Shown here in pieces: positions 1 to 64,000 of a DNA stretch of 64,000 nucleotides. The notes under the pieces were generated by a model. The model worked only from the letters and a program-made list of their open reading frames with translations. It did not search any database and was not told where the DNA came from. Position 1 is the first letter of the stretch. Every line of letters begins with the position of its first letter. The stretch comes from Hexactinellida sp. DTS-2022 (taxonomy: Eukaryota; Porifera; Hexactinellida), in assembly GCA_028753945.1 (NCBI GenBank), contig JAPNXP010000001.1:15056501-15120500 (forward strand), written 5' to 3'. The position numbers and the translations under genes are program-made.

Positions 1-274
1 TGTTCTTGTTAAATAGTAAATTAATTACAACATACAATTAGAAACTTGGTTTCAACGGCGAAAATGTTTGAAAAAGTAGGAATACCATATACAATAATCA
101 TTACAAAATAATTACATATACTTCTAGCATGAATTTGAAATAAAAAGCAAAATGTACACGATAGCACAAATTCCAAAAAACATTGCTACAGATTTAGTTC
201 AAAATAAGTAAATTAACTCGATTAATTTTAGTCAAATTCTTACTGAATTTATCAGTTAAATTTTTTTTAAAAAG
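1..274. other. Intergenic, 3' side of first USP gene
   Basis: AT-rich sequence after the stop of the first minus-strand USP gene. It holds its 3' flank, including the motif read as tcaacggcga near 52-61, a phrase also seen in the interspersed repeats. I see no gene or other element. Confidence 0.5.
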
Positions 275-2035
275 TCAGATGCTTCTGTAAAATAGAATAT
301 AAGCTTCTTGAAGTTTGACTTGTTCCCAGCTGACAATATAAGCCCAATTATCATTAAAATATCTCCAATCGTCCTTATACTTGCAATAAGCAGTGTAATG
401 ACCTCCATTCATGCTACCTGAATGGCTTACTATCCCATAGAGAGAGTATATGTGATCATTTTCGTTGTCTTTCAGTATCCATGTGTCATTAAACTTCACA
501 GGTGTTGAAAGCTTTGTAGATTTTGGATAGAAGGAGAATCTCTTGAGGTGAATAACAAGAAATTTAGGGAATTTGGTTATAGCTAGTTGTTTAGTTGATG
601 TTGTTAGGTTCTTACAATTGTTGCAGTAGGGACGATCTTCTCCAGTTAGAGTATCCATTGTAGTAATTACAGTTAAACAGTCATTTAGGCTGATATCAAT
701 AGAATAAAGGTGATATGGACGTTGTTTCCTTTCAGGAATAGGCAGTGCTAGATCCAAAAATGGAATGTATGCAGTAGATGTGTGTCTACAGACAGAGCAG
801 CATACCTCACTCCGTAGCATTCCACTGAACAGCTGAGATATCCTGCTGTCCTCCCAGGTCAGGTACCTAGCACAGGCTTCTCCCAGAGTCTCGCTATCAG
901 CTGGAGACTTGCGTCCCTCCTCGCTAGCTCTGTTGATCTCCTCGTGCAACTCGTTCAGGAGAAATCTCATGAACTCATGGGCGTCATGTTGACTGGACTT
1001 TGGGAACTTTGAAGTAATTGAATCTATCTGTTTCTTAAGTATATACGGATCTACTGAAAATTCCGAAGTTGTATCCCACAGTACTAACATAACATGTTTA
1101 AATACAGATGAGAGATCTCCTTTTCTGTTATTAAGGTACTGTTTGTACTCATCTGATACATATAATTGTCTGAGAGGAAGCGTGTGACTGAGACACTGTA
1201 TGACACTATTCATATAACATGTGTTTCCAAGGTTCCTCAAACCACGAGTAGGAATACCTTCTGGTATAAGGCAGATATATTGTCGGGGATCGTCTTTAGA
1301 TTCATGGCTAGCTTTACTAGTTGTACATGTTTTTTTATCTGTGTATTTGCTTGGAGTAATTGGAGCAATAGGAGAAAGTTTTATTCTCAAAATAGTTTTT
1401 TTTTCTGAACTGGTGTCAGAAGATTGTACGGTTGTAGATGCCTTTATAGAACTACTAATTGGGGTTGTAAGATATATTTGATTACCCATAGATGTTGAAT
1501 AAATAGACGCATTCTCAGTATCTGTTTGGTTTCCACCATTTTTCAGTAAATTAGAATGTGTTGTTTGGGAAGTATCCATTCTACTTCCCTTCGTAGTTAG
1601 AGGGAGAGAGTGGGTTTCATTGCATTTTAAGAGGCGAATATCATTATTCGCAGTTAGTAATTGTTGAGTTTTAGCTTTTCTGGCCGCCTGATCTCGTGTT
1701 TTAGTTGTCTTATTATCAGCAAAAATTGCAAAAATTTCTTTTACATTGTAATCCGATACCACTAGAATAGAGTATGCCCTACTCAGTATTTCTCCTAAAT
1801 TTTTATCCCACCTCAACTCTACTCGTCTGGTCCTATCTCTAGATGTCTCGAGACTAGTCCTTGAATTAATCTCTCCCCTGTAGACATCCTCTATTTGCTG
1901 CAGCTCTGACAGCAGTGCTCTCTCTCTCTCTCGCAGCACCTGATGAGCTCTGGCTACTCTCTCCCGTAGCTCTACTCGCACCCTCTCTATTTGTGTCAGG
2001 AATGGATTCTCTGCTGGCACATTAGCACTAGTCAT
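275..2035 (-). CDS. Coiled-coil plus USP deubiquitinase (USP2/8/21-like), copy 1
   Basis: Ubiquitin-specific cysteine protease that should cleave ubiquitin from proteins. The 586-residue protein begins with a basic-acidic coiled coil (about 10-85) of the kind seen after B-boxes in TRIM proteins. A Ser/Thr/Lys/Asn-rich linker (about 105-250) follows, then a USP domain (about 263-586). Visible catalytic features are the Cys box NLGNTCYMN (Cys273), the QHDAHEF box, the His box GGHYTAYC (His546) and FND with Asn561 as likely third residue. Two CxxC pairs (CSVC, CNNC) form the usual zinc site. It is intronless and starts at the ATG ending at 2035. It is the first of three tandem same-strand paralogues. 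Relative to copy 3, part of the coiled coil is missing and a long linker is present. Substrate is unknown; activity looks intact. Confidence 0.93.
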   Translation of the reverse strand: MTSANVPAENPFLTQIERVRVELRERVARAHQVLRERERALLSELQQIEDVYRGEINSRTSLETSRDRTRRVELRWDKNLGEILSRAYSILVVSDYNVKEIFAIFADNKTTKTRDQAARKAKTQQLLTANNDIRLLKCNETHSLPLTTKGSRMDTSQTTHSNLLKNGGNQTDTENASIYSTSMGNQIYLTTPISSSIKASTTVQSSDTSSEKKTILRIKLSPIAPITPSKYTDKKTCTTSKASHESKDDPRQYICLIPEGIPTRGLRNLGNTCYMNSVIQCLSHTLPLRQLYVSDEYKQYLNNRKGDLSSVFKHVMLVLWDTTSEFSVDPYILKKQIDSITSKFPKSSQHDAHEFMRFLLNELHEEINRASEEGRKSPADSETLGEACARYLTWEDSRISQLFSGMLRSEVCCSVCRHTSTAYIPFLDLALPIPERKQRPYHLYSIDISLNDCLTVITTMDTLTGEDRPYCNNCKNLTTSTKQLAITKFPKFLVIHLKRFSFYPKSTKLSTPVKFNDTWILKDNENDHIYSLYGIVSHSGSMNGGHYTAYCKYKDDWRYFNDNWAYIVSWEQVKLQEAYILFYRSI

Positions 2036-2401
2036 CTTGTGTAACTTTCTATAATAATGTAAATCAGGGCGAAGTTCAATTGTGTTTCGACACTACTGCT
2101 ACACAAGCAAAAGAGAAGGAATATAATAACAATCCGGGGTTGGCCGCATCTAATTTAGAGATTTAACCTGTTCTTTCATTGATTAATACAGTAAAATAAG
2201 CTTAGATAATATCAGAAATTAAGACAAGTTCATCTTGAAAATTACTTCTAGTGAGCAAGATACCATCATAATGTTTGAAGACCTAATGGTGTACGTATAG
2301 TACATGCAGTGAATCCAGTGATTAGTGTTGATATATCTAGAATAGTTAGAGTAATTTATAGTGCATACAACAATCTACATAAAATACCTATCATCACAGC
2401 T
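2036..2401. other. Intergenic, USP copy 1 upstream region
   Basis: About 370 bases upstream of the first USP gene. No TATA-like box is evident near its start. No gene is seen. Confidence 0.4.
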
Positions 2402-2447
2402 ACCAATGTTGACCTTGGTCCCAGAGTGGACCAAGGTCAACATTGGT
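2402..2447. repeat. Perfect 20-bp-stem hairpin
   Basis: A 20-base arm (2402-2421) is followed by the 6-base loop cagagt and its exact reverse complement (2428-2447). Perfect palindromes of this length are usually young and transposon-related or arise by local inversion. I see no flanking duplication that would define an element. Confidence 0.85.
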
Positions 2448-2746
2448 TTGAAGTTTTGAAGCCCCTCCTGACCCATCAAGTGACCATTGGCCCATGGTTC
2501 ACTCTGATCAGGCCGCATGTGCCTTTAAAGCACAGGCTTCGGAACACTGATATAATGTATATCATAGACGTGAAAAGGATATTTGGCGAGGTCCTTATAT
2601 TTTAAAAATTAGCAGATTTATATATTCCGGATCTGGACCGCGATGCACGACCAGCAAACTGTAACATACAGGGTGTGGACATGTTGTGGAACACTGAATT
2701 TGTTTGCATATAATATATTGACCATGAGAGAGTCATTCATCTATGC

Positions 2747-2847
2747 CAGTGTTTCTCAACGTGGGCGATATCGCCCCTTAGAGGGCGATGGGAACTGGCG
2801 CGATTCGCTAAGGGGGGCGACCGACTAAAAAAGGTTGAGAAACGCTG
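2747..2847. mobile_element. hAT-type MITE with 8-bp target duplication
   Basis: A 101-bp element starts CAGTGTTTCTCAACG and ends GGTTGAGAAACGCTG, which are inverted copies. It is flanked on both sides by the 8-bp direct repeat ATCTATGC (2739-2746 and 2848-2855). The CAGxG start, terminal inverted repeats and 8-bp duplication are the hallmarks of hAT elements. It has no coding capacity. Confidence 0.92.
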
Positions 2848-2889
2848 ATCTATGCCATCTAAAAATATTGTTAAAATCATATGAAATCA

Positions 2890-3545
2890 CAATGGTTTTT
2901 GTTTGTTTGTTTGTTCAGAATTGATTAAGAACTGGTAGGAGCTACAGACTTGAAACTTGGTAGGGGATAGGGAATACTGTATCTAGAATTAAGTTTTAAT
3001 ATTTAAGAAAAATATTTACATGTTCCATCCGAAAAGATGACAAAACTTTAGCCAATTAAATTCGAAGGTTTTCCAGTATCGATTAGCAGCTAGCGTTCAA
3101 TTCGTATAAAAGGATTTTAGTGTCTCTATCAATTGTTAAGTGTGCGGTATAGAATGCCTATCTGAGACTTTAATTTTATTGGTCGAGAGGAAGTTCATTC
3201 ATCCAATCAGTTATTTATGTTCCGTCTGTCTACCCATACATTTCTAATATTCCATGTGCTATTTGATATCCAATTAGTAACAATCAATACAATAACTGTT
3301 TCCCATTTGGGTTCAAGGAGTTGTACAGTTCTTTATGTTCGTGAATTGACAATAATTGGAGCCGAATTTATACACATGGTCTGTTTAAGTTCGAATCAAT
3401 ATTCCGGCGCGTACTGGGTTAGTATTTTTAAAATAACGAGCCCTTCGGTCTAAGTCGCTTTGCGACTAATCGTTGCTACGCACCTCAAGTAAACGGCCGC
3501 TGTGCGGCCTTACTCCTCGGCCTTTCTGACATGGAAAATGGTAGA
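2890..3545. repeat. Interspersed repeat with (TTTG)n head and micro-hairpin tail
   Basis: Begins with a TTTG run and a conserved phrase (ggagctacagacttgaaa) that recurs near 37400 and, reversed, near 48220. It ends with a GC-rich block at 3438-3520 made of small hairpins of the forms gtcgctttgcgac and ggccgctgtgcggcc. The same tail occurs reversed near 4150-4210, 10180-10255 and 38055-38130, and directly near 22338-22420. The body at 3010-3440 is also related to 3765-4210. It is non-coding and probably a non-autonomous transposon. Confidence 0.7.
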
Positions 3546-4212
3546 AAGGGGCATTATATACATCCCTTTATAAGATTTCCATAGATTAATAGATTAACTT
3601 GTTTTTCATATTCAAAAATTAAAACTGCGAAATTCGGGTTCAGCATACTTGTTTACCAATTATAACATTTGGAAGTTAATTTATATCTCATATATAAATA
3701 CGGTTTCTATTCCCCCATCACTTTAATACAATCCGGACAAAAACGATCTTTTGGATTTTGAAGAGAAATATTCACATTTAAAGGTGACAAAATATGTTAG
3801 CCAATTAAATTCGAGGGTTTGTTAGTATGGATTAGCTATACTTCATTCAATTTGTATAAATAGACTGTGCATAATAGAAATATTTCTGAGGCTGCAATTT
3901 GATTGATGAAAATAAATTCATTTAACCAATCATTTGTACCTGTATTACATTGCATGTTTTCTTTTATTATTATTTGGAATCGAGCTATCGCTATCCTTAT
4001 CGTGCAACTGAAATTGATTGAGCTATTAATCACTAAAAAAACATTTCCCCAATTGTTTTAACCTGTTAAATTCCCAAACAAATTACATTGTATATCATTC
4101 TTATTAAGGGGAATTTATGAGGAATATCAAGGCGTAGTAAGGCCCCGTGTCAATTAAGGCGCGAAGCGCCGAACAGTCGCAAAGCGACCGAGACCGAAGG
4201 GCTCGTGCTATT
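3546..4212. repeat. Related interspersed repeat copies with micro-hairpin tail
   Basis: 3600-3760 matches the non-tail half of the family seen at 9190-10260 and 22340-22935, including the phrase cccccatcactttaatacaa. 3765-4210 repeats much of 3010-3440 and ends in the reversed hairpin tail (gaccgagaccgaagggctcg). The copies appear adjacent or nested. No coding sequence is seen. Confidence 0.6.
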
Positions 4213-4720
4213 AAAACACAAACATTTATGTATGTGTGTGTACATATATATTTGTTTGTATGTTCCGAGTTGATAGAAGAAACGGGACGGTTTCCAAATC
4301 TGATTTTTGGCACATAGGGGTAACCTTGGCACCCGACAAGAAGTTAAAGTTTCCACTCAAAATTTCGCACACTTCGCCAAGTTATGACGTTTTTGTCACA
4401 TTTTGAGAAGCATGAAAAGTTCTTAATCTCACATAATTCGCGCCCACCATGAGATAAAATTCTAAAAATTTAATAGAATATGCACATTATGATGCGGACA
4501 CGTTGGTCACACCAGATTGCCAATATGCTGACTCATTATCGCATGATGACATAATCATTAAATTTCACATTGTTAATCTCACTATTTTCGGCCGAACTTT
4601 TTGCTTTTTAAAAATTAATGTTAGAGGTATAAATCACACACCAACCGCGAAACGGGGGGTGTGTGTTGTTGTGTTCTGCCGGAAAGCGACCTAGCAAGCG
4701 AAGCGCGCTAGTTCTTAGTA
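4213..4720. repeat. Interspersed 480-bp repeat, copy 1
   Basis: This stretch closely matches 48590-49070 over its full length, including the 5' phrase tttgtttgtatgttccgagt and a tail of small hairpins built on gcgaagcg and ccgcgaa. The hairpin tail differs in sequence from that of the neighbouring family but has the same design. It is non-coding. Confidence 0.75.
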
Positions 4721-5111
4721 AAACTACAGAAATAAAATCTAAAAAAAATATAAACTAAACAAGACGATTCAACCAGTAAGATAAAAACAAAACAATCAAA
4801 ATATTATTAGAAATAAAAATAAAAATAATATACAAGTAAATAAGAGGATCAAGCTAATCAAAATTAAAGAGTTAATACGTTGGGAAATAAATGTTGGTCT
4901 GTACAAGGGACACGGGCAAACTAAAAACTAAAATACCAAGACAGTGAATTCGATACTGTCCACCACGTGGCAGTCGGCACAATAAAAGAACATGTACTAA
5001 CCCCTGTTACTAAATAACTAATTTGTATGTACATTAATTGAGTCAATGAAACAAATGAGTTCTAATCACTTGTGTCATTCCGAAATTCTCTACCATTAGT
5101 CAGACTATGTC
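4721..5111. other. Intergenic, AT-rich
   Basis: AT-rich stretch between the repeat cluster and the second USP gene. I see no gene or defined element. Confidence 0.4.
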
Positions 5112-6740
5112 CTATCCCTCTTCGTAGAACAGAATATACGCTTCTTGCTTTCTTACATGTTTCCAACTGACTACATTCATCATACTGTCATTAAAACACC
5201 TCCATACCCCGTTGTACTTACAATAAGCAATGTAGTGACCTCCGTACAAGGAGCCTGAGTGACATGCAATCCCGTAGAGAGAGTACGTGTGAGTCTTGTT
5301 AGAGCTATCCTTCAGTTTCCATGTGTCATCAAACCTCACAGGCGTAGAGAGCTTAGTGCGGGTGGGGTAGTAGGAGAATCTCTTGAGCTGAATAACAAGG
5401 AATCTCGGTAGGTTGCATATTATCAGCTGTTTGGTGGATGTCGTTAAGTCCCTACATGTGTTGCAGTAGGGACGCTCTTCCTCCATTAGAGTCTCTTGTG
5501 TAGTGATCATCTTCAAGCAGTCAGTTAGATGGACAGGTTGCTTATAAAAAGAACTGTTTGGGTCATTCCTGTCAGGAATAGGTAGAGATAAGTCCATGAA
5601 TGGAATGTATGCTGTGGACTGGCTATAGCAGAGAGAGCAGCATACGTCACTCCGTAGCATTCCGCTGAACAGCTGAGATATCCTGCTGTCCTCCCAGGTC
5701 AGGTACCTAGCACAGGCTTCTCCCAGAGTCTCGCTATCAGCTGGAGACTTGCGTCCCTCCTCACTAGCTCTGTTGATCTCCTCGTGCAACTCGTTCAGGA
5801 GAAATCTCATGAACTCATGGGCGTCATGTTGGTTGTAATCTGAGAATATAGGAGCTGCTATTCCCACTTGTCTCTTCAGATAATGAGGGGATACTGGGTC
5901 AGAGGATGTTGTATTCCACAATTCTAGCATAAGCAGTTTGAAAGCATAAGAGAGATCTTTTCTGTCGTTAAGGTGCTGTGTGTATTCTTCTGATACATAT
6001 AGTTGTCTGAGAGGAAGCGTGTGACTGAGACACTGTATGACACTATTCATGTAACATGTGTTTCCAAGGTTCCTCAAACCAAGAGTAGGAATACCTTCTG
6101 GTATAAGCCTGGTATATTGCATTGGATAGTTTTGGGACTTATGGCTACCTTTATTAGATGTGTCAGGACATATTTGTTCATTTGGACATTCGTTAGGATT
6201 AATTGGAGTACTAGGGTCAACGGGTTTGGTATCAGAAAAACTTACGGTTGTAGATGTAGACTCTATAGGGTTTCTTGGATTGTCCTTGGAGGTTGAATTA
6301 GTAGGCGAATTATTATAATCTCTTTCTTGTTCATTATTTTTGATTATGTAAGAATCTGTTTGAATTTTACAAAGAGGGAGAGAGTGGTTGTCATTGTATT
6401 TTGAGAGGGTGTCATTATTCGCAGTTAACAACGGTTTAGTTTGAGCTTTACTAGCAGCCTGGCATGGTGTTCTAGCGTGTTTTTTTTCGAAATATGCAGA
6501 AATTTCTTTTACTTTGCATTCCCATACTATTCGAATCGACTTTGCCGTACTCACTATTCCCACAAAGTTTCCACTCGAATCCAACTTTATACCTTCCCTA
6601 TAGGCATCCTCTATACGCTGAATCTCTGACAGCAGTGCTGTCTCTCTCTCTTGCAGCTCCTGATGAGCTCTGGCTACTATACCTTTTACACAATTTCGAA
6701 CATTTTCTATCTCTTTCGGGTATGAATTTACTAATGACAT
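5112..6740 (-). CDS. Coiled-coil plus USP deubiquitinase, copy 2
   Basis: A 542-residue paralogue of its two neighbours, predicted to hydrolyse ubiquitin conjugates. The short N-terminal coiled coil (about 8-50) is shorter than in copy 3. It is followed by a Ser/Asn/Pro-rich linker (about 85-215) and a USP domain with Cys229 in NLGNTCYMN, a QHDAHEF box, a zinc site (CSLC and CNTC), the His box GGHYIAYC and CFNDS supplying the Asn. It is intronless and starts at the ATG ending at 6740. DNA at about 5640-5832 is almost identical to the equivalent part of copies 1 and 3 although flanking parts have diverged, which suggests gene conversion. It looks functional; substrate unknown. Confidence 0.93.
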   Translation of the reverse strand: MSLVNSYPKEIENVRNCVKGIVARAHQELQERETALLSEIQRIEDAYREGIKLDSSGNFVGIVSTAKSIRIVWECKVKEISAYFEKKHARTPCQAASKAQTKPLLTANNDTLSKYNDNHSLPLCKIQTDSYIIKNNEQERDYNNSPTNSTSKDNPRNPIESTSTTVSFSDTKPVDPSTPINPNECPNEQICPDTSNKGSHKSQNYPMQYTRLIPEGIPTLGLRNLGNTCYMNSVIQCLSHTLPLRQLYVSEEYTQHLNDRKDLSYAFKLLMLELWNTTSSDPVSPHYLKRQVGIAAPIFSDYNQHDAHEFMRFLLNELHEEINRASEEGRKSPADSETLGEACARYLTWEDSRISQLFSGMLRSDVCCSLCYSQSTAYIPFMDLSLPIPDRNDPNSSFYKQPVHLTDCLKMITTQETLMEEERPYCNTCRDLTTSTKQLIICNLPRFLVIQLKRFSYYPTRTKLSTPVRFDDTWKLKDSSNKTHTYSLYGIACHSGSLYGGHYIAYCKYNGVWRCFNDSMMNVVSWKHVRKQEAYILFYEEG

Positions 6741-7689
6741 TGTCCTAAGATATAAACAAAATCTAATTTAAAATTTTCGTCCGATGGTAAAAATTAAATA
6801 AATTCAAATGTATACAATAAAAGAGGAAACAAGTCATGGCGTTTTTATCATATTAAGCTGCTCATTCAGATTCATATCAGAATTAGAACCCAAATGGAAA
6901 ATTAATAATTGCGTAGTTTTGTGAATGTATTTTAAGTTAATGAACTGATATTCCCTTAATTAACTAAGGCGTGTGACGACCTGAAACTAAATCAAGGTGC
7001 GGCAGAAATTTGCCTGACATTAAAGCTGGTGACGGACAGACAAAGGACCTAAACTGTCGTTATGTACTGGTGATCGCATGATCGCTATAGAGCCAGCATG
7101 TTTTCTTATGAAGGCGAGCAAGCTACTTCAATGGCAATGTATGTTCCGCACGCTCCAAATTAACCTGGAGACACTTTGTCATGTCGTGTCACTATTACGA
7201 TGTAATGATCCCGGCTGTTGGGGTACCTTGATGCTTCATAATCTACCACAGAAGAATGGTCCAAGTTCTCTTTCGTTCTATATTGCAAACGCTGCCAGCT
7301 CGCTACACATTGGAGAATCTCCACAAGAGGCAGTGAATAACAGTCACACCAGAGGCGGCGCGAGGGTGGGGCCTGTGCCCACCAGTGGCGGCTGGCTAGC
7401 GCGCCACTGCCTCACACTAAAGGTTACCGTGAGACCGAAGTAAATTATCGTGCTCCTCTAACCGTGCACTCTACCTCCATGAGTTTGCGGGACTTTTATT
7501 GGCACGCGCTCTCATGGATCTACGTATAGTTCTGGACGAAACTTAAATAAGCGTTCGCTAGGTGTTTCATCAAGTAAGTTTCTCAAGAGTCTATGACACT
7601 AGCAACAGCTCAAGTTGAGCTCGCGAAACATCTTTGGAGTCAAACATCCCGATGCTTTCTATTGCGATATCAGTTTCGACGCCACTCGG
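6741..7689. other. Intergenic with degenerate GC-richer segment
   Basis: 6741-7020 is ordinary AT-rich DNA upstream of USP copy 2. About 7020-7560 is richer in GC than its surroundings and has open but unrecognisable reading frames with a C/G-rich block near 7350-7420. It directly precedes the Mutator-like remnant and may be part of that transposon, but I cannot show it. Confidence 0.4.
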
Positions 7690-8880
7690 GACAGAATGAT
7701 CGGAAGGAAGAGTGCTCGGACAAGTGCAGAAGCGCCTCAGAAAACACCTGAAGGGAAAGTCCAACCAATTTAGTAAATTGTCAGTTGGCAAGATCGAAGG
7801 TGTGGGACAGATCTACAGATTAGTTTTAACTCAGAATCGTGGAAAAACTCCAAATGCTATTCAGAACGCCCTCTGGAACCTCCTCGAGCACCTCATCGAG
7901 AAGCAGGCGAATTTCCCCTATTCTATGGAGTCTTGGTTTATCATCAGAAGAATGCTGAAGGACAAATCGTTACACTTCCTCCCCTTCGGCAGCCCTACTT
8001 CACTGACTCGAATGTGGACGGGCGAAAGAGGTATTTGCTTCCTTTCCTTCGCTCTCAATGTGTGGAGCTCTAACAATGGGCCAAACTCAGAATGCCAACG
8101 AGTCACTACACTCTATAATTTGGCAGCATTCTACAAAGGCCAAGTATGTCGGTCAAAAGTACATTGAAGCTAGTACCGCACTCGAGGTTTCTAATTAATG
8201 ATGGCGAAATGGCTATTGCATCTGTCCTGGACGCTCTTTCCATTCTCCATCGTATTCCACACTTCTGCATCTCCAGGAGAGATCATGCTTGTAATCAAAG
8301 ACATACTTGCCAATCTATAGCAAGTCTTTGGCGGGACGGAGGAATGAATTTTGGCGGGACATGGCGGGACAAAGAACATTAGTACATAAATAAGTGAAGT
8401 AGTATTACTATTACTAGTTAATAATAATTTATATACTATATATTCTATAATTAGAGTTCAAAATAGTCCTAATAATTGTAATAATTTGATTATCAACCTT
8501 GCTCCAATGCATAAAACGAGACGTCCCGTCAAAAATCTTTGCCAAAAAGCGGGACGGTTGGCAAGTATGCAAAGAGAGAGAGGGCCTTGTTGGAATCACA
8601 GAAGAGACGGAGACGACAACTTACAGCTCGCGCCATATCAGCTGTGTCTTATCGTAAGCGATCTGCGAAGGATGGTTCATCTTACAAATCTGGGAAGTTC
8701 GGACCAGAAATTTTGAATCCTGAAGATGATAGCGGCGAAGAGTATGAACTTACTTGTGAGATATGTAAGAACCGTGTGTTCCTCTTGGACGTAGACACAA
8801 GAGTGACGAGAGTATTCATGTGGAAGTTGTTCTATTCTATTTCAGCTGTACCGACATATTTTTTAAAGTCCATTAAGAGA
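7690..8880 (+). pseudogene. Broken Mutator-like (MULE) transposase
   Basis: Pieces of a Mutator-like transposase are readable in shifting plus-strand frames. They include a GQVQKRLRKHLKGK-like segment near 7713-7755, the conserved GQTQNANESLHSIIW segment near 8080-8125 continuing to KAKYVGQK, then FNDGEMAIASVLDAL near 8197-8240. The basic C-terminal part (SQKRRRRQLTARA) lies near 8600-8640, beyond an inserted MITE. Frame changes and stops occur between segments, so it cannot encode active enzyme. The DNA is more GC-rich than its surroundings, which fits a transposon arriving from elsewhere. Family assignment rests on the characteristic QTQNANES-type motif. Confidence 0.8.
8302..8569. mobile_element. 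MITE (CATACTTGCCAACC family) nested in MULE remnant
   Basis: A 268-bp element with ends CATACTTGCCAAT and (reversed) CATACTTGCCAACCGTCCCGC, flanked by the 6-bp duplication CAAAGA (8296-8301 and 8570-8575). It interrupts the MULE transposase remnant. A second copy in opposite orientation lies at 32679-32969, also with a 6-bp duplication. Non-coding. Confidence 0.9.
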
Positions 8881-9210
8881 TAAAATTGTCCACTGATATA
8901 CCAACAGTCTAAACTCTAGACTCTAGACAAAATATCTATCGATATTAAGAACACGATTGTTCTTTGTGCTTGTGTTTGTCCAGAATTAATAGGAAACTCC
9001 ATAAGCTCTAGGGATCTGAAAATTTGCATGCAGGGGTAATTTCACACGCTGACAACGATCTGTAGGTTTTTGAATCGGAATTTTGGGATTATGACTTAAT
9101 AAGATAAGCATTTTCGGCACAACTCCTTCAATTCCGATCCGTTTGACTCTATATTACAGAGGACAGGTTAACACAATGTGAGACCCCTGTTTACACAATG
9201 TGGTGGGGGA
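8881..9210. other. Intergenic with truncated repeat head
   Basis: Contains a degenerate copy of the TTTG-type repeat head near 8965-9030 (tttgtccagaattaat). No gene is seen. Confidence 0.4.
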
Positions 9211-10260
9211 ATAGAAACCGCATTTATATACGAGATAGAAACTAACTTCCAAATATTATAATAGGCAAACAAGTATGCTAATAACGAATTTAGCATTTAT
9301 AAATTTCAAATATGAATATTTTTTGTTGTTGTTTACAAAAATAAGTATACAATCAATTAAAATTCAATATCAACCTAGAAGTTTGCTTTCAACGGTTATT
9401 ATAGGTAAATATGTATGCTGAAAACTAATTTCGTATTTATAAATTTCTAATATTAATATTTTTTATTGTTGTTTACAAAAATAAAGCAAACAAATTAACG
9501 AAAATTCAAATCAACCTAGAAGTTTGCTTTCAACGGTTTTCATAGGTAAACAAGTATGCTGAAAACGAATTTCGCATTTATAATATGAATATTTGTTGTT
9601 GTTGTTTACCAAAGATTGGTAAAAAATTAATGAAAATTCAAAATGAACCTAGAAGTTTGCTTTCAACGGGTACTATATATAAACAAGTATGCTGAACACG
9701 AATTTCGCATTATAAATTTTGTAAAATGAAGATTTGTTATTGTTGTTTACACAAATAGGTAAACAAATTAATGAAAATACAAAATGAACCTAGAAGTTTG
9801 CTTTCAACGGATACTATATGTAAACAAGTATGCTGAACACGAATTTAGCATTTATAAATTTCAAATATGAATATTTTTTGTTGTTGTTTACAAAAATAAA
9901 TATACAAATTAATTAAAATTCAATATCAACCTAGAAGTTAGCTTTCAACGGTTATTATAGGTAAACATGTATGCTGAAAACTAATTTCGCATTTATAAAT
10001 TTCTAATATTAATATTTTTTGTTGTTGTTTACAAAAATAAGCAAACAAATTAACGAAAATTCAAATCAATCTAGAAGCTAGCTTTCAAGTTATCATTGGT
10101 AGACAAGTTGAAACTAAGGAAAATGGTAGAAAGGGTTGTGTATAACATAACTACCATAAAACTACCATTTTCACTACTAAGGCCGCATAGCTGCTGGTAA
10201 CTTGAGCTGCGTAGCACCGATCCGTCGCAAAGCTACCGAGACCGAAGGGCTCGTACATAT
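9211..10260. repeat. Element with about six 140-bp tandem units and hairpin tail
   Basis: A unit ending with a phrase like caacctagaagtttgctttc recurs with boundaries near 9373, 9513, 9647, 9788, 9928 and 10070, a period of about 135-141 bp. Each unit holds a GTT-rich stretch and a tttgcatttataaatt-type stretch. The array ends in the GC-rich micro-hairpin tail (10180-10255). Copies at 22340-22935 (reversed) and 37690-38130 have different numbers of units. The layout resembles non-autonomous Helentrons, but the class is inferred. Confidence 0.78.
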
Positions 10261-10871
10261 TAAGTTTTAACTTTATATGTAGAAAGGTTAACAGTCGCTG
10301 TTCTTTCAAGAAAAATAGTTCCTCACAAGCCGAATCCTGGACATAGTCCCATATGCGTCTTCGAGGGGATCTCAATATTTGTAAAAAAAGTGGTGATAGG
10401 AATTTAATTATTCTTGAAGGTAAAAGCAAAATGCCCAGAGATAAATAATCTGCCGATTATAAGCAATGAAGTACATTTTCAACTTGCCAAATCCGTAACG
10501 CCGAAAAGCATATAAAATTACGAATGAGATGTTACTTTAATTATAGTAATACTAATATACTATTTAGAACATGTCATATATGATCTGTTATTGTCGTGCC
10601 TTCACAACAAACATATATTTAGCACAAATGTCATTAAGAACCTCCATAGTAATTTGCAAATACACAAATAGAAAAAAAAATATCAAAAATATTTAGTGAT
10701 AACACAAATAATATACTCAATACTAATAAGAAAAAGAAAAAACAAGGTATAGAAAACGAAATTTGTAGCAATTTCCTAACCAAATAAATAATAAAACGTA
10801 ATACCATTTTGATTATATTAATCATTGAGTCAATTCTATTACGTTATAGCAGTGCAAAGAGATAACCTAAA
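10261..10871. other. Intergenic, AT-rich
   Basis: AT-rich DNA between the repeat tail and USP copy 3. Only short, biased open frames are present; I see no supported gene. Confidence 0.45.
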
Positions 10872-12305
10872 TTAGGATACATCTTCTTCTTTGTAGAATA
10901 GAATATACGCTTCTTGGGTTTTTACAAATTCCCAGCTAACTACACTAGCCATAGAATCATCCAAACATTTCCAATCGTCCCTATACTTACAATAAGCAGT
11001 GTAATGACCAGAGTATAAAGTACCTGAATGGCTTACTATCCCATAGAGAGAGTATGTGTGGTTCCTATAATCACCATCAACTAGAGTCCAGGTGTCACCG
11101 AACTCCACAGTTGTTGATAGCTTTCTACGGAACTGGTCGCCAGAGAATCTCTTAAGATGAATATTGAGGAACCCTGGTAGTTTGGTTATATTGAGCCGTT
11201 TGGTGGATGTCGTTACCTTCATACATGTGTTGCAGTAGGGACGCTCTTCTTCCATTAGAATCTCTTCTGCTGTGAAGAGCTCCAAACAATCAGCTAAACG
11301 GATATGTTGCTTATAATATGAACAGTTTGGGTCATTCGTATCAGGAATAGGCAGAGATAAGTCCATGAATGGAATGTATGCTGTGGACTGGCTAGAGCAG
11401 AGAGAGCAGCATACCTCACTCCGTAGCATTCCACTGAACAGCTGAGATATCCTGCTGTCCTCCCAGGTCAGGTACCTAGCACAGGCTTCTCCCAGAGTCT
11501 CGCTATCAGCTGGAGACTTGCGTCCCTCCTCACTAGCTCTGTTGATCTCCTCGTGCAACTCGTTCAGGAGAAATCTCATGAACTCATGGGCGTCATGTTG
11601 GCTGGAATCTGAGAACTTTGGAGTAATTGAATCTATCTGTTTCTTCAGTATATTCGGATCTACTGAAAATACCGAAGTTGTATCCCACAAGTCAACCATA
11701 ACACGTTTAAATAGAAATGAGAGATCTCCTTTCCTTTTATTAAAGTACTGTGTGTATTCGTCTGATACATAGAGATGTCTGAGAGGAATAGTGTGGCTGA
11801 GACACTGTATGACACTATTCATGTAACATGTGTTTCCAAGGTTCCACAAACCACGAGTAGGAATACCTTCTGTAACATGTTCTCTTGTTTTCTCCTTGTA
11901 GTCCGCTACTGCTCTCACTCGAATCGATCCTGTCCCACTCAGTGTTCCTTCTAGGTTTGCATCCCACTCCAGCTCCACTCGTCTCATCCTGTCTCTAGCT
12001 GTCTCCAGACTAGCTTCTAGCTCTCTCATGCGGGCATCCAGTAGAGACACACTCTGTTCGAGGAATTCTTGATTCTCAACCTTAAGTAGAGTTGCTATTG
12101 TATGCTCTTTCAAACGGGACAACTCTAGAATCCGTTCAGCTACTCCCTCTCCCCTGTAGCCATCCTCTAGCTGCTGCAGCTCTGACAGCAGTGCTGTCTC
12201 TCTCTCTTTCAGCACATGATGAGCTCTGGCTACTCTCCTTTTTAGTTCTACTCGCACCCTCTCTATCTGTAAGAGGAGTGATTCCTCTACTAACACATTA
12301 GCCAT
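10872..12305 (-). CDS. Coiled-coil plus USP deubiquitinase, copy 3
   Basis: A 477-residue member of the tandem USP family with the fullest coiled coil (about 12-118, rich in Leu/Glu/Arg) and no low-complexity linker: the USP domain follows almost at once (about 146-477). The Cys box reads GLWNLGNTCYMN (Cys160), with Trp replacing the Arg found in copies 1 and 2. A QHDAHEF box, CSLC and CNTC zinc ligands and the His box SGHYTAYC are present. The last catalytic motif is CLDDS, an Asp where the others have FND/Asn; both residues are tolerated in USPs. Intronless. It is divergent from the beta-helix membrane gene at 13127. Probably an active deubiquitinase that oligomerises through the coil. Confidence 0.93.
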   Translation of the reverse strand: MANVLVEESLLLQIERVRVELKRRVARAHHVLKERETALLSELQQLEDGYRGEGVAERILELSRLKEHTIATLLKVENQEFLEQSVSLLDARMRELEASLETARDRMRRVELEWDANLEGTLSGTGSIRVRAVADYKEKTREHVTEGIPTRGLWNLGNTCYMNSVIQCLSHTIPLRHLYVSDEYTQYFNKRKGDLSFLFKRVMVDLWDTTSVFSVDPNILKKQIDSITPKFSDSSQHDAHEFMRFLLNELHEEINRASEEGRKSPADSETLGEACARYLTWEDSRISQLFSGMLRSEVCCSLCSSQSTAYIPFMDLSLPIPDTNDPNCSYYKQHIRLADCLELFTAEEILMEEERPYCNTCMKVTTSTKRLNITKLPGFLNIHLKRFSGDQFRRKLSTTVEFGDTWTLVDGDYRNHTYSLYGIVSHSGTLYSGHYTAYCKYRDDWKCLDDSMASVVSWEFVKTQEAYILFYKEEDVS

Positions 12306-13126
12306 TTCTGAACTTTTCTATATTAAGTATAATCAACAGCCAATGTTGCTCAATAAATATTTAGATTCACACTACTGAATAAGACAGCTTTGTCAAGTAG
12401 CCTAAGTACAGTTAACTCGGTTAACTCTGAAATCAGAATTTGCTTATTCTAATTGCATCTTAATGATCATAAATTATATATTTAATTAGGTAATTATATA
12501 GTTTATGAGTTTAACACTTCCATAAAATTGTAAATTCAAATATGATCTTATTTATTTTAGTTAACATATCGTTTTATGCCAACATCCACGTTGAAGCATC
12601 AACAAATAATAACATATTGTCCTTCTAGAAGCTTGAATGTATTAATAAAATACAAATTATTGTTGTAATACCTTTGGCCGTTTGGTGTACCTGTTGTGGC
12701 TATAGGTAATTGGATGCAAATTATTATACATGTTCTGAATAAAAGATTTAGTTTTATTCTTTCATTAAATAATTACGTATTTACACAGATCTGTTAACTG
12801 GTCAATAAATTTGTAACTGCTAACCGACATTAAGCGGTTAGTAGATCAAAACCCGTTAACGAACCCAGCCTTGCAATTATTTTTGATAAAGTATTTGTTA
12901 AATTACTCAAGAGACACTAAATAACTATTAATGAATAGATATACGTATAATTATAGTCACTCAATCTATTTTACTAATGGTATACTCCTAAATTAGATAC
13001 ATTACTTGTGATCAATCAAGTAACCCGAGACGATATGAAATTATTAGATAGAGACAGTACATTGGAAATAAATAGGAGCTAGGAGTTGAATTCAAAAATC
13101 ATAGAGCCAGAGGATTGTCTATTGCT
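12306..13126. promoter_or_regulatory. Divergent intergenic region
   Basis: About 820 bp between the starts of USP copy 3 (minus) and the beta-helix membrane gene (plus); it must hold both promoters. It is AT-rich and I see no convincing TATA box or repeated motif. Confidence 0.4.
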
Positions 13127-16100
13127 ATGACTAAGCGTGTCCCTTTTCTAATACTATGCTGTGTTGTGTTTGGACCAGCATTGGCTGCATCCGTTAAGAA
13201 CTGGTATTATATCAACATATTTATTACCAACTATGATAAACTCTATGATCCATGCTTTTGCATGGCATTCACGAATGTACCAAACGAATTCGACTGTGTA
13301 CCTCCACAGTTCATCCAGAGAATGTGTCGTGGACAGAGTCTGAAGGAAATATTTGCCATCCTACCCGAAGCTCTGAACCAGAGTGCAACTGAGGATACGA
13401 TTGTACAAGATTTAAAGATAACATTGGATAAGGGGGAATTCACAGAGACAGTAGTTTTCGACCAAAAAGATGTTCCACCACATTTTCAATTCGAGAAAGT
13501 TGTTGTGACTCATCGCACGTATAAAGAAAAAAATGCTGACATATGTCCAAGCAAAGGTAACGGTGAAACTTACGGAGTGCTTTCCTTCAAGGACTGGACT
13601 TTCGAAACCTCTATAGAATATCGTAGGTACGTAGGATGCAAGAATAATATGGAGAGCATTATTACTATCCGCAATAGCTCAGACATTCGTATCTACGGAA
13701 TTGATTTCTATGACAATGAACAGTCTCCGATTTTAATCATTGACAGTAATGTTCTTATATCTAACTGCACTATACAAAACACTCGACAATACTATAATCA
13801 TACACTCAAGGAAAACGGCATTCAGGAGTTGGGAAATCATGAAATAGCATTCAGTTTAGGCATCTCTATAATGATGACAAGCAATAGTGCTAAGAGCCAT
13901 CACGTAGAAATTAGAAATGTAACCTTCAAAGACAACAGATGCATGAAGAGTAACAGGACTGAACAAATCTGCGTTCATAATGTCGATTTAAATGCCATCC
14001 CAACATCCTTTTTCGGCGGTGCTGTGGGTGCAGCGTTTACAAGCACATCCGGTTCCATATTGATAATTAACAGTGTGTTTATCAACAACACAGCCTGTGA
14101 CAGCGGTGGCGGATTATTCATACACGTGTGTGATGGGATGACTAGTGGGAGTGTGCTAATGTCGAATTGTATACTAAGGGGCAATACGGCTGGGTATCTA
14201 GGAGGAGGCATATACCTTATGCAGGAGATAGAGGCTCATAACTTCTATCTGGAAATGTATGGAAGTGTTGTAGAGGAGAACCAAGGCTGCATCGCGGGGG
14301 GAGGCATAGCTGTACTGGTTGCAGATAAATCGCACAAATTCGATTTAATCAACCATCTAACGAATTTTACTACAGAAATGATATCCTTCTCATACTTTCT
14401 TAACACGAAATTTATTCGCAACTACTCAGGTAGGATTAGCTCTGGACACGCTGCCTACCTTAAAGCATACGATTCTCCGGCTAAGAAACAGCATCCGGTT
14501 ATTGTATTCGGGAACTGCGACTTCTCTTACAACCACAAACTCAACAGTACTCCTAACGGACTCACATTCGGTTCTATTCTAGCTGAGAACTTCATAATTG
14601 CATTTACTGGAGTTAACAACATCTCCAATAGCGAAGCTGGAGGGCTACTGTTGATCCAGGCAATAACAATAATATATGGGAATGTTAGTTTTAGTAATTT
14701 AAGCGCATATTCTGGTGGGGCAATCCATGCAAGGAAATGGTCAAAGATTCTGCTCACAAAGGACGCTCATGTTGTGTTCAGTAACAACTCGGCGAGCATA
14801 GCAGGAGGCGCTATATTCCACTACTTCGGCAACTGGGATGGCTATTCAGCCTCTAGCCTATACAATTCCTATTGTTTACTGGGGTACTTCCCTTCTATTC
14901 GCGAACCACCACAAAATTGGGAGAGCCACTTAACATTCATTAACAACGATGCGACCGCGGGAGGGGGAGCAGTATTCATAACTGATCTGAGACAATGTGC
15001 GTTGTTTAACGGCAAACTACAGCTGGATAAAGCATTCAACTACACAGACAAGTTTGTGTATATCAACAATACAGTGTCTCAGGGAAAATTTAAATACCTT
15101 GGAGCTTCGTACGGTACTATTGCAAGCTCAGTCGAGAAACTTGTATCAATACATGAGAGTGATTCGTACGAGAAGGGCCCTGGCATACGCGTACCGATAA
15201 ATTATGTACCGATTGACCAGTTAGGTCAAGTAACAATCGCCGTTATAGAGTTCAAATCTTCCATATCAACAGTTAAACTTTTTGATGATTACTTTGTCAT
15301 AACACCAACGGACTACAACGCATATATCAAATGCAAAGCCATGAATGAGAGTGACTGTCTTCTAAACAGTATATCCTTTCTTCAATACCGTGTCGATGGG
15401 TTTATTCCAGAGAGCATAACATTCCAGTATAAGATCAAAAGCGGGATTGAGTCAGTGAATACAAACAACGAATACAACCAACAAAACCCACTAACGATAA
15501 ACAACCCGTACTGTGACGTAGGCTATATACTAAGCTCGGGCGGCATATGTACCTGTGATTACGACAAACAGATAAACGGAGTAATCAAGTGCTCGTCTAC
15601 AGGAAATGTGTACATCCAGCCAGGCTACTGGGGAATCAAGAGGCAGGGAATAAACAGTAAGTTTACACTAAGCAGTGTTATTGTTAAGTGTGCTCACAGC
15701 ACGTGTTCATGCAATTATAGTGAACCCTCTCATCACGGACCCAACTGTTTGATACCAAAGGACCCGAATGATCTCTGTGTGGAAGAGCTCAACAGAGAAG
15801 GTGATCTGTGTGGGAATTGCAAGGAAAACTACACCTTTTTACCCTTCGCAGTTGAATGTGTATCAGCACCTAATGAAAACTACCATATTCTAATGGCAAC
15901 CTATGTGTTCATGACATTTGTATGCGCGTGTCTGATCCTAATTTTCCGGTGCAAGTTTTGGAATGGATTCCGTATATTCATCATAGTGTTGTACTCCCTG
16001 ACCTACATCAACTACAGCTTTAACCTCATACACCACATAATACTACTGAGAATAATACAAATACTACAGGGATTCACTGTACTTAACTTCTACATAATAT

Positions 16101-17152
16101 ACCCAGCCTACAAAGAGATTGGATTCACTACAACAGAAATCCTTGCGCTATACCCTGTTGCCACAATACTAATCGTGCTTGCAATCTTTGCAGTATTAAG
16201 CGCAATATCGTACAAATTTCCTGCTTCTTCATTTCATCATAAGTTCAAAGTAAGACGGCTTATATCTCCGGCTATCTACCTGTGGTATATAATGAGTATA
16301 TCGCTATTCCGAGTCTTCCTAGACTTCTCATACTGCTTAGCAATCATGAATAACGCAACTGAAGATGGGAATTTAGAGTTTAGGAACAGGTACAGTGGAA
16401 CCACTGAGTGCTATACACTGACCAATGGATATGTCTATTACTTGGCAGGAGTATTTTTCCTTGCTATCGGCCTTATAATGCCAGTGCCGGTGCTGTTGAT
16501 TATAGGCTCTATGAAGTGGAGCATTAACCGATCCTACACACTCAACAAGCTAATCATACCATTCAAACCCTGGGGGCGTTTCCAATGGGGCTGGGAGTAT
16601 ATTAGGTTTCTGCTGTTGGCTATCGGTCTCGTGACACATGATACAGCACCCTTGTATGGAAACTCGGTTATATCTATGTTCATAGTATTCCTGATGATAA
16701 TCCACATAACTATATGGCCGTACAAGGAGAAGAGTGCTAACGTAATTGAGTGCATAGGATGGGTTCTGCTGTCTCTCCTGTTTATAATCGACAACGCGGT
16801 TACACTGGACTATAGCTATATGGACTTATTCCAGCAGGTTCTTGTTTCCCTAATCATAATCCTACTTTGTTGCGCATTTATAACCTACACTATTCTAAAA
16901 ATAGCCTCAAAGCTAGCTAAAGAAAACTCCCATGTGAAGATTAAGAAACTATTCCCCCATAGACTGCCCATTATAGGCAATCTAGCTTCCAAACTATACA
17001 AACAGCTGAGGAAGAGGGTTGACGATGAAAGCTACGATGAGAAATGGGTAGCGGAAAAACCCAAACCAAAGCAGAAGGTCTCTGAGTCTCTCCATCGAAG
17101 AGATAGCATTCTAACTAACCTCAGCCTTGCTGTAAATACCAGTAGCATATAG
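13127..17152 (+). CDS. Secreted beta-helix plus polytopic membrane protein
   Basis: A single-exon gene for 1341 residues, starting at the ATG at 13127 (an upstream TTG is not a credible start). Residues 1-21 form a signal peptide. The region of about 185-615 carries repeats of G-G-A/G plus N-rich turns typical of right-handed parallel beta-helices (for example AGGAIF, ATAGGGAVF), with many N-glycosylation motifs. A cysteine-rich module (about 795-912) includes CTC, CSC and LCGNCKENY. From about 918 to 1264 there are eight or more hydrophobic spans, followed by a basic cytoplasmic tail. This architecture (beta-helix, Cys-rich hinge, multi-span domain) is known from large uncharacterised families in early-branching animals and protists. 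Role unknown; a surface receptor or adhesion role is inference. Confidence 0.9.
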   Translation: MTKRVPFLILCCVVFGPALAASVKNWYYINIFITNYDKLYDPCFCMAFTNVPNEFDCVPPQFIQRMCRGQSLKEIFAILPEALNQSATEDTIVQDLKITLDKGEFTETVVFDQKDVPPHFQFEKVVVTHRTYKEKNADICPSKGNGETYGVLSFKDWTFETSIEYRRYVGCKNNMESIITIRNSSDIRIYGIDFYDNEQSPILIIDSNVLISNCTIQNTRQYYNHTLKENGIQELGNHEIAFSLGISIMMTSNSAKSHHVEIRNVTFKDNRCMKSNRTEQICVHNVDLNAIPTSFFGGAVGAAFTSTSGSILIINSVFINNTACDSGGGLFIHVCDGMTSGSVLMSNCILRGNTAGYLGGGIYLMQEIEAHNFYLEMYGSVVEENQGCIAGGGIAVLVADKSHKFDLINHLTNFTTEMISFSYFLNTKFIRNYSGRISSGHAAYLKAYDSPAKKQHPVIVFGNCDFSYNHKLNSTPNGLTFGSILAENFIIAFTGVNNISNSEAGGLLLIQAITIIYGNVSFSNLSAYSGGAIHARKWSKILLTKDAHVVFSNNSASIAGGAIFHYFGNWDGYSASSLYNSYCLLGYFPSIREPPQNWESHLTFINNDATAGGGAVFITDLRQCALFNGKLQLDKAFNYTDKFVYINNTVSQGKFKYLGASYGTIASSVEKLVSIHESDSYEKGPGIRVPINYVPIDQLGQVTIAVIEFKSSISTVKLFDDYFVITPTDYNAYIKCKAMNESDCLLNSISFLQYRVDGFIPESITFQYKIKSGIESVNTNNEYNQQNPLTINNPYCDVGYILSSGGICTCDYDKQINGVIKCSSTGNVYIQPGYWGIKRQGINSKFTLSSVIVKCAHSTCSCNYSEPSHHGPNCLIPKDPNDLCVEELNREGDLCGNCKENYTFLPFAVECVSAPNENYHILMATYVFMTFVCACLILIFRCKFWNGFRIFIIVLYSLTYINYSFNLIHHIILLRIIQILQGFTVLNFYIIYPAYKEIGFTTTEILALYPVATILIVLAIFAVLSAISYKFPASSFHHKFKVRRLISPAIYLWYIMSISLFRVFLDFSYCLAIMNNATEDGNLEFRNRYSGTTECYTLTNGYVYYLAGVFFLAIGLIMPVPVLLIIGSMKWSINRSYTLNKLIIPFKPWGRFQWGWEYIRFLLLAIGLVTHDTAPLYGNSVISMFIVFLMIIHITIWPYKEKSANVIECIGWVLLSLLFIIDNAVTLDYSYMDLFQQVLVSLIIILLCCAFITYTILKIASKLAKENSHVKIKKLFPHRLPIIGNLASKLYKQLRKRVDDESYDEKWVAEKPKPKQKVSESLHRRDSILTNLSLAVNTSSI

Positions 17153-17779
17153 TATACTAAATATAACTTCATGTTTGTATAGCGTAGTATAGAGGATATT
17201 GATAACGTCGGTAATTAACCAAATGATATATTTTGTAATGCTTTATATAATATAACTATATTATGTACGTCAATTCGGTTCAGGAGTTCTGAGTTGAATG
17301 ATAACTTGTTTACAATAATAGTAAGTACAGCAGAATGTTAAATCACAATATATTACTTTCGATTAGATCATACTTCTATGTTAGCTACCACTCTAATAAT
17401 ATTTGTATGCCTGCCACAATGGAAACCCCATCAACAAGTTTGTTAGAGATGTAGTGGGACGTTGGCTGTTAACAGCAGTGAAGAATATATCAAAATTTTA
17501 GTGAACATTGTTTGATATTTATTCCTGAAGAGAATAACGTGAATTGGAAATTGATACTTAAATAATAAGAATATTTACAATGTATTGCAGAATATGTGTA
17601 TAATTTATGCCCTAATTAGCAGGAATACAAGAATAACTAAACATAAATACCCAATACAGTACACAACTAATCAGAACATAGGTGCTTCGATTTACAAAAT
17701 ACTTTTCGAAATTGTGTAGTATGATAAACAATAGTGCTATTGATTACATAGCATATTATGGTACTGAAAATAAACAGGA
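17153..17779. other. Intergenic, AT-rich
   Basis: Region after the beta-helix gene, probably with its 3' untranslated sequence. No gene or defined repeat is seen. Confidence 0.4.
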
Positions 17780-18592
17780 ACCTAGCTAGAAATATTTCGT
17801 TATTACCGGATTTTATTAAGTTTTAGTAAGGGGGGGATTATTTTACTTGTACTATTAGAAATACACTATAAATAAAATAATACTGAATGTCACATAGAGA
17901 CAGAATATGATTTCAAACATCTTAGTTTGCTTCTCCAAGGTTTGTAACTCGGTTGTAAGAGTATTAAACTCGATTGTAAAAGCCTTGAATTCGGTTTTAA
18001 GAGCATTAAACTCGTTTGTCAGAGCGTTGGACTCTCGGCGGTTCTCTCGCCTCAGACGTTCGATAAGATTCCTTTCAATTCCTTCGAGTCCTAATTCAAA
18101 CATTCTAAAAACAGGTATCAGTATATGAGACAGAGTTATACTGTATTGTAATTACTGGTATGTATAATGTACTGTTGGGCTGGGCACAGAATAGTGTCAG
18201 TACAATATATAAGTATACTTCCAGTAGAGGGTATTGTCATGCGCTGATGTACACAAATATTGGGATTTGGGAACCCCTGTATTAGGCAAACCTACTACTA
18301 GAATAGATGCTATATATTTAGTTTGCTAGAATAAGGCATTATTTCGCACAAATGTCAATAAATGGTGATGTGTTTCTTATACTATATCTTCAAAAATGCG
18401 GTGTATCTTATTTTCCCATCCGACCACTTTGGATATCCGAGTAAGGCCAGATTAAGCCGGATATCCGGTCTAGTATTAACCAGAGTTAATTGAGTGCATT
18501 TGTATAGCTAATTAAACCTTGTATTCTTTAACTAATATTTAGCCTTGTCTGTGTTAATTAAGTTAACGAGTCTACTGTAGTTGAAAGTTTTA
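17780..18592. repeat. Tandem segmental duplication, unit A
   Basis: Most of this unit is repeated at about 18675-19546, including the non-coding flank with the phrase gtactgttgggctgggcaca and the shared lead-in aaatatttcgttatt. Each unit carries one small coiled-coil gene and its upstream region, so gene and promoter were duplicated together. Confidence 0.85.
17855..18103 (-). CDS. Small tail-anchored heptad-repeat protein, copy A
   Basis: An 82-residue protein. After a basic N-terminus (RLRRENRRES) come four to five 7-residue units of the form NALTNEF, NALKTEF, KAFTIEF, NTLTTEL (about 26-55), which predict a regular coiled coil. A hydrophobic C-terminal span (about 62-82) ends the protein, so it should be a tail-anchored membrane protein with its coil in the cytosol. 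The start is supported by two downstream paralogues that share the initial MFE and the flanking DNA ttcaaacattctaaa. No SNARE signature residue is visible. Function unknown. Confidence 0.7.
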   Translation of the reverse strand: MFELGLEGIERNLIERLRRENRRESNALTNEFNALKTEFKAFTIEFNTLTTELQTLEKQTKMFEIIFCLYVTFSIILFIVYF

Positions 18593-18674
18593 CAGGTAAC
18601 AGATCACTTTGTTAAATCGGAGTTTTTACAGTACGGCTAGATAGAGGGTGTTTCGGATCATTAGATAACCTTGT

Positions 18675-19546
18675 AAAAAGGAATATTTCGTTATTTCCGT
18701 CTTTATTAATTTTTAGTAAGGGGGAGACTAATTTACTTGTACTAAACTACTAATACAAATATATTCAACAATGTTTAAATACTACTAGAAAAAATACAAC
18801 ACCAAATGTCACATTGAGTATGATATCACACAACTTCTCTAGTTTTTGCAAGGTTTGTAACTCGGCTTCAAGAGAACTTAACTCGATTGTAAGAGCCTCG
18901 AACTCAATTGTCAGAGCGTTAAACTCGATCGTAAGAGCCAAGTATTTTCGGCGTCTCTCTCGCCTCCTCATACGTGCGATAAGATTCCTTTCAGAAACTG
19001 AGAGTAATAATTCAAACATTCTAAAAGCAAGTACCAGATACCATCAATATAGGGACCGAGTTCTATTGTATTGTAATTAATACGTATACTGGTATGTTAA
19101 TAGTTATACTGTCTTGTAATTACTGATATGTATAATGTACTGTTGGGCTGGGCACAGAATAGTGTCAGTACAATATTAAGTATACTTCCAGTAGAGGGTA
19201 TTGTCATACGCTGATGTACACAAATATTGGGAACCCCTGTATTAGGCAAACCCTGCTACTAGCTACTATATGCTATATATTTTAGTTTGCTAGAATAAGG
19301 CATTATTTCGCACAAATTTCAATAAATGGTGATGTGTTTCTTATACTATTATCTTCAAAAATGTAAGAAAATATTATTTTACTATCTGACCAAATCTGGA
19401 TACCCAGTGAGCCTCTAGTATTATAAGCAAAGTTAATTGACTGCATTTGTATAGTTATGGGAAATAAAATTTGTATTTTTAACCGATATTTCGCTTTGTT
19501 TGTAATCGTATTAACGAGTATACTTACTGTAGTTGAAAGTTTAAAT
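18675..19546. repeat. Tandem segmental duplication, unit B
   Basis: Second unit of the gene-containing duplication. It is clearly alignable with unit A over about 800 bp, with a larger divergence near 18400-18440 versus 19370-19420. Confidence 0.85.
18765..19019 (-). CDS. Small tail-anchored heptad-repeat protein, copy B
   Basis: An 84-residue paralogue of copy A. The N-terminus is basic (RMRRRERRRK). Heptads LALTIEF, NALTIEF, EALTIEL, SSLEAEL and QTLQKLE follow, and a hydrophobic C-terminal anchor (about 62-82) ends in FKHC. The near-exact 7-residue units correspond to 21-bp tandem repeats in the DNA. MFELLLSVSERNLI at the start closely matches copy C. Conservation of the reading frame in all three copies while flanks drift suggests they are expressed proteins. 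Function unknown. Confidence 0.7.
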   Translation of the reverse strand: MFELLLSVSERNLIARMRRRERRRKYLALTIEFNALTIEFEALTIELSSLEAELQTLQKLEKLCDIILNVTFGVVFFLVVFKHC

Positions 19547-19574
19547 ATTTTTTTATAATTCAAGAAAGAATATA

Positions 19575-19805
19575 CTAAATATCAGTGTCACAATGTATTT
19601 GATAGTAAAACAACTTCTCAAAAGTATAAATTTCTTCCTCAAGTTTTTGTTTTTCGAACTTCAATTGTTGCTTTTCGAATTCCAAGGTTTGTACCTTGAT
19701 TGAAAGAGTCTTTAACTCTGTGTGATATTTGCGGCGATTTCTCTCTCGCTTCCTCAAACGTTTGATAAAATTCCTTTCAGAAACTGAGAGTTGCCTTTCA
19801 AACAT
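19575..19805 (-). CDS. Small coiled-coil protein, copy C, without membrane anchor
   Basis: A 76-residue third paralogue, starting at the Met that aligns with copies A and B (MFERQLSVSERNFI). An upstream in-frame ATG ending at 19901 would add 32 unrelated residues, so I prefer the shorter start. The basic segment (RLRKRERNRRK) and a Leu/Glu/Lys-rich coil with LEFEKQQ and LKFEKQK heptads are kept. The C-terminal hydrophobic anchor is replaced by a short polar end, so this copy would be soluble or is decaying. Confidence 0.6.
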   Translation of the reverse strand: MFERQLSVSERNFIKRLRKRERNRRKYHTELKTLSIKVQTLEFEKQQLKFEKQKLEEEIYTFEKLFYYQIHCDTDI

Positions 19806-20896
19806 TCTAAATGCAAGTCTATTCCATTCAAAATCAACTACCTGATCAATACTGAGATCTATTCTCTGTAGATAATAATTGTGCTTAATTTTTGAATCCA
19901 TGCAGTTAAAATTTTTTATTGTGTACCACTCTCATCGCTTCTTCCTCTATTTATTCTCAGTTTGTAGTCATGATATGAAACACTTAAACTTTTTACTTAG
20001 AACCGACTTACAAAAGTGTCGGCATAATTAATGGAACTATAATCAGGAACAATCTTCAATACTGTATCTGACTAGCATATTTAATTTTATTGAAACTACA
20101 AGTTGTATAGTGGCTGTATGGTGATCTGGTTAATAAGAGAAATTACCAAAAGACAATAATATTATCAATTTTGAGTCAGGTTTTAAGTATTGGCACAGAA
20201 GATGAGCATAAAAGTGTACACTAACCAAAAGTGGTTACAAACTGAACACAAGACAGGAAGGAAGCTAGAAATGATTAGAATAACTCTACTCATATTCGTG
20301 AGAATAAATGGATTGAAATTGAATACCAATGGAAATATATTTACTAAGACCATTTAGAGTAATTCCCTGTATGCATTGAATGAAAAATAACCTAAGCTAC
20401 AAGGGAGTTGTTCCCAACCGTAGTTCTGCAGAATATTTGTAAATTTACCACAGTGTCTTATAGAGTTCTCATTTGGAAATGTTTAATCAGACGATGCAAA
20501 ATACTTAATTTTGTGCTAGTATGAATTGGATGCTCCATGAAGGCTTTAATACTTTTATTTTATACTTTAAACTCGAATACTATCTTGATTCTCGTAGCAT
20601 GATATTAATTGGGATGTATTACTGTGTATGTTGAAGAATAAACGAGTGTGTGCCTATCGTCACAGAATAAATAAGTGCATGTTATTAAGGTACAATTTAG
20701 GAAGTGTATTTGTAATAATTATAAGATACTACTTAGTTAATTAAATAATTAATAGTAACTTATTAAATGCAAATCATAACGATTCCTTTGTTTTAAAGTA
20801 TGCGAGAAATAATTTGGGTCCAGGAAGCAGTCTCTCATTGATTAGAGATTACCGGATGCAAAAATAAAGGTTGAAACCACTGAACTAAGGAACTAG
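19806..20896. other. Intergenic, AT-rich
   Basis: Upstream of small-gene copy C and downstream of PLRG1. I see no gene, RNA or defined repeat. Confidence 0.4.
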
Positions 20897-20902
20897 TTTA
20901 TT
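20897..20902 (-). terminator. Likely PLRG1 polyadenylation signal
   Basis: TTTATT on the plus strand reads AATAAA on the minus strand, about 40 nt past the PLRG1 stop codon. The position is right for a poly(A) signal; not proven. Confidence 0.6.
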
Positions 20903-20940
20903 TGAATGCATTTATACTCCCTTTATTTGTACGAATTCAA

Positions 20941-21453
20941 TCAATACTTCTTCCCTTTAAGGATCTCAGATTTCCATACGACCGGGTGTGTCTCCTCGGT
21001 AGCGCTATCATCTTGTTTGTACACTTTTATAGTTTTATCCGCCTCTCCCACCAACAGCCTACTGCCGCTCTTATCGAATGCCATACAGAACAAGCCAGCC
21101 TCGGAGTCGAGAGACCCCGGCTGGACAATGGTCTGAGCTTTCTGGAAATTATACCCAGACCGCCAGTCCCAGAAGAACATGCTCCCGTTATCCCCACCCG
21201 TCACAAGGACACCGTCCGGGTTAACTGCCATGCAGTTTATAATGCCGGTCTGTCCGTTCATGTTCTGCATGAAGTTACCGTCTGGGAATCTCCACTGCTT
21301 TATGACGTCAGGCGAGGCTGATACAAATGTGAACTCCTCGGGATGTAGCGCGAGGGAGCGCACGCTCTTCTTGTGGTTGGTTAGGATCGCATGCGTCTTG
21401 CCAGCAGTTAGGTCCCAGAGACGAACGGTAGCGTCATGAGACCCAGTTATTAT
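20941..21453 (-). CDS. PLRG1: PLRG1 exon 4 (last)
   Basis: 170 codons plus TGA from acceptor tttag|ATAATA. Encodes the rest of repeat 4 through repeat 7 ([50 protein letters not shown]) and the conserved C-terminus. Confidence 0.95.
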
Positions 21454-24400
21454 CTAAATTATAGGAAATATTAAACTCAGTACAGAGTACTATACCAGCA
21501 AATAGCATATGACAACTTAATGTTGTATTACACTCAGTCTGCTAGCATAAATACTGAAAATAACAATTCTAATTTAAGCAATTATTACATTCAAATAATA
21601 TAATTAGTGACACAATAAATCTGATTCATAAGAATGGGAAATATCCATAGTTTCAATGATAATATAATTTACGTAGATAAGTAATCAAATTAATTAATTG
21701 ATTAGGCAATAAGAGGGTTTGTCTCCGTAATTAATATTACTCGCTTATCTTGATTGAAGAGATATTATATCACATATATAAAATGACTCAATGAATTAAA
21801 TATATCTTACCGTAATAAGCATGGTGTAATATATGGATACATCAGCATGTTTGCATCATTGTAAATTATCAAAATGACTTTTCATAATCTAAGGAAATTC
21901 AGTTTCAAACTTAGCAGCCCTTCGGTCTAGGTCGCCTCATTACCCACTACACGGTCTCGCTTTTACAATAAATAATTATAAGTTTTAAAAATTGGAAAAA
22001 ATTGAATTCATAATCAGCATACAGTTGAAACCGGATATTTTTAACACCGGATATTTTTAACAATCGGATATATTTAACACATTTTCTTGTAATTAATTAA
22101 TTATTGTTGTTGTTGTAAAATCGGGTATTTTTAACAATCGGATATTTTTAACAAATTTTCGTTAAAAGAATGTGTTAAAAATATCCGGTTTCAACTGTAC
22201 GTACTTGTTAGTTGTTACCTATAATAACATGGAAGTTTTTAATCTATATCTCAGTTTTAAATGCTTCTTCTAATCCCCTATCACTATAATTAATACAACG
22301 TGATGTACGTACTAAGATTATAGCATTATATTTTAGTACGAGCCCTTCGGTCTCGGTCGCTTTGCGACAGATCGGTGCTACGCACCTCAAGTTAACGGCC
22401 GCTGTGCGGCCTTACTCCTCACATTTTCTACCATGGAAATGGTAGAGAGGGACGTTATGATTTTGAATTTTCATTAATTTGTTTACCTATTTCAGGCTAT
22501 TTGTGTAAACAACAACAACAACAAATACTCATATTATAAATATATAAATGCGAAATTCGTGTTCAGCACACTTGTTACTTATAATACCCATTGAAAGCTA
22601 ACTTCTAGGTTGATTTTTAATTTTCATTAATTTGTTTACCTATTTTGTGTAAACAACAACAACAAATATTAATATGAGAAATTTATAAACGCGAAATTCG
22701 TGTTCGGCATACTTGTTTACCTATAATACCCGTTGGAAGCTAACTTCTAGGGCGATTTTGAATTTTCAATAATTTGTTTACCTATTTTGTGTAAACAACA
22801 ACAACAAATATTAATATGAGAAATTTATAAACGCGAAATTCGTGTTCGGTATACTTGTTTACCTATTATAACATTTGAAAGTTAGTTTATATCTCATATA
22901 TAAATGCGGTTCCTATTCCCCCATCACTTTAATACAATCCGAACAAACACACAAACACACACACACACACACACACAACAATCGAGATGTAATAATATAG
23001 ATTTATTTGTTCGGTAAAGCTCAAGTTAAATTAATGATTCAACATAAAATCCTGATATATACGTACGCGTATAAAAATTGATTTCTTGATGGCTCAGAAG
23101 AGATGAGTACCACACTTTATGAGCCAGGACCTTATAACCAATTCTTAATCAGGAGTTTGAACTGAGAGCACCTAAAATAATGGTTTGTGTTCCCTGACTA
23201 ACCTGAGCGAATCTATGGAGAATGTTCCAATATTTTGCAACCTAAACACGGTCTAAGTTATGAATTTTTGGCCAAGGCTTAAGATTTTGTCTGGCTTTAA
23301 TGGAATAAGCACAGGTGGGATCCTGTCAGAATGTTGTATTACTCTGCAGGATATTAATAATGAATAGTGTGGTATATTAACCTGACCTGTAATTTGAGTC
23401 AGGTTCATTGGTTGTTGATGAGGAATAAATAAATAAATGAAAGGAAGTATCACGTACGGATATTATCAATCACAGTATAACTAACTTTTGTATAAAGAAC
23501 TTCCGATAGAAATGTTTTTAGAGTTGAATACAAAAATTACAATGAAAAATGAACAATTATTCAACTATACTATGAAAATCGTAATTACTAGATATCCAAT
23601 ATGGAATCCAATCATACTCAAATCGAATATCGATTTTAGGAGTAGGCGAGTATATTAACTAAATTAATAAGGTATAAGGTATAAGAACATTGTACATACA
23701 TAGTTCACCAGAAAGTCGTAAATATCAATCTACTCTGATCTCACAAATATACCTAACTGTCCTAACAATTTGTGTCCAGAATACATTTTCTCAATGCTTA
23801 TTTGGATAAATATAATAGTGTACGTATACACTGATATAAGACCATTTATTAATGCTAGATAAGGTAAAATAAATTCAATTGAAACGTAAGTAATCTATTG
23901 AAACAGCAAGTAAATATATTCCTTAACAGTTAAGCAATTATAATATTCGAATCCAATCTTTTCTCAAGGAACGATATTCTAACTTTTTATGAGGAAATAT
24001 TGTTATTCTAATCTAAATACAGTATCCTCCGCTTAATAGAGCCACCGGTTATTATATTTATCCGCTTAATTGGATAACTACCCTGGAACAAAATTGTCTT
24101 TATTAATCGGAGTCAACATAAAATAAATAAGAAATTTGAGTAATTCGGAAATATTTACTATTTTGATTATCGAATTATTTCCGGGTTTTTTTTTTTCGAT
24201 TTCCACCATACCTGAAATAGATTACCAAGAATTTAGACAATACTATTACAGTGGATGCCGGTTATAAGCACATCGTCGGGAACTGCACTTAATGTGCTTA
24301 TAACCGGCATGTGCTTATAACCGACATAAATAATACAGGGTATATGGCAACCGTTTTCCAACATAGTGTGCTTATATCCGATATGCTCTTATAACCGGTG

Positions 24401-27400
24401 TGCTTATATCCGACATCTACTGTAGCCTAAAAACCAAGAAATATTTTATTTGAGACCAATCTAAATTCATACTCTTCAGCTAATGCAAATGAAGCAAAAA
24501 ATCAAACGCCCCAGTTTGCAAGGTTTGGAGTAGAATAGAATTCGTATAATAGACAACATAAAACATATATGTATAATGTCATTAACAAATCTTACTACGG
24601 TAGAACAAACATGAAATAGATTTTTAGACAAAGAATTGTCTAACAAACAAAAAATGCTAGGTCTAGGTCTAGGTGAAGTAGAAATTGACCTTAAGTGTCC
24701 AGAAATTACATACGATACTACTAAGTGGGACGGTTATATAATTAAATGATTCGAATAAGTCTGTTAGTCATTAGAAAAGAGATCGGTAATAAATTGCTAC
24801 AAGGGGTAATAAACCGGTCTGAGGGTACAGTTATGAATTGAATTGCCACAGTTAACCGGTGTTCTCCAATAAATTTAACGTTAAAACTGACAAGTATTAA
24901 TATGGTAAACGTTAACAAAAATGTTCACTAAATTGATGATATAAATTTGATATATAGTTACGTTAGTATATTAAGTACGTACTTCTTGAATAAAATTTGA
25001 TTATTTGCCACTGAAATTTTGCACACAAGATTGTGATGACAAATGATAAAGATACATAATAGTTACACAGTATGCAATTAATGCCTAGATTGATTATACG
25101 GTATATAATACTAGATACTCGTTTCATTAAAAATACGAACAACAAACATAATCTTATTTGCAGGTAAAATTTGTAATCAATATATCCAATCCATTTACCA
25201 ATTATAACTGTCAAAAAGCAACTTTCTAGTATCTAGGTTAATTATAAATTTAATTTTTGTTTACCTATTTAGTCAACAACAACAACAACAACAACAATAT
25301 ATATTCATAATATAAATTCGTAAATCCCATATTTATGTTCGACATATTTCTTGCCCCATTATAACAATTGGAAGCATTAGATTTAAAGTAAAAGCGGTTC
25401 CAATCATCTACCACTTTATTACAATCCGGGAAACAAACTAACTAACAAGAATCAAGTTCTAATTATAATTCGAAGAAGTGGACAGTTATCTTACATATAA
25501 TACTGAAAAGTAAAACGTGTTTAAATAGTACAACAGCTTACATATCCAACGTAAGAAATAAAATTTCTTAATATATTTGGCTTTCAATTTGCATGTAGTA
25601 ATTATTCCTGTAGTTCTTACGCAATTATAGAAATGATTAGATAACGACTGCATAATAGTATTACGCACATAGTGAAGGTTGTTTAGTAAAATGATAATTG
25701 TATTACATTATAGGCTCAATAGAAAAATGAAAATGAAATCTCTATATAAACGTCAGATATTGACAGTAGTACATTTGCAAGCATTCGGAAGAATTCTACA
25801 AACAGTATAAATAGACTGGAAGCTAGGACAAATCCAACGAATAGAAAAGAGTGGAAATGAAGCTAAAGGGATTTTTCAGAAGAGTCATAAAGTGGATTAC
25901 TATCGAGGATAACCAGGAGAGTAGCGAGGTAACTTCTATATCGGCAGAAATAGAGTCTCTACAGGCTGACTACAGAGCTATGATTGTAGAAATACGATAC
26001 CTGAGAGAAGTGAGAAATGGGATTATAAGAGGAATTTATTTGACTGGTGATTAATACAAGCAGGACCTTCAACTTATATCCTTTATATTAATTCAACAGT
26101 CAATTACAAATTAAAATTGTATCAAATGTCTTCAAAGTCTTATTTTATAATAATTCAGTACCTGGGGTCGATTTAATTGATTATTTATTGGACAGTTTGT
26201 TGGTTTGTTGTTTCAATTAATATAACCAAAACACTGGGAAGTTCAAGGCAATAATTATGATAGAAAAACCGATGATTCGCCTGTAAGCATCCTGAAAACT
26301 CACGAGGGTCGTTATAAATTAAAAACTTTGTTCAAAAAGTCGAATGTCAGGATAAATACCAAATAGGAATTATATGAAATTCCATGTGTCTGAAATAAAA
26401 GCTGCTCTATCATAGTAAATAAGTAATAATGCATTGTGGATGAACCTATTTCCATAACAATGGTTTACAACCTGTGACGAAAATGTGGGACTAAAACAGG
26501 GATAATTGACTAAACACTGGTATGGAAATTCTATCGTTTCTAGAGGTATTTTCTTGAAGAATAATATAACAGTTAACTATCGTTATAACGAAGTGCTTGG
26601 GACAAGTAAATACCTTCGAAATATACGGATAATTAATTAATTTTTTTTAATGCTTTAGTGCTCTGGGGGAAAATCTCCATATAGTTATAAGCGGGCATTT
26701 CGTTATTCCGTCTCATTAGAACTAGTTGTACTTAAAAATGCAAATTGATAAGGAAACTCATAAGCCAAAATAAATGCTCTAATACCTGGATTTAGCATTA
26801 AAATCTCGAGCAACGGGGTTTTCAATTAACCTGGAGGTATGACAAATATTGAATAGTGTCAATAAAAAAAGAACGAAATCCCTACTCCCTTTAGAGGGTT
26901 GGAAGAAAGAATACTACCTATTTCATGTAGATCTCCTATCTTATTATTTGAATTTGAATTCTTAGCGGCGGATTCATCGGCGGATTCGCAGACCTCACGT
27001 TTATGCTAATAACGCAAAAAGTTTACCCTGTACGTAAATTTTTTACATCAGCGGAGAGATTAAAGTTGTGACAACCCATATATCATCCCAAAATGCCAAA
27101 ATTCCTTAAGATGACATAGCAATTTTAGTTCAAATTTAGACCTCGGTTTTTTCATAATAACTCAAAAATTATTTATTATATCAAAATTTCCTTTTAATTA
27201 CATGTCTGTCTCACCTATGACAACCTGTCATGTATATTTCAAAACAAAATATCCATTTTTGAAAAAATAATATTAACACAAATTTCATTAAAATCGGCTT
27301 ACAATGATGATTTGCATACCTTTAGAGAGCAAGACATTTTGTTATTTCTAGAAAAATTATTGTAGCGGCGAAGCTGGAATAAATTGGAATAATTAATTTT

Positions 27401-30400
27401 ATCAATGTAAGTTTGACGTTAAATAATTAATTAAATATCCAATGCGAATTCAATAGTTATTATGCATCGTGAGTATAATTAAGTAAATCTTTCATTGTGG
27501 ATTGCTGATTAAATCAGTTCTTAATTAATTACCGGAAATGAGCTGCATTTCAATTCAATCAACTGAACTCATTTATCGGGTAATTATTGTATCTAAGACA
27601 GTTACTTCTTAAAACTGAAATGGGAGAGGGAAAGATGCTATACAGTAGACTCCGATAATAAAACCACCGCTTCTTTGGGTCAAAGTAGCCTCGGACCAAA
27701 GTGACTCAATTAAGTGGAGTCCACTGTAATAATATTTTATTTTGATCAAAAAGCATAAAATAAATAACAATATGTTAATTAATATTAACCTATTCGGTTA
27801 TGCAAAAGCACAATTGTAGCAGATCTTTCTATATTTAGGGCATTTATTACTATTGTCAATATAAAATTCCTAATTCTAACATTCTGTCCAAATTAAATAG
27901 GTTTTCTTTACAATCAAGAGTATCTGAAAAGCGCGCATGACAATGCATTATATTATTCTAATACTTCATAATGCACTAATGTGACACTGGAAGTTAGATA
28001 TACTATTCCTCAACCCCCATAGCCTGTTTAATACAGTAGTGCTCGTTAATACAAACACGGTTAATATGAGAGGATTAATGCGGATTTCCGGTTAATATGT
28101 ACACTTGTTCAGTCGCCCTCCAAAGCCTTTTCAATGCAAATTAATACGAATTTCTGATAAGGAGTACAAATTTTACGGTACCTTGGCGTACGTATTAATG
28201 AGATTATACTGTATAAACTATAAAGAAGTGGGAGAAGTCTCGTTAATTCAGAGGTTACAGTTGGGATATGAGAAGAGAAGTATTCTATAGAAGGGATTTG
28301 GAGTGCGCTCTCATCCAAAGATGTTCAATTTAGTTTGCACTAAAGACTGAGTTCTTACATAAGGTTATACGTAAATTCTAGCTCTGAGGCCAAATCTTTT
28401 CTCAATTATTTTATGGCCATAGTACATATATTTTGGGCAATACTCTCAATATAAAATGGCTTTGCAAAGGTTAATTTTCGATGTTAAATATATCCTTGCA
28501 AAGTTTGAATTTGATTAGGAAAAAGTTCAATTTTTATTTATGTAATTCCTTAATTTCTACCATCTATGAAGTTGAAATTTGTGCCTTCAAATTTGATAAG
28601 CAATTTGAGCAAGATCAATGCAATGCTATAGGAAGAAAATAAATACGTATAAAATTAAATAAGACAATATGACTGAATATAAAAAATAAATTCTATAAAT
28701 AAACAATCAACGTGATTACACAAATAAAAGTAGTAATAGTAAGAGAATATACAAATCAGTTTAACTAAGTTTATTCAATAAAATCAATCATTTCTATAGA
28801 AGGTGGGTTACAGTTGCAAGTATATAATGGCATCACAGGACGTAGAAATTGATCATAATGACTTTTTACTTTCAGTGATTTACTTAAATATAATTATGTT
28901 GAGTAAATACTAAATGCAGTTATACGAATATAATAATGAAAAACTACCTTTATTTCTAGGTACAAATATGTACATTTCCAAATTCCAAAGTAGATAATTA
29001 ATTAAATTTCAAAGTACGTAATGGTATCTGTAGAGTGATTTTGAAGATAAGGATTCTGTATTTTACGGACTATACAAAAAAGAATTCTAAATGAAAATTG
29101 TTAATTACCTATTTTTGCCCAAAGTATGTTTGTTTGTTTGTTTTTTGTTAGTATCATGTCAATATGTAGTATCAAGTGTGTTCTTTCCAAGGTTGTAACC
29201 AAATAGTGCAATATTCAGTTGGACTAAATACTATTTGCCAAATAATTGATAATCGTTTGGGAGCCGAACAGGGTTTTATCCAGGAGCGCACCGTACGCCT
29301 AAAGGCGTATAAATTGGAATATGTTTGTGTTTAGGTGCGCGAAAACTGCCTCGCCGAAAGTCCCCATAGAGTAATATAAAACTAACCTTTTAGGTGTACA
29401 AAATTCGTACTCTAGGACAGTTAGGAGTTTCGATTCTAGTCCTGTGTAATACCCTGGAGCCGAATATTCGGTTGAACAACTATTCGGTTAAATTTTGTAG
29501 ATTTGGTAGAAGCGGTTTCAACTTTGTACTTTGTTCTTTTTATTTTATAAATAACAATTATTTTACTGTGGATAATTACCTACAGTGTAAACAAATATTG
29601 TACATGCGAATTTGAGAAGTTACAAAGAACCATGAATATAATACATATTCCTATCTTAAGTTAATCAATGGCTGAAAAGACAGGACAGATATAGGGAGCA
29701 TCTCTACTCTAGCTGGAAAGTTATAGTACCTAGAAGCAATGATTAATTGATTATACCTTATACCCAAGATATTATTTAGTACAAATTTCTGCCTGCTTAG
29801 ATTTAGTTTGATTTAGTCTCTCGATTTTCGCGAGCCTAGAAAAGTTTCCTTCCAAAAGTTTCATTCCAAAAATTTCTTTCCTTACGCCGCATAGTTAATA
29901 AGGGTGGGCGAGACATCAGTCCGTCCGAGCTGCATATTTAGTCCAGGGGCTTATGCACCCGCGGATAGGCGTAGATGGGGGCGACCAAAATATTAGTTGT
30001 ACTCGCTTCCCAGTATTCAAATCAGCGATAACAATCACAAACATAATCCAAAGATGTCATTGTTTGCAATACTAGCGGATAGCTCCTTAATCTTCCTCCA
30101 CTTAACTCTCATTACATTGCTAATAAAGTGTATCAATTCAATTTTATGTCAGTTAAGCGTTCTGCTGTTGATACCAACTATTAGGATGACAATAAGAAGG
30201 CGACGGGGTGAGATTTCATAGAGGGGCGGTGTGGACCTGTGTAGTGGTCGTGACACTTGCACTATGTCGCGGGCATGACGGGGACAAATTCTGCCCCCAC
30301 AAGGTTTTGTTGGATACTTCTTTGTGTAAAGCTATTATTAACAATGGGCTTATAAGCTTCAGTTTGTTAATTAATGTTATCCCGAACAGATCAGTATACA

Positions 30401-33400
30401 GACACAGAATATAGAGTAGAATCTCGTTATCACAAAAACCGAAGGAACGAAAAATGTGTAATCCTTAGCGGCGTCATTTGTATATAAGAGGCCTTGAATA
30501 GTGAACATTAAATTGTTGTGTTGCCAATTGTTTGCTATTCAGTTTAGCTTAGGTTTTGTTATAGTGACTTGAATAGTTTGAATAGTGACTGAAATATTGA
30601 ACATATTACAGTGGATGCCGGTTATAAGAACATGGTCGGGAACTGCATATAATGTTGTTATAACCGACATAAATTATATAGGGTATATGGCAACCGTTTT
30701 CCAGTAGAATGTTCATATAACCGGCATAAAGTATATAGGGTATATGGCAACCGTTTTCCAGTAGAATGTTCATATAACCGGCATCTACTATAACTGGAAA
30801 TAGTATTAACCGAGTCGGTATAATGTCTTACCTGAGGGTTGGGAGCCTGCGATTCCACACAGGCCACTGTGTTGGTGTGTCCGGACAGAGTGAATATGCA
30901 AGCCTTGGTTCTGATGTCCCACACCCTGGCAGTGCTGTCTCTGCCGCAGGAGATCAGCACGTCCAGACGAGGGTGCAGAGTCAGACCGTACACTGCACTC
31001 AGGTGACCGTGGTAGTGTCGTATCACCTATTATACAGTAATACACTTCTATTCGTATATTATAGTATAGTTAGTTATGTCCGAATTTCAATCCATAATCC
31101 ATAATACAGTAGAACTTCGTTAGTAGGAACACGGTTAATTTAATATGAAATTCCGGTTAATACGAACAAACAGTTCCACAAAATCAGATCCCTATAATGG
31201 CTGATTAATGGGTATTACTCCGGTTGATACGAACTTTGGGTTAAACGAAGAAATTTGACTGTCCGTTGCTGTTCGAATTAACGAGGTTCTAGTTCTACAG
31301 TAATATGAACACCAGGGGAGCGCCAAAATCCGTTCGCCTTATCCGGAATTTGTATTAACCAATACCATTTGTATTGAAAAGGCTTTGAAGGGGACTGTAA
31401 TAGTGTTCGTATTAACCGGAATTTCGTATTAACCGTGTTAGTACTAAGTTCTACTGTATATGGATTACAAAAGCGATAATCTGGTCTGTACACACATAAT
31501 GATGCATAATAATCATATTTAACAAGTTTTTCTATTTGCAGGTATATTCTGTATAATGAATACAGTGGAACCTCGTTAGTACGAACACGGTTAATACGAA
31601 CACAATTTCAGTCCCTTCAAAGCCTTTTCAATACAAATTACATTGCTTAATACGAATTCGGCATAAAGCGAACACATTTTTACGGTCCCTTGGTGTTCCT
31701 ACTAACGAAGTTCTACTGTAGTATGACAATGGATAATAAAATAGTGAGATTCTACTTACAGTGCATTACCTTGTTGTGTTCCAGGTCCCAGCACTTGATC
31801 TGCTTGTCCTCCCCAGCCGAGTAGAAGTATGTGTGTCTGTGCGATACCTTCACAGCCCGTACGGTGGAGATGTGTCCGGTGAGAGAGAGCCTCAGGGTGC
31901 TGGTCGCGAGGTCCCATATCTTTATGGTCCGGTCGGTGCTGCCTGTCACGAACCAGTCGTTGCTGGGATCTACGTCTATGCAGCGGACCCAGCCCAGGTG
32001 TCCGCTGATGACTCGGTACAACTTCCAAGGGGCGTGCCAGCTAGGCTAGGAGATACAGTTAACCGACTTATGTAAAACTAACGGTAAATAATCCAATAAA
32101 GAGAGGGCATTAGAATATACCATACGTATTCCTCGAATAAGCGACGGTTCAATAAATGGTACAGTCGACTCCGCTTAATAGAACCATCGGTTAATAGATT
32201 TCTCCGCTTAATCGGGTCAAAGCAACCTGGTCCTGATCCCGAGGTGACTCTATTAGCGGAGTTGACTGTATTTGTATGCGAACCATGGCTGAAAGAACAT
32301 GGTTTAGAGATTGAACAAAATGTACATAGGTATTGTACTAGTATACTAAGCAAATATGTTAGTAATCGGATTTCTAACAATTATCCATGGTTTCAAATTA
32401 CCTCACAAAAAGTGGAGAAAAGTGGAGTGCAACGTCGATTTTCAGAACTCTTAGGGACCAGTGAAACATGTTCGGATAATTCAAGGCTGAACTAATTTAT
32501 ATAACATTGGACTAGCCAAGTTTGTTCAGATAATCGAGGTTGCAACTTGCAATGAAGTATATCGCCTCCTCGGTGACCAAGGATATATCTCCTATACCGT
32601 AACATTAATGTGTGAATTAGGCGTATGAAAATTGGATCAGACCAGGATTAGGAACGTACAGTGGAGTTGCTTTATTAGCATACTTGCCAACCGTCCCGCT
32701 TTTGGGCAAAGATTTTTTAGCGAGACGTCTCGTTTTATGCAATTGGAGCAAGGTTCCTTCCGTTGAGATAATCAAATTATTACAATTACTGGGACTATTT
32801 TGAACTCTAATTATAGAATATATGGTATATTAATTATTATTAACTAGTAATAGTAATACTACTTCACTTATTTATGTACTAATGTTCTTTGTCCCGCCAA
32901 ACTTCCTTATGTCCCGCCAAAATTCATTCCTCCGTCCCGCCAAAGACTTGCTATAGGTTGACAAGTATGTATTAGTAACTCGGGTTTGCCACTAAATCTG
33001 GTTGCTAACATGCGAAGTTGCTAATAGGGGATGAAATTAATAGTGTTATCAGCTTGGGACCCGAAAAGCGTTTGCGCTTACGAGAGTTGCTAATAAAGCA
33101 ATTCCCGTATATTACAACTGGCTGTATAATACACTGTCGGTGACATACACCCGTGTATAAATAGGCGGTATCATTACATACTATCCCTACCTTCTCAGTA
33201 GTTATAGCCTTGAGTGCGAGACTAGACTTGAGAGTGTTGCTGTCTCTAGTTGGCACCAGCGCTGTGCTCCCCCTTACCATATCCCGGTTACCGATATCCT
33301 CGAATGGAATATCAGTACCACCCTCAGATAGCTTATGTGGTCCCGACGCGACTGAATCTGCCCTGGAGGCGATACGACCGATCGTGTCATTGGGAGGCGG

Positions 33401-33601
33401 CAGGTTCCTAACTGCCGAGTACTCTGAGCTAATCTTACAGGCCTTGCGTAGCGTGTTGCTCTCCTCGTGAGCTGGGATGCCCAGGGACTGGGTGGACACG
33501 AATAGGTCGTGAGTTCTCTTCAGAGAGCGGAATATAAGCGTGTTTATGGAGTGCTTCACTATTCCAGGCTCTTTCGAGTCTGACTCAGTTCTATCAAACA
33601 T
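20941..33601 (-). CDS. PLRG1: PLRG1/Prl1 spliceosomal WD40 protein, four exons
   Basis: Orthologue of pleiotropic regulator 1, a subunit of the CDC5L/Prp19 complex that helps activate the spliceosome in the nucleus. The join is 33601-33191, 32045-31770, 31026-30832, 21453-20941 (minus strand), giving 464 residues; the human protein is about 50 longer, mostly in the N-terminal linker. All junctions are phase 0 with GT-AG introns of about 1.1, 0.7 and 9.4 kb. Exon 1 encodes the N-terminal [18 protein letters not shown] segment. Exons 2-4 encode seven WD repeats, with [36 protein letters not shown] and [10 protein letters not shown] clearly recognisable, and the conserved end [11 protein letters not shown]. 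Introns are full of MITEs; intron 3 holds an opposite-strand small gene. Confidence 0.96.
22022..22197. mobile_element. pogo-like MITE in PLRG1 intron 3
   Basis: 176 bp with inverted ends CAGTTGAAACCGGATATTTT, flanked by TA on both sides, with internal copies of ggatatttttaaca. TA duplication and a CAG start fit pogo/Tc1-type elements. Confidence 0.88.
22338..22935. repeat. Hairpin-tail element with about 3.5 internal units
   Basis: Reverse-orientation relative of 9211-10260. The micro-hairpin tail (22338-22420) comes first, then units of about 125-140 bp joined at ctaacttctag near 22588 and 22727, ending with the phrase cccccatcactttaatacaa. Sits in PLRG1 intron 3. Confidence 0.78.
22943..22981. 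repeat. CA-type microsatellite
   Basis: A run of ac dinucleotides with caaa interruptions directly after the hairpin-tail element. Confidence 0.85.
24020..24115. mobile_element. pogo-like MITE (CCGCTTAATAGA family), truncated
   Basis: Starts TACAGTATCCTCCGCTTAATAG and continues with an inner inverted tccgcttaatt phrase, as in the complete copy at 32162-32269. The far end is not recognisable. Confidence 0.6.
24249..24422. mobile_element. pogo-like MITE (GTTATAACCGGC family)
   Basis: 174 bp from CAGTGGATGCCGGTTATAAG to CTTATATCCGACATCTACTG, flanked by TA. The ends are inverted copies with several changes and the interior repeats gcttataaccg. Related copies are at 30609-30788 and around 55065-55149. 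Confidence 0.85.
25225..25450. repeat. Degenerate copy of the GTT-rich array element
   Basis: Contains the tagtcaacaacaacaaca run, a tataaattcgtaaa-like stretch and the end phrase ttacaatccgg, as in 22440-22935, but no hairpin tail. Confidence 0.55.
25806..25813 (+). promoter_or_regulatory. TATA box of small coiled-coil gene
   Basis: tataaata, 44 bases before the ATG at 25857. The same box appears before both bZIP-like genes. Confidence 0.5.
25857..26054 (+). CDS. Small basic coiled-coil protein inside PLRG1 intron 3
   Basis: A 65-residue open frame on the strand opposite PLRG1. The first ATG is at 25857; a GTG two codons earlier is not a credible start. A basic amphipathic N-terminus ([13 protein letters not shown]) precedes a heptad-like coil ([25 protein letters not shown]). 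A consensus tataaata box lies 44 bases upstream. I do not recognise it. It resembles the small heptad proteins at 17.8-19.8 kb only in general design. Expression is inferred from the promoter and coil alone. Confidence 0.5.
   Translation: MKLKGFFRRVIKWITIEDNQESSEVTSISAEIESLQADYRAMIVEIRYLREVRNGIIRGIYLTGD
27643..27726. mobile_element. pogo-like MITE (CCGCTTAATAGA family), short
   Basis: 84 bp from CAGTAGACTCCGATAATA to AATTAAGTGGAGTCCACTG with flanking TA; contains the family phrase ctcggaccaaagtgac. Confidence 0.8.
28034..28211. mobile_element. pogo-like MITE (TTAATACGAAC family)
   Basis: 178 bp starting CAGTAGTGCTCGTTAATAC and ending GTATTAATGAGATTATACTG with flanking TA. It shares the interior phrase ccaaagccttttcaatgcaa with copies at 31297-31456 and 31563-31718. 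Confidence 0.85.
30609..30788. mobile_element. pogo-like MITE (GTTATAACCGGC family), copy 2
   Basis: Starts TACAGTGGATGCCGGTTATA and holds two near-identical copies of a 60-bp stretch ending gtagaatgttcatataaccg. The right end is mutated (ctactata). Adjacent to PLRG1 exon 3. Confidence 0.8.
30832..31026 (-). CDS. PLRG1: PLRG1 exon 3
   Basis: 65 codons from acceptor aatag|GTGATA to donor CCTCAG|GTAAGA. Encodes WD repeat 3 and the start of repeat 4 ([33 protein letters not shown]). Confidence 0.93.
31107..31456. mobile_element. Two abutting pogo-like MITEs, opposite orientation
   Basis: 31107-31296 begins TACAGTAGAACTTCGTTAG; 31297-31456 ends GTACTAAGTTCTACTG. Both carry the ggttaatacgaac-type phrases of the family and lie in PLRG1 intron 2. 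Confidence 0.75.
31563..31718. mobile_element. pogo-like MITE (TTAATACGAAC family), complete
   Basis: 156 bp from CAGTGGAACCTCGTTAGTAC to CTACTAACGAAGTTCTACTG with flanking TA. It ends only about 50 bp from PLRG1 exon 2. Confidence 0.87.
31770..32045 (-). CDS. PLRG1: PLRG1 exon 2
   Basis: 92 codons from an acceptor read as ctcctag|CCTAGC to a donor AACAAG|GTAATG. Encodes WD repeats 1-2 ([35 protein letters not shown]). Phase 0 at both ends. Confidence 0.93.
32162..32269. mobile_element. pogo-like MITE (CCGCTTAATAGA family), best copy
   Basis: 108 bp from CAGTCGACTCCGCTTAATAG to CTATTAGCGGAGTTGACTG, clear inverted ends flanked by TA. Other copies are at 24020, 27643, near 37455, 51135 and 53098. 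Confidence 0.9.
32658..33135. mobile_element. pogo-like MITE (GTTGCTAATAAGC family), interrupted
   Basis: Matches the complete 185-bp copy at 52824-53008 (ccactaaatctggttgctaa, gcttgggacccgaaaagcg) but is split by the MITE at 32679-32969, so this element is the older of the two. Confidence 0.8.
32679..32969. mobile_element. MITE (CATACTTGCCAACC family) with 6-bp target duplication
   Basis: 291 bp with inverted ends CATACTTGCCAACC, flanked by TATTAG on both sides (32673-32678 and 32970-32975). It is the reverse-orientation sister of 8302-8569 and inserted into an older pogo-like MITE in PLRG1 intron 1. Confidence 0.92.
33191..33601 (-). CDS. PLRG1: PLRG1 exon 1
   Basis: 137 codons from the ATG ending at 33601 to a donor read as GAGAAG|GTAGGG. 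Contains the conserved N-terminal [17 protein letters not shown] block followed by a poorly conserved linker. Ends in phase 0. Confidence 0.93.
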
Positions 33602-34892
33602 TTCTGACAGCTATTATAGGTGAGGGGATGTTCAAGCGAACGCAATGCCTAATCAAGGAAAATTAGACACCCTTGCCTTAGTCACGCTTTTTGACATTTT
33701 TGTATACAAGAAGGATGGTCTGTTACACATTGGTTGACCCCTCCCCCCTTTTGGAAGCTTAAGTTTAAGGAGATAGAATATCAAATTTTAAACACCCGAT
33801 AACCCCCAATTATTATTGCGTTTTTAGACATGACTTTTTAGTAGGAACAAATAACAGTATTATCACAATTCTCTAAAATGAAAATTTGAATTAGATATTG
33901 ATAGTTGTAAAATAGCCTAATAGTGAATCCATACTAGTCAATAAAAGTTCTAGCTATTTACTCCATTAGGCGCAAGTTCTATTATAGTGCAAGTTTAACT
34001 CTACTACATTAGTAGAAGGGATTTCGCCACATAGAATTTTCGATATCGATTTTATTCTTTTTTTGTATAGATTTTCAAATAATCACTCGATTTTATCAGA
34101 ATTTTGGCATTATATAATTATTAACTCTATAACTTTGTATTAAAGTTGAAAATCGACGCGGCGAAATTTTATCTACTACTGATAAGGATCATTTTTGAGG
34201 GATAGTTTTTTTCTCTCCGACTTATACTTTTTGAGATATGCGAGCTATACAAAGGTCACTATCCGGAAATCGTGAGGAATTTTTTTTGTACAATTTGACG
34301 GCGACTTTGACCTTTGGAGACGTCAAAAAAGTTCAAAAATGTTCGATTCGAAATTTTCTTTCGGAATTGGATAGATACTGTATTAAAGAATAGTTGGAAT
34401 GCTTAAACAAGAATTTTGCATGTTTGACTAATATACATTTAATTTGATATTCTATCTCCTTAAGGCCGTATAAAATAATTAACTTGTTTATCATCCCCGT
34501 CCGCCCCAATTTTCAACTATCCGTCCGGATCTATTTTACTATTATCTTATGAACATAATCGTACAAAATATAAGCTATAACTTGTGGAAAGTACCTACTA
34601 TGTATGAATTTTTAAACATATGATGAAATAGGAACAAGTGAGCAATAGTATAATTACGCAAACAAATATATGTAACTACGCCATGTGTATACGATGTATA
34701 AATCAAGATTGAGGTATTGTGAAGGTGAAGTACAATGAATTTATAACAAACAAAATCCCTGAACGCCTGGAGAAAGGGAAAACTCTTTGGACGGTTGGCA
34801 TGTATGCAATTATTATCTTATTTGAGGCATGCGAATTGAACACCAATGAAAAAGAGCTAAGGTAGTTGAAGTTTATTGCTGATACATTTGGC
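33602..34892. other. Intergenic, PLRG1 upstream
   Basis: About 1.3 kb upstream of the PLRG1 start. AT-rich, with no recognised core promoter element and no gene. Confidence 0.4.
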
Positions 34893-36207
34893 CAGGGACT
34901 TCTTTAATATAGGGACTGTAAACTTCGTTTTACGGTAAAATTAGCGTAGGCCTAAAACAGTATTGTTACTTATTGATATCCCGTAATCCGCTAATGCTAG
35001 ACATAGGAAATGTATTATTGTCGTATAGGAAGTCATATTTTGGGAGTCCAACGGTAATATTGGTTTATCGAAAATATTTGTGGAATGTAAGTTATACGAT
35101 TCTCACACCTTTCCATATATGGTAATATTGTTAAAATCTCGAGATTAGTTAGTTTTATACATATGAAAAATATTATTGGCGAATTGGAAATGGGAATTAA
35201 TATTTAGGGACTCAGTAGATCACATTGATTTACCTAAGGCGTTCCCCTTAGCCTATATTATTATTTTGGCACTCTCCATAGGAGGATTGCCCCGACCCTG
35301 TTTTGTAGTTTAGCTAATTCTTACATTATTAAAAAAATTTGATAAGTTTCTTTCAAATCTATATTTAAATCAATGTTGTCCAATAAAATGTATTAAGTGG
35401 TGATGAGAAATGGATTTAGGACTACATATTCTGATAAAATTCAAAAATTTTTAATACTTTATACATTAATTTCCCAATAACTCTACTGTTATTCAACAGA
35501 CCGGCTAACTGGTTAATAAAATCTCTAACCGTTAACCGATGTCAGCAACGGTAACCGGTTAACCGAATCCAGCCTTGTTGTTTTTTAATAAACAACATAA
35601 TGACAGATATCTGATATGTAAGTATTAGCTAAACTACAAAACAGGGTCGGGGCAATCCTCCTATGGAGAGTGCCAAAATAATAATATAGGCTAATGGGAA
35701 CGCCTTAGGTAAATCAATGTGATCTACTGAGTCCCTAAATATTAATTCCCATTTCCCATTCGCCAATAATATATTTCATATGTATAAAACTAACAAATCT
35801 CGAGATTTTAACAATATTACCATATATGGAAAGGTGTGAGAATCGTATAACTTACATTCCACAAATATTTTCGATAAACCAATATTACCGTTGGACTCCC
35901 AAAATATGATTTCCTGTACGAAAATGATACATTTCATATGTATAAAGTTAAGTAATCTCGAGATTTTAACAATATTACCATATATGGAAGGGTGTGAAAA
36001 TCGCATAACTTACATTCCACAAATATTTTCGATAAACCAATATTACCGTTGGACTCCCAAAATATGACTTCCTATACGACAATAATACATTTCCTATGTC
36101 TAGCATTAGCGGATTACGGGATATCAATAAGTAACAATACTGTTTTAGGCCTACGCTAATTTTACCGTAAAACGAAGTTTACAGTCCCTATATTAAAGAA
36201 GTCCCTG
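34893..36207. mobile_element. 1.3 kb fold-back element with long inverted arms
   Basis: The left arm (34893-35318) and right arm (35625-36207) are inverted copies from cagggacttctttaatatag inward, separated by about 305 bp. The right arm is longer because a stretch of about 158 bp (35773-35930 and 35931-36088) is tandemly duplicated, including tctcgagattttaacaata. There is no coding capacity. Arms this long and similar indicate a fold-back transposon or inverted duplication. Confidence 0.9.
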
Positions 36208-36262
36208 ATTTGGCTAACTATGTATAAAATAATAAATGATCGCTGGCAGTATTGTTGTGATC

Positions 36263-36595
36263 CACACCTGCCAACCGTACAGGGATTTTGACCATTTTGG
36301 CTGGACCGTACAGGGATTTTTAAATTTGTACAGGGATTTTTAGCTAGGGAAAAATTATTGATTGTGAGTCTATTTTAATACCTAAACATGTCTACACCAT
36401 CTAAATATAGCATTTTGTTTTGTGTAAATAATCTGTTCCTATTCGAGCATACAGGGATTCCCTGTACAGTCTATATAAACTAATGTTTTACCTTCACAAG
36501 AAAGATTTTTTTGGGGTGTACAGGGATTTTGGCCAATGTACAGGGGGAAATAGGAGCCTCGTACAGGGATATATCTCAAATAGGTTGGCAGGTAT
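36263..36595. mobile_element. MITE with CACACCTGCCAACCG ends
   Basis: 333 bp with ends CACACCTGCCAACCGTACAG and TAGGTTGGCAGGTATG, close to the CATACTTGCCAACC family, with five interior copies of gtacagggat. No clear target duplication. Confidence 0.7.
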
Positions 36596-36927
36596 GTACT
36601 TGAGGGATGTAATGAGATTGATCAGTAAATGACTACCCTCGAGTGCCAGGTCTCGCGCATTATAGAATCTCTAGTGGCTCAAAAATAATTAGAATAGTAC
36701 CCGACCCGAGTAAGTATATATAATACAAAAAATATAGTTAGTGTAGAAATAGTGAATAATCGTATATTAATTTCTGTATATCTTAATTGATACTTAATTG
36801 ATACCTGTAGTACAAAAACGAAACTCTATTTCGGATTAACAATGAAGAGCTATCATCAAACCCACCACAGAATGTGCGCCCATTTCAGAGTTTTACCTAG
36901 TAATTATTTACTGCAAAATTTATCCAA

Positions 36928-37127
36928 TAAATTAATGGGAATACTTATCCACCGATCATCGGTAGCACCGATCATCGGCGTTTGTATTCAAAAACCTCGC
37001 TACTTTCTACCGATTTTTTTTCTATGTTTATAAAAAACATCATCGGTAGAAAGTAGCGAGGTTTTTAATACAAACGCCGATAATCGGTGCTACCGATGAT
37101 CGGTGGATAAGTATTCCCATTAATTTA
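36928..37127. mobile_element. Near-perfect palindromic MITE
   Basis: A 200-bp palindrome with arms of about 80-85 bp, outer ends taaattaatgggaatactta and inverse, inner loop near 37010-37040. Arms contain paired phrases ccgatcatcggtagcaccga and inverse. The whole element would fold into one long hairpin. Confidence 0.92.
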
Positions 37128-37689
37128 GTCATCTACCTTTGCTTCAATTAGTTTATTTATATCTAATAGCACATAACTGCCCCCAATATTAATTAGTCAA
37201 TAGTTACATTCCATCAATTTTCCAATACCATGTTCAGTGGAATTCAAAAAGTATGTACGGTACTTTTCTCTAAAATATTTCTCATGAAATAACATTATTT
37301 TGTAAATATGGGGAGAGCAGACAAATATGTATATACCTTATAAGTATATTTCAACAAAATGATTTTATATTTGTCTTTTTTTTTGATTGAGGAAGTGTTA
37401 GGAGCTACAGGCTTGAAATTTGTGGGACTGTGGAGAATTATTATATTTAGGAAGTTGACTCAAATAATTCGGTTAATAGATTTCTCCGTTTAATCGGGCC
37501 AAACTACCCTCGGACCAAAGTGACCTTATTATAAGCGGAGTCGATTATTAATTGATTATATAATACACAAAAACTACAGTTGATTAAAGATCAAGAAAAG
37601 ATTACAAACTTAATGTAGATAAACTACAAAAAAAGATAAACAAGCAATGAACTTATTCATAATTATAAAAACTCCATTGTTGTTTGTGT
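37128..37689. other. Intergenic with repeat remnants
   Basis: Holds a TTTG-type repeat-head phrase (gttaggagctacaggcttga) near 37395 and a truncated CCGCTTAATAGA-family MITE at about 37455-37545. No gene. Confidence 0.5.
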
Positions 37690-38130
37690 ATTTGTTTGTT
37701 TGTTTGTTTGTTTGTTTATTTGTCCAGATAGGATTAAAAAGTGATGAGGAAATAGAAACTTAATTTATATATTTGATAGAAACTAATTTCCAAGTGTTAT
37801 AATCGGTTTTCAAGTATGTTGAACACGAATTTCGCATATATAAATTTCTAATATGAATGTTTGTTGTTGGTTATTGTTGTTGTTGTTATTGTTTACACAA
37901 ATAGCTAAACAAATGAATGGAAATTCAAAATCAACCTAGAAGTTACCTTTCGACGGATATTATGGTCAAACAAGTTAAAATTATGGAAAATAGTATATAG
38001 GGATGTATCTAACAACCCTTTCTACCATTTCCCATTGTAGATGAGTGATGAGTAAGGCCGCATAGCGGCCGTTAACTTGAGGTGTGTATCACCGATCCGT
38101 CTAAAAGCTACCGATATCGAAGGGCTTGTA
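37690..38130. repeat. Hairpin-tail element, one to two internal units
   Basis: TTTG run, one clear internal unit ending caacctagaagttacctttc, then the micro-hairpin tail (38055-38130) with accgatatcgaagggcttg. Same family and orientation as 9211-10260 but much shorter. Confidence 0.75.
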
Positions 38131-38136
38131 TTTATC

Positions 38137-38212
38137 AAAATACCATTTCTGTGTTGTGAAGATGAATTGTCAGAATCTTGATTTGCAATAGAAGGATCCC
38201 TAATATCGCTGG
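38137..38212 (-). pseudogene. Fragment of a MATE transporter gene
   Basis: About 75 bp align with the C-terminal coding part of the MATE gene at about 56604-56680, sharing ggatccctaata, cgctggga and gaagatgaa with roughly one mismatch in five. It directly follows the hairpin tail of a repeat and runs into unrelated DNA. It is a dead fragment of a diverged paralogue, perhaps carried or captured by the adjacent element. Confidence 0.7.
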
Positions 38213-39021
38213 GATGATAGTCTGCTTATTGTAAACAGTTTATCGTCTGCTTATTATTTAAAATGAACAAATCTTGTGGTCATAATTTAACAACATAGAT
38301 TTGTATTAAGTTGAGTTCGCTTATTATGAAGTTCCTCTATTATAAACACAATTTTTGCTCCCTTGAATGTTCATAATAAAAGAACTTGACTGTACAATAA
38401 TAGTATTCCTATCTGTTAGTAATTTAATTTTCTTTATAAACTGATTAACAGCCAGCTGAAATACAACTTCTGTAGTATTTGACTTCGTTATAGCACTGAA
38501 AAAATTGGCTAGTATCTTGTTACACGACACATATTCTAAAACGATTTGTCTTTAATTTATCATTCAATGGCTCTCCGATGACAAACCAATTTGTAATACT
38601 ATCTCCCACATTTTATTTGACTGAGTAATTGAGCGTTCAGTTTGTCCTCTCATTAACAGATTTATAACCTAGTTATCATATAACAACGTTTTGCTAATAT
38701 TATTGAGTTTCTTATGATCTATTAGTAATACTGGTTGGTTGCTATTTGAAATCTACTGGTAGACAAGTTGGGGCATTATCTATGCATGTTTTAATTATGA
38801 CCTCTCAATTAATTTTGTCACATACAATCTGATGACTGACTATTAGAGAAAAATCAATGCAAATCTACATCGAAAATTAATTGAGACATTTTTGGTTAAT
38901 TTCATAATAAAATTATACCTGATCCCAATTACTTAATTATTAAAAATTGTGTTCACTTTGTTCTGATAATAATAAAGCTAATTATTGTCTATATTGTCTG
39001 CCGTTTATTATTGTCTACAAC

Positions 39022-39387
39022 TAGGGTTGCCAACTCTCCCGGAATCAGACCGAGTCTCCCGGAAATCAGCAAATCAAATCCGGGAGTTTTTAATACTCTA
39101 AAAATGTTATAATTATATTGTTGATGTTCAAATTCATGGATTTTGTAAACTGAGGTCGATTCTTATTAATTAAGGTGATATGGTACTCGATTACCAGTAA
39201 ATCATTGAAATATTTAGATACTCCCTACTATCCTTTGACATGCTATCTATCCAAATCAGAAAGAAAAAATTCGTTCTTAGATTTTTCTTACCTTTTTGAC
39301 GTCACTAAGGTAAAAATCTCCGTATTTTGTGCAAACAAATTCGGGAAAATCCTCCCGGAAAACAACTGAGTCGAGTTGGTAACCCTA
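39022..39387. mobile_element. MITE with TAGGGTTGCCAACTC ends
   Basis: 366 bp with inverted ends TAGGGTTGCCAACTC and GAGTTGGTAACCCTA, flanked by TCTACAAC and TCTACAAT, an 8-bp duplication with one change. Interior holds inverted ctcccggaa phrases. hAT-like or P-like class. Confidence 0.82.
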
Positions 39388-40875
39388 TCTACAATACTTC
39401 AGTAACATTCTGGGCAATATATTAACCTTAATTAGTTAGTTAAGTTCCTACTGGTACTAGTCTAGAAAGAACACTAATAATGTGTGGCTCATTCTAAATT
39501 TACGATTTTTGAAATGAATGACATGAGATTTCAGATGTTTCTTGCATTCAATATTATTTCTGAATTTGAATTTTCAACATTTTTGATTTAATATATTTTT
39601 ATTAACGACCTAAATTACTATACTATATGGATTCATATATGTCTTAAGCCCATTAATTGTTTATTATAATATATAAGTTTAGGTACCACCGAGTTACAGC
39701 TCTAGGGGTGTACAAATATAATTGCTTACAGGTACAAAGATATAATTGGATGTATTGAAACAGAATTCATATGCAAATGAGATATCAAATTAATTGTTAT
39801 CCTAATGGTCTGTTGATACAAGGTATCATTAATTATGTGAGTTGGAAAAATCTACATCCTTATGGTATGTAGGGATATCACGAAGACATATCACATAACC
39901 AAAATCAAGAATACTAAACAAATATATTCCGAAGTTACTTTGAGTAGGATTAGTGTTTACTAAAGAATTGATTATTCTCATGTAGTTTAAGGTTTATTCA
40001 TATTATAGTGTATAGATTGCTATACAAGAAAAGCGTGGGCCAAGATAAGAAGTTTCCAGTCTAGTTGAGAAATAAGATATAACTTAATCTCAATTATATT
40101 TTAACAATTTCTAATTAGAAAACCAAACATATTATTTAATGTAACAAGTGAATATTTTGATGCATGGTTTAGACGTGAATTTTGTGACCACCTCCTGATT
40201 CATAGAAACCAGATGATCTATATACATTAAACATTTATTATCTAGCTGTTTTGATTATGTGACTTTCACATCATTATACATATTTTGTGAAGATATTAAA
40301 TATGAATACACATCTGAATTAGGCTAGTACGAGCCTATCGGTGGTTAGATTACTCCTACGGCGGAATATTGTCTCTGTGTGCGGTAGGTACGTAAGGGAT
40401 ATCAACAAATATTCACCTTTGTAATCAATCTAATTTATATACAATTTTGGTTTTCATTGGGAAGTTTATTTTTAACGAGCAAATGATAAATTTTACTTGA
40501 TTCAATCTTATTTTATTACAAAAAGTAACTAAATTATAAAATTCATGTTAAATAGGTTAGCAGGTTAAGCAACATTAAAATAATATGTAATCACATTAAA
40601 AAAATGGATACATTTAGACAAACTACAAGCAAGAGATTTGAAGAATTTGAAGTTAGTTATGATTTGTATTATTGTTCTATAATTGCATTAATTATGTTTA
40701 TTACTTTTTTACTAATTGCACTTAGGTAGTTTTTACAGTGTCTAAGTAATAAGTATGAATATATTAATTAACACCATAAGGACAAACAAAAGTAGTATAT
40801 ATTTCATTATAGGGATATATATTATTAATCTCGATAAGTTTACTAAACTCGATAGGGGTCTCTTTGGAGAATACC

Positions 40876-41031
40876 ATACAGGGTTTGATACAGAAATTTT
40901 TCCTTAGGGGGGGAACTTTCCTAGCAACAGACTGAGTACTTTATTTAATAACTTGAGGCAAAGTTAAGACAATTCCTGGGATGGGGGCATCTTTTTTTTG
41001 GGGGGGGGGGAATCCCAGGGCCCCCCTCTGT
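40876..41031. mobile_element. Possible MITE with CAGGGTTTGATACAG ends
   Basis: Inverted ends CAGGGTTTGATACAG and CTGTATCACACCCTG about 156 bp apart, with a long G run inside. No good flanking duplication. Confidence 0.6.
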
Positions 41032-41350
41032 ATCACACCCTGCCATTTGTTAAACCTCATAACTATATTTAATTTTAATCACAAGCCGTGTTCATTTAAT
41101 ATTGAAAAATGAATAATTATCAGGAAGATATTAGTAGAACAAGTTATCATAAATGGAGTATTTTGACTAAATTCAGCTACATTATTTCATTGTAATAACT
41201 GGACTGCATAATATTAGGTATGCAACCTGATATGTCACATCTAACAGTAGGATTTTTTTCTTACAAATAGCCATGAAATGGTGCCTAAAACAGCTTAACC
41301 ACAAATCTCAGATTCTCAAAAGTAGTTCCATTGGACTCGCGAGAAAGATT

Positions 41351-41475
41351 ACCACATATACAATGCAAATAATAACATTAGGAGGCAAAGTTTAGCTTAG
41401 AATGAAATTTATAAACTGGCCTTCTATTTTTTTGGACTTCTCGGTGACATACACGGCCGTATATTAAGTAGGCCA
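41351..41475. repeat. Direct repeat, copy 1 of 2
   Basis: About 125 bp repeated at 42594-42717: atacaatgcaaataata, then ttagcttagaatgaaa and tattaagtaggccatggta. Not recognised. Confidence 0.75.
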
Positions 41476-42025
41476 TGGTACTGCGCTTATATATGATCAA
41501 ATTTAGCCCATTAACTAATTATAAATTTACCAATTTGGGGCCGCTCAAACGTACTTAACGATCTCTCGGAGAGGGTCAGCTAATGTGTGATAGACCATCC
41601 TTTCGCACTACAAACTGTTAATAAACGTGATATTTGGAGGGGTGTCCTATTTTCCTGGGATCTTGCGTTACGCAATACAACTTGAACGGTTTCGATTTAT
41701 CAATTCAATTGACTGAATAGATTTTGATACAACGTATATGCATTTGTTTCCCATGTAAATCCTTAATTTTATCTTCAACGGATGCATTGGTTGCAATAAT
41801 TATGCAAATATTTATTTATACTATATTTGAGGTTGAGCGGGACCAGTTAATTAAATTATCACCTGTTTTTGTATGAATCAATTTAATACAGACGAATTAT
41901 ATTGTGTTCGATTCAGATGGAAGAAGTGTAGCAAGTTCTCGTTAGTACAAATGCTATTATAACATGAATCTGATCTCGCATACTATTTCCGTCAATTCTA
42001 TATGACGTATATCTTGATTACCTCA

Positions 42026-42598
42026 TATACACTAGCCAGCCAAAAGTATTTGAACAGCAATAATTTGTATTTATACATTCAAGCTTCTATCAGCAGAATA
42101 CCATTGGTAGATGCATCAACACTGCTATTTACATAAAACGATATGTGAAGTATAATAAAATAGCAAAATTTTTGAATTTACAATTATATCGAGGTGTTAA
42201 ACTCATTAACTAAATAATTATATAATTAAATATATAATTTCTGATCATCAAGATGGAATGAGAATATAGAATTTCAGATTGCAGATTTGAATTCCACATG
42301 GTTGAATTACTCTAGGTGAATAATTTCAAATGATTACGTTTATTTTCTACTGGAATATAGACACATTCCCATTTGTGCCACTTGTGCCACAAGTGGCACG
42401 TGGCAGATACACTTATGCCACTTCATGGATATTAACTAAAATGACGTGAATTCAAAATATTATTTAATTTATAACTATAGCAAGATATATATAGTCATTT
42501 CAAAGTAGTTTAAACATCCTCTAATAAGTTACCAGACGATTATTGCAGTTTGCATTAAAACTCCAATTGTTCAAATACTTTTGGCTGGTTAGTATACA
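42026..42598. mobile_element. Tc1-like MITE with 26-bp inverted ends
   Basis: Ends CTAGCCAGCCAAAAGTATTT (42032 on) and its inverse ending AAATACTTTTGGCTGGTTAG near 42592, flanked by ATA. About 565 bp without coding sequence. The CAGCCAAAAGTATTTGAACA terminus is of Tc1/mariner type. It contains a 25-bp palindrome at 42375-42399 with an E-box (CACGTG) just beyond. Confidence 0.85.
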
Positions 42599-42717
42599 AT
42601 GCAAATAATACCAATAGGAGGCATAATAGTTTAGCTTAGAATGAAAATAGAAACTGGCCGTCTAGTTTCATGGCCTTCTCGGTGACATATTAGCCGTATA
42701 TTAAGTAGGCCATGGTA
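42594..42717. repeat. Direct repeat, copy 2 of 2
   Basis: Second copy of the 125-bp sequence at 41351-41475. It begins exactly where the Tc1-like MITE ends. Confidence 0.75.
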
Positions 42718-43179
42718 GGACTTATAAACTAGGAGTCATGATCGCTTATGGGACAAATTAAATTATGATAAATAGGAAATAAGACCACTCAACAAATTAT
42801 TGGTCATACCAACCCTCAGCAGCCTACTCCTCTTAGGAAATTTGTTCCTAACTAGTGTCGGCCGCATATGAAAACAAACATTATTTATTTATGTATCTTT
42901 TCCCTAACAGGGCCAGATTATTGAATGGGCTAACTGGGCTGCAGTTTAGGGGCCCTTGAGAAACGTGGTCCCTTAATCCATGTTAAGGCCTCAAAATGAG
43001 GCTTAAGGTATTCGATAACAATGAGAACTGTTCAACCCAAGGAACTATTTCAGCAATGTGTTCTGTCAGACGTAGCTAGGCCTGCATGAAGGTGCTGCAC
43101 TGGTAAATTATGGGTACGGTATTTCCGCACTATACATGTAGTATTATACTAATGGACTTTTTTGTGGACAATATTTTTT

Positions 43180-43210
43180 GGGTGCGGCCTGTGCCCCAAG
43201 GGCCGCACCC
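43180..43210. repeat. GC-rich hairpin, possible transposon end
   Basis: gggtgcggcc and its near-complement ggccgcaccc flank a short loop. It adjoins ctggctacgcc, which is inverted near 43072 (gacgtagctaggcc), so it may be the end of a decayed element at about 43071-43220. Confidence 0.5.
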
Positions 43211-44173
43211 TGGCTACGCCTCTCTGTGCTATGTATTAAATAATTAATAATTTCATTACTATATGTTAAAATAAATAACTAATTGTTGTTTGACTTGTTG
43301 AAGTTATTGCTATTACTTACTTATACCAATGTGAGAAGAATGCAACTTTAATTGTTCCATTTGTTAAAAATAATTCTAAATTTTAATCATTATTTTGACT
43401 TATGGTGGAGAGCTTTAGAAAGCTCAATGAAAGTGGGCTTATTTGAATATTTAGCCCTAATTGCCTAATCTGGCTCTGTTGCCTGGATAACTATATTTTG
43501 CGACACAAACTGGCCAATTATCCTCATAGGCTAAATTGAAGTGAAGCATTAGCGGTTATTATTCAATTTTTGGTTGACATTGAGTAAACTCACTTTCAGC
43601 AGACTAGGATTGTGAATCTTTCAGGAATGAGAATCGTTTCGTAATTTATTTTGGTTCGTATAATACTAAACACTAGTCATTTTGTTGATTTTATTATTGT
43701 TAAACTCTAAATGCATCTGGATACTTTTATTTTTGATATGGGATATGTAGATATAATCGTGACTAATCTACGAGTGTAAGTTTGATACATAAGGAGTTAT
43801 ACAACCATGTTAATACTGATACATTCAAGAACCATAACCATTCATACACGAATTATTCAGTGTAATCATACAGTTCAAAGGGAATAAATTGTCCAATAAA
43901 AATTACATCCTTTTATCCATTATTTCAACCTACGTGGTTTTTTATCAATTTAATTGAATTCAGCAAAAATTTATTACTAAAAGTTCTAAAAATGATGGAA
44001 ATTGGAATAATAATGAAAAACTTTTAGCTATATAATGAGTTTTAAATATTAATTCTTTAGCTGTTTTTATACAGCTTATTGTAATGAATAGATGTTGTAA
44101 TAAATAAATATTTAATATCCTTTAAATTGAAGACATAAAACTACCCAATGTATTAAATTGAAACGATCATAAA

Positions 44174-44488
44174 CTATGTGTAATTGTATCTCTCTAACTC
44201 ATCCAGCATCTGAATCAGTTCATAATTCATTTTAGCTTCCCTGAGTTCGCTCACTTCATCCAATATATACTCCAACTCTCTCTGTAATTGTTCCTTCTCC
44301 TCTTCTAGGGCTTTTTCGTACTGTTTCTTCTTATCGCGCTGTGCTTTGTTATATTGACTCATCTTCCTGAGTCTCCGAGTGTACTTCATTGCTTTGGCAT
44401 CTTCAGGACTTATGTTATTCGATTTGATGAATTGATTTAGCTTTTTAACCTCTACATCTGCGATTAAATTATATATTGTGGTATCCAT
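44174..44488 (-). CDS. bZIP-like protein with altered basic region, copy 1
   Basis: A 104-residue protein, start chosen to match the divergent paralogue of identical length (an upstream in-frame start would add 29 unrelated residues). A basic stretch (about 36-56) leads into a zipper with Leu61, Leu68, Ile75, Leu82 and Tyr89 spaced by seven. Arg51 sits exactly ten residues before the first Leu, as in bZIP factors, but the residue eight before it, normally the invariant Asn, is Met43, and the usual two Ala are Tyr-Asn. A conserved leader (KSNNISPEDAKA) precedes it. Likely a nuclear dimerising protein; DNA recognition may be altered or lost. Confidence 0.75.
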   Translation of the reverse strand: MDTTIYNLIADVEVKKLNQFIKSNNISPEDAKAMKYTRRLRKMSQYNKAQRDKKKQYEKALEEEKEQLQRELEYILDEVSELREAKMNYELIQMLDELERYNYT

Positions 44489-45117
44489 CTTGTTCGAATG
44501 GTATTTCTTTATTAAATATTTAAATTTCTGTCTATATTTATACTTTTGTAACCCAATATTTGCTGATGCAAACACAACTGCATTATTCTACCAACATACA
44601 GTATCCCATCAATATACTATTACCATTAATGCAGTCTACTATATCTAGCTGGTGGAAGTGACAGATTTATTGCTATCTTTCAGTCTGTTGGATATCAGAC
44701 TAAGTGAAAGTAATTGATTTGTTCGATTAGTGGATGAAACTGAGTACTGAAATACTTGAATGAGTTACTAACAGGACACTCACCTCTTAACTGGAAATTG
44801 ACTTCAATTAGTGGGAAATGTCAAGTTTGATCAGAGAGTACAATTTATGCTTCTCAATCACTTTCACTCATTCTGATATTCAACTAAAGATTTCATTCTA
44901 GATAACAGAAATGATTCAGCAAGTATAAATTTAACAGACACAATAGTACTACACTATATTAGTGAGTCTAGTGATGATGCTAAAGGTGATAACGAATGTT
45001 GTAGTTTGTAATTACCACTAGAGTGTCTATGTTCGCTTACAGTGATCCCCAAGTATAAATATGGACAGAGGTTGATTTTTCAAGAAGTAAGAGTTCGGAA
45101 ACATAGTTCTAATCAAC
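44489..45117. promoter_or_regulatory. Shared divergent promoter of the bZIP-like pair
   Basis: 629 bp between the two start codons. Both sides have the same core box agtataaata: minus strand at about 44532-44545 (45-57 bases before the ATG) and plus strand at 45053-45061 (about 57-65 before). The arrangement suggests common regulation. Confidence 0.6.
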
Positions 45118-45432
45118 ATGGACTCTTCACAATACAAAAAAGTCGCCGATGCAGGAATAAAAAAGGTAAATCAATACATCAAATCAAACAATATTAGCCC
45201 CGAAGATGCCAAAGCAATTAAATACAATCGACGACTCAGGAAGATGAGTCAGTATAACAAAGCGCAGCGCGATAAGAAGAAACAGTACGAAAAGGATCTG
45301 GAGGAGGAGAAGGAACAACTTCAGAGAGAGTTGGAGGACATCCAAGATGAAGTGAACGTGCTCAAGGAAACAAAAGCCCATTATGAGCTACTTCAAATGC
45401 TGGATGAGTTAGAGAAAAAGAATTACGTATAA
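45118..45432 (+). CDS. bZIP-like protein with altered basic region, copy 2
   Basis: 104 residues, head-to-head with a paralogue that is alike over the whole length. Basic region RRLRKMSQYNKAQRDKKK (38-55) has Arg51 in the bZIP register and Met43 where Asn is expected. Heptads Leu61, Leu68, Ile75, Leu82 and Tyr89 follow, with charged e/g positions (EEEKEQLQREL). The basic region and first heptads are the best-conserved part between copies, so selection acts there despite the missing Asn. A TATA box is at 45054-45061 and AATAAA near 45603. Probably a homo- or heterodimer with copy 1; function unknown. Confidence 0.78.
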   Translation: MDSSQYKKVADAGIKKVNQYIKSNNISPEDAKAIKYNRRLRKMSQYNKAQRDKKKQYEKDLEEEKEQLQRELEDIQDEVNVLKETKAHYELLQMLDELEKKNYV

Positions 45433-46607
45433 TAATTCGATAGATCGACCGTTATAATATGCTAAGCTCATTGCCCTCCATTTGGATGCTGCTAAAAGTT
45501 AAAATATAATTTTATTGCAAAAATTTCCTATATAGTTAAATATATTTATAAACAAATTGACTATTCCCATATAAATTTGTATTTGTATCCTATTATTGAT
45601 GAATAAAATACATATTTCAGCTAAAGTGATAATTATTTAATTTTAACACATTATACTAATATACACAGAAATAATGCAAGAATGAAAATCCGATAATAAT
45701 TACTTATTAATATTGGTTTAGGGAGTTGTCTTAGATCCTGTTAAAAATACACATAAATAAAGAGCACAATTATATTTTCAAAATACGCAAGAGATTCATT
45801 CACAATTTTCTAGATCTCATAAACACTCTGTACATAATAAAATCTTCTTACATGTAATATGTCAAGTTAATAATTATATTTAATTGGTGTTGTTTAGACT
45901 TAAATCGCAATATAATCTAAGTCCTTTGACAATTTTATGTATTTAATACGCTTGTTTACTGTGTACAACTAGCATGTAAACGGTAAAAATATTTTTTTAA
46001 CAAAATGATAATATTGTGCGATTATACGTTTGATAGAAAAACATGGGAAAGTATAAAAACTTATTCAAACATAATAATATTTGTGGTAATTACTAATTCA
46101 GGATTTCTAACTACATATATGATTTTTGCTCAAACTACATTCTAATAATTGAGAATATATTTTATATATTCTGTCTCAAACATTTTTTAGTTGATATTTT
46201 TATCCATTTAGTTAAATTCAATGAACTGTATCTTCCACTCCAAAAATCATTTAGGGATGTATTCTAAATCGAGACGGGTTTTAGATATCTTCTGCATATC
46301 TCCTGCGAGTATTATTTCTTTAGGTAACGTGTAGGAAGAGCGGGTTATAATCTTACAATTTTTTGTATAGTGTAGGAAGTAGGAAGTAGGAAGTATGGAT
46401 TTATGGATTTGTTTTATTTATAATCCATGAACTTTAAACAGTAGCATAATTTTGAATATTTTCATGATAATTTTGCAGTTTAATCTTTGTTCCTACTCCC
46501 TGAGCGAGTATGTTGAATTATACAGAGTAAAATTAATCAAATAACATTGTAGGAAAAACTATTTTCGCACATATAATTATTAATACGTAGTAACTAATAT
46601 AGTACAC
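45433..46607. other. Intergenic, AT-rich
   Basis: Very AT-rich; contains a short gtaggaagtaggaagtagga tandem stretch near 46371-46395. No gene seen. Confidence 0.4.
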
Positions 46608-46618
46608 TGACTCAGTCA
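46608..46618. promoter_or_regulatory. Palindromic AP-1 type site
   Basis: TGACTCAGTCA, two overlapping TRE half-palindromes, 67 bases before a short ATG frame at 46685. It could be bound by bZIP factors; a chance match is possible. Confidence 0.4.
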
Positions 46619-46684
46619 CTCAGGCTAAGTAGCTCACAAGAATTCCCTTCTTAGTTCAGACACCAAAGGACTGAAATATCTAGA

Positions 46685-46804
46685 ATGAACTCTGCAAAAG
46701 TTATACCATTGCAACCGGCTGTTTTTATGCGAGATGTGAAGTCAGCTGGTGTGAAGTTTCAGTATCAACATTTAGTGAAGTTAGAGATTCATAATAACAA
46801 GTAA
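46685..46804 (+). CDS. Possible short peptide or first exon
   Basis: A 39-codon ATG frame (begins MNSAKVIPLQPAVFM) of balanced composition in otherwise AT-rich DNA. It ends AACAAGTAATA, which also reads as a splice donor AA|GTAATA, so it could be a first exon whose partners are elsewhere. Not recognised; low confidence. Confidence 0.25.
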   Translation: MNSAKVIPLQPAVFMRDVKSAGVKFQYQHLVKLEIHNNK

Positions 46805-48140
46805 TAATAATGATTTATAGGATTATTAATTTATTTCTCCAAATTAGGTTTGAAATATGGCTTGATTATTAGAATATCAAGTTAATATACTTGGAATTTC
46901 TCATTAAATTTTGAAAGTTTATGATCTTTTATGATTTATTTTTCACAGAATTAGAATGATTCAAATTATTTTTCTAGTTCATTATAAACTTCTTAGGGTT
47001 TTGCGCTTCATTAGAAACTCTACGCATATTCTCTCTGGCTCATATAATTCTGGTTAATTGTTAATTATAATTAGTAATTCATTATTCAAACGGGCAGACA
47101 GAAAATCAAGATAAATTATTCTGTTTCAAGTTATACTAGTTCGGAAACTTCCTATTGCCAAATTGTAGAAAGTCTACCATTGTTTTTCTTTGAATTCCAA
47201 TTACTGTTAAAACCTATTTCCTTCCACAAAGTAGTTTGGAAATACTCGCTAACAAATGTAGGAAGATAATCAGATGAAACATAATACTTATCACTTCCAA
47301 TCTATGCTAAAATCGATCGATTAGTGAATAACCCACTTAAACTGTAGGAAGTTTGCTTGTGTACATAAACACAAATGTTATCGAATGCAATTATAAGTAG
47401 TACACATGCTAAATATATGTTGCTCGTTGGTTAGAATAGGAAAGTTCCTTCCAACTTGTGGCGCAAGTAAAATATAAATTAATTAATCAACTTGCGAGGT
47501 TATCATTAGACAACTCAAGTTAATTATCTCTTTATCACAATCAGGCCAATCAAATTAAGGAGGTTTCTGTTTCCTTTGATTAATTGAAATAACATTTGTA
47601 ACTAAATCCAGATATATTAAATGGAATGTTATATCATCTCACAAATAATGATCATATGATTATCACTGCTAATAGTTACCTGAATATATTATTGATTTGT
47701 AAATATTATAAAAAATATTTATTTAAAACTCATAACACCTCTTTAATAGTTAAGTAAAATTAACTTTTCCAAAACATACCTTTTGCTTAAAATTAACTAT
47801 TTTTGCTTAATTTACAGAATAGCTAAGCAGAGGTTTTAGTCCAAAGCATACTAAACCAGATAATAAACTTTTTATTGTTTGAATAATTATTCACTACAAA
47901 ATAGTAATGTTTGTAAAATTATTACAATACAAAAATACATAATAGATCATTATTTTCCTCGGATTCTACTTAACTCTGGCTTAGTTCTGACAGTAAAACA
48001 AAGTATGAACTTAGTTAAGTTTAAGAAGTTCAGTCAATAATCCCCTGCTGAATAGAATTAGTTGATAGCCTGTGAACCTTGAAAAGTTTAAATTAACATT
48101 AATTCAATTCATGATTCATCAATACAAGGTGTTCGTCCTT
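46805..48140. other. Intergenic, AT-rich
   Basis: No gene or defined element seen; scattered short homopolymer-rich stretches. Confidence 0.4.
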
Positions 48141-48300
48141 ACAACTTGCACTCGGACCTTCGAGCCCTAATTAGATATTTAAACAATTTCTAAATACAGT
48201 ATTATCCCACATCTCTGCCAAATTTCAAGTCTGTAGCTCATATCAGTTCCTCAGTCAATTCTGGAGAAACAAACAGACAAACAAAAAACAAACAAAAATC
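48141..48300. repeat. Reversed TTTG-head repeat fragment
   Basis: Reverse copy of the head seen at 2895-2990: ttcaagtctgtagctcat then attctggagaaacaaaca and a CAAA run. Confidence 0.6.
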
Positions 48301-48397
48301 ATTGTGATTTATAATATTTGTATTCTACCCGGAATTTATTTAATGGAGTAAGAGAAAACGAAAAAACTTTGTTTGAAATAGGATATCTATACGTGTA

Positions 48398-48580
48398 CAG
48401 GTAAACCTCCCAAAGCGGCACCTCCGAGTAGTGGCAACCTCCGAGAAGCGGCACAAAATCATTCTCCCGATGGGTGCCGCTTTGGGAGTTTACCTTACGA
48501 GCAACCTCCCAAAGCGGCAACCTCCGAGAAGCGGCACAAAATCATTCTCCCGATGGGTGCCGCTTTGGGAGGTTTACCTG
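48398..48580. mobile_element. Palindromic MITE, CAGGTAAACCTCCCAAAGCG ends
   Basis: 183 bp with inverted ends CAGGTAAACCTCCCAAAGCG, flanked by TA. It is itself two tandem copies of an ~85-bp hairpin unit (gcggcacaaaatcattctcc occurs twice). It abuts the 480-bp interspersed repeat. Confidence 0.9.
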
Positions 48581-48589
48581 TATATGTGT

Positions 48590-49070
48590 GTATGTAAATA
48601 TTTGTTTGTATGTTCCGAGTTGATTGAAGAAAGTGGACGGTTTCCAAATGAGATTTTTGGCATATAGGGGTAACATTTGGCACCTGCCAACAAGTTGAGG
48701 TTTCCACTCGAAATTTCTCACATGAAGACAAGTTATGACGTCATTGTCACATTTTGAGAAGCATGAAAATTCACTTAATCGCATATAATTCGCGCCCTCT
48801 TGGAGATAAAATTCTGAAAATTTAATAGAACATGTATATTAATGATGCAGACACGTTGGTTACACAAGATTGCCAATATGCTTACTCATTGTCCTATAAT
48901 GACGTAATCACTAAAATTTCACATTGCTAAATTTGACTATTTAGGCCTATTTACGCTTTATAATCAATGTTAGAAATATATAAACCACACACCAACCGTG
49001 AAGCGGTTAGTGTATGGTTGTGTTCTGCCGCGAAGCGACCTAGCAAGCGAAGCGTGCAGTTCTTATATTA
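48590..49070. repeat. Interspersed 480-bp repeat, copy 2
   Basis: Matches 4213-4720 from gtttgtatgttccgagttga to the tail with accgtgaagcggt and ctagcaagcgaagcg. Same orientation, with many scattered changes, so the copies are not recent. Confidence 0.75.
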
Positions 49071-51134
49071 ATCCGGAAATAAATAAGTGTTTTAGTAATT
49101 TCTATTATTAAATTAAAGTTTCATGTAGACAACACAACGACAATTAATAAAACTATCACCACTCTATAAACTATAGGTAATAACAGTAAACGTTTTAAGT
49201 AGTGCATCTGTGTACTATGATTATCTTGGGAACAGCATTCTTGGTCAGTTTCACTTAAACCGCGTGGGACAGACAGTTTTAACTGCGTGACAGTAGTTGG
49301 ATTTATTCCACTTCCTAAGTAGTTGTTAGCTCAAATTATTTCCAATTCACCGAATTTAGCTTGTTGTACCTTGTCTAGGAGTTTCAACAATGAGTTTCGT
49401 CAATTAATTGGACTATTTGCATTTGTAGAAATGTAGTATACGTATTAGTATGTTTGCTATCCTAAACATAACATATAGTACTAACGAAGCTACTGCTATT
49501 CAAGTTACAGCAAAAGCTTTCAAGCTAAACTTCTCATTAACTTGTCTTTGATACCCAATTATACAAAGGTTTCACGCATAAAATCAATTAGTATATCAAA
49601 TTTTATTAGTAGAGTTTAGACAATATTTCTATCAATAAATACGCAGAGTTCGACAACAAGTCGTGAAATATTCACAAACGAAATAACAATTCAATGATAT
49701 CTCTTCAAACCAACTGGTGCACATGATTAACTTTACAAAGGAATGAGGAAGGCCAGCACTTGTGTGAGAGAACTAATATCCAGGAGATATACCGAAAGAT
49801 ATATACTATATTTCAATGTTTGTGTTTCTGGTTATAGCGGAACAAACTGGTAATTGATCTACAGATACCTTAAGAATTTCTCTTGATAATACATGGATGA
49901 TCAAATTTGTATTGGCTGCATCTCAAAAGATAATACGAATATAATTATGATAGCGTACAATTCATTATACGAGTTTTACTATTGCTCTACTTTGCATATT
50001 CATTTGCTGGAAGGTAATTTGAGTCATAATATAAATTAGATTTGAATTCAAAGCTATCTAATTATTATTATTATTATTATGAGAGCAAGTATTATAATTA
50101 TTGATTTTTCTTCACTAATTCAGTTAATTTGGTTATAACAGTGAGCGCACTTCCATTCCATTTCTTATAAATCTGTCTTCAATCACGCACCTACTTACCT
50201 AGTTTGACTAATCATCGAAAAATGGCCAAGAACTATGAAAAGTTCATGAATTATTCTTTCTGGTGAATGATTAATTAGCATTTTGAATAATTCTTCATTA
50301 GTTGATCTTCCCGTGTGTAGTAATATTTGATCAATTCAAGTTTTCAACAGCATTGCTATTATAAAAAATCCAATAATTGGACCTAAGTTGACTTTATTCT
50401 TAAAGAATCAATAGTTCAGGATTTATTGAATAACCATTATTCATGAATTAATAAACTTTAGCTAAGTAAATATTACTACGTTTTATATGAACATTTTCAA
50501 AAAGAATTATTTAGTTGGGTTACAGAGTAAAACATTTAAAATATATCTACAAGTTATATATGTACGTGTAAGTTAAACATTTGCAATTTTGCAGTTAATC
50601 TTGAGAGTAATAATGAACATAATAATGAACATAATAATTATCATTTTCAAACAGAATTAACAAAACAAATCAGATCACATCCATAAAATGTAGAAAATAT
50701 TAGGACATAGTATTATAACTATTGCTCTAGTTAAGTAAGTGTTTTTTCTAAAGGTGTTCCATTAAGTGTTGCATATTTAGACATAATTATGTGTAAAAGA
50801 TAGTAAGGAAAATATTTCCGTTTGATGTCATAATCCCAATTATTCGCTTAGAAAACCACCTATATACAGTGAACTCTCGTTATAACGAATTGTTTGGGAC
50901 CTGTAAATTCCTTTGTTATATCCGGATATTCGTTTATAAGCGGGTAATAATTAATGCATTTAGTGCTCTGTACTAAATTAATCTCTCTAGGCTGTACGGT
51001 CTTCGATTAATTACGGACAAAGACACACATTCAACAATTGTGTTTCTATATAAAGATAAATCTAGTGCACCATTTCATGTAGAAGTTCATTAATTTCAGT
51101 TAAAGAGCATCAACTGCCTGAATAAATCCAAATA
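49071..51134. other. Intergenic, AT-rich
   Basis: No gene found. A truncated pogo-like end (CAGTGAACTCTCGTTATAAC) lies at 50877; a similar one is in PLRG1 intron 3 near 26570. Confidence 0.4.
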
Positions 51135-51231
51135 CAGTATACTTCGCTAGAGCCAAAGTTAATAAATTTCTCGCTTAAACTGGTCGAGCTACCCTCGGAC
51201 CAAAGTGATCCTATTAAGGCGGATTCGACTG
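51135..51231. mobile_element. pogo-like MITE (CCGCTTAATAGA family)
   Basis: 97 bp from CAGTATACTTCGCTAGAG to AGGCGGATTCGACTG with flanking TA and the interior phrase ctcggaccaaagtgatc. Confidence 0.82.
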
Positions 51232-51538
51232 TATAATCAACTTATGAACATATTACCTATTTCTATAGAATGGTAGGCAAATTTACATGGACTCTAGTTA
51301 ATATAACGACATAGTAGATAATGCCTAATCAGATAGAAACTGTTCTCCAGGTCACATGTCTAAAAGCAAATCAATATTTGAATCGATGATGTGAGTGAAC
51401 TCAAGTTAGAGATGCTAGATGTAAGCAAAGAAGATTAAACATTTATTTATTGTTGACTTGAAATTAGAAACACTATTTACTAGTAGTAACTTTAAATCTG
51501 GAAAAAATTTGGCATTGATGCGTAAAATACACACATAC

Positions 51539-51704
51539 CTCCGAAACTCAACAGAGGTTGAACCACTTCTCTGTTCTGACAGCACATAGGGATGTGACGA
51601 GGATGCTGGATGTGCTCTATCATCAACGCGTTCATCCAGAGCACGACTCAAAGGGTCAACATATTTGGCGTGGATAAATAATTCCAGTTTTGAGAATATA
51701 CTAT
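51539..51704 (-). CDS. Candidate orphan exon
   Basis: Minus-strand open stretch of 166 bases between a possible acceptor (gctgtag|ATAGTA) and a good donor (CGGAG|GTATGT). Its composition is far more GC-rich and protein-like (for example ALDERVDDRAHPASSSH, EQRSGSTSVEFRR) than the AT-rich surroundings. I found no partner exons in the window and do not recognise the sequence. It could be an exon of a long gene or a transposon scrap. Confidence 0.3.
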
Positions 51705-52823
51705 CTACAGCAAGCGCGTCGCAATAGAGAGCTCTGGGGGCTCTGCTCCCTTATTTTTCTGAAATTTTTTAATCATCATCACTTTGTTGGTATTTATAAA
51801 AGCAAAATACAGCTTGAGTTACAGCTCTACGTATGAAGCTATTCAGGTTGGTATGGCAATAACATCGCTGCATTTATGTTTCCTATTATTAATGTTGTAT
51901 GTTTGGTTACACGGCTTACTTTCATAATTTGTCCCTAATCACTAAACTTGGAATCCTTCTTAAATTTGCAAATCTAAACCTCCAAATAATATTAAAACAC
52001 ACAAATATCTATTTTGTTCGCCAGAATTGATCCAGAATTAACTGATGAAAGCCGCTCCTAAAATTTGGAGCATTTAATTAATGATTAGTCGTTAGAATAG
52101 TCTTTATTTTGATCAGAAAGTTATTATATTACCTTGATACACAGGGCTAGCCAACACTGTCAGTAACAACGTTTATTGTAAGTATAAATGTTATTCTAAC
52201 GGCAATTTTCAGATCTAATCTAAGAGATATCTTGATGCTATCAGGAGATGACTATAGCCAGTAGTCTTAAATATTTCATATACACAAATTAGTAGAAATA
52301 CATATATTCACATTACGTATTATTGTTGATTAACGTTACTTTGTTTAGACTAGAGGAACAGTGTAACTTGATTGGTTATTTGATTCTAATTGCTGCAAGT
52401 TTATCTTGTACATATTATTTAAAGTTTCTGCATTGTAAAATTCCAATTACTAAACATAGCGATGTCAAATACACTTAAGTTGTTCTTTGTATCCTTTACG
52501 CATATATTAAAGAGTATGTCTTACCTTATTATAACCTACGTACTGTGCCCTTAGCAAAAGTAGTTATGCTAAGAGCATAAATTCATTTATAATTGGAAAT
52601 TAGCCTAGCTCAAGATATTTAACAGATCAATATTTAAATACTATCCTATTGTGGGCATATTCCTATTTCTTCACACTTTACAAACATTAAATACTTTTTT
52701 AGTGCTGTAAGGTTGGAACTTATACTACCATCAGACCCGACGGAAGCGGTCAGGCCATGGCCTGACCTCTTTATAACTTCTTCTGACCAGGTTTGAGGTT
52801 TGAGGCTGAATTAAAATAAATTA
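51705..52823. other. Intergenic, AT-rich
   Basis: No gene or clear element seen. Confidence 0.35.
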
Positions 52824-53008
52824 CAGTGGAGTTCACTTAATAGCAACCCGTATTTTCCACTAAATCTGGTTGCTAATATGCAAAGTTGCTAATAGGGGAA
52901 TTAAATTAACAGTATTATCACGCTTGGGATCCGAAAAGCGGTTTCTTATAAAGCAATATATATAATATTATTGCTAATAGGGGAGTTGCTAATAAGCAAA
53001 CTTCACTG
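52824..53008. mobile_element. pogo-like MITE (GTTGCTAATAAGC family), complete
   Basis: 185 bp from CAGTGGAGTTCACTTAATAG to TTGCTAATAAGCAAACTTCACTG, flanked by TA. Serves as reference for the interrupted copy at 32658-33135. Confidence 0.87.
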
Positions 53009-53097
53009 TATATTAAATTATTAATAATTGCATATTTTTCAGATAAACAAAAAGAAGATTAGATTGATAAGAATGATAACGAACAGAAAACAAGTTA

Positions 53098-53198
53098 CAG
53101 TAGACTCAGATTAATGGGATCACTTTGGTCCTAGGGTAGTTTGATCCGGTAAGCGGAGAAATCTATTAACGGGTGGCTCTACTAAGCGGAGTATACTG
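53098..53198. mobile_element. pogo-like MITE (CCGCTTAATAGA family), reversed
   Basis: 101 bp from CAGTAGACTCAGATTAATG to TACTAAGCGGAGTATACTG with flanking TA. Confidence 0.85.
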
Positions 53199-53417
53199 TA
53201 ATTGATTATTTATACAAGTACTATACCGTAGTTAAAATTAAATTACTAAATAATAATCCAACATTCGTATATAAGCTTCGACTATTTGACATATAAATGA
53301 TCATTACATCATGTTGGGTTTAATTCTAGCAAAATTAAGTAATAACTATTTTATATGATTATACAGAATATAAATACAATCCAGTAATTACATGGATAAT
53401 AATCAATAGGGGGTACA

Positions 53418-54506
53418 TTATATAGTATAATTGGCATTATATCTTGAGTATATTTTATCTTGATACTCCTTGACAAGAGGCCTGATTTTGTCATTGATAT
53501 GAATGAGTCTGCGTCTCTGTCTACAATACTTGATTGCTATCACACCTGTTACGTACAGGTAATCAAGGTTCTGAACAATTCTATAAATGAATGCACAGAA
53601 ATCATAAGACAGAGCAAAAAAGGAATGAGCATTGTAAACCAATGGATTTTCTATTATAGGGAACTTTAAATATTGGCCTATATCATCATTGATGAAACCA
53701 AGTGTGCGAAAGACAAATGCGATAGCAACTAGTATAGACGCTACTTTGAAATGTATACGAACATATTTACATTCTTTATAATCCTTTGTAGTCATAAACA
53801 GTTTAGCTTCCAGTTCTCTGCTCTTCAAATGCAGATAGAAACGTCTTGAGTAGGTGAGGTATATAATAAGTTCAACCAAACAGATACCAGTTACTAGCGA
53901 AAAAATGACTTTGTTTTGCAAGGAATTCATAGAAAGTATACTATGATTTTTTGAATCAATTGCGTAAATGTAATTCCAGATATATTCAGACAGAAATACC
54001 ACGATTGATTTCAATACAATGTATGCTGTCCATCTCATAATGGTGTAGCGATATGGGTAATGGAGATATGCAAACAGTAAAACTTTCAAAACGAGACATA
54101 GTAAGGGAACATAGCAAATTGTCGTCAACACTTTACACAACTCTATTATAAAATTAAAATAATAATTATATATAACCCATTCCCAATTGAAAATGCTAAT
54201 CCAGGTTCCAATATCACTGTAGAGAAGACAGATGTTATTAACAATTTCCATAAAAAGGATTAGAATAACGAAATTTGCAATTAATGCTCTTATTTTCAAA
54301 TTCTTAAGATGATTCTGGTAACTAGAAAACCACAGCTGTTCAAGAGTAAGGGCCTTAATTTCTAGGTGCAGATAATACCGCCTACGTATGTAATAAATTA
54401 TAACTACAGAGGCTAACACAGAAAATGTTAATACTTCCAAGAACTTTAGGCCAAGTAATACATGTTTTAATATATGAAAAGTCACCTTGCTATAACTAGA
54501 ATTCAT
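53418..54506 (-). CDS. Seven-span membrane protein with internal duplication
   Basis: A 362-residue intronless gene starting at the ATG ending at 54506. Seven hydrophobic spans lie near 15-40, 73-96, 113-148, 157-182, 198-218, 252-271 and 294-326. Residues 20-140 and 200-325 are related: RRRYYLHL (41-48) matches RRFYLHL (221-227), SDIG (97-100) matches DDIG (274-277), and Cys124 matches Cys304, all offset by about 177-180. So three spans are duplicated around a linker span, a 3+1+3 plan. That plan is known in SWEET sugar transporters, but no SWEET motif is visible. The Arg-rich C-terminus should be cytoplasmic. It could be a receptor or carrier; I do not recognise the family. Confidence 0.82.
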   Translation of the reverse strand: MNSSYSKVTFHILKHVLLGLKFLEVLTFSVLASVVIIYYIRRRYYLHLEIKALTLEQLWFSSYQNHLKNLKIRALIANFVILILFMEIVNNICLLYSDIGTWISIFNWEWVIYNYYFNFIIELCKVLTTICYVPLLCLVLKVLLFAYLHYPYRYTIMRWTAYIVLKSIVVFLSEYIWNYIYAIDSKNHSILSMNSLQNKVIFSLVTGICLVELIIYLTYSRRFYLHLKSRELEAKLFMTTKDYKECKYVRIHFKVASILVAIAFVFRTLGFINDDIGQYLKFPIIENPLVYNAHSFFALSYDFCAFIYRIVQNLDYLYVTGVIAIKYCRQRRRLIHINDKIRPLVKEYQDKIYSRYNANYTI

Positions 54507-54539
54507 TCCTATTCCTTATATTCTGTTCGAGAATACTAC

Positions 54540-54547
54540 ATTTATAT
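54540..54547 (-). promoter_or_regulatory. TATA-like box of 7-span gene
   Basis: atataaat on the minus strand about 35-40 bases before the ATG. Confidence 0.4.
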
Positions 54548-56495
54548 GTGTGGAAAATCAATATGTTATCAATTATTTTAATTATGTTAATTAATTAACC
54601 CTAGTTACCATTCTATCTGATAGAAATATGTTGTTAGCAGTTTGATAGCGTTTTCATGATCTCTCAAGTTTCAAATTACCCATTAATTGTATTTCTATCT
54701 ATACTCTATAAATGAACAATTATGTATTAAACTATTCCAATTATAAATTTTATTCTTTCCTGAGGGGGATAGCGAGAAAATAATCAGTTTTCATCTTTGT
54801 CTTATTGCTGTTAGAATAGTGGAGGATTATATTTATCGATATAAACAAAAGGAATTTCTTACAAATCATAAATATATCACATTTACTCCATCATATAGTA
54901 TTTATATACATAATTTACCGGATTTATTTTAGCGTGGTAATGTACAAATGTGGATATACCATCTGTAAGAATCAGGTGCAGGATATCGATATTTATCATA
55001 CAAATGGTGCATCGTTCGGGTAGGACCCTCCCAACCGTCAAGGTTTGGGTAGGCCGCATCCTGATAGTAAACACAGGATATAAGAACATCCTGCATATAA
55101 GAACATTCTACGCAGTTCCCGACGATGTTTTTATAACCTGCATCCACTGTAATACACAAAGGAGCGCGTTCTTTTTGAATTTTCGTAGCGAAAATGGGAG
55201 TTCATTTTTGGTACAATGATCGCGGAATGGGAGAGCCCTCCAAAAATTAAGGAGCGCATAATGCAGTGCCAAAATATCATTTTCCCTGCAGAGAAATAGC
55301 ATTAAGTACTAATGTGTACCATATATTGTCAAACCGCCCTTAACCGGGTACTGTAGTCAGGAGGGTGCCCGTAACTTGGAATTTGCACGGATTTCCGAAA
55401 TACAATGGCTAGTAATGTCCAAATCCAAAGTGTCTAATCCATATTTTCTTGATTCATTTAAAAATCAAAACTAATGTTTTTAACGGGTTGTGGATCTTTT
55501 AAGATATGTATTTGTTATATAACTTAGTCATTAAATTCCATTATACGCTGGATGTTAGGTTGGTAGGACCATCTTGGCATAATTATGTTAGCTTCTATGG
55601 ACAAAAGACAATTATTGGTAGGGCCATGACCCTACCAGCCCTACCGGAGCCTACGCCTATATTAGGGGTGCCCGGTTGAGGGAGGTGCCCGTATCTGAGA
55701 GACCCGGATCTCGGAGGTTAGAGTGTATTATGGAAAACAATTAGAAGTGTATACAATCTCATCACTTAAGTTCTAGATAGCGTCTGCCACTGTCTGGATC
55801 TGTCTGGATTACACTTTCTAATTTTTGGACGAAGGATTGGTTAGTAGTAGTATTCAACTAAATACAATATATAATTCAATTATTTCGAAATAGAAATATT
55901 ATAGGGCAACAAGACCGAAATGACGTCAACTTGTTGCCCAATAAGCAAAAATAAGCTTTAAAACTTTAACGAGGGGAGGGGTGACAGACTTTGAATCATC
56001 ATAATGAAAACACATGATGGTTCAAAGGATTCGCATGAATCCAAAGTGGATCACATTACTCAATCAGAAATCAATTATAATTCCTGAATTCTACTCAATC
56101 CCAGGTTCAATCCCGAATAAATGCATCGGGATCCCCAGGATTAAAAACCATAATCTCCAGTTATTTTTGCTCTTACTGTGTCAAGCCATTTACTTATTTA
56201 TTTACTAAACACAATTATCTAAAAATGTTTATAGCGGAAATAATATATTGCATTTCTTCCGGAAAAGATAAACAATTGAATGTGTAATTTCTAATTGTTT
56301 CTAAAGCTAGAATTATACTCGCATGTAAAAGAAAAATACCAATCGAAGAAAAGCAATAACCTAAAAGATTAATAGGTCAACAACTTTGAAAATACCTGGA
56401 ATTATAGAAATGGTACAAATCATATAATTAGAATTAATAAGTGCAATATTAATAGATATGACAATAGGAATAACACTATCTGAGCCAAGAGTAAA
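54548..56495. other. Intergenic with MITE remnants
   Basis: Holds a truncated GTTATAACCGGC-family MITE (about 55065-55149, ending CATCCACTGTAA) and a GC-richer stretch at about 55330-55725 with repeated ggtgcccg phrases that may be another decayed element. No gene. Confidence 0.5.
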
Positions 56496-58061
56496 TTACA
56501 TAGGTAATGTGAGATAGACTGTACTAAATATTGAGCAACCTAAAGACAAACAAGCAATGTACCTAAACACAATGTAAGTCCTAGATTCACATATGTTCAT
56601 CAAAGTGCCATTTCTATGAAATGAAGATGAACTGTCAGGACCTGGTTTAGCAATAGGATCCCTAATACCGCTGGGATCATTAGAAAATTGATTACTTCTG
56701 AGTACTCGAAGGACAAAAGTATCCCAATTTCGAGTAAATATTATTGCCATGCATACTACAAAGCAAATAATATTAGCTAAACCTTGTATGATAAATAGAC
56801 AAAGTGCTTTCCATGGAAAGAACTTAACCAAAATGTATTCCCCAATGAAGCCGAACACAAATAGGAAGAGAAATTTAAATCCTGCATGTATATGTTGCAT
56901 TCGACAGGCATTAGTAATTCCCTGTCCAAAAAACATAATATCAGAGAGAGTAATAATGGGCAAAGCAAGAAGGTTGTAGTGAAGTTTATTTGCGAAGTTT
57001 TGATCTGTTGTAAATAGCTGACTTAATGGTTCGCTCAATACCATGATTCCAATGCAAATAACAAATAGGGTCACTTCGCCGCATATAATACCAAATATAG
57101 CAGATCTCTTAGCTTTTCGAATGTCATTTTCACCCAGCAGTTGTCCCACACGAACTGTGAGAGAACTAGTATATCCCATAGCAAACAATGAGTATACAAA
57201 CCAAACTGAATACATTATCGAGTATAGTGCTAGTTGATCTTTACTGTTGCAAACAAATAGTAAAACGATTATAGGGAACACACTAGAAGCAATCATAGAA
57301 ATTGATACCTGAATAATTGAAGGCAAGACATATTTAGCTGTATTAAACCATTCGCTGATCAATTCTGTATTAAATTCCAATGCTGTAGCGATGTGTACTC
57401 GAGAGAAACGAATGTGAGCAAAAACTAACGATGCAATCAAGTATGTACTCATGACGTAAGCAGCAGCCGCACCTGCTATACCCAAATTATAATGCATTAT
57501 CAGGAAATATTGTAAAACACCATTTACTATACTTCCGATAATTAGATAGAATAAAGGACCCCACACTATATTCTGTGACTGTAGAAATCGAACAGAAGTG
57601 TAATAATAAGCGTAGGCAGGAAATCCAAAACAATAAATGCTGGTGTATGTCCCTGCACCGCGAGACAACTCGTTGTCTTGAGTGAAGAAATGGACAATGG
57701 GACCAACACTGATCAACAGGGAGAAGAGAGGGAAACAAATGAGAATCATCAGAAATAGAACTCTGTAATAATACAAACCAACTAACTTGTGTTGTTTCTT
57801 GCCATATGCCTGAGAACATAGGATGTTAACAGATACAGATAATCCCTCTGAAATAGAATATGCTGTGCACCCTATGAAGACCTGACCTATGAAAAGTGCG
57901 CTCAACATTGTTGTGATATTTTCTCCTGACACTCTCCCGATAAATATATTGCTTACCTTTATTTGCAGACCATCTGTTAGACATATGACCGCTGGCGGGA
58001 GTGCGAGAGTAATGTGGAACTTCAATTCCTCCAATATCCAGTCCAACCCTTTAAAACGCAT
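56496..58061 (-). CDS. MATE-family multidrug/toxin extrusion transporter
   Basis: A 521-residue intronless gene for a MATE (SLC47-type) exporter, which moves organic cations or drugs out of cells in exchange for protons or sodium. About 12 hydrophobic spans fill residues 15-450, and a further C-terminal span (about 498-518) gives a 13-span layout as in animal MATE proteins. The family motif ILCSQAYGKKQHKLVG lies near 79-94, with the second-half equivalent VRVGQLLGENDIRKAKR near 305-321. The GAAAAYV segment near 198 and the GPLFY segment near 168 are also typical. Ser/Asn-rich loop at about 455-490. A fragment of a related gene lies at 38137-38212. Confidence 0.92.
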   Translation of the reverse strand: MRFKGLDWILEELKFHITLALPPAVICLTDGLQIKVSNIFIGRVSGENITTMLSALFIGQVFIGCTAYSISEGLSVSVNILCSQAYGKKQHKLVGLYYYRVLFLMILICFPLFSLLISVGPIVHFFTQDNELSRGAGTYTSIYCFGFPAYAYYYTSVRFLQSQNIVWGPLFYLIIGSIVNGVLQYFLIMHYNLGIAGAAAAYVMSTYLIASLVFAHIRFSRVHIATALEFNTELISEWFNTAKYVLPSIIQVSISMIASSVFPIIVLLFVCNSKDQLALYSIMYSVWFVYSLFAMGYTSSLTVRVGQLLGENDIRKAKRSAIFGIICGEVTLFVICIGIMVLSEPLSQLFTTDQNFANKLHYNLLALPIITLSDIMFFGQGITNACRMQHIHAGFKFLFLFVFGFIGEYILVKFFPWKALCLFIIQGLANIICFVVCMAIIFTRNWDTFVLRVLRSNQFSNDPSGIRDPIAKPGPDSSSSFHRNGTLMNICESRTYIVFRYIACLSLGCSIFSTVYLTLPM

Positions 58062-58344
58062 ATTGTATTTTTAATTATTTATATACTGCATAATTTATAG
58101 TCCATAAAACTGAAACTCCTGCTTCATTACACGTGGAGCGAATGTGATTTTATCTTATGATGACTAATTCATTGAATAATGGCCAATAATTATGAATACG
58201 TAATCTATTATTTATCTATTATTTAAATTCAACCAATCATCAATTTACTATGAATAATTAATGAATTGTTATTTTACAATAATTAGGAATAATTATTAGT
58301 ATAATTCTGTTTGTATAAGTCACAATCAATCAAACCAAAATAAT
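58062..58344. other. Intergenic, MATE upstream
   Basis: AT-rich; no TATA box stands out and no gene is seen. Confidence 0.35.
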
Positions 58345-58665
58345 TTAGTGAAGAAGAATCAGTAAATAGTCGAAATTGATAGGAATTTTAAGAAATTCAT
58401 CAATTTTTGTAAGAACTTGAGCAATTTTATCTGAGTAGAAGAATATTCCAATATCTGCACCCACTATTACTTCTCCTCTGTAATATACTTCATATTGTGT
58501 TAATTTTATCTGCTGACAAAATTCATCTACACAACGAGGAATTGTAGGTTCGATTTCACGCCTTGAACTATACATAGCCGATTCTAAATTCTTGTATGCC
58601 ACCAATGTAGCTGCTTGATCGTTTCGGGTAGTATCCTTTTTTGCATGAAGTTTTCGCCGCTGTTT
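58345..58665 (-). pseudogene. Unrecognised coding remnant
   Basis: A minus-strand open frame without a usable ATG reads through KQRRKLHAKKDTTRND, then YSSRREIEPTIPRCVDEF and YRGEVIVGADIGIFFYSDK before a stop. It looks like the 3' end of a longer protein, perhaps transposon-encoded, cut off by the neighbouring Helitron. Family unknown. Confidence 0.4.
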
Positions 58666-59074
58666 TACATTTAGTTTTCAATTCGTACAATTCTGAATCA
58701 TAAAGTGAAATTGTGTGATTGTGAGCATGTTTGGATTCGATCAAGTTGGAAATTCGCTATTTACGACCCGGAGATCTCCATGCTCCACGCAGCACCAGAT
58801 GCATGCCATGCCGAGAAATGCTGCCTGCGATGTCAGCGCGTATCTCATCTGTTAGCTAAACGAGATGCTCCGGCAGAGCAACCCGTATCTGCAATCTTTT
58901 CTGGCTGTACATGAGATGGTCGATCAGGGGCTCATCAATCCCCATGTGGTCCATATGGCTATCCACGCGGACAAGCATCCGTCGGAAGCACATCGTGGTC
59001 TGTATTACGGGACAAATCCAAGGATGGTTGACTGCAGCACCGCAATCCGAACCAAGAAAACCTTGGGCTGCGAG

Positions 59075-59599
59075 CAGGGTTGGGTTCAAATACATTTTTC
59101 TTGATCAAATACAAATACAAATACACTGAGCAGAAACCAAATACGAATACAATTACGCCTAAATTAATAGATTCAAATACAATTACAAATACAAATACAA
59201 ATACAAATACGATTTAGCAATTACCAAATTAAACAAAAATTCTCACAGAAAACGATAATTGTTATTAAATATTATTTCTATCATAAATTACCTAGTTTAA
59301 CTATCACTATACTTTTCTTGGTTGCAATTAATGATATGTTGTTCGAAACGTTCATCACTTAGGCGACATCTATCTGGACGAAATATTTTACCAGCAACAC
59401 AATCTTTCGTGTTATAAATTTATTTGTCAAATATAGAAACCAAATACAAATACATATATGAATACTTATTCTCGACTTCAAATACAATTACAAATACACC
59501 TAACATATGATATTCAAATACAGATACAAATACAAATACCCAATTTCAGAAAAATCAAATACAAATACAAGTACAAATACGTATTTGGACCCAACCCTG
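59075..59599. mobile_element. hAT-like MITE nested in Helitron
   Basis: 525 bp with inverted ends CAGGGTTGGGTTCAAATAC and GTATTTGGACCCAACCCTG, flanked by the 8-bp duplication GCTGCGAG (59067-59074, 59600-59607). Interior is rich in repeated acaaatacaa units. Confidence 0.93.
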
Positions 59600-60386
59600 G
59601 CTGCGAGTACTAAACGAAACTCACCGTAGTTACGACCCTCTTCAGTATTTTCTCCTCGCCCCCCATGGCACTGACGGTTGGCATATGGGGATCCCATCTG
59701 TTCGTCATGGCCGGTACAGGCAAGCTGTGAGCGCGTTGGAATTCTACCGATTCCGCATTTAGAAGCGAGACGAGTTCAATCCTCTCCTGTATGGCGGACG
59801 GCTGTTCCAGCAGTACCTCACTGACATGTGGGCAAAGATTGAGTCCTCGCGAATCGAATGGCACTCCAGCAACCAGGATAAGCTTCGTGCGGACCTGTAT
59901 CGTGGCTTGGTGGATGCAGTATCTGCGGGGGGGACAAGGCAGGAAGGCGTGTCATTCTCCCTTCTTCGTTCACTGGCGGACCTCGCCACATGATGGGCCT
60001 GTATTAAGACGCGATGGAAATTGTTCGTAGGTTCGGGAAGCCCCATCTGTTCGTGACCTTCACATGTAATCCGATGTGGCCGGTAATCCAGAAAGCGCTG
60101 GAGCCGGCACAAATGGCTGTGGATCGTGGCGACATCGTCTCCAGGTTGTTCGAACTCAAGAAGAATGCTCTAATGGATGACATTCGTAACGCGCCTTCGG
60201 GCCTCCGGCAAAACGATTGGTCGCATGTACAAGGTGCATCCGAGCGAAGGAGAGCGCTTCTACTTTCGTATACTTCTTACGCACGTGTGTGGCGCCAAGA
60301 GTTTCATCGAGCTTCGGACTGTTGATGGTCATGCCCCATGTGAGACCTTCAAGGAAGCCTGTCATCTGCGCGGGCTGCTTGATGAT

Positions 60387-60540
60387 CAAGGGCGTAGCCG
60401 GGCCAAAATCTAGGGCGGGGAAAATGTACAACCAGCGAGCGTACGAGCGACTTAAAGGGGATCTGGGGGTTAAAGCCCCAGAAATTTTATGAAAATGGCT
60501 GAGCTAGGGGGGACAACTGCCCCCCCTCCCTACGCCCATG
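60387..60540. mobile_element. Second MITE nested in Helitron
   Basis: 154 bp with inverted ends CAAGGGCGTAG and CTACGCCCATG, flanked by TTGATGAT and TTGATGAC. It splits the Helitron GLLDD segment from the DDSxWDTCLQE segment. Probably hAT-type. Confidence 0.85.
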
Positions 60541-60681
60541 TTGATGACGACAGCTAATGGGACACGTGCCTTCAAGAGGCTGATACTCACACCAGTGCAC
60601 AGCTTATAAGACAGTTGTTCGCAGGGTTGCCAACTTTTTGTAAGTACAAAGCGTGATATTTTGGAGGTATTAAAATCGACG

Positions 60682-60786
60682 AGGCGCATGCGCCTAAGCT
60701 ACCAGGCGCATGCGCCTAAGCTACCAGGCGCATGCGCCTAAGCTACGACGCGCATGCGCCTAAGGTACAAGGCGCATGCGCCTAAA
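60682..60786. repeat. Five 22-bp tandem units with NRF1-like palindrome
   Basis: Units of exactly 22 bp start at 60682, 60704, 60726, 60748 and 60770. Each contains the palindrome AGGCGCATGCGCCT (unit 4 has one change) followed by aagctac. GCGCATGCGC is the core of the NRF1 binding consensus. The array ends about 145 bp before the start of the broken gene at 60933. It could be a promoter array or part of a transposon, since a gggttgccaac-type end lies just before it (60626). Confidence 0.88.
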
Positions 60787-60932
60787 TGTTCAATGGATAT
60801 CCACTACATGCGTACATGCTTTGTACACAAGAATAAGCACATCTATTTAATTCTTGGTCGACTTACTGAAATAGGCTTTCGTCGATTTAATTAAATTGTA
60901 TATAAACCAAAATGTTTAAATTGCTTTCAGAT

Positions 60933-61925
60933 ATGTCTGGAAATTTCCTAGAAGTTCATCCTCTTCGAAAGAAACGTAAACTTAATAATTCAGAACTACA
61001 TTCTACCTACAAATTCAATCAGTAAACACTTCTGTTCATGATACCTGTACACTCGATTTCCACAACCCAATAGCAAAACATGCAACCGAGCTACTTCCGC
61101 CAACCGAACTTTGTGAGATACATCATTTTCATTTTGAACATGACCTTACAACCATCCAAATCCCAATTATTGATAAATATATACGTCTTCTCAAAAGTGC
61201 TGATTTTTGGAATCTCTCAGATTCCGAACTGACACTATTTCCAGATTATAAATGCTCTCAAGGTGAGTTATAAATTATTACTGATTTGCTCTTTTGTGAT
61301 GTAATGAGACTGATAAGCTACATTGTTATGCTTACATTCACTCATTTAGGTGCTATATCCCTCTCAAAGAGCCTTGTGATATTAACGAATGGGAATTGTG
61401 ATCGATGCAGGTCTGTAGATTGCATTCATTGTGCAGCTTATGAACAATGCCTCCCTTTTATAACTCTGGAAATTGTTAAAGCTGTGTACATTCAAAATAA
61501 ACCATTGTATATTTTAGACAATACCTACATAATACTATTTGATGATGCATTTGCAATTCACACCTATCGCCATCAGGAGAATAAATGGTATTGTGAATCA
61601 TGCGAAAGGGTTTGCAAATGTAAATCTATTTTCCAGAAGCTTCCTGAGGAATTTATACCGAAGTCATCAAAGAAGTTTTAATTTCTAGTTAAACCTGAAT
61701 GTATTTCGAATGTTCCGATTCCATTCCAGTTAAACCATACTCTTTCGACAGTTTATAGACGCCAACTATTAGATTTAATTGTGCTTTCAGAAAATTTATA
61801 TCCCGAAAATTTGTCTCAAGTATGTCCCTATGGTTTTGGATACCCAGAATCTAATTTAAAATTGGAACAAACAGGGATTAATATATATCTCGTTAATGAT
61901 ATTGTCAAATTCAAGGATCACAAAG
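60933..61925 (+). pseudogene. Broken cysteine-cluster gene (KDZ/HMGXB3-like)
   Basis: Two coding blocks read well: 60933-61262 and 61350-61925, joined by an 87-bp intron (donor CAAG|GTGAGT, acceptor tttag|GTGCT). The first has a basic NLS-like stretch (PLRKKRKL) and then needs a one-base frame change near 61020 to continue (KYIRLLKSADFWNL). The second carries CDRCRSVDCIHC and CESCERVCKC, then an in-frame TAA at 61679 followed by more clear coding (VCPYGFGYPE) to a donor at 61925. The cysteine clusters recall those linked to KDZ transposases and HMGXB3; that match is from memory. One frameshift plus one stop point to a pseudogene unless the assembly is wrong. Confidence 0.6.
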
Positions 61926-62599
61926 GTACTTAAGTACTCTTTATAGTTTTCTAAGGTAAGAGAAATGTAGAATTACAAAATTGTAAATTAAAAGTACTCA
62001 AGTCACTAGACTAGAGAATATTTAAAATCAGCTGCAAATAAGAATGTAGAAATAATTTGTTTTTTAATTATTAGAGATTGTATTCAAATATAAACAAATA
62101 GTACATACAGTTAGGTCCGCTTATTGGGAAAGAGTTTTTACCTGCTTAATTAATATTAATTTATGAAATTACGAACAAGACTATGATCAGAATATACCAA
62201 TTTACATAGTGGGTTGTATCTTATTTGGTAATTCATTGAATTATCTTTCAGTCGATAAATTTGCATAATGGGAATTTATTATTACTGTAGTTTGTTTCAC
62301 TTATTTAGGGCAATGGTCAAAAAGATGGGGATTTAGTATAACATGTTTTGAGATATGGTCCAGGCAAATTTTGAATGGTGTCAACATGTGTTCCAAAAAA
62401 TGAAATTCAAAATTTGGGCCACGATATATACATTAGTAAGCAACTAGACAGTCATCGAGAAATTTTCCCACCTGTGACACTTACAATCTAGGCTGTAGAG
62501 CCGTCACGGAGAAACAAAAACAATAATAACCAACCAGAGCCGTGAGATTAGAACTGGCCCACTACGTAGTATTCGGCATAGTAAAAATTGAATACTTAC
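61926..62599. other. Intergenic with a MITE
   Basis: Between two convergent broken genes. 62108-62287 (about 180 bp) starts CAGTTAGGTCCGCTTATTG and ends ATTATTACTG, flanked by TA, and is probably another pogo-like MITE. No gene. Confidence 0.5.
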
Positions 62600-64000
62600 A
62601 CAATATGCATTGATAACAACATCCGATAGCATTGTCATGTGGTTTGAGAGTTCTGTTATGCATTTTTTTCTTGTTTGTGAAGTTAAAGGCTTATATCCAT
62701 TCTTGGGCTGTGAGATTACATGTGAATCTCCCATTAATATAATTGGGGAGTTTAGAGGTTGTTGAGGTGTATCAAGTAATCCTCCATAAAAAGAACTATT
62801 TGAATAAGAACTACTTTCATCCAGTTTGGTTTTCTTAGGCAGGGGACTAGGAAAGTAGTATTTTCTTTGTGCCTTTTTGGAGTGCTAGTAACATACTCAA
62901 CAATAGAGGTATTCAACCCTAAATATTGTTTATATGATTCAGCAATAGTTATCAATTTTTCCTTCGTAATGGAATGCTTTTTAGTTTGCTTGGAGATATA
63001 AACAAATGGTATTTTGCTTGGCCACCATGAAGGTCTAGATTCGTCAACCCAAATGTTCTTTCTTTGTCCTAAAATTATGTAATGAATGTCAATAATAAAA
63101 AGACAGTAAGTATTATACAATAGTTACATAATTTTTTAAATTATAAACTTAAAATTAAAGATTAGTGAATAAGTACATTTTTAATGGAAATTATTTATAA
63201 GTCAAGCAACAGCCAGCATCAATTGTGTGAAAAACAATAACGAATTCTGGACATATAAATTCGAAATTTACAGATGTTAATAATAAAATTGTTTAGTTTA
63301 AAAAAGATAATAATATAGTACTGCAGTGCAACCTCTATAAGTGGGGGAGCTTGGGACGGGCAAAATTTGAATTGCCCCCCATTCCCCAGTTATAATTTTC
63401 AATGGATAGACACTACATATGGTCATATTATGAAATATATACTTATAACACATCCATTATTAATGTAAGTTATAGTCAGTATTTGTATATTTTGACAATT
63501 TAGTTAAATTCTGATCCACTGCCGATGATTTCTTAAAAAACATTATAGTAGAGACATCAAAAATATTTTTATCTGTAGAACTTTAGAGTGTATTTATTAG
63601 AAATGCAGCATAATTTATAAGTTTTATGTTAGAATTTGTCCATATCCCCCATTTATATAGGTCATTTTGTATGGGAATACTAATTCCTTTAAAATTAAGG
63701 TCCCCCATTCCTCCACTTCCCCGCTTATAGACGATCATTTGTATGGAAATGAACGAATATGGACCAAAATTCCTCCGCTTATAGAGGTTCCCCATTTATA
63801 GATACCCCACTTATAGAGGTTTGCATGTATATCACCTATTTGATTACTAACCGACTGATTTTTGAACAGCCCAAGAAATAATCCGTCTTAGTTTTTCAGA
63901 ACTGCAATTGCGAATATCTTCATGAATAATTTCGAACATGTCTTTGTCCAATAAAGGTTTGGTCTTCATGGTTTCCATTGGAATAGCTAAACTGAGCCAA
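62600..64000 (-). pseudogene. 3' part of unrecognised two-exon (or more) gene
   Basis: Runs in from beyond the window edge. One exon is 63852-64000 (open at the edge; ends SEKLRRIISWAVQKSV, donor GTCG|GTTAGT). The next is 63068-62600 (acceptor ttttag|GACAAA; begins GQRKNIWVDESRPSWWPSKI) and ends at donor TGT|GTAAGT. The intron phases agree. In the second exon a one-base shift in an A run near 62873 is needed to keep reading (KKAQRKYYFPSPLPKKTKLD to SDVVINAYC). It may be a pseudogene or a sequencing slip. The intron contains a 500-bp MITE. Family not recognised. Confidence 0.5.
63324..63826. mobile_element. MITE with CAACCTCTATAAGTGGGG ends
   Basis: About 500 bp with ends GTGCAACCTCTATAAGTGGGG and CCCCACTTATAGAGGTTTGCA (each under 22 bases apart in form), plus interior ccccatttata and ccccgcttata phrases. 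It lies in the intron of the partial gene. pogo-like by the CAGTGCAACC start. Confidence 0.8.

What the first reader, a model, noticed from the sequence alone, without database searches (positions are those of the whole stretch)
44174..45432. Twin bZIP-like genes in which Met replaces the invariant basic-region Asn
Arg51 and the zipper positions 61, 68, 75, 82 and 89 hold exact bZIP register in both proteins, yet residue 43, the normally invariant DNA-contacting Asn, is Met, and the Ala-Ala pair is Tyr-Asn. The altered basic region is the most conserved part between the copies. The pair is divergent, equal in length and shares TATA boxes. This may be a new bZIP class with different DNA specificity or dominant-negative dimerisers.
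Basis: partly seen in the sequence, partly recalled or inferred. Interest (0 to 1): 0.78.

Follow-up and report, generated by a model that had tools for sequence, protein, structure and literature searches.

The report
Glass-sponge Maf genes lacking invariant Asn
Two neighbouring genes in what is very probably a glass-sponge genome make short Maf-type gene switches whose key DNA-touching amino acid has been replaced; they belong to a large, conserved family in which that normally fixed position has changed many times.

Summary
In detail: both 104-aa ORFs have Met43 at the bZIP Asn position, Tyr46-Asn47, Arg51 and an in-register zipper. The framing changes. The proteins are Maf-type (Pfam bZIP_Maf over cut-off), so the Tyr is the ordinary Maf Tyr64; Asn61→Met is the oddity. 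They are no isolated pair: I gathered 84 bZIP domains from this 112-Mb genome, and Asn is replaced in 48 of 83 scored. The three species-named homologues of 50 are all from the glass sponge Oopsacas minuta. Homologues in other assemblies keep the residue of their nearest own-genome gene in 50 of 50. The twins show dN/dS 0.16; the basic region is more conserved than the zipper in 13 of 13 genes compared; 43 of 48 non-Asn genes have an upstream TATA box. I infer small-Maf-like regulators that still bind DNA, with altered specificity; no binding data exist. Oomycetes offer a precedent; a survey of 896 eukaryotic bZIPs names none in animals.

The parts
44174..44488 (-). Short Maf-type bZIP gene, 104 aa, Met at the Asn position (codon 44360-44362)
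45118..45432 (+). Short Maf-type bZIP gene, 104 aa, Met at the Asn position (codon 45244-45246)
45151..45225 (+). Extended-homology-region-like stretch (residues 12-36) of the plus gene, aligned with MafG/MafA/MafB
   Evidence: boundary by inference
45226..45288 (+). Basic region (residues 37-57) of the plus gene; Arg57, Tyr64 and Arg69 of MafG kept, Asn61 is Met
45298..45384 (+). Leucine zipper heptads (d positions L61, L68, I75, L82, Y89) of the plus gene
   Evidence: helix 28-103 predicted
44535..44542 (-). TATA box (TATAAATA) of the minus gene, starting 54 bp before its ATG
45054..45061 (+). TATA box (TATAAATA) of the plus gene, starting 64 bp before its ATG
44489..45117 (.). 629-bp divergent intergenic promoter region

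Best explanation
The twins are functional, small-Maf-like transcription regulators of a glass sponge. Shown: each is little more than an extended homology region, a basic region and a zipper; each keeps the residues equivalent to MafG Arg57, Tyr64 and Arg69; Asn61 is Met; the family is large, under purifying selection that is strongest in the basic region, and most members have a TATA box. Inferred: they dimerise through the zipper and still bind DNA. In MafG, Asn61 contacts a flanking C while Arg57 reads the next G, so swapping Asn61 would change base preference beside and within the core without destroying the phosphate contacts. With no room for an activation domain, they would act as small Mafs do: by repressing, or by lending DNA specificity to a larger partner. 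The many short TATA-driven paralogues suggest condition- or stage-specific regulators.
For: PF03131 over cut-off for both; MafG, MafA and MafB are the best solved structures, aligned through the extended homology region, at marginal E of 0.0011 to 0.011. Met in 9 of 9 M-class homologues. Twins dN/dS 0.16 overall and 0.05 in the basic region. In 13 of 13 non-Asn genes with outside homologues the basic region is more conserved than the zipper, in 12 of 13 more than the extended homology region (two of the 13 have identical domains). Net basic-region charge averages +7.1 in 48 non-Asn members, +6.5 in 35 Asn members, +8 in MafG. Residue 61 is the same in 50 of 50 homologues as in their best own-genome match. 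TATA box at -120 to -30 in 43 of 48 non-Asn genes, against 3 of 48 on the reverse strand and 4 of 47 downstream. Asn61 and Tyr64 contacts: PMC9756947, passages. A laboratory Asn-to-Ser mutant of another bZIP protein prefers a new sequence: PMC13228511, passages.
Against: No binding, expression or partner data for the twins. In an oomycete only 1 of 7 Cys-type and 1 of 5 Val-type non-Asn bZIPs gave a motif on protein-binding arrays, against 11 of 17 Asn types (PMC11267843, passages), so many such proteins may not bind alone. Basic-region dN/dS is less extreme in the twins' comparisons with L003 (0.32 and 0.19), and synonymous sites are saturated in many other pairs. No Maf, AP-1 or CRE site is enriched upstream of the family. 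Foldseek found no PDB match for the predicted monomer.
Confidence: 0.6

Rival explanations
1. Dominant-negative or titrating dimerisers: they pair with canonical Mafs or other bZIPs and take them off DNA, because without Asn61 they cannot bind specifically.
For: Asn is central in other bZIPs; non-Asn oomycete bZIPs mostly failed on arrays and the authors name this role as one possibility (PMC11267843, passages). The proteins are too short for an activation domain.
Against: The basic region is more conserved than the zipper in 13 of 13 comparisons and keeps its charge; pure titrators would be expected to relax there and keep the zipper. Position 61 matches between assemblies in 50 of 50.
Confidence: 0.2
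2. Ordinary Maf binding: Asn61 is dispensable once Tyr64 is present, so the proteins bind plain Maf elements and the residue drifts.
For: Asn is replaced in 48 of 55 members with Tyr, Phe or His at 64 and in 0 of 28 with Ala, Thr or Ser there. Arg57, Tyr64 and Arg69 are kept in the twins.
Against: Free drift does not fit 50 of 50 matching residues across assemblies. The 64-61 link is confounded by ancestry: only 3 supported independent pairs, 5 on the whole tree, which cannot reach significance.
Confidence: 0.15
3. Decaying pseudogenes or retrocopies with a degenerate basic region.
For: Short, single open frames; a few genome matches carry a stop inside the frame.
Against: Twins dN/dS 0.16, intact frames, TATA boxes, homologues in other assemblies.
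Confidence: 0.03

Closest known systems
Small Maf proteins (MafG, MafF, MafK)
   Same: Extended homology region, Maf Tyr64, Arg57 and Arg69, zipper; lack of an activation domain in small Mafs is recalled
   Different: Asn61 is Met; Ala65 is Asn; Cys68 is Gln; 104 aa; dozens of related genes in one genome
Canonical-looking Maf genes of the same genome (G000:C14:77675-84986, four genes)
   Same: Maf domain with Tyr64
   Different: Keep Asn61 (4 of 4) and have predicted proteins of 256-369 aa
Oomycete non-Asn bZIPs (C-R, V-R, R-R classes; Pibzp1)
   Same: A lineage-specific expansion in which the invariant Asn is replaced while the Arg is kept (PMC4046829, passages and section 6)
   Different: Other lineage; not described as Maf-type in the parts I saw; Cys, Arg or Val named rather than Met or Ser
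Animal bZIP repertoire of Jindrich and Degnan 2016
   Same: Maf is one of their animal families
   Different: They report a remarkably stable animal complement and, over 896 bZIPs of 49 genomes, three kinds of departure at the Asn or Arg, none named in animals (PMC4736632, passages and section 7)

Membership tests
Maf (bZIP_Maf, PF03131) | Profile score over the curated cut-off | tested here: met
   35.2 and 31.7 bits against 22
Maf (bZIP_Maf, PF03131) | Extended homology region before the basic region | tested here: met
   By alignment only: with MafG, MafA and MafB from residue 10-13 of the plus protein, E 0.0011-0.011. The model shows helices 3-23 and 28-103 but had no PDB match
Maf (bZIP_Maf, PF03131) | Tyr at MafG position 64 | tested here: met
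   Tyr46 in both
Maf (bZIP_Maf, PF03131) | Asn61 and Cys68 of MafG | tested here: not met
   Met43 and Gln50 in both
Maf (bZIP_Maf, PF03131) | Binds Maf recognition elements | not testable with these tools
   No binding data; no upstream enrichment of such sites
bZIP superfamily | Basic region with N-x7-R, and a Leu zipper starting ten residues after the Arg | tested here: not met
   Arg, spacing and zipper met (L61 = Arg51 + 10); no N-x7-R in either protein
Oomycete C-R class bZIP | Cys at the Asn position | tested here: not met
   Met in both; 2 of the 83 scored domains of this genome have Cys
Dominant-negative bZIP | Dimerises but does not bind DNA | not testable with these tools
   Basic-region conservation argues against it

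The most novel reading that the evidence does not exclude
In glass sponges the 'invariant' bZIP asparagine has become a specificity-setting position: the Maf tyrosine freed it, it has taken ten other residues in this one genome, and orthogroups then fixed their own residue, giving dozens of Maf-derived regulators with different DNA codes. It would be the first such repertoire described in animals.
Probability: 0.35. Interest if true: 0.82.

Novelty: new variant of a known kind. Interest (0 to 1): 0.63.

Why it matters
The Asn is treated as near-universal in bZIP proteins: a survey of 896 bZIPs names departures at it only in Giardia and oomycetes (PMC4736632, section 7). A conserved animal family in which it is Met, Ser, Ile, Arg or Leu, matching across assemblies within each orthogroup, would let one ask directly what that residue encodes and how a DNA-binding code diversifies. 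It also points to a regulator-rich family in a lineage reported to have lost other key transcription factors (Oopsacas, PMC10280926, passages).

Tried and rejected
Species by ribosomal RNA: the genome search gave no answer (with RF01960; with RF02543), so the glass-sponge label rests on protein homologues. Rfam and tRNA scans of the window were empty. Fold comparison: the model is confident locally (mean pLDDT 90.5, pTM 0.55), but Foldseek returned 0 PDB matches and VIA-align had nothing to compare; no conclusion drawn. Dimer preference from g-e' charges: both homodimers and the twin heterodimer score +2, no discrimination. Upstream motifs: TATA dominates; interferon-type GAAANNGAAA sites were weak (4 of 44 non-Asn and 5 of 29 Asn genes), and Maf, AP-1 and CRE sites were not enriched. 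Tree: 84 rows on 78 columns, 25 of 80 inner branches open, bootstrap not settled; used only for minimum change counts. The Tyr64-Asn61 link looks striking by Fisher test (p 6.6e-16), but that ignores ancestry. A viral or mobile origin was not searched formally; no ORF of 90 aa or more besides the twins lies between 33611 and 48376. Pseudogenes: disfavoured.

Caveats on counts: 6 of the 87 PF03131 places, and the place C1:14723297, were not fetched; the 84 domains also draw on the loci, identical ORFs were collapsed to one, and the set still holds a pair with identical domains (L080) and near-identical copies (L004, L005, L007). In the scripts two ORFs of locus L051 shared one name, so one was overwritten. 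One search printed 47 of 50 for the residue match; the other three (P0037, P0041, P0042) were mis-indexed by my script, and their printed motifs show Ser. In some searches the pattern misplaced P0049; the alignment gives Ser. The homologue searches were seeded with non-Asn proteins, so they say nothing on how common Asn is elsewhere. In one search the class printed as N also takes in the member with a gap. Searches used a minus-strand frame without its first Met.

Full report
Observation. The two ORFs are real and as described: 104 aa each, divergent, 629 bp apart, 78 of 104 residues identical. At the bZIP Asn position both have Met43; Arg51 follows eight residues later, and the first zipper Leu, L61, ten after that. 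Heptad positions read L, L, I, L, Y, so the register holds although two of five are not Leu. No N-x7-R exists in either protein; N-x7-K occurs at two or three places but out of register with the zipper.

What family. Both score over the Pfam cut-off for bZIP_Maf; bZIP_2 is below its cut-off in both, and bZIP_1 is listed only for the plus protein, at 7.3 bits. The best solved structures are MafG, MafA and MafB, at E 0.0011 to 0.011, and the alignments run through the extended homology region. In MafG numbering the twins keep Arg57, Tyr64 and Arg69, while Asn61 is Met, Ala65 is Asn and Cys68 is Gln.

Which organism. The window lies in an unnamed 112.4-Mb, 18-contig genome. Of the 50 homologues found in three searches, three carry a species name, and all three are the glass sponge Oopsacas minuta: P0017, 63% identical to its clear best own-genome match, P0032, 89% to the L010 gene, and P0050, 68% to the L045 gene. 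I infer a hexactinellid; ribosomal searches failed.

How many. The plus twin finds 17 places in the genome; the Maf profile finds 87, of which 70 are over the cut-off. I gathered 84 bZIP domains, 73 of them in predicted proteins of at most 190 aa. At the Asn position 35 have Asn, 48 have something else (M 16, S 12, V 4, I 3, L 3, A 3, R 2, C 2, K 2, Q 1) and one is a gap; the partner Arg is kept in 70 of 84. On a poorly resolved tree the Asn/non-Asn state changed at least 5 times and the residue identity at least 22 times. Four genes on contig C14 look like canonical Mafs with Asn and Tyr.

Is it functional. The twins have dN/dS 0.16, and 0.05 in the basic region; against L003 the basic-region values are 0.32 and 0.19, and many other pairs are saturated at synonymous sites. 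Other assemblies hold nine M-class relatives at 58-86% identity to the plus twin, and all nine keep Met. P0002 and P0003, among the nearest to the twins, report the same longest contig length, which suggests that the pair itself is conserved (inference). Over all three searches, 50 of 50 homologues have the same residue 61 as their best own-genome match (three read from the printed motif after a script indexing error). Across 13 own genes with outside homologues, mean identity is 0.90 in the basic region, 0.80 in the extended homology region and 0.68 in the zipper; basic exceeds zipper in 13 of 13. Basic-region charge is not lost. One S-class homologue, P0018, bears a Trinity transcript name, so that orthogroup appears to be transcribed. 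TATA boxes lie at -120 to -30 in 43 of 48 non-Asn genes and in 25 of the 35 other genes scanned, against 3 of 48 and 6 of 35 on the reverse strand and 4 of 47 and 1 of 35 downstream. No TATA rate for unrelated genes of this genome was measured.

Mechanism. In MafG, Asn61 bonds the C beside the core, with Tyr64 close by, and Arg57 reads the next G (PMC9756947, passages). Keeping Arg57, Tyr64 and Arg69 while replacing Asn61 should preserve docking and change local base preference. In a different bZIP protein a laboratory change of this Asn to Ser shifted preference to a new sequence (PMC13228511, passages). Against this, most oomycete non-Asn proteins gave no motif on arrays (PMC11267843, passages). 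I put altered-specificity binding at 0.6, titration at 0.2 and plain Maf binding at 0.15. The Asn is lost only where residue 64 is Tyr, Phe or His: 48 of 55, against 0 of 28 with a small residue. That fits the Maf Tyr having released the Asn, but ancestry explains much of it: 3 supported independent pairs, none going the other way, too few for a test.

Novelty. Replacement of the Asn with family expansion is known in oomycetes (PMC4046829, passages and section 6). For animals, a survey of 896 eukaryotic bZIPs, with three sponges but no glass sponge in its listed sampling, names no animal exception (PMC4736632, passages and section 7). Of the two glass-sponge genome papers, the passages I saw of one name a single upregulated bZIP of unknown function and say that a bZIP set was built on the Jindrich and Degnan data, so a bZIP tree may exist in a supplement that I could not open (PMC10282587); the other has no occurrence of bZIP or Maf (PMC10280926). 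Full-text searches (listings seen) showed no report of this family; subscription journals and supplements were not searched. I recall from memory, untested, that some other atypical animal bZIPs exist, such as fly sisterless-A. Verdict: a new variant of a known kind, with the twins as one pair among many members.

Noticed in passing
L010:1498-1791 (G000:C11:1700485-1700736, minus): A family member with Ile at the Asn position and His at the partner Arg, 82-98% identical in nine homologues from other assemblies including Oopsacas minuta LOD99_11860, and 71% in a tenth (P0039): both hallmark residues replaced yet highly conserved.
   Followed up: partly
window 275-2092, 5112-6767, 10872-12317 (minus): Three single-frame ORFs on one strand that look like ubiquitin-specific proteases sharing near-identical stretches (name from recall).
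   Followed up: no
window 20941-21453, 30658-31026, 31752-32045 (minus): Exons resembling the splicing WD40 protein PLRG1 (name from recall).
   Followed up: no
window 13076-17152 (plus): A 1358-aa single ORF, seemingly with an extracellular first half and a multi-membrane second half (by eye).
   Followed up: no
window 60008-60325 (plus): An ORF that resembles part of a Helitron-type transposon protein (by eye, from recall).
   Followed up: no
L080:538-885 and L080:5062-5409 (G000:C1:16.69 Mb): Two family copies with identical domains, inverted about 4.5 kb apart: recent duplication or gene conversion.
   Followed up: no
upstream regions of the family (44 non-Asn, 29 Asn genes): Weak enrichment of ACTGAAAG and GAAA-type words, possibly a shared regulatory element; inconclusive.
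   Followed up: partly
window 45226-45288 (plus) and the matching basic region of the minus gene: Synonymous divergence between the twins is lower in the basic region (dS 0.41) than before (1.18) or after it (1.75), so local gene conversion is possible.
   Followed up: no
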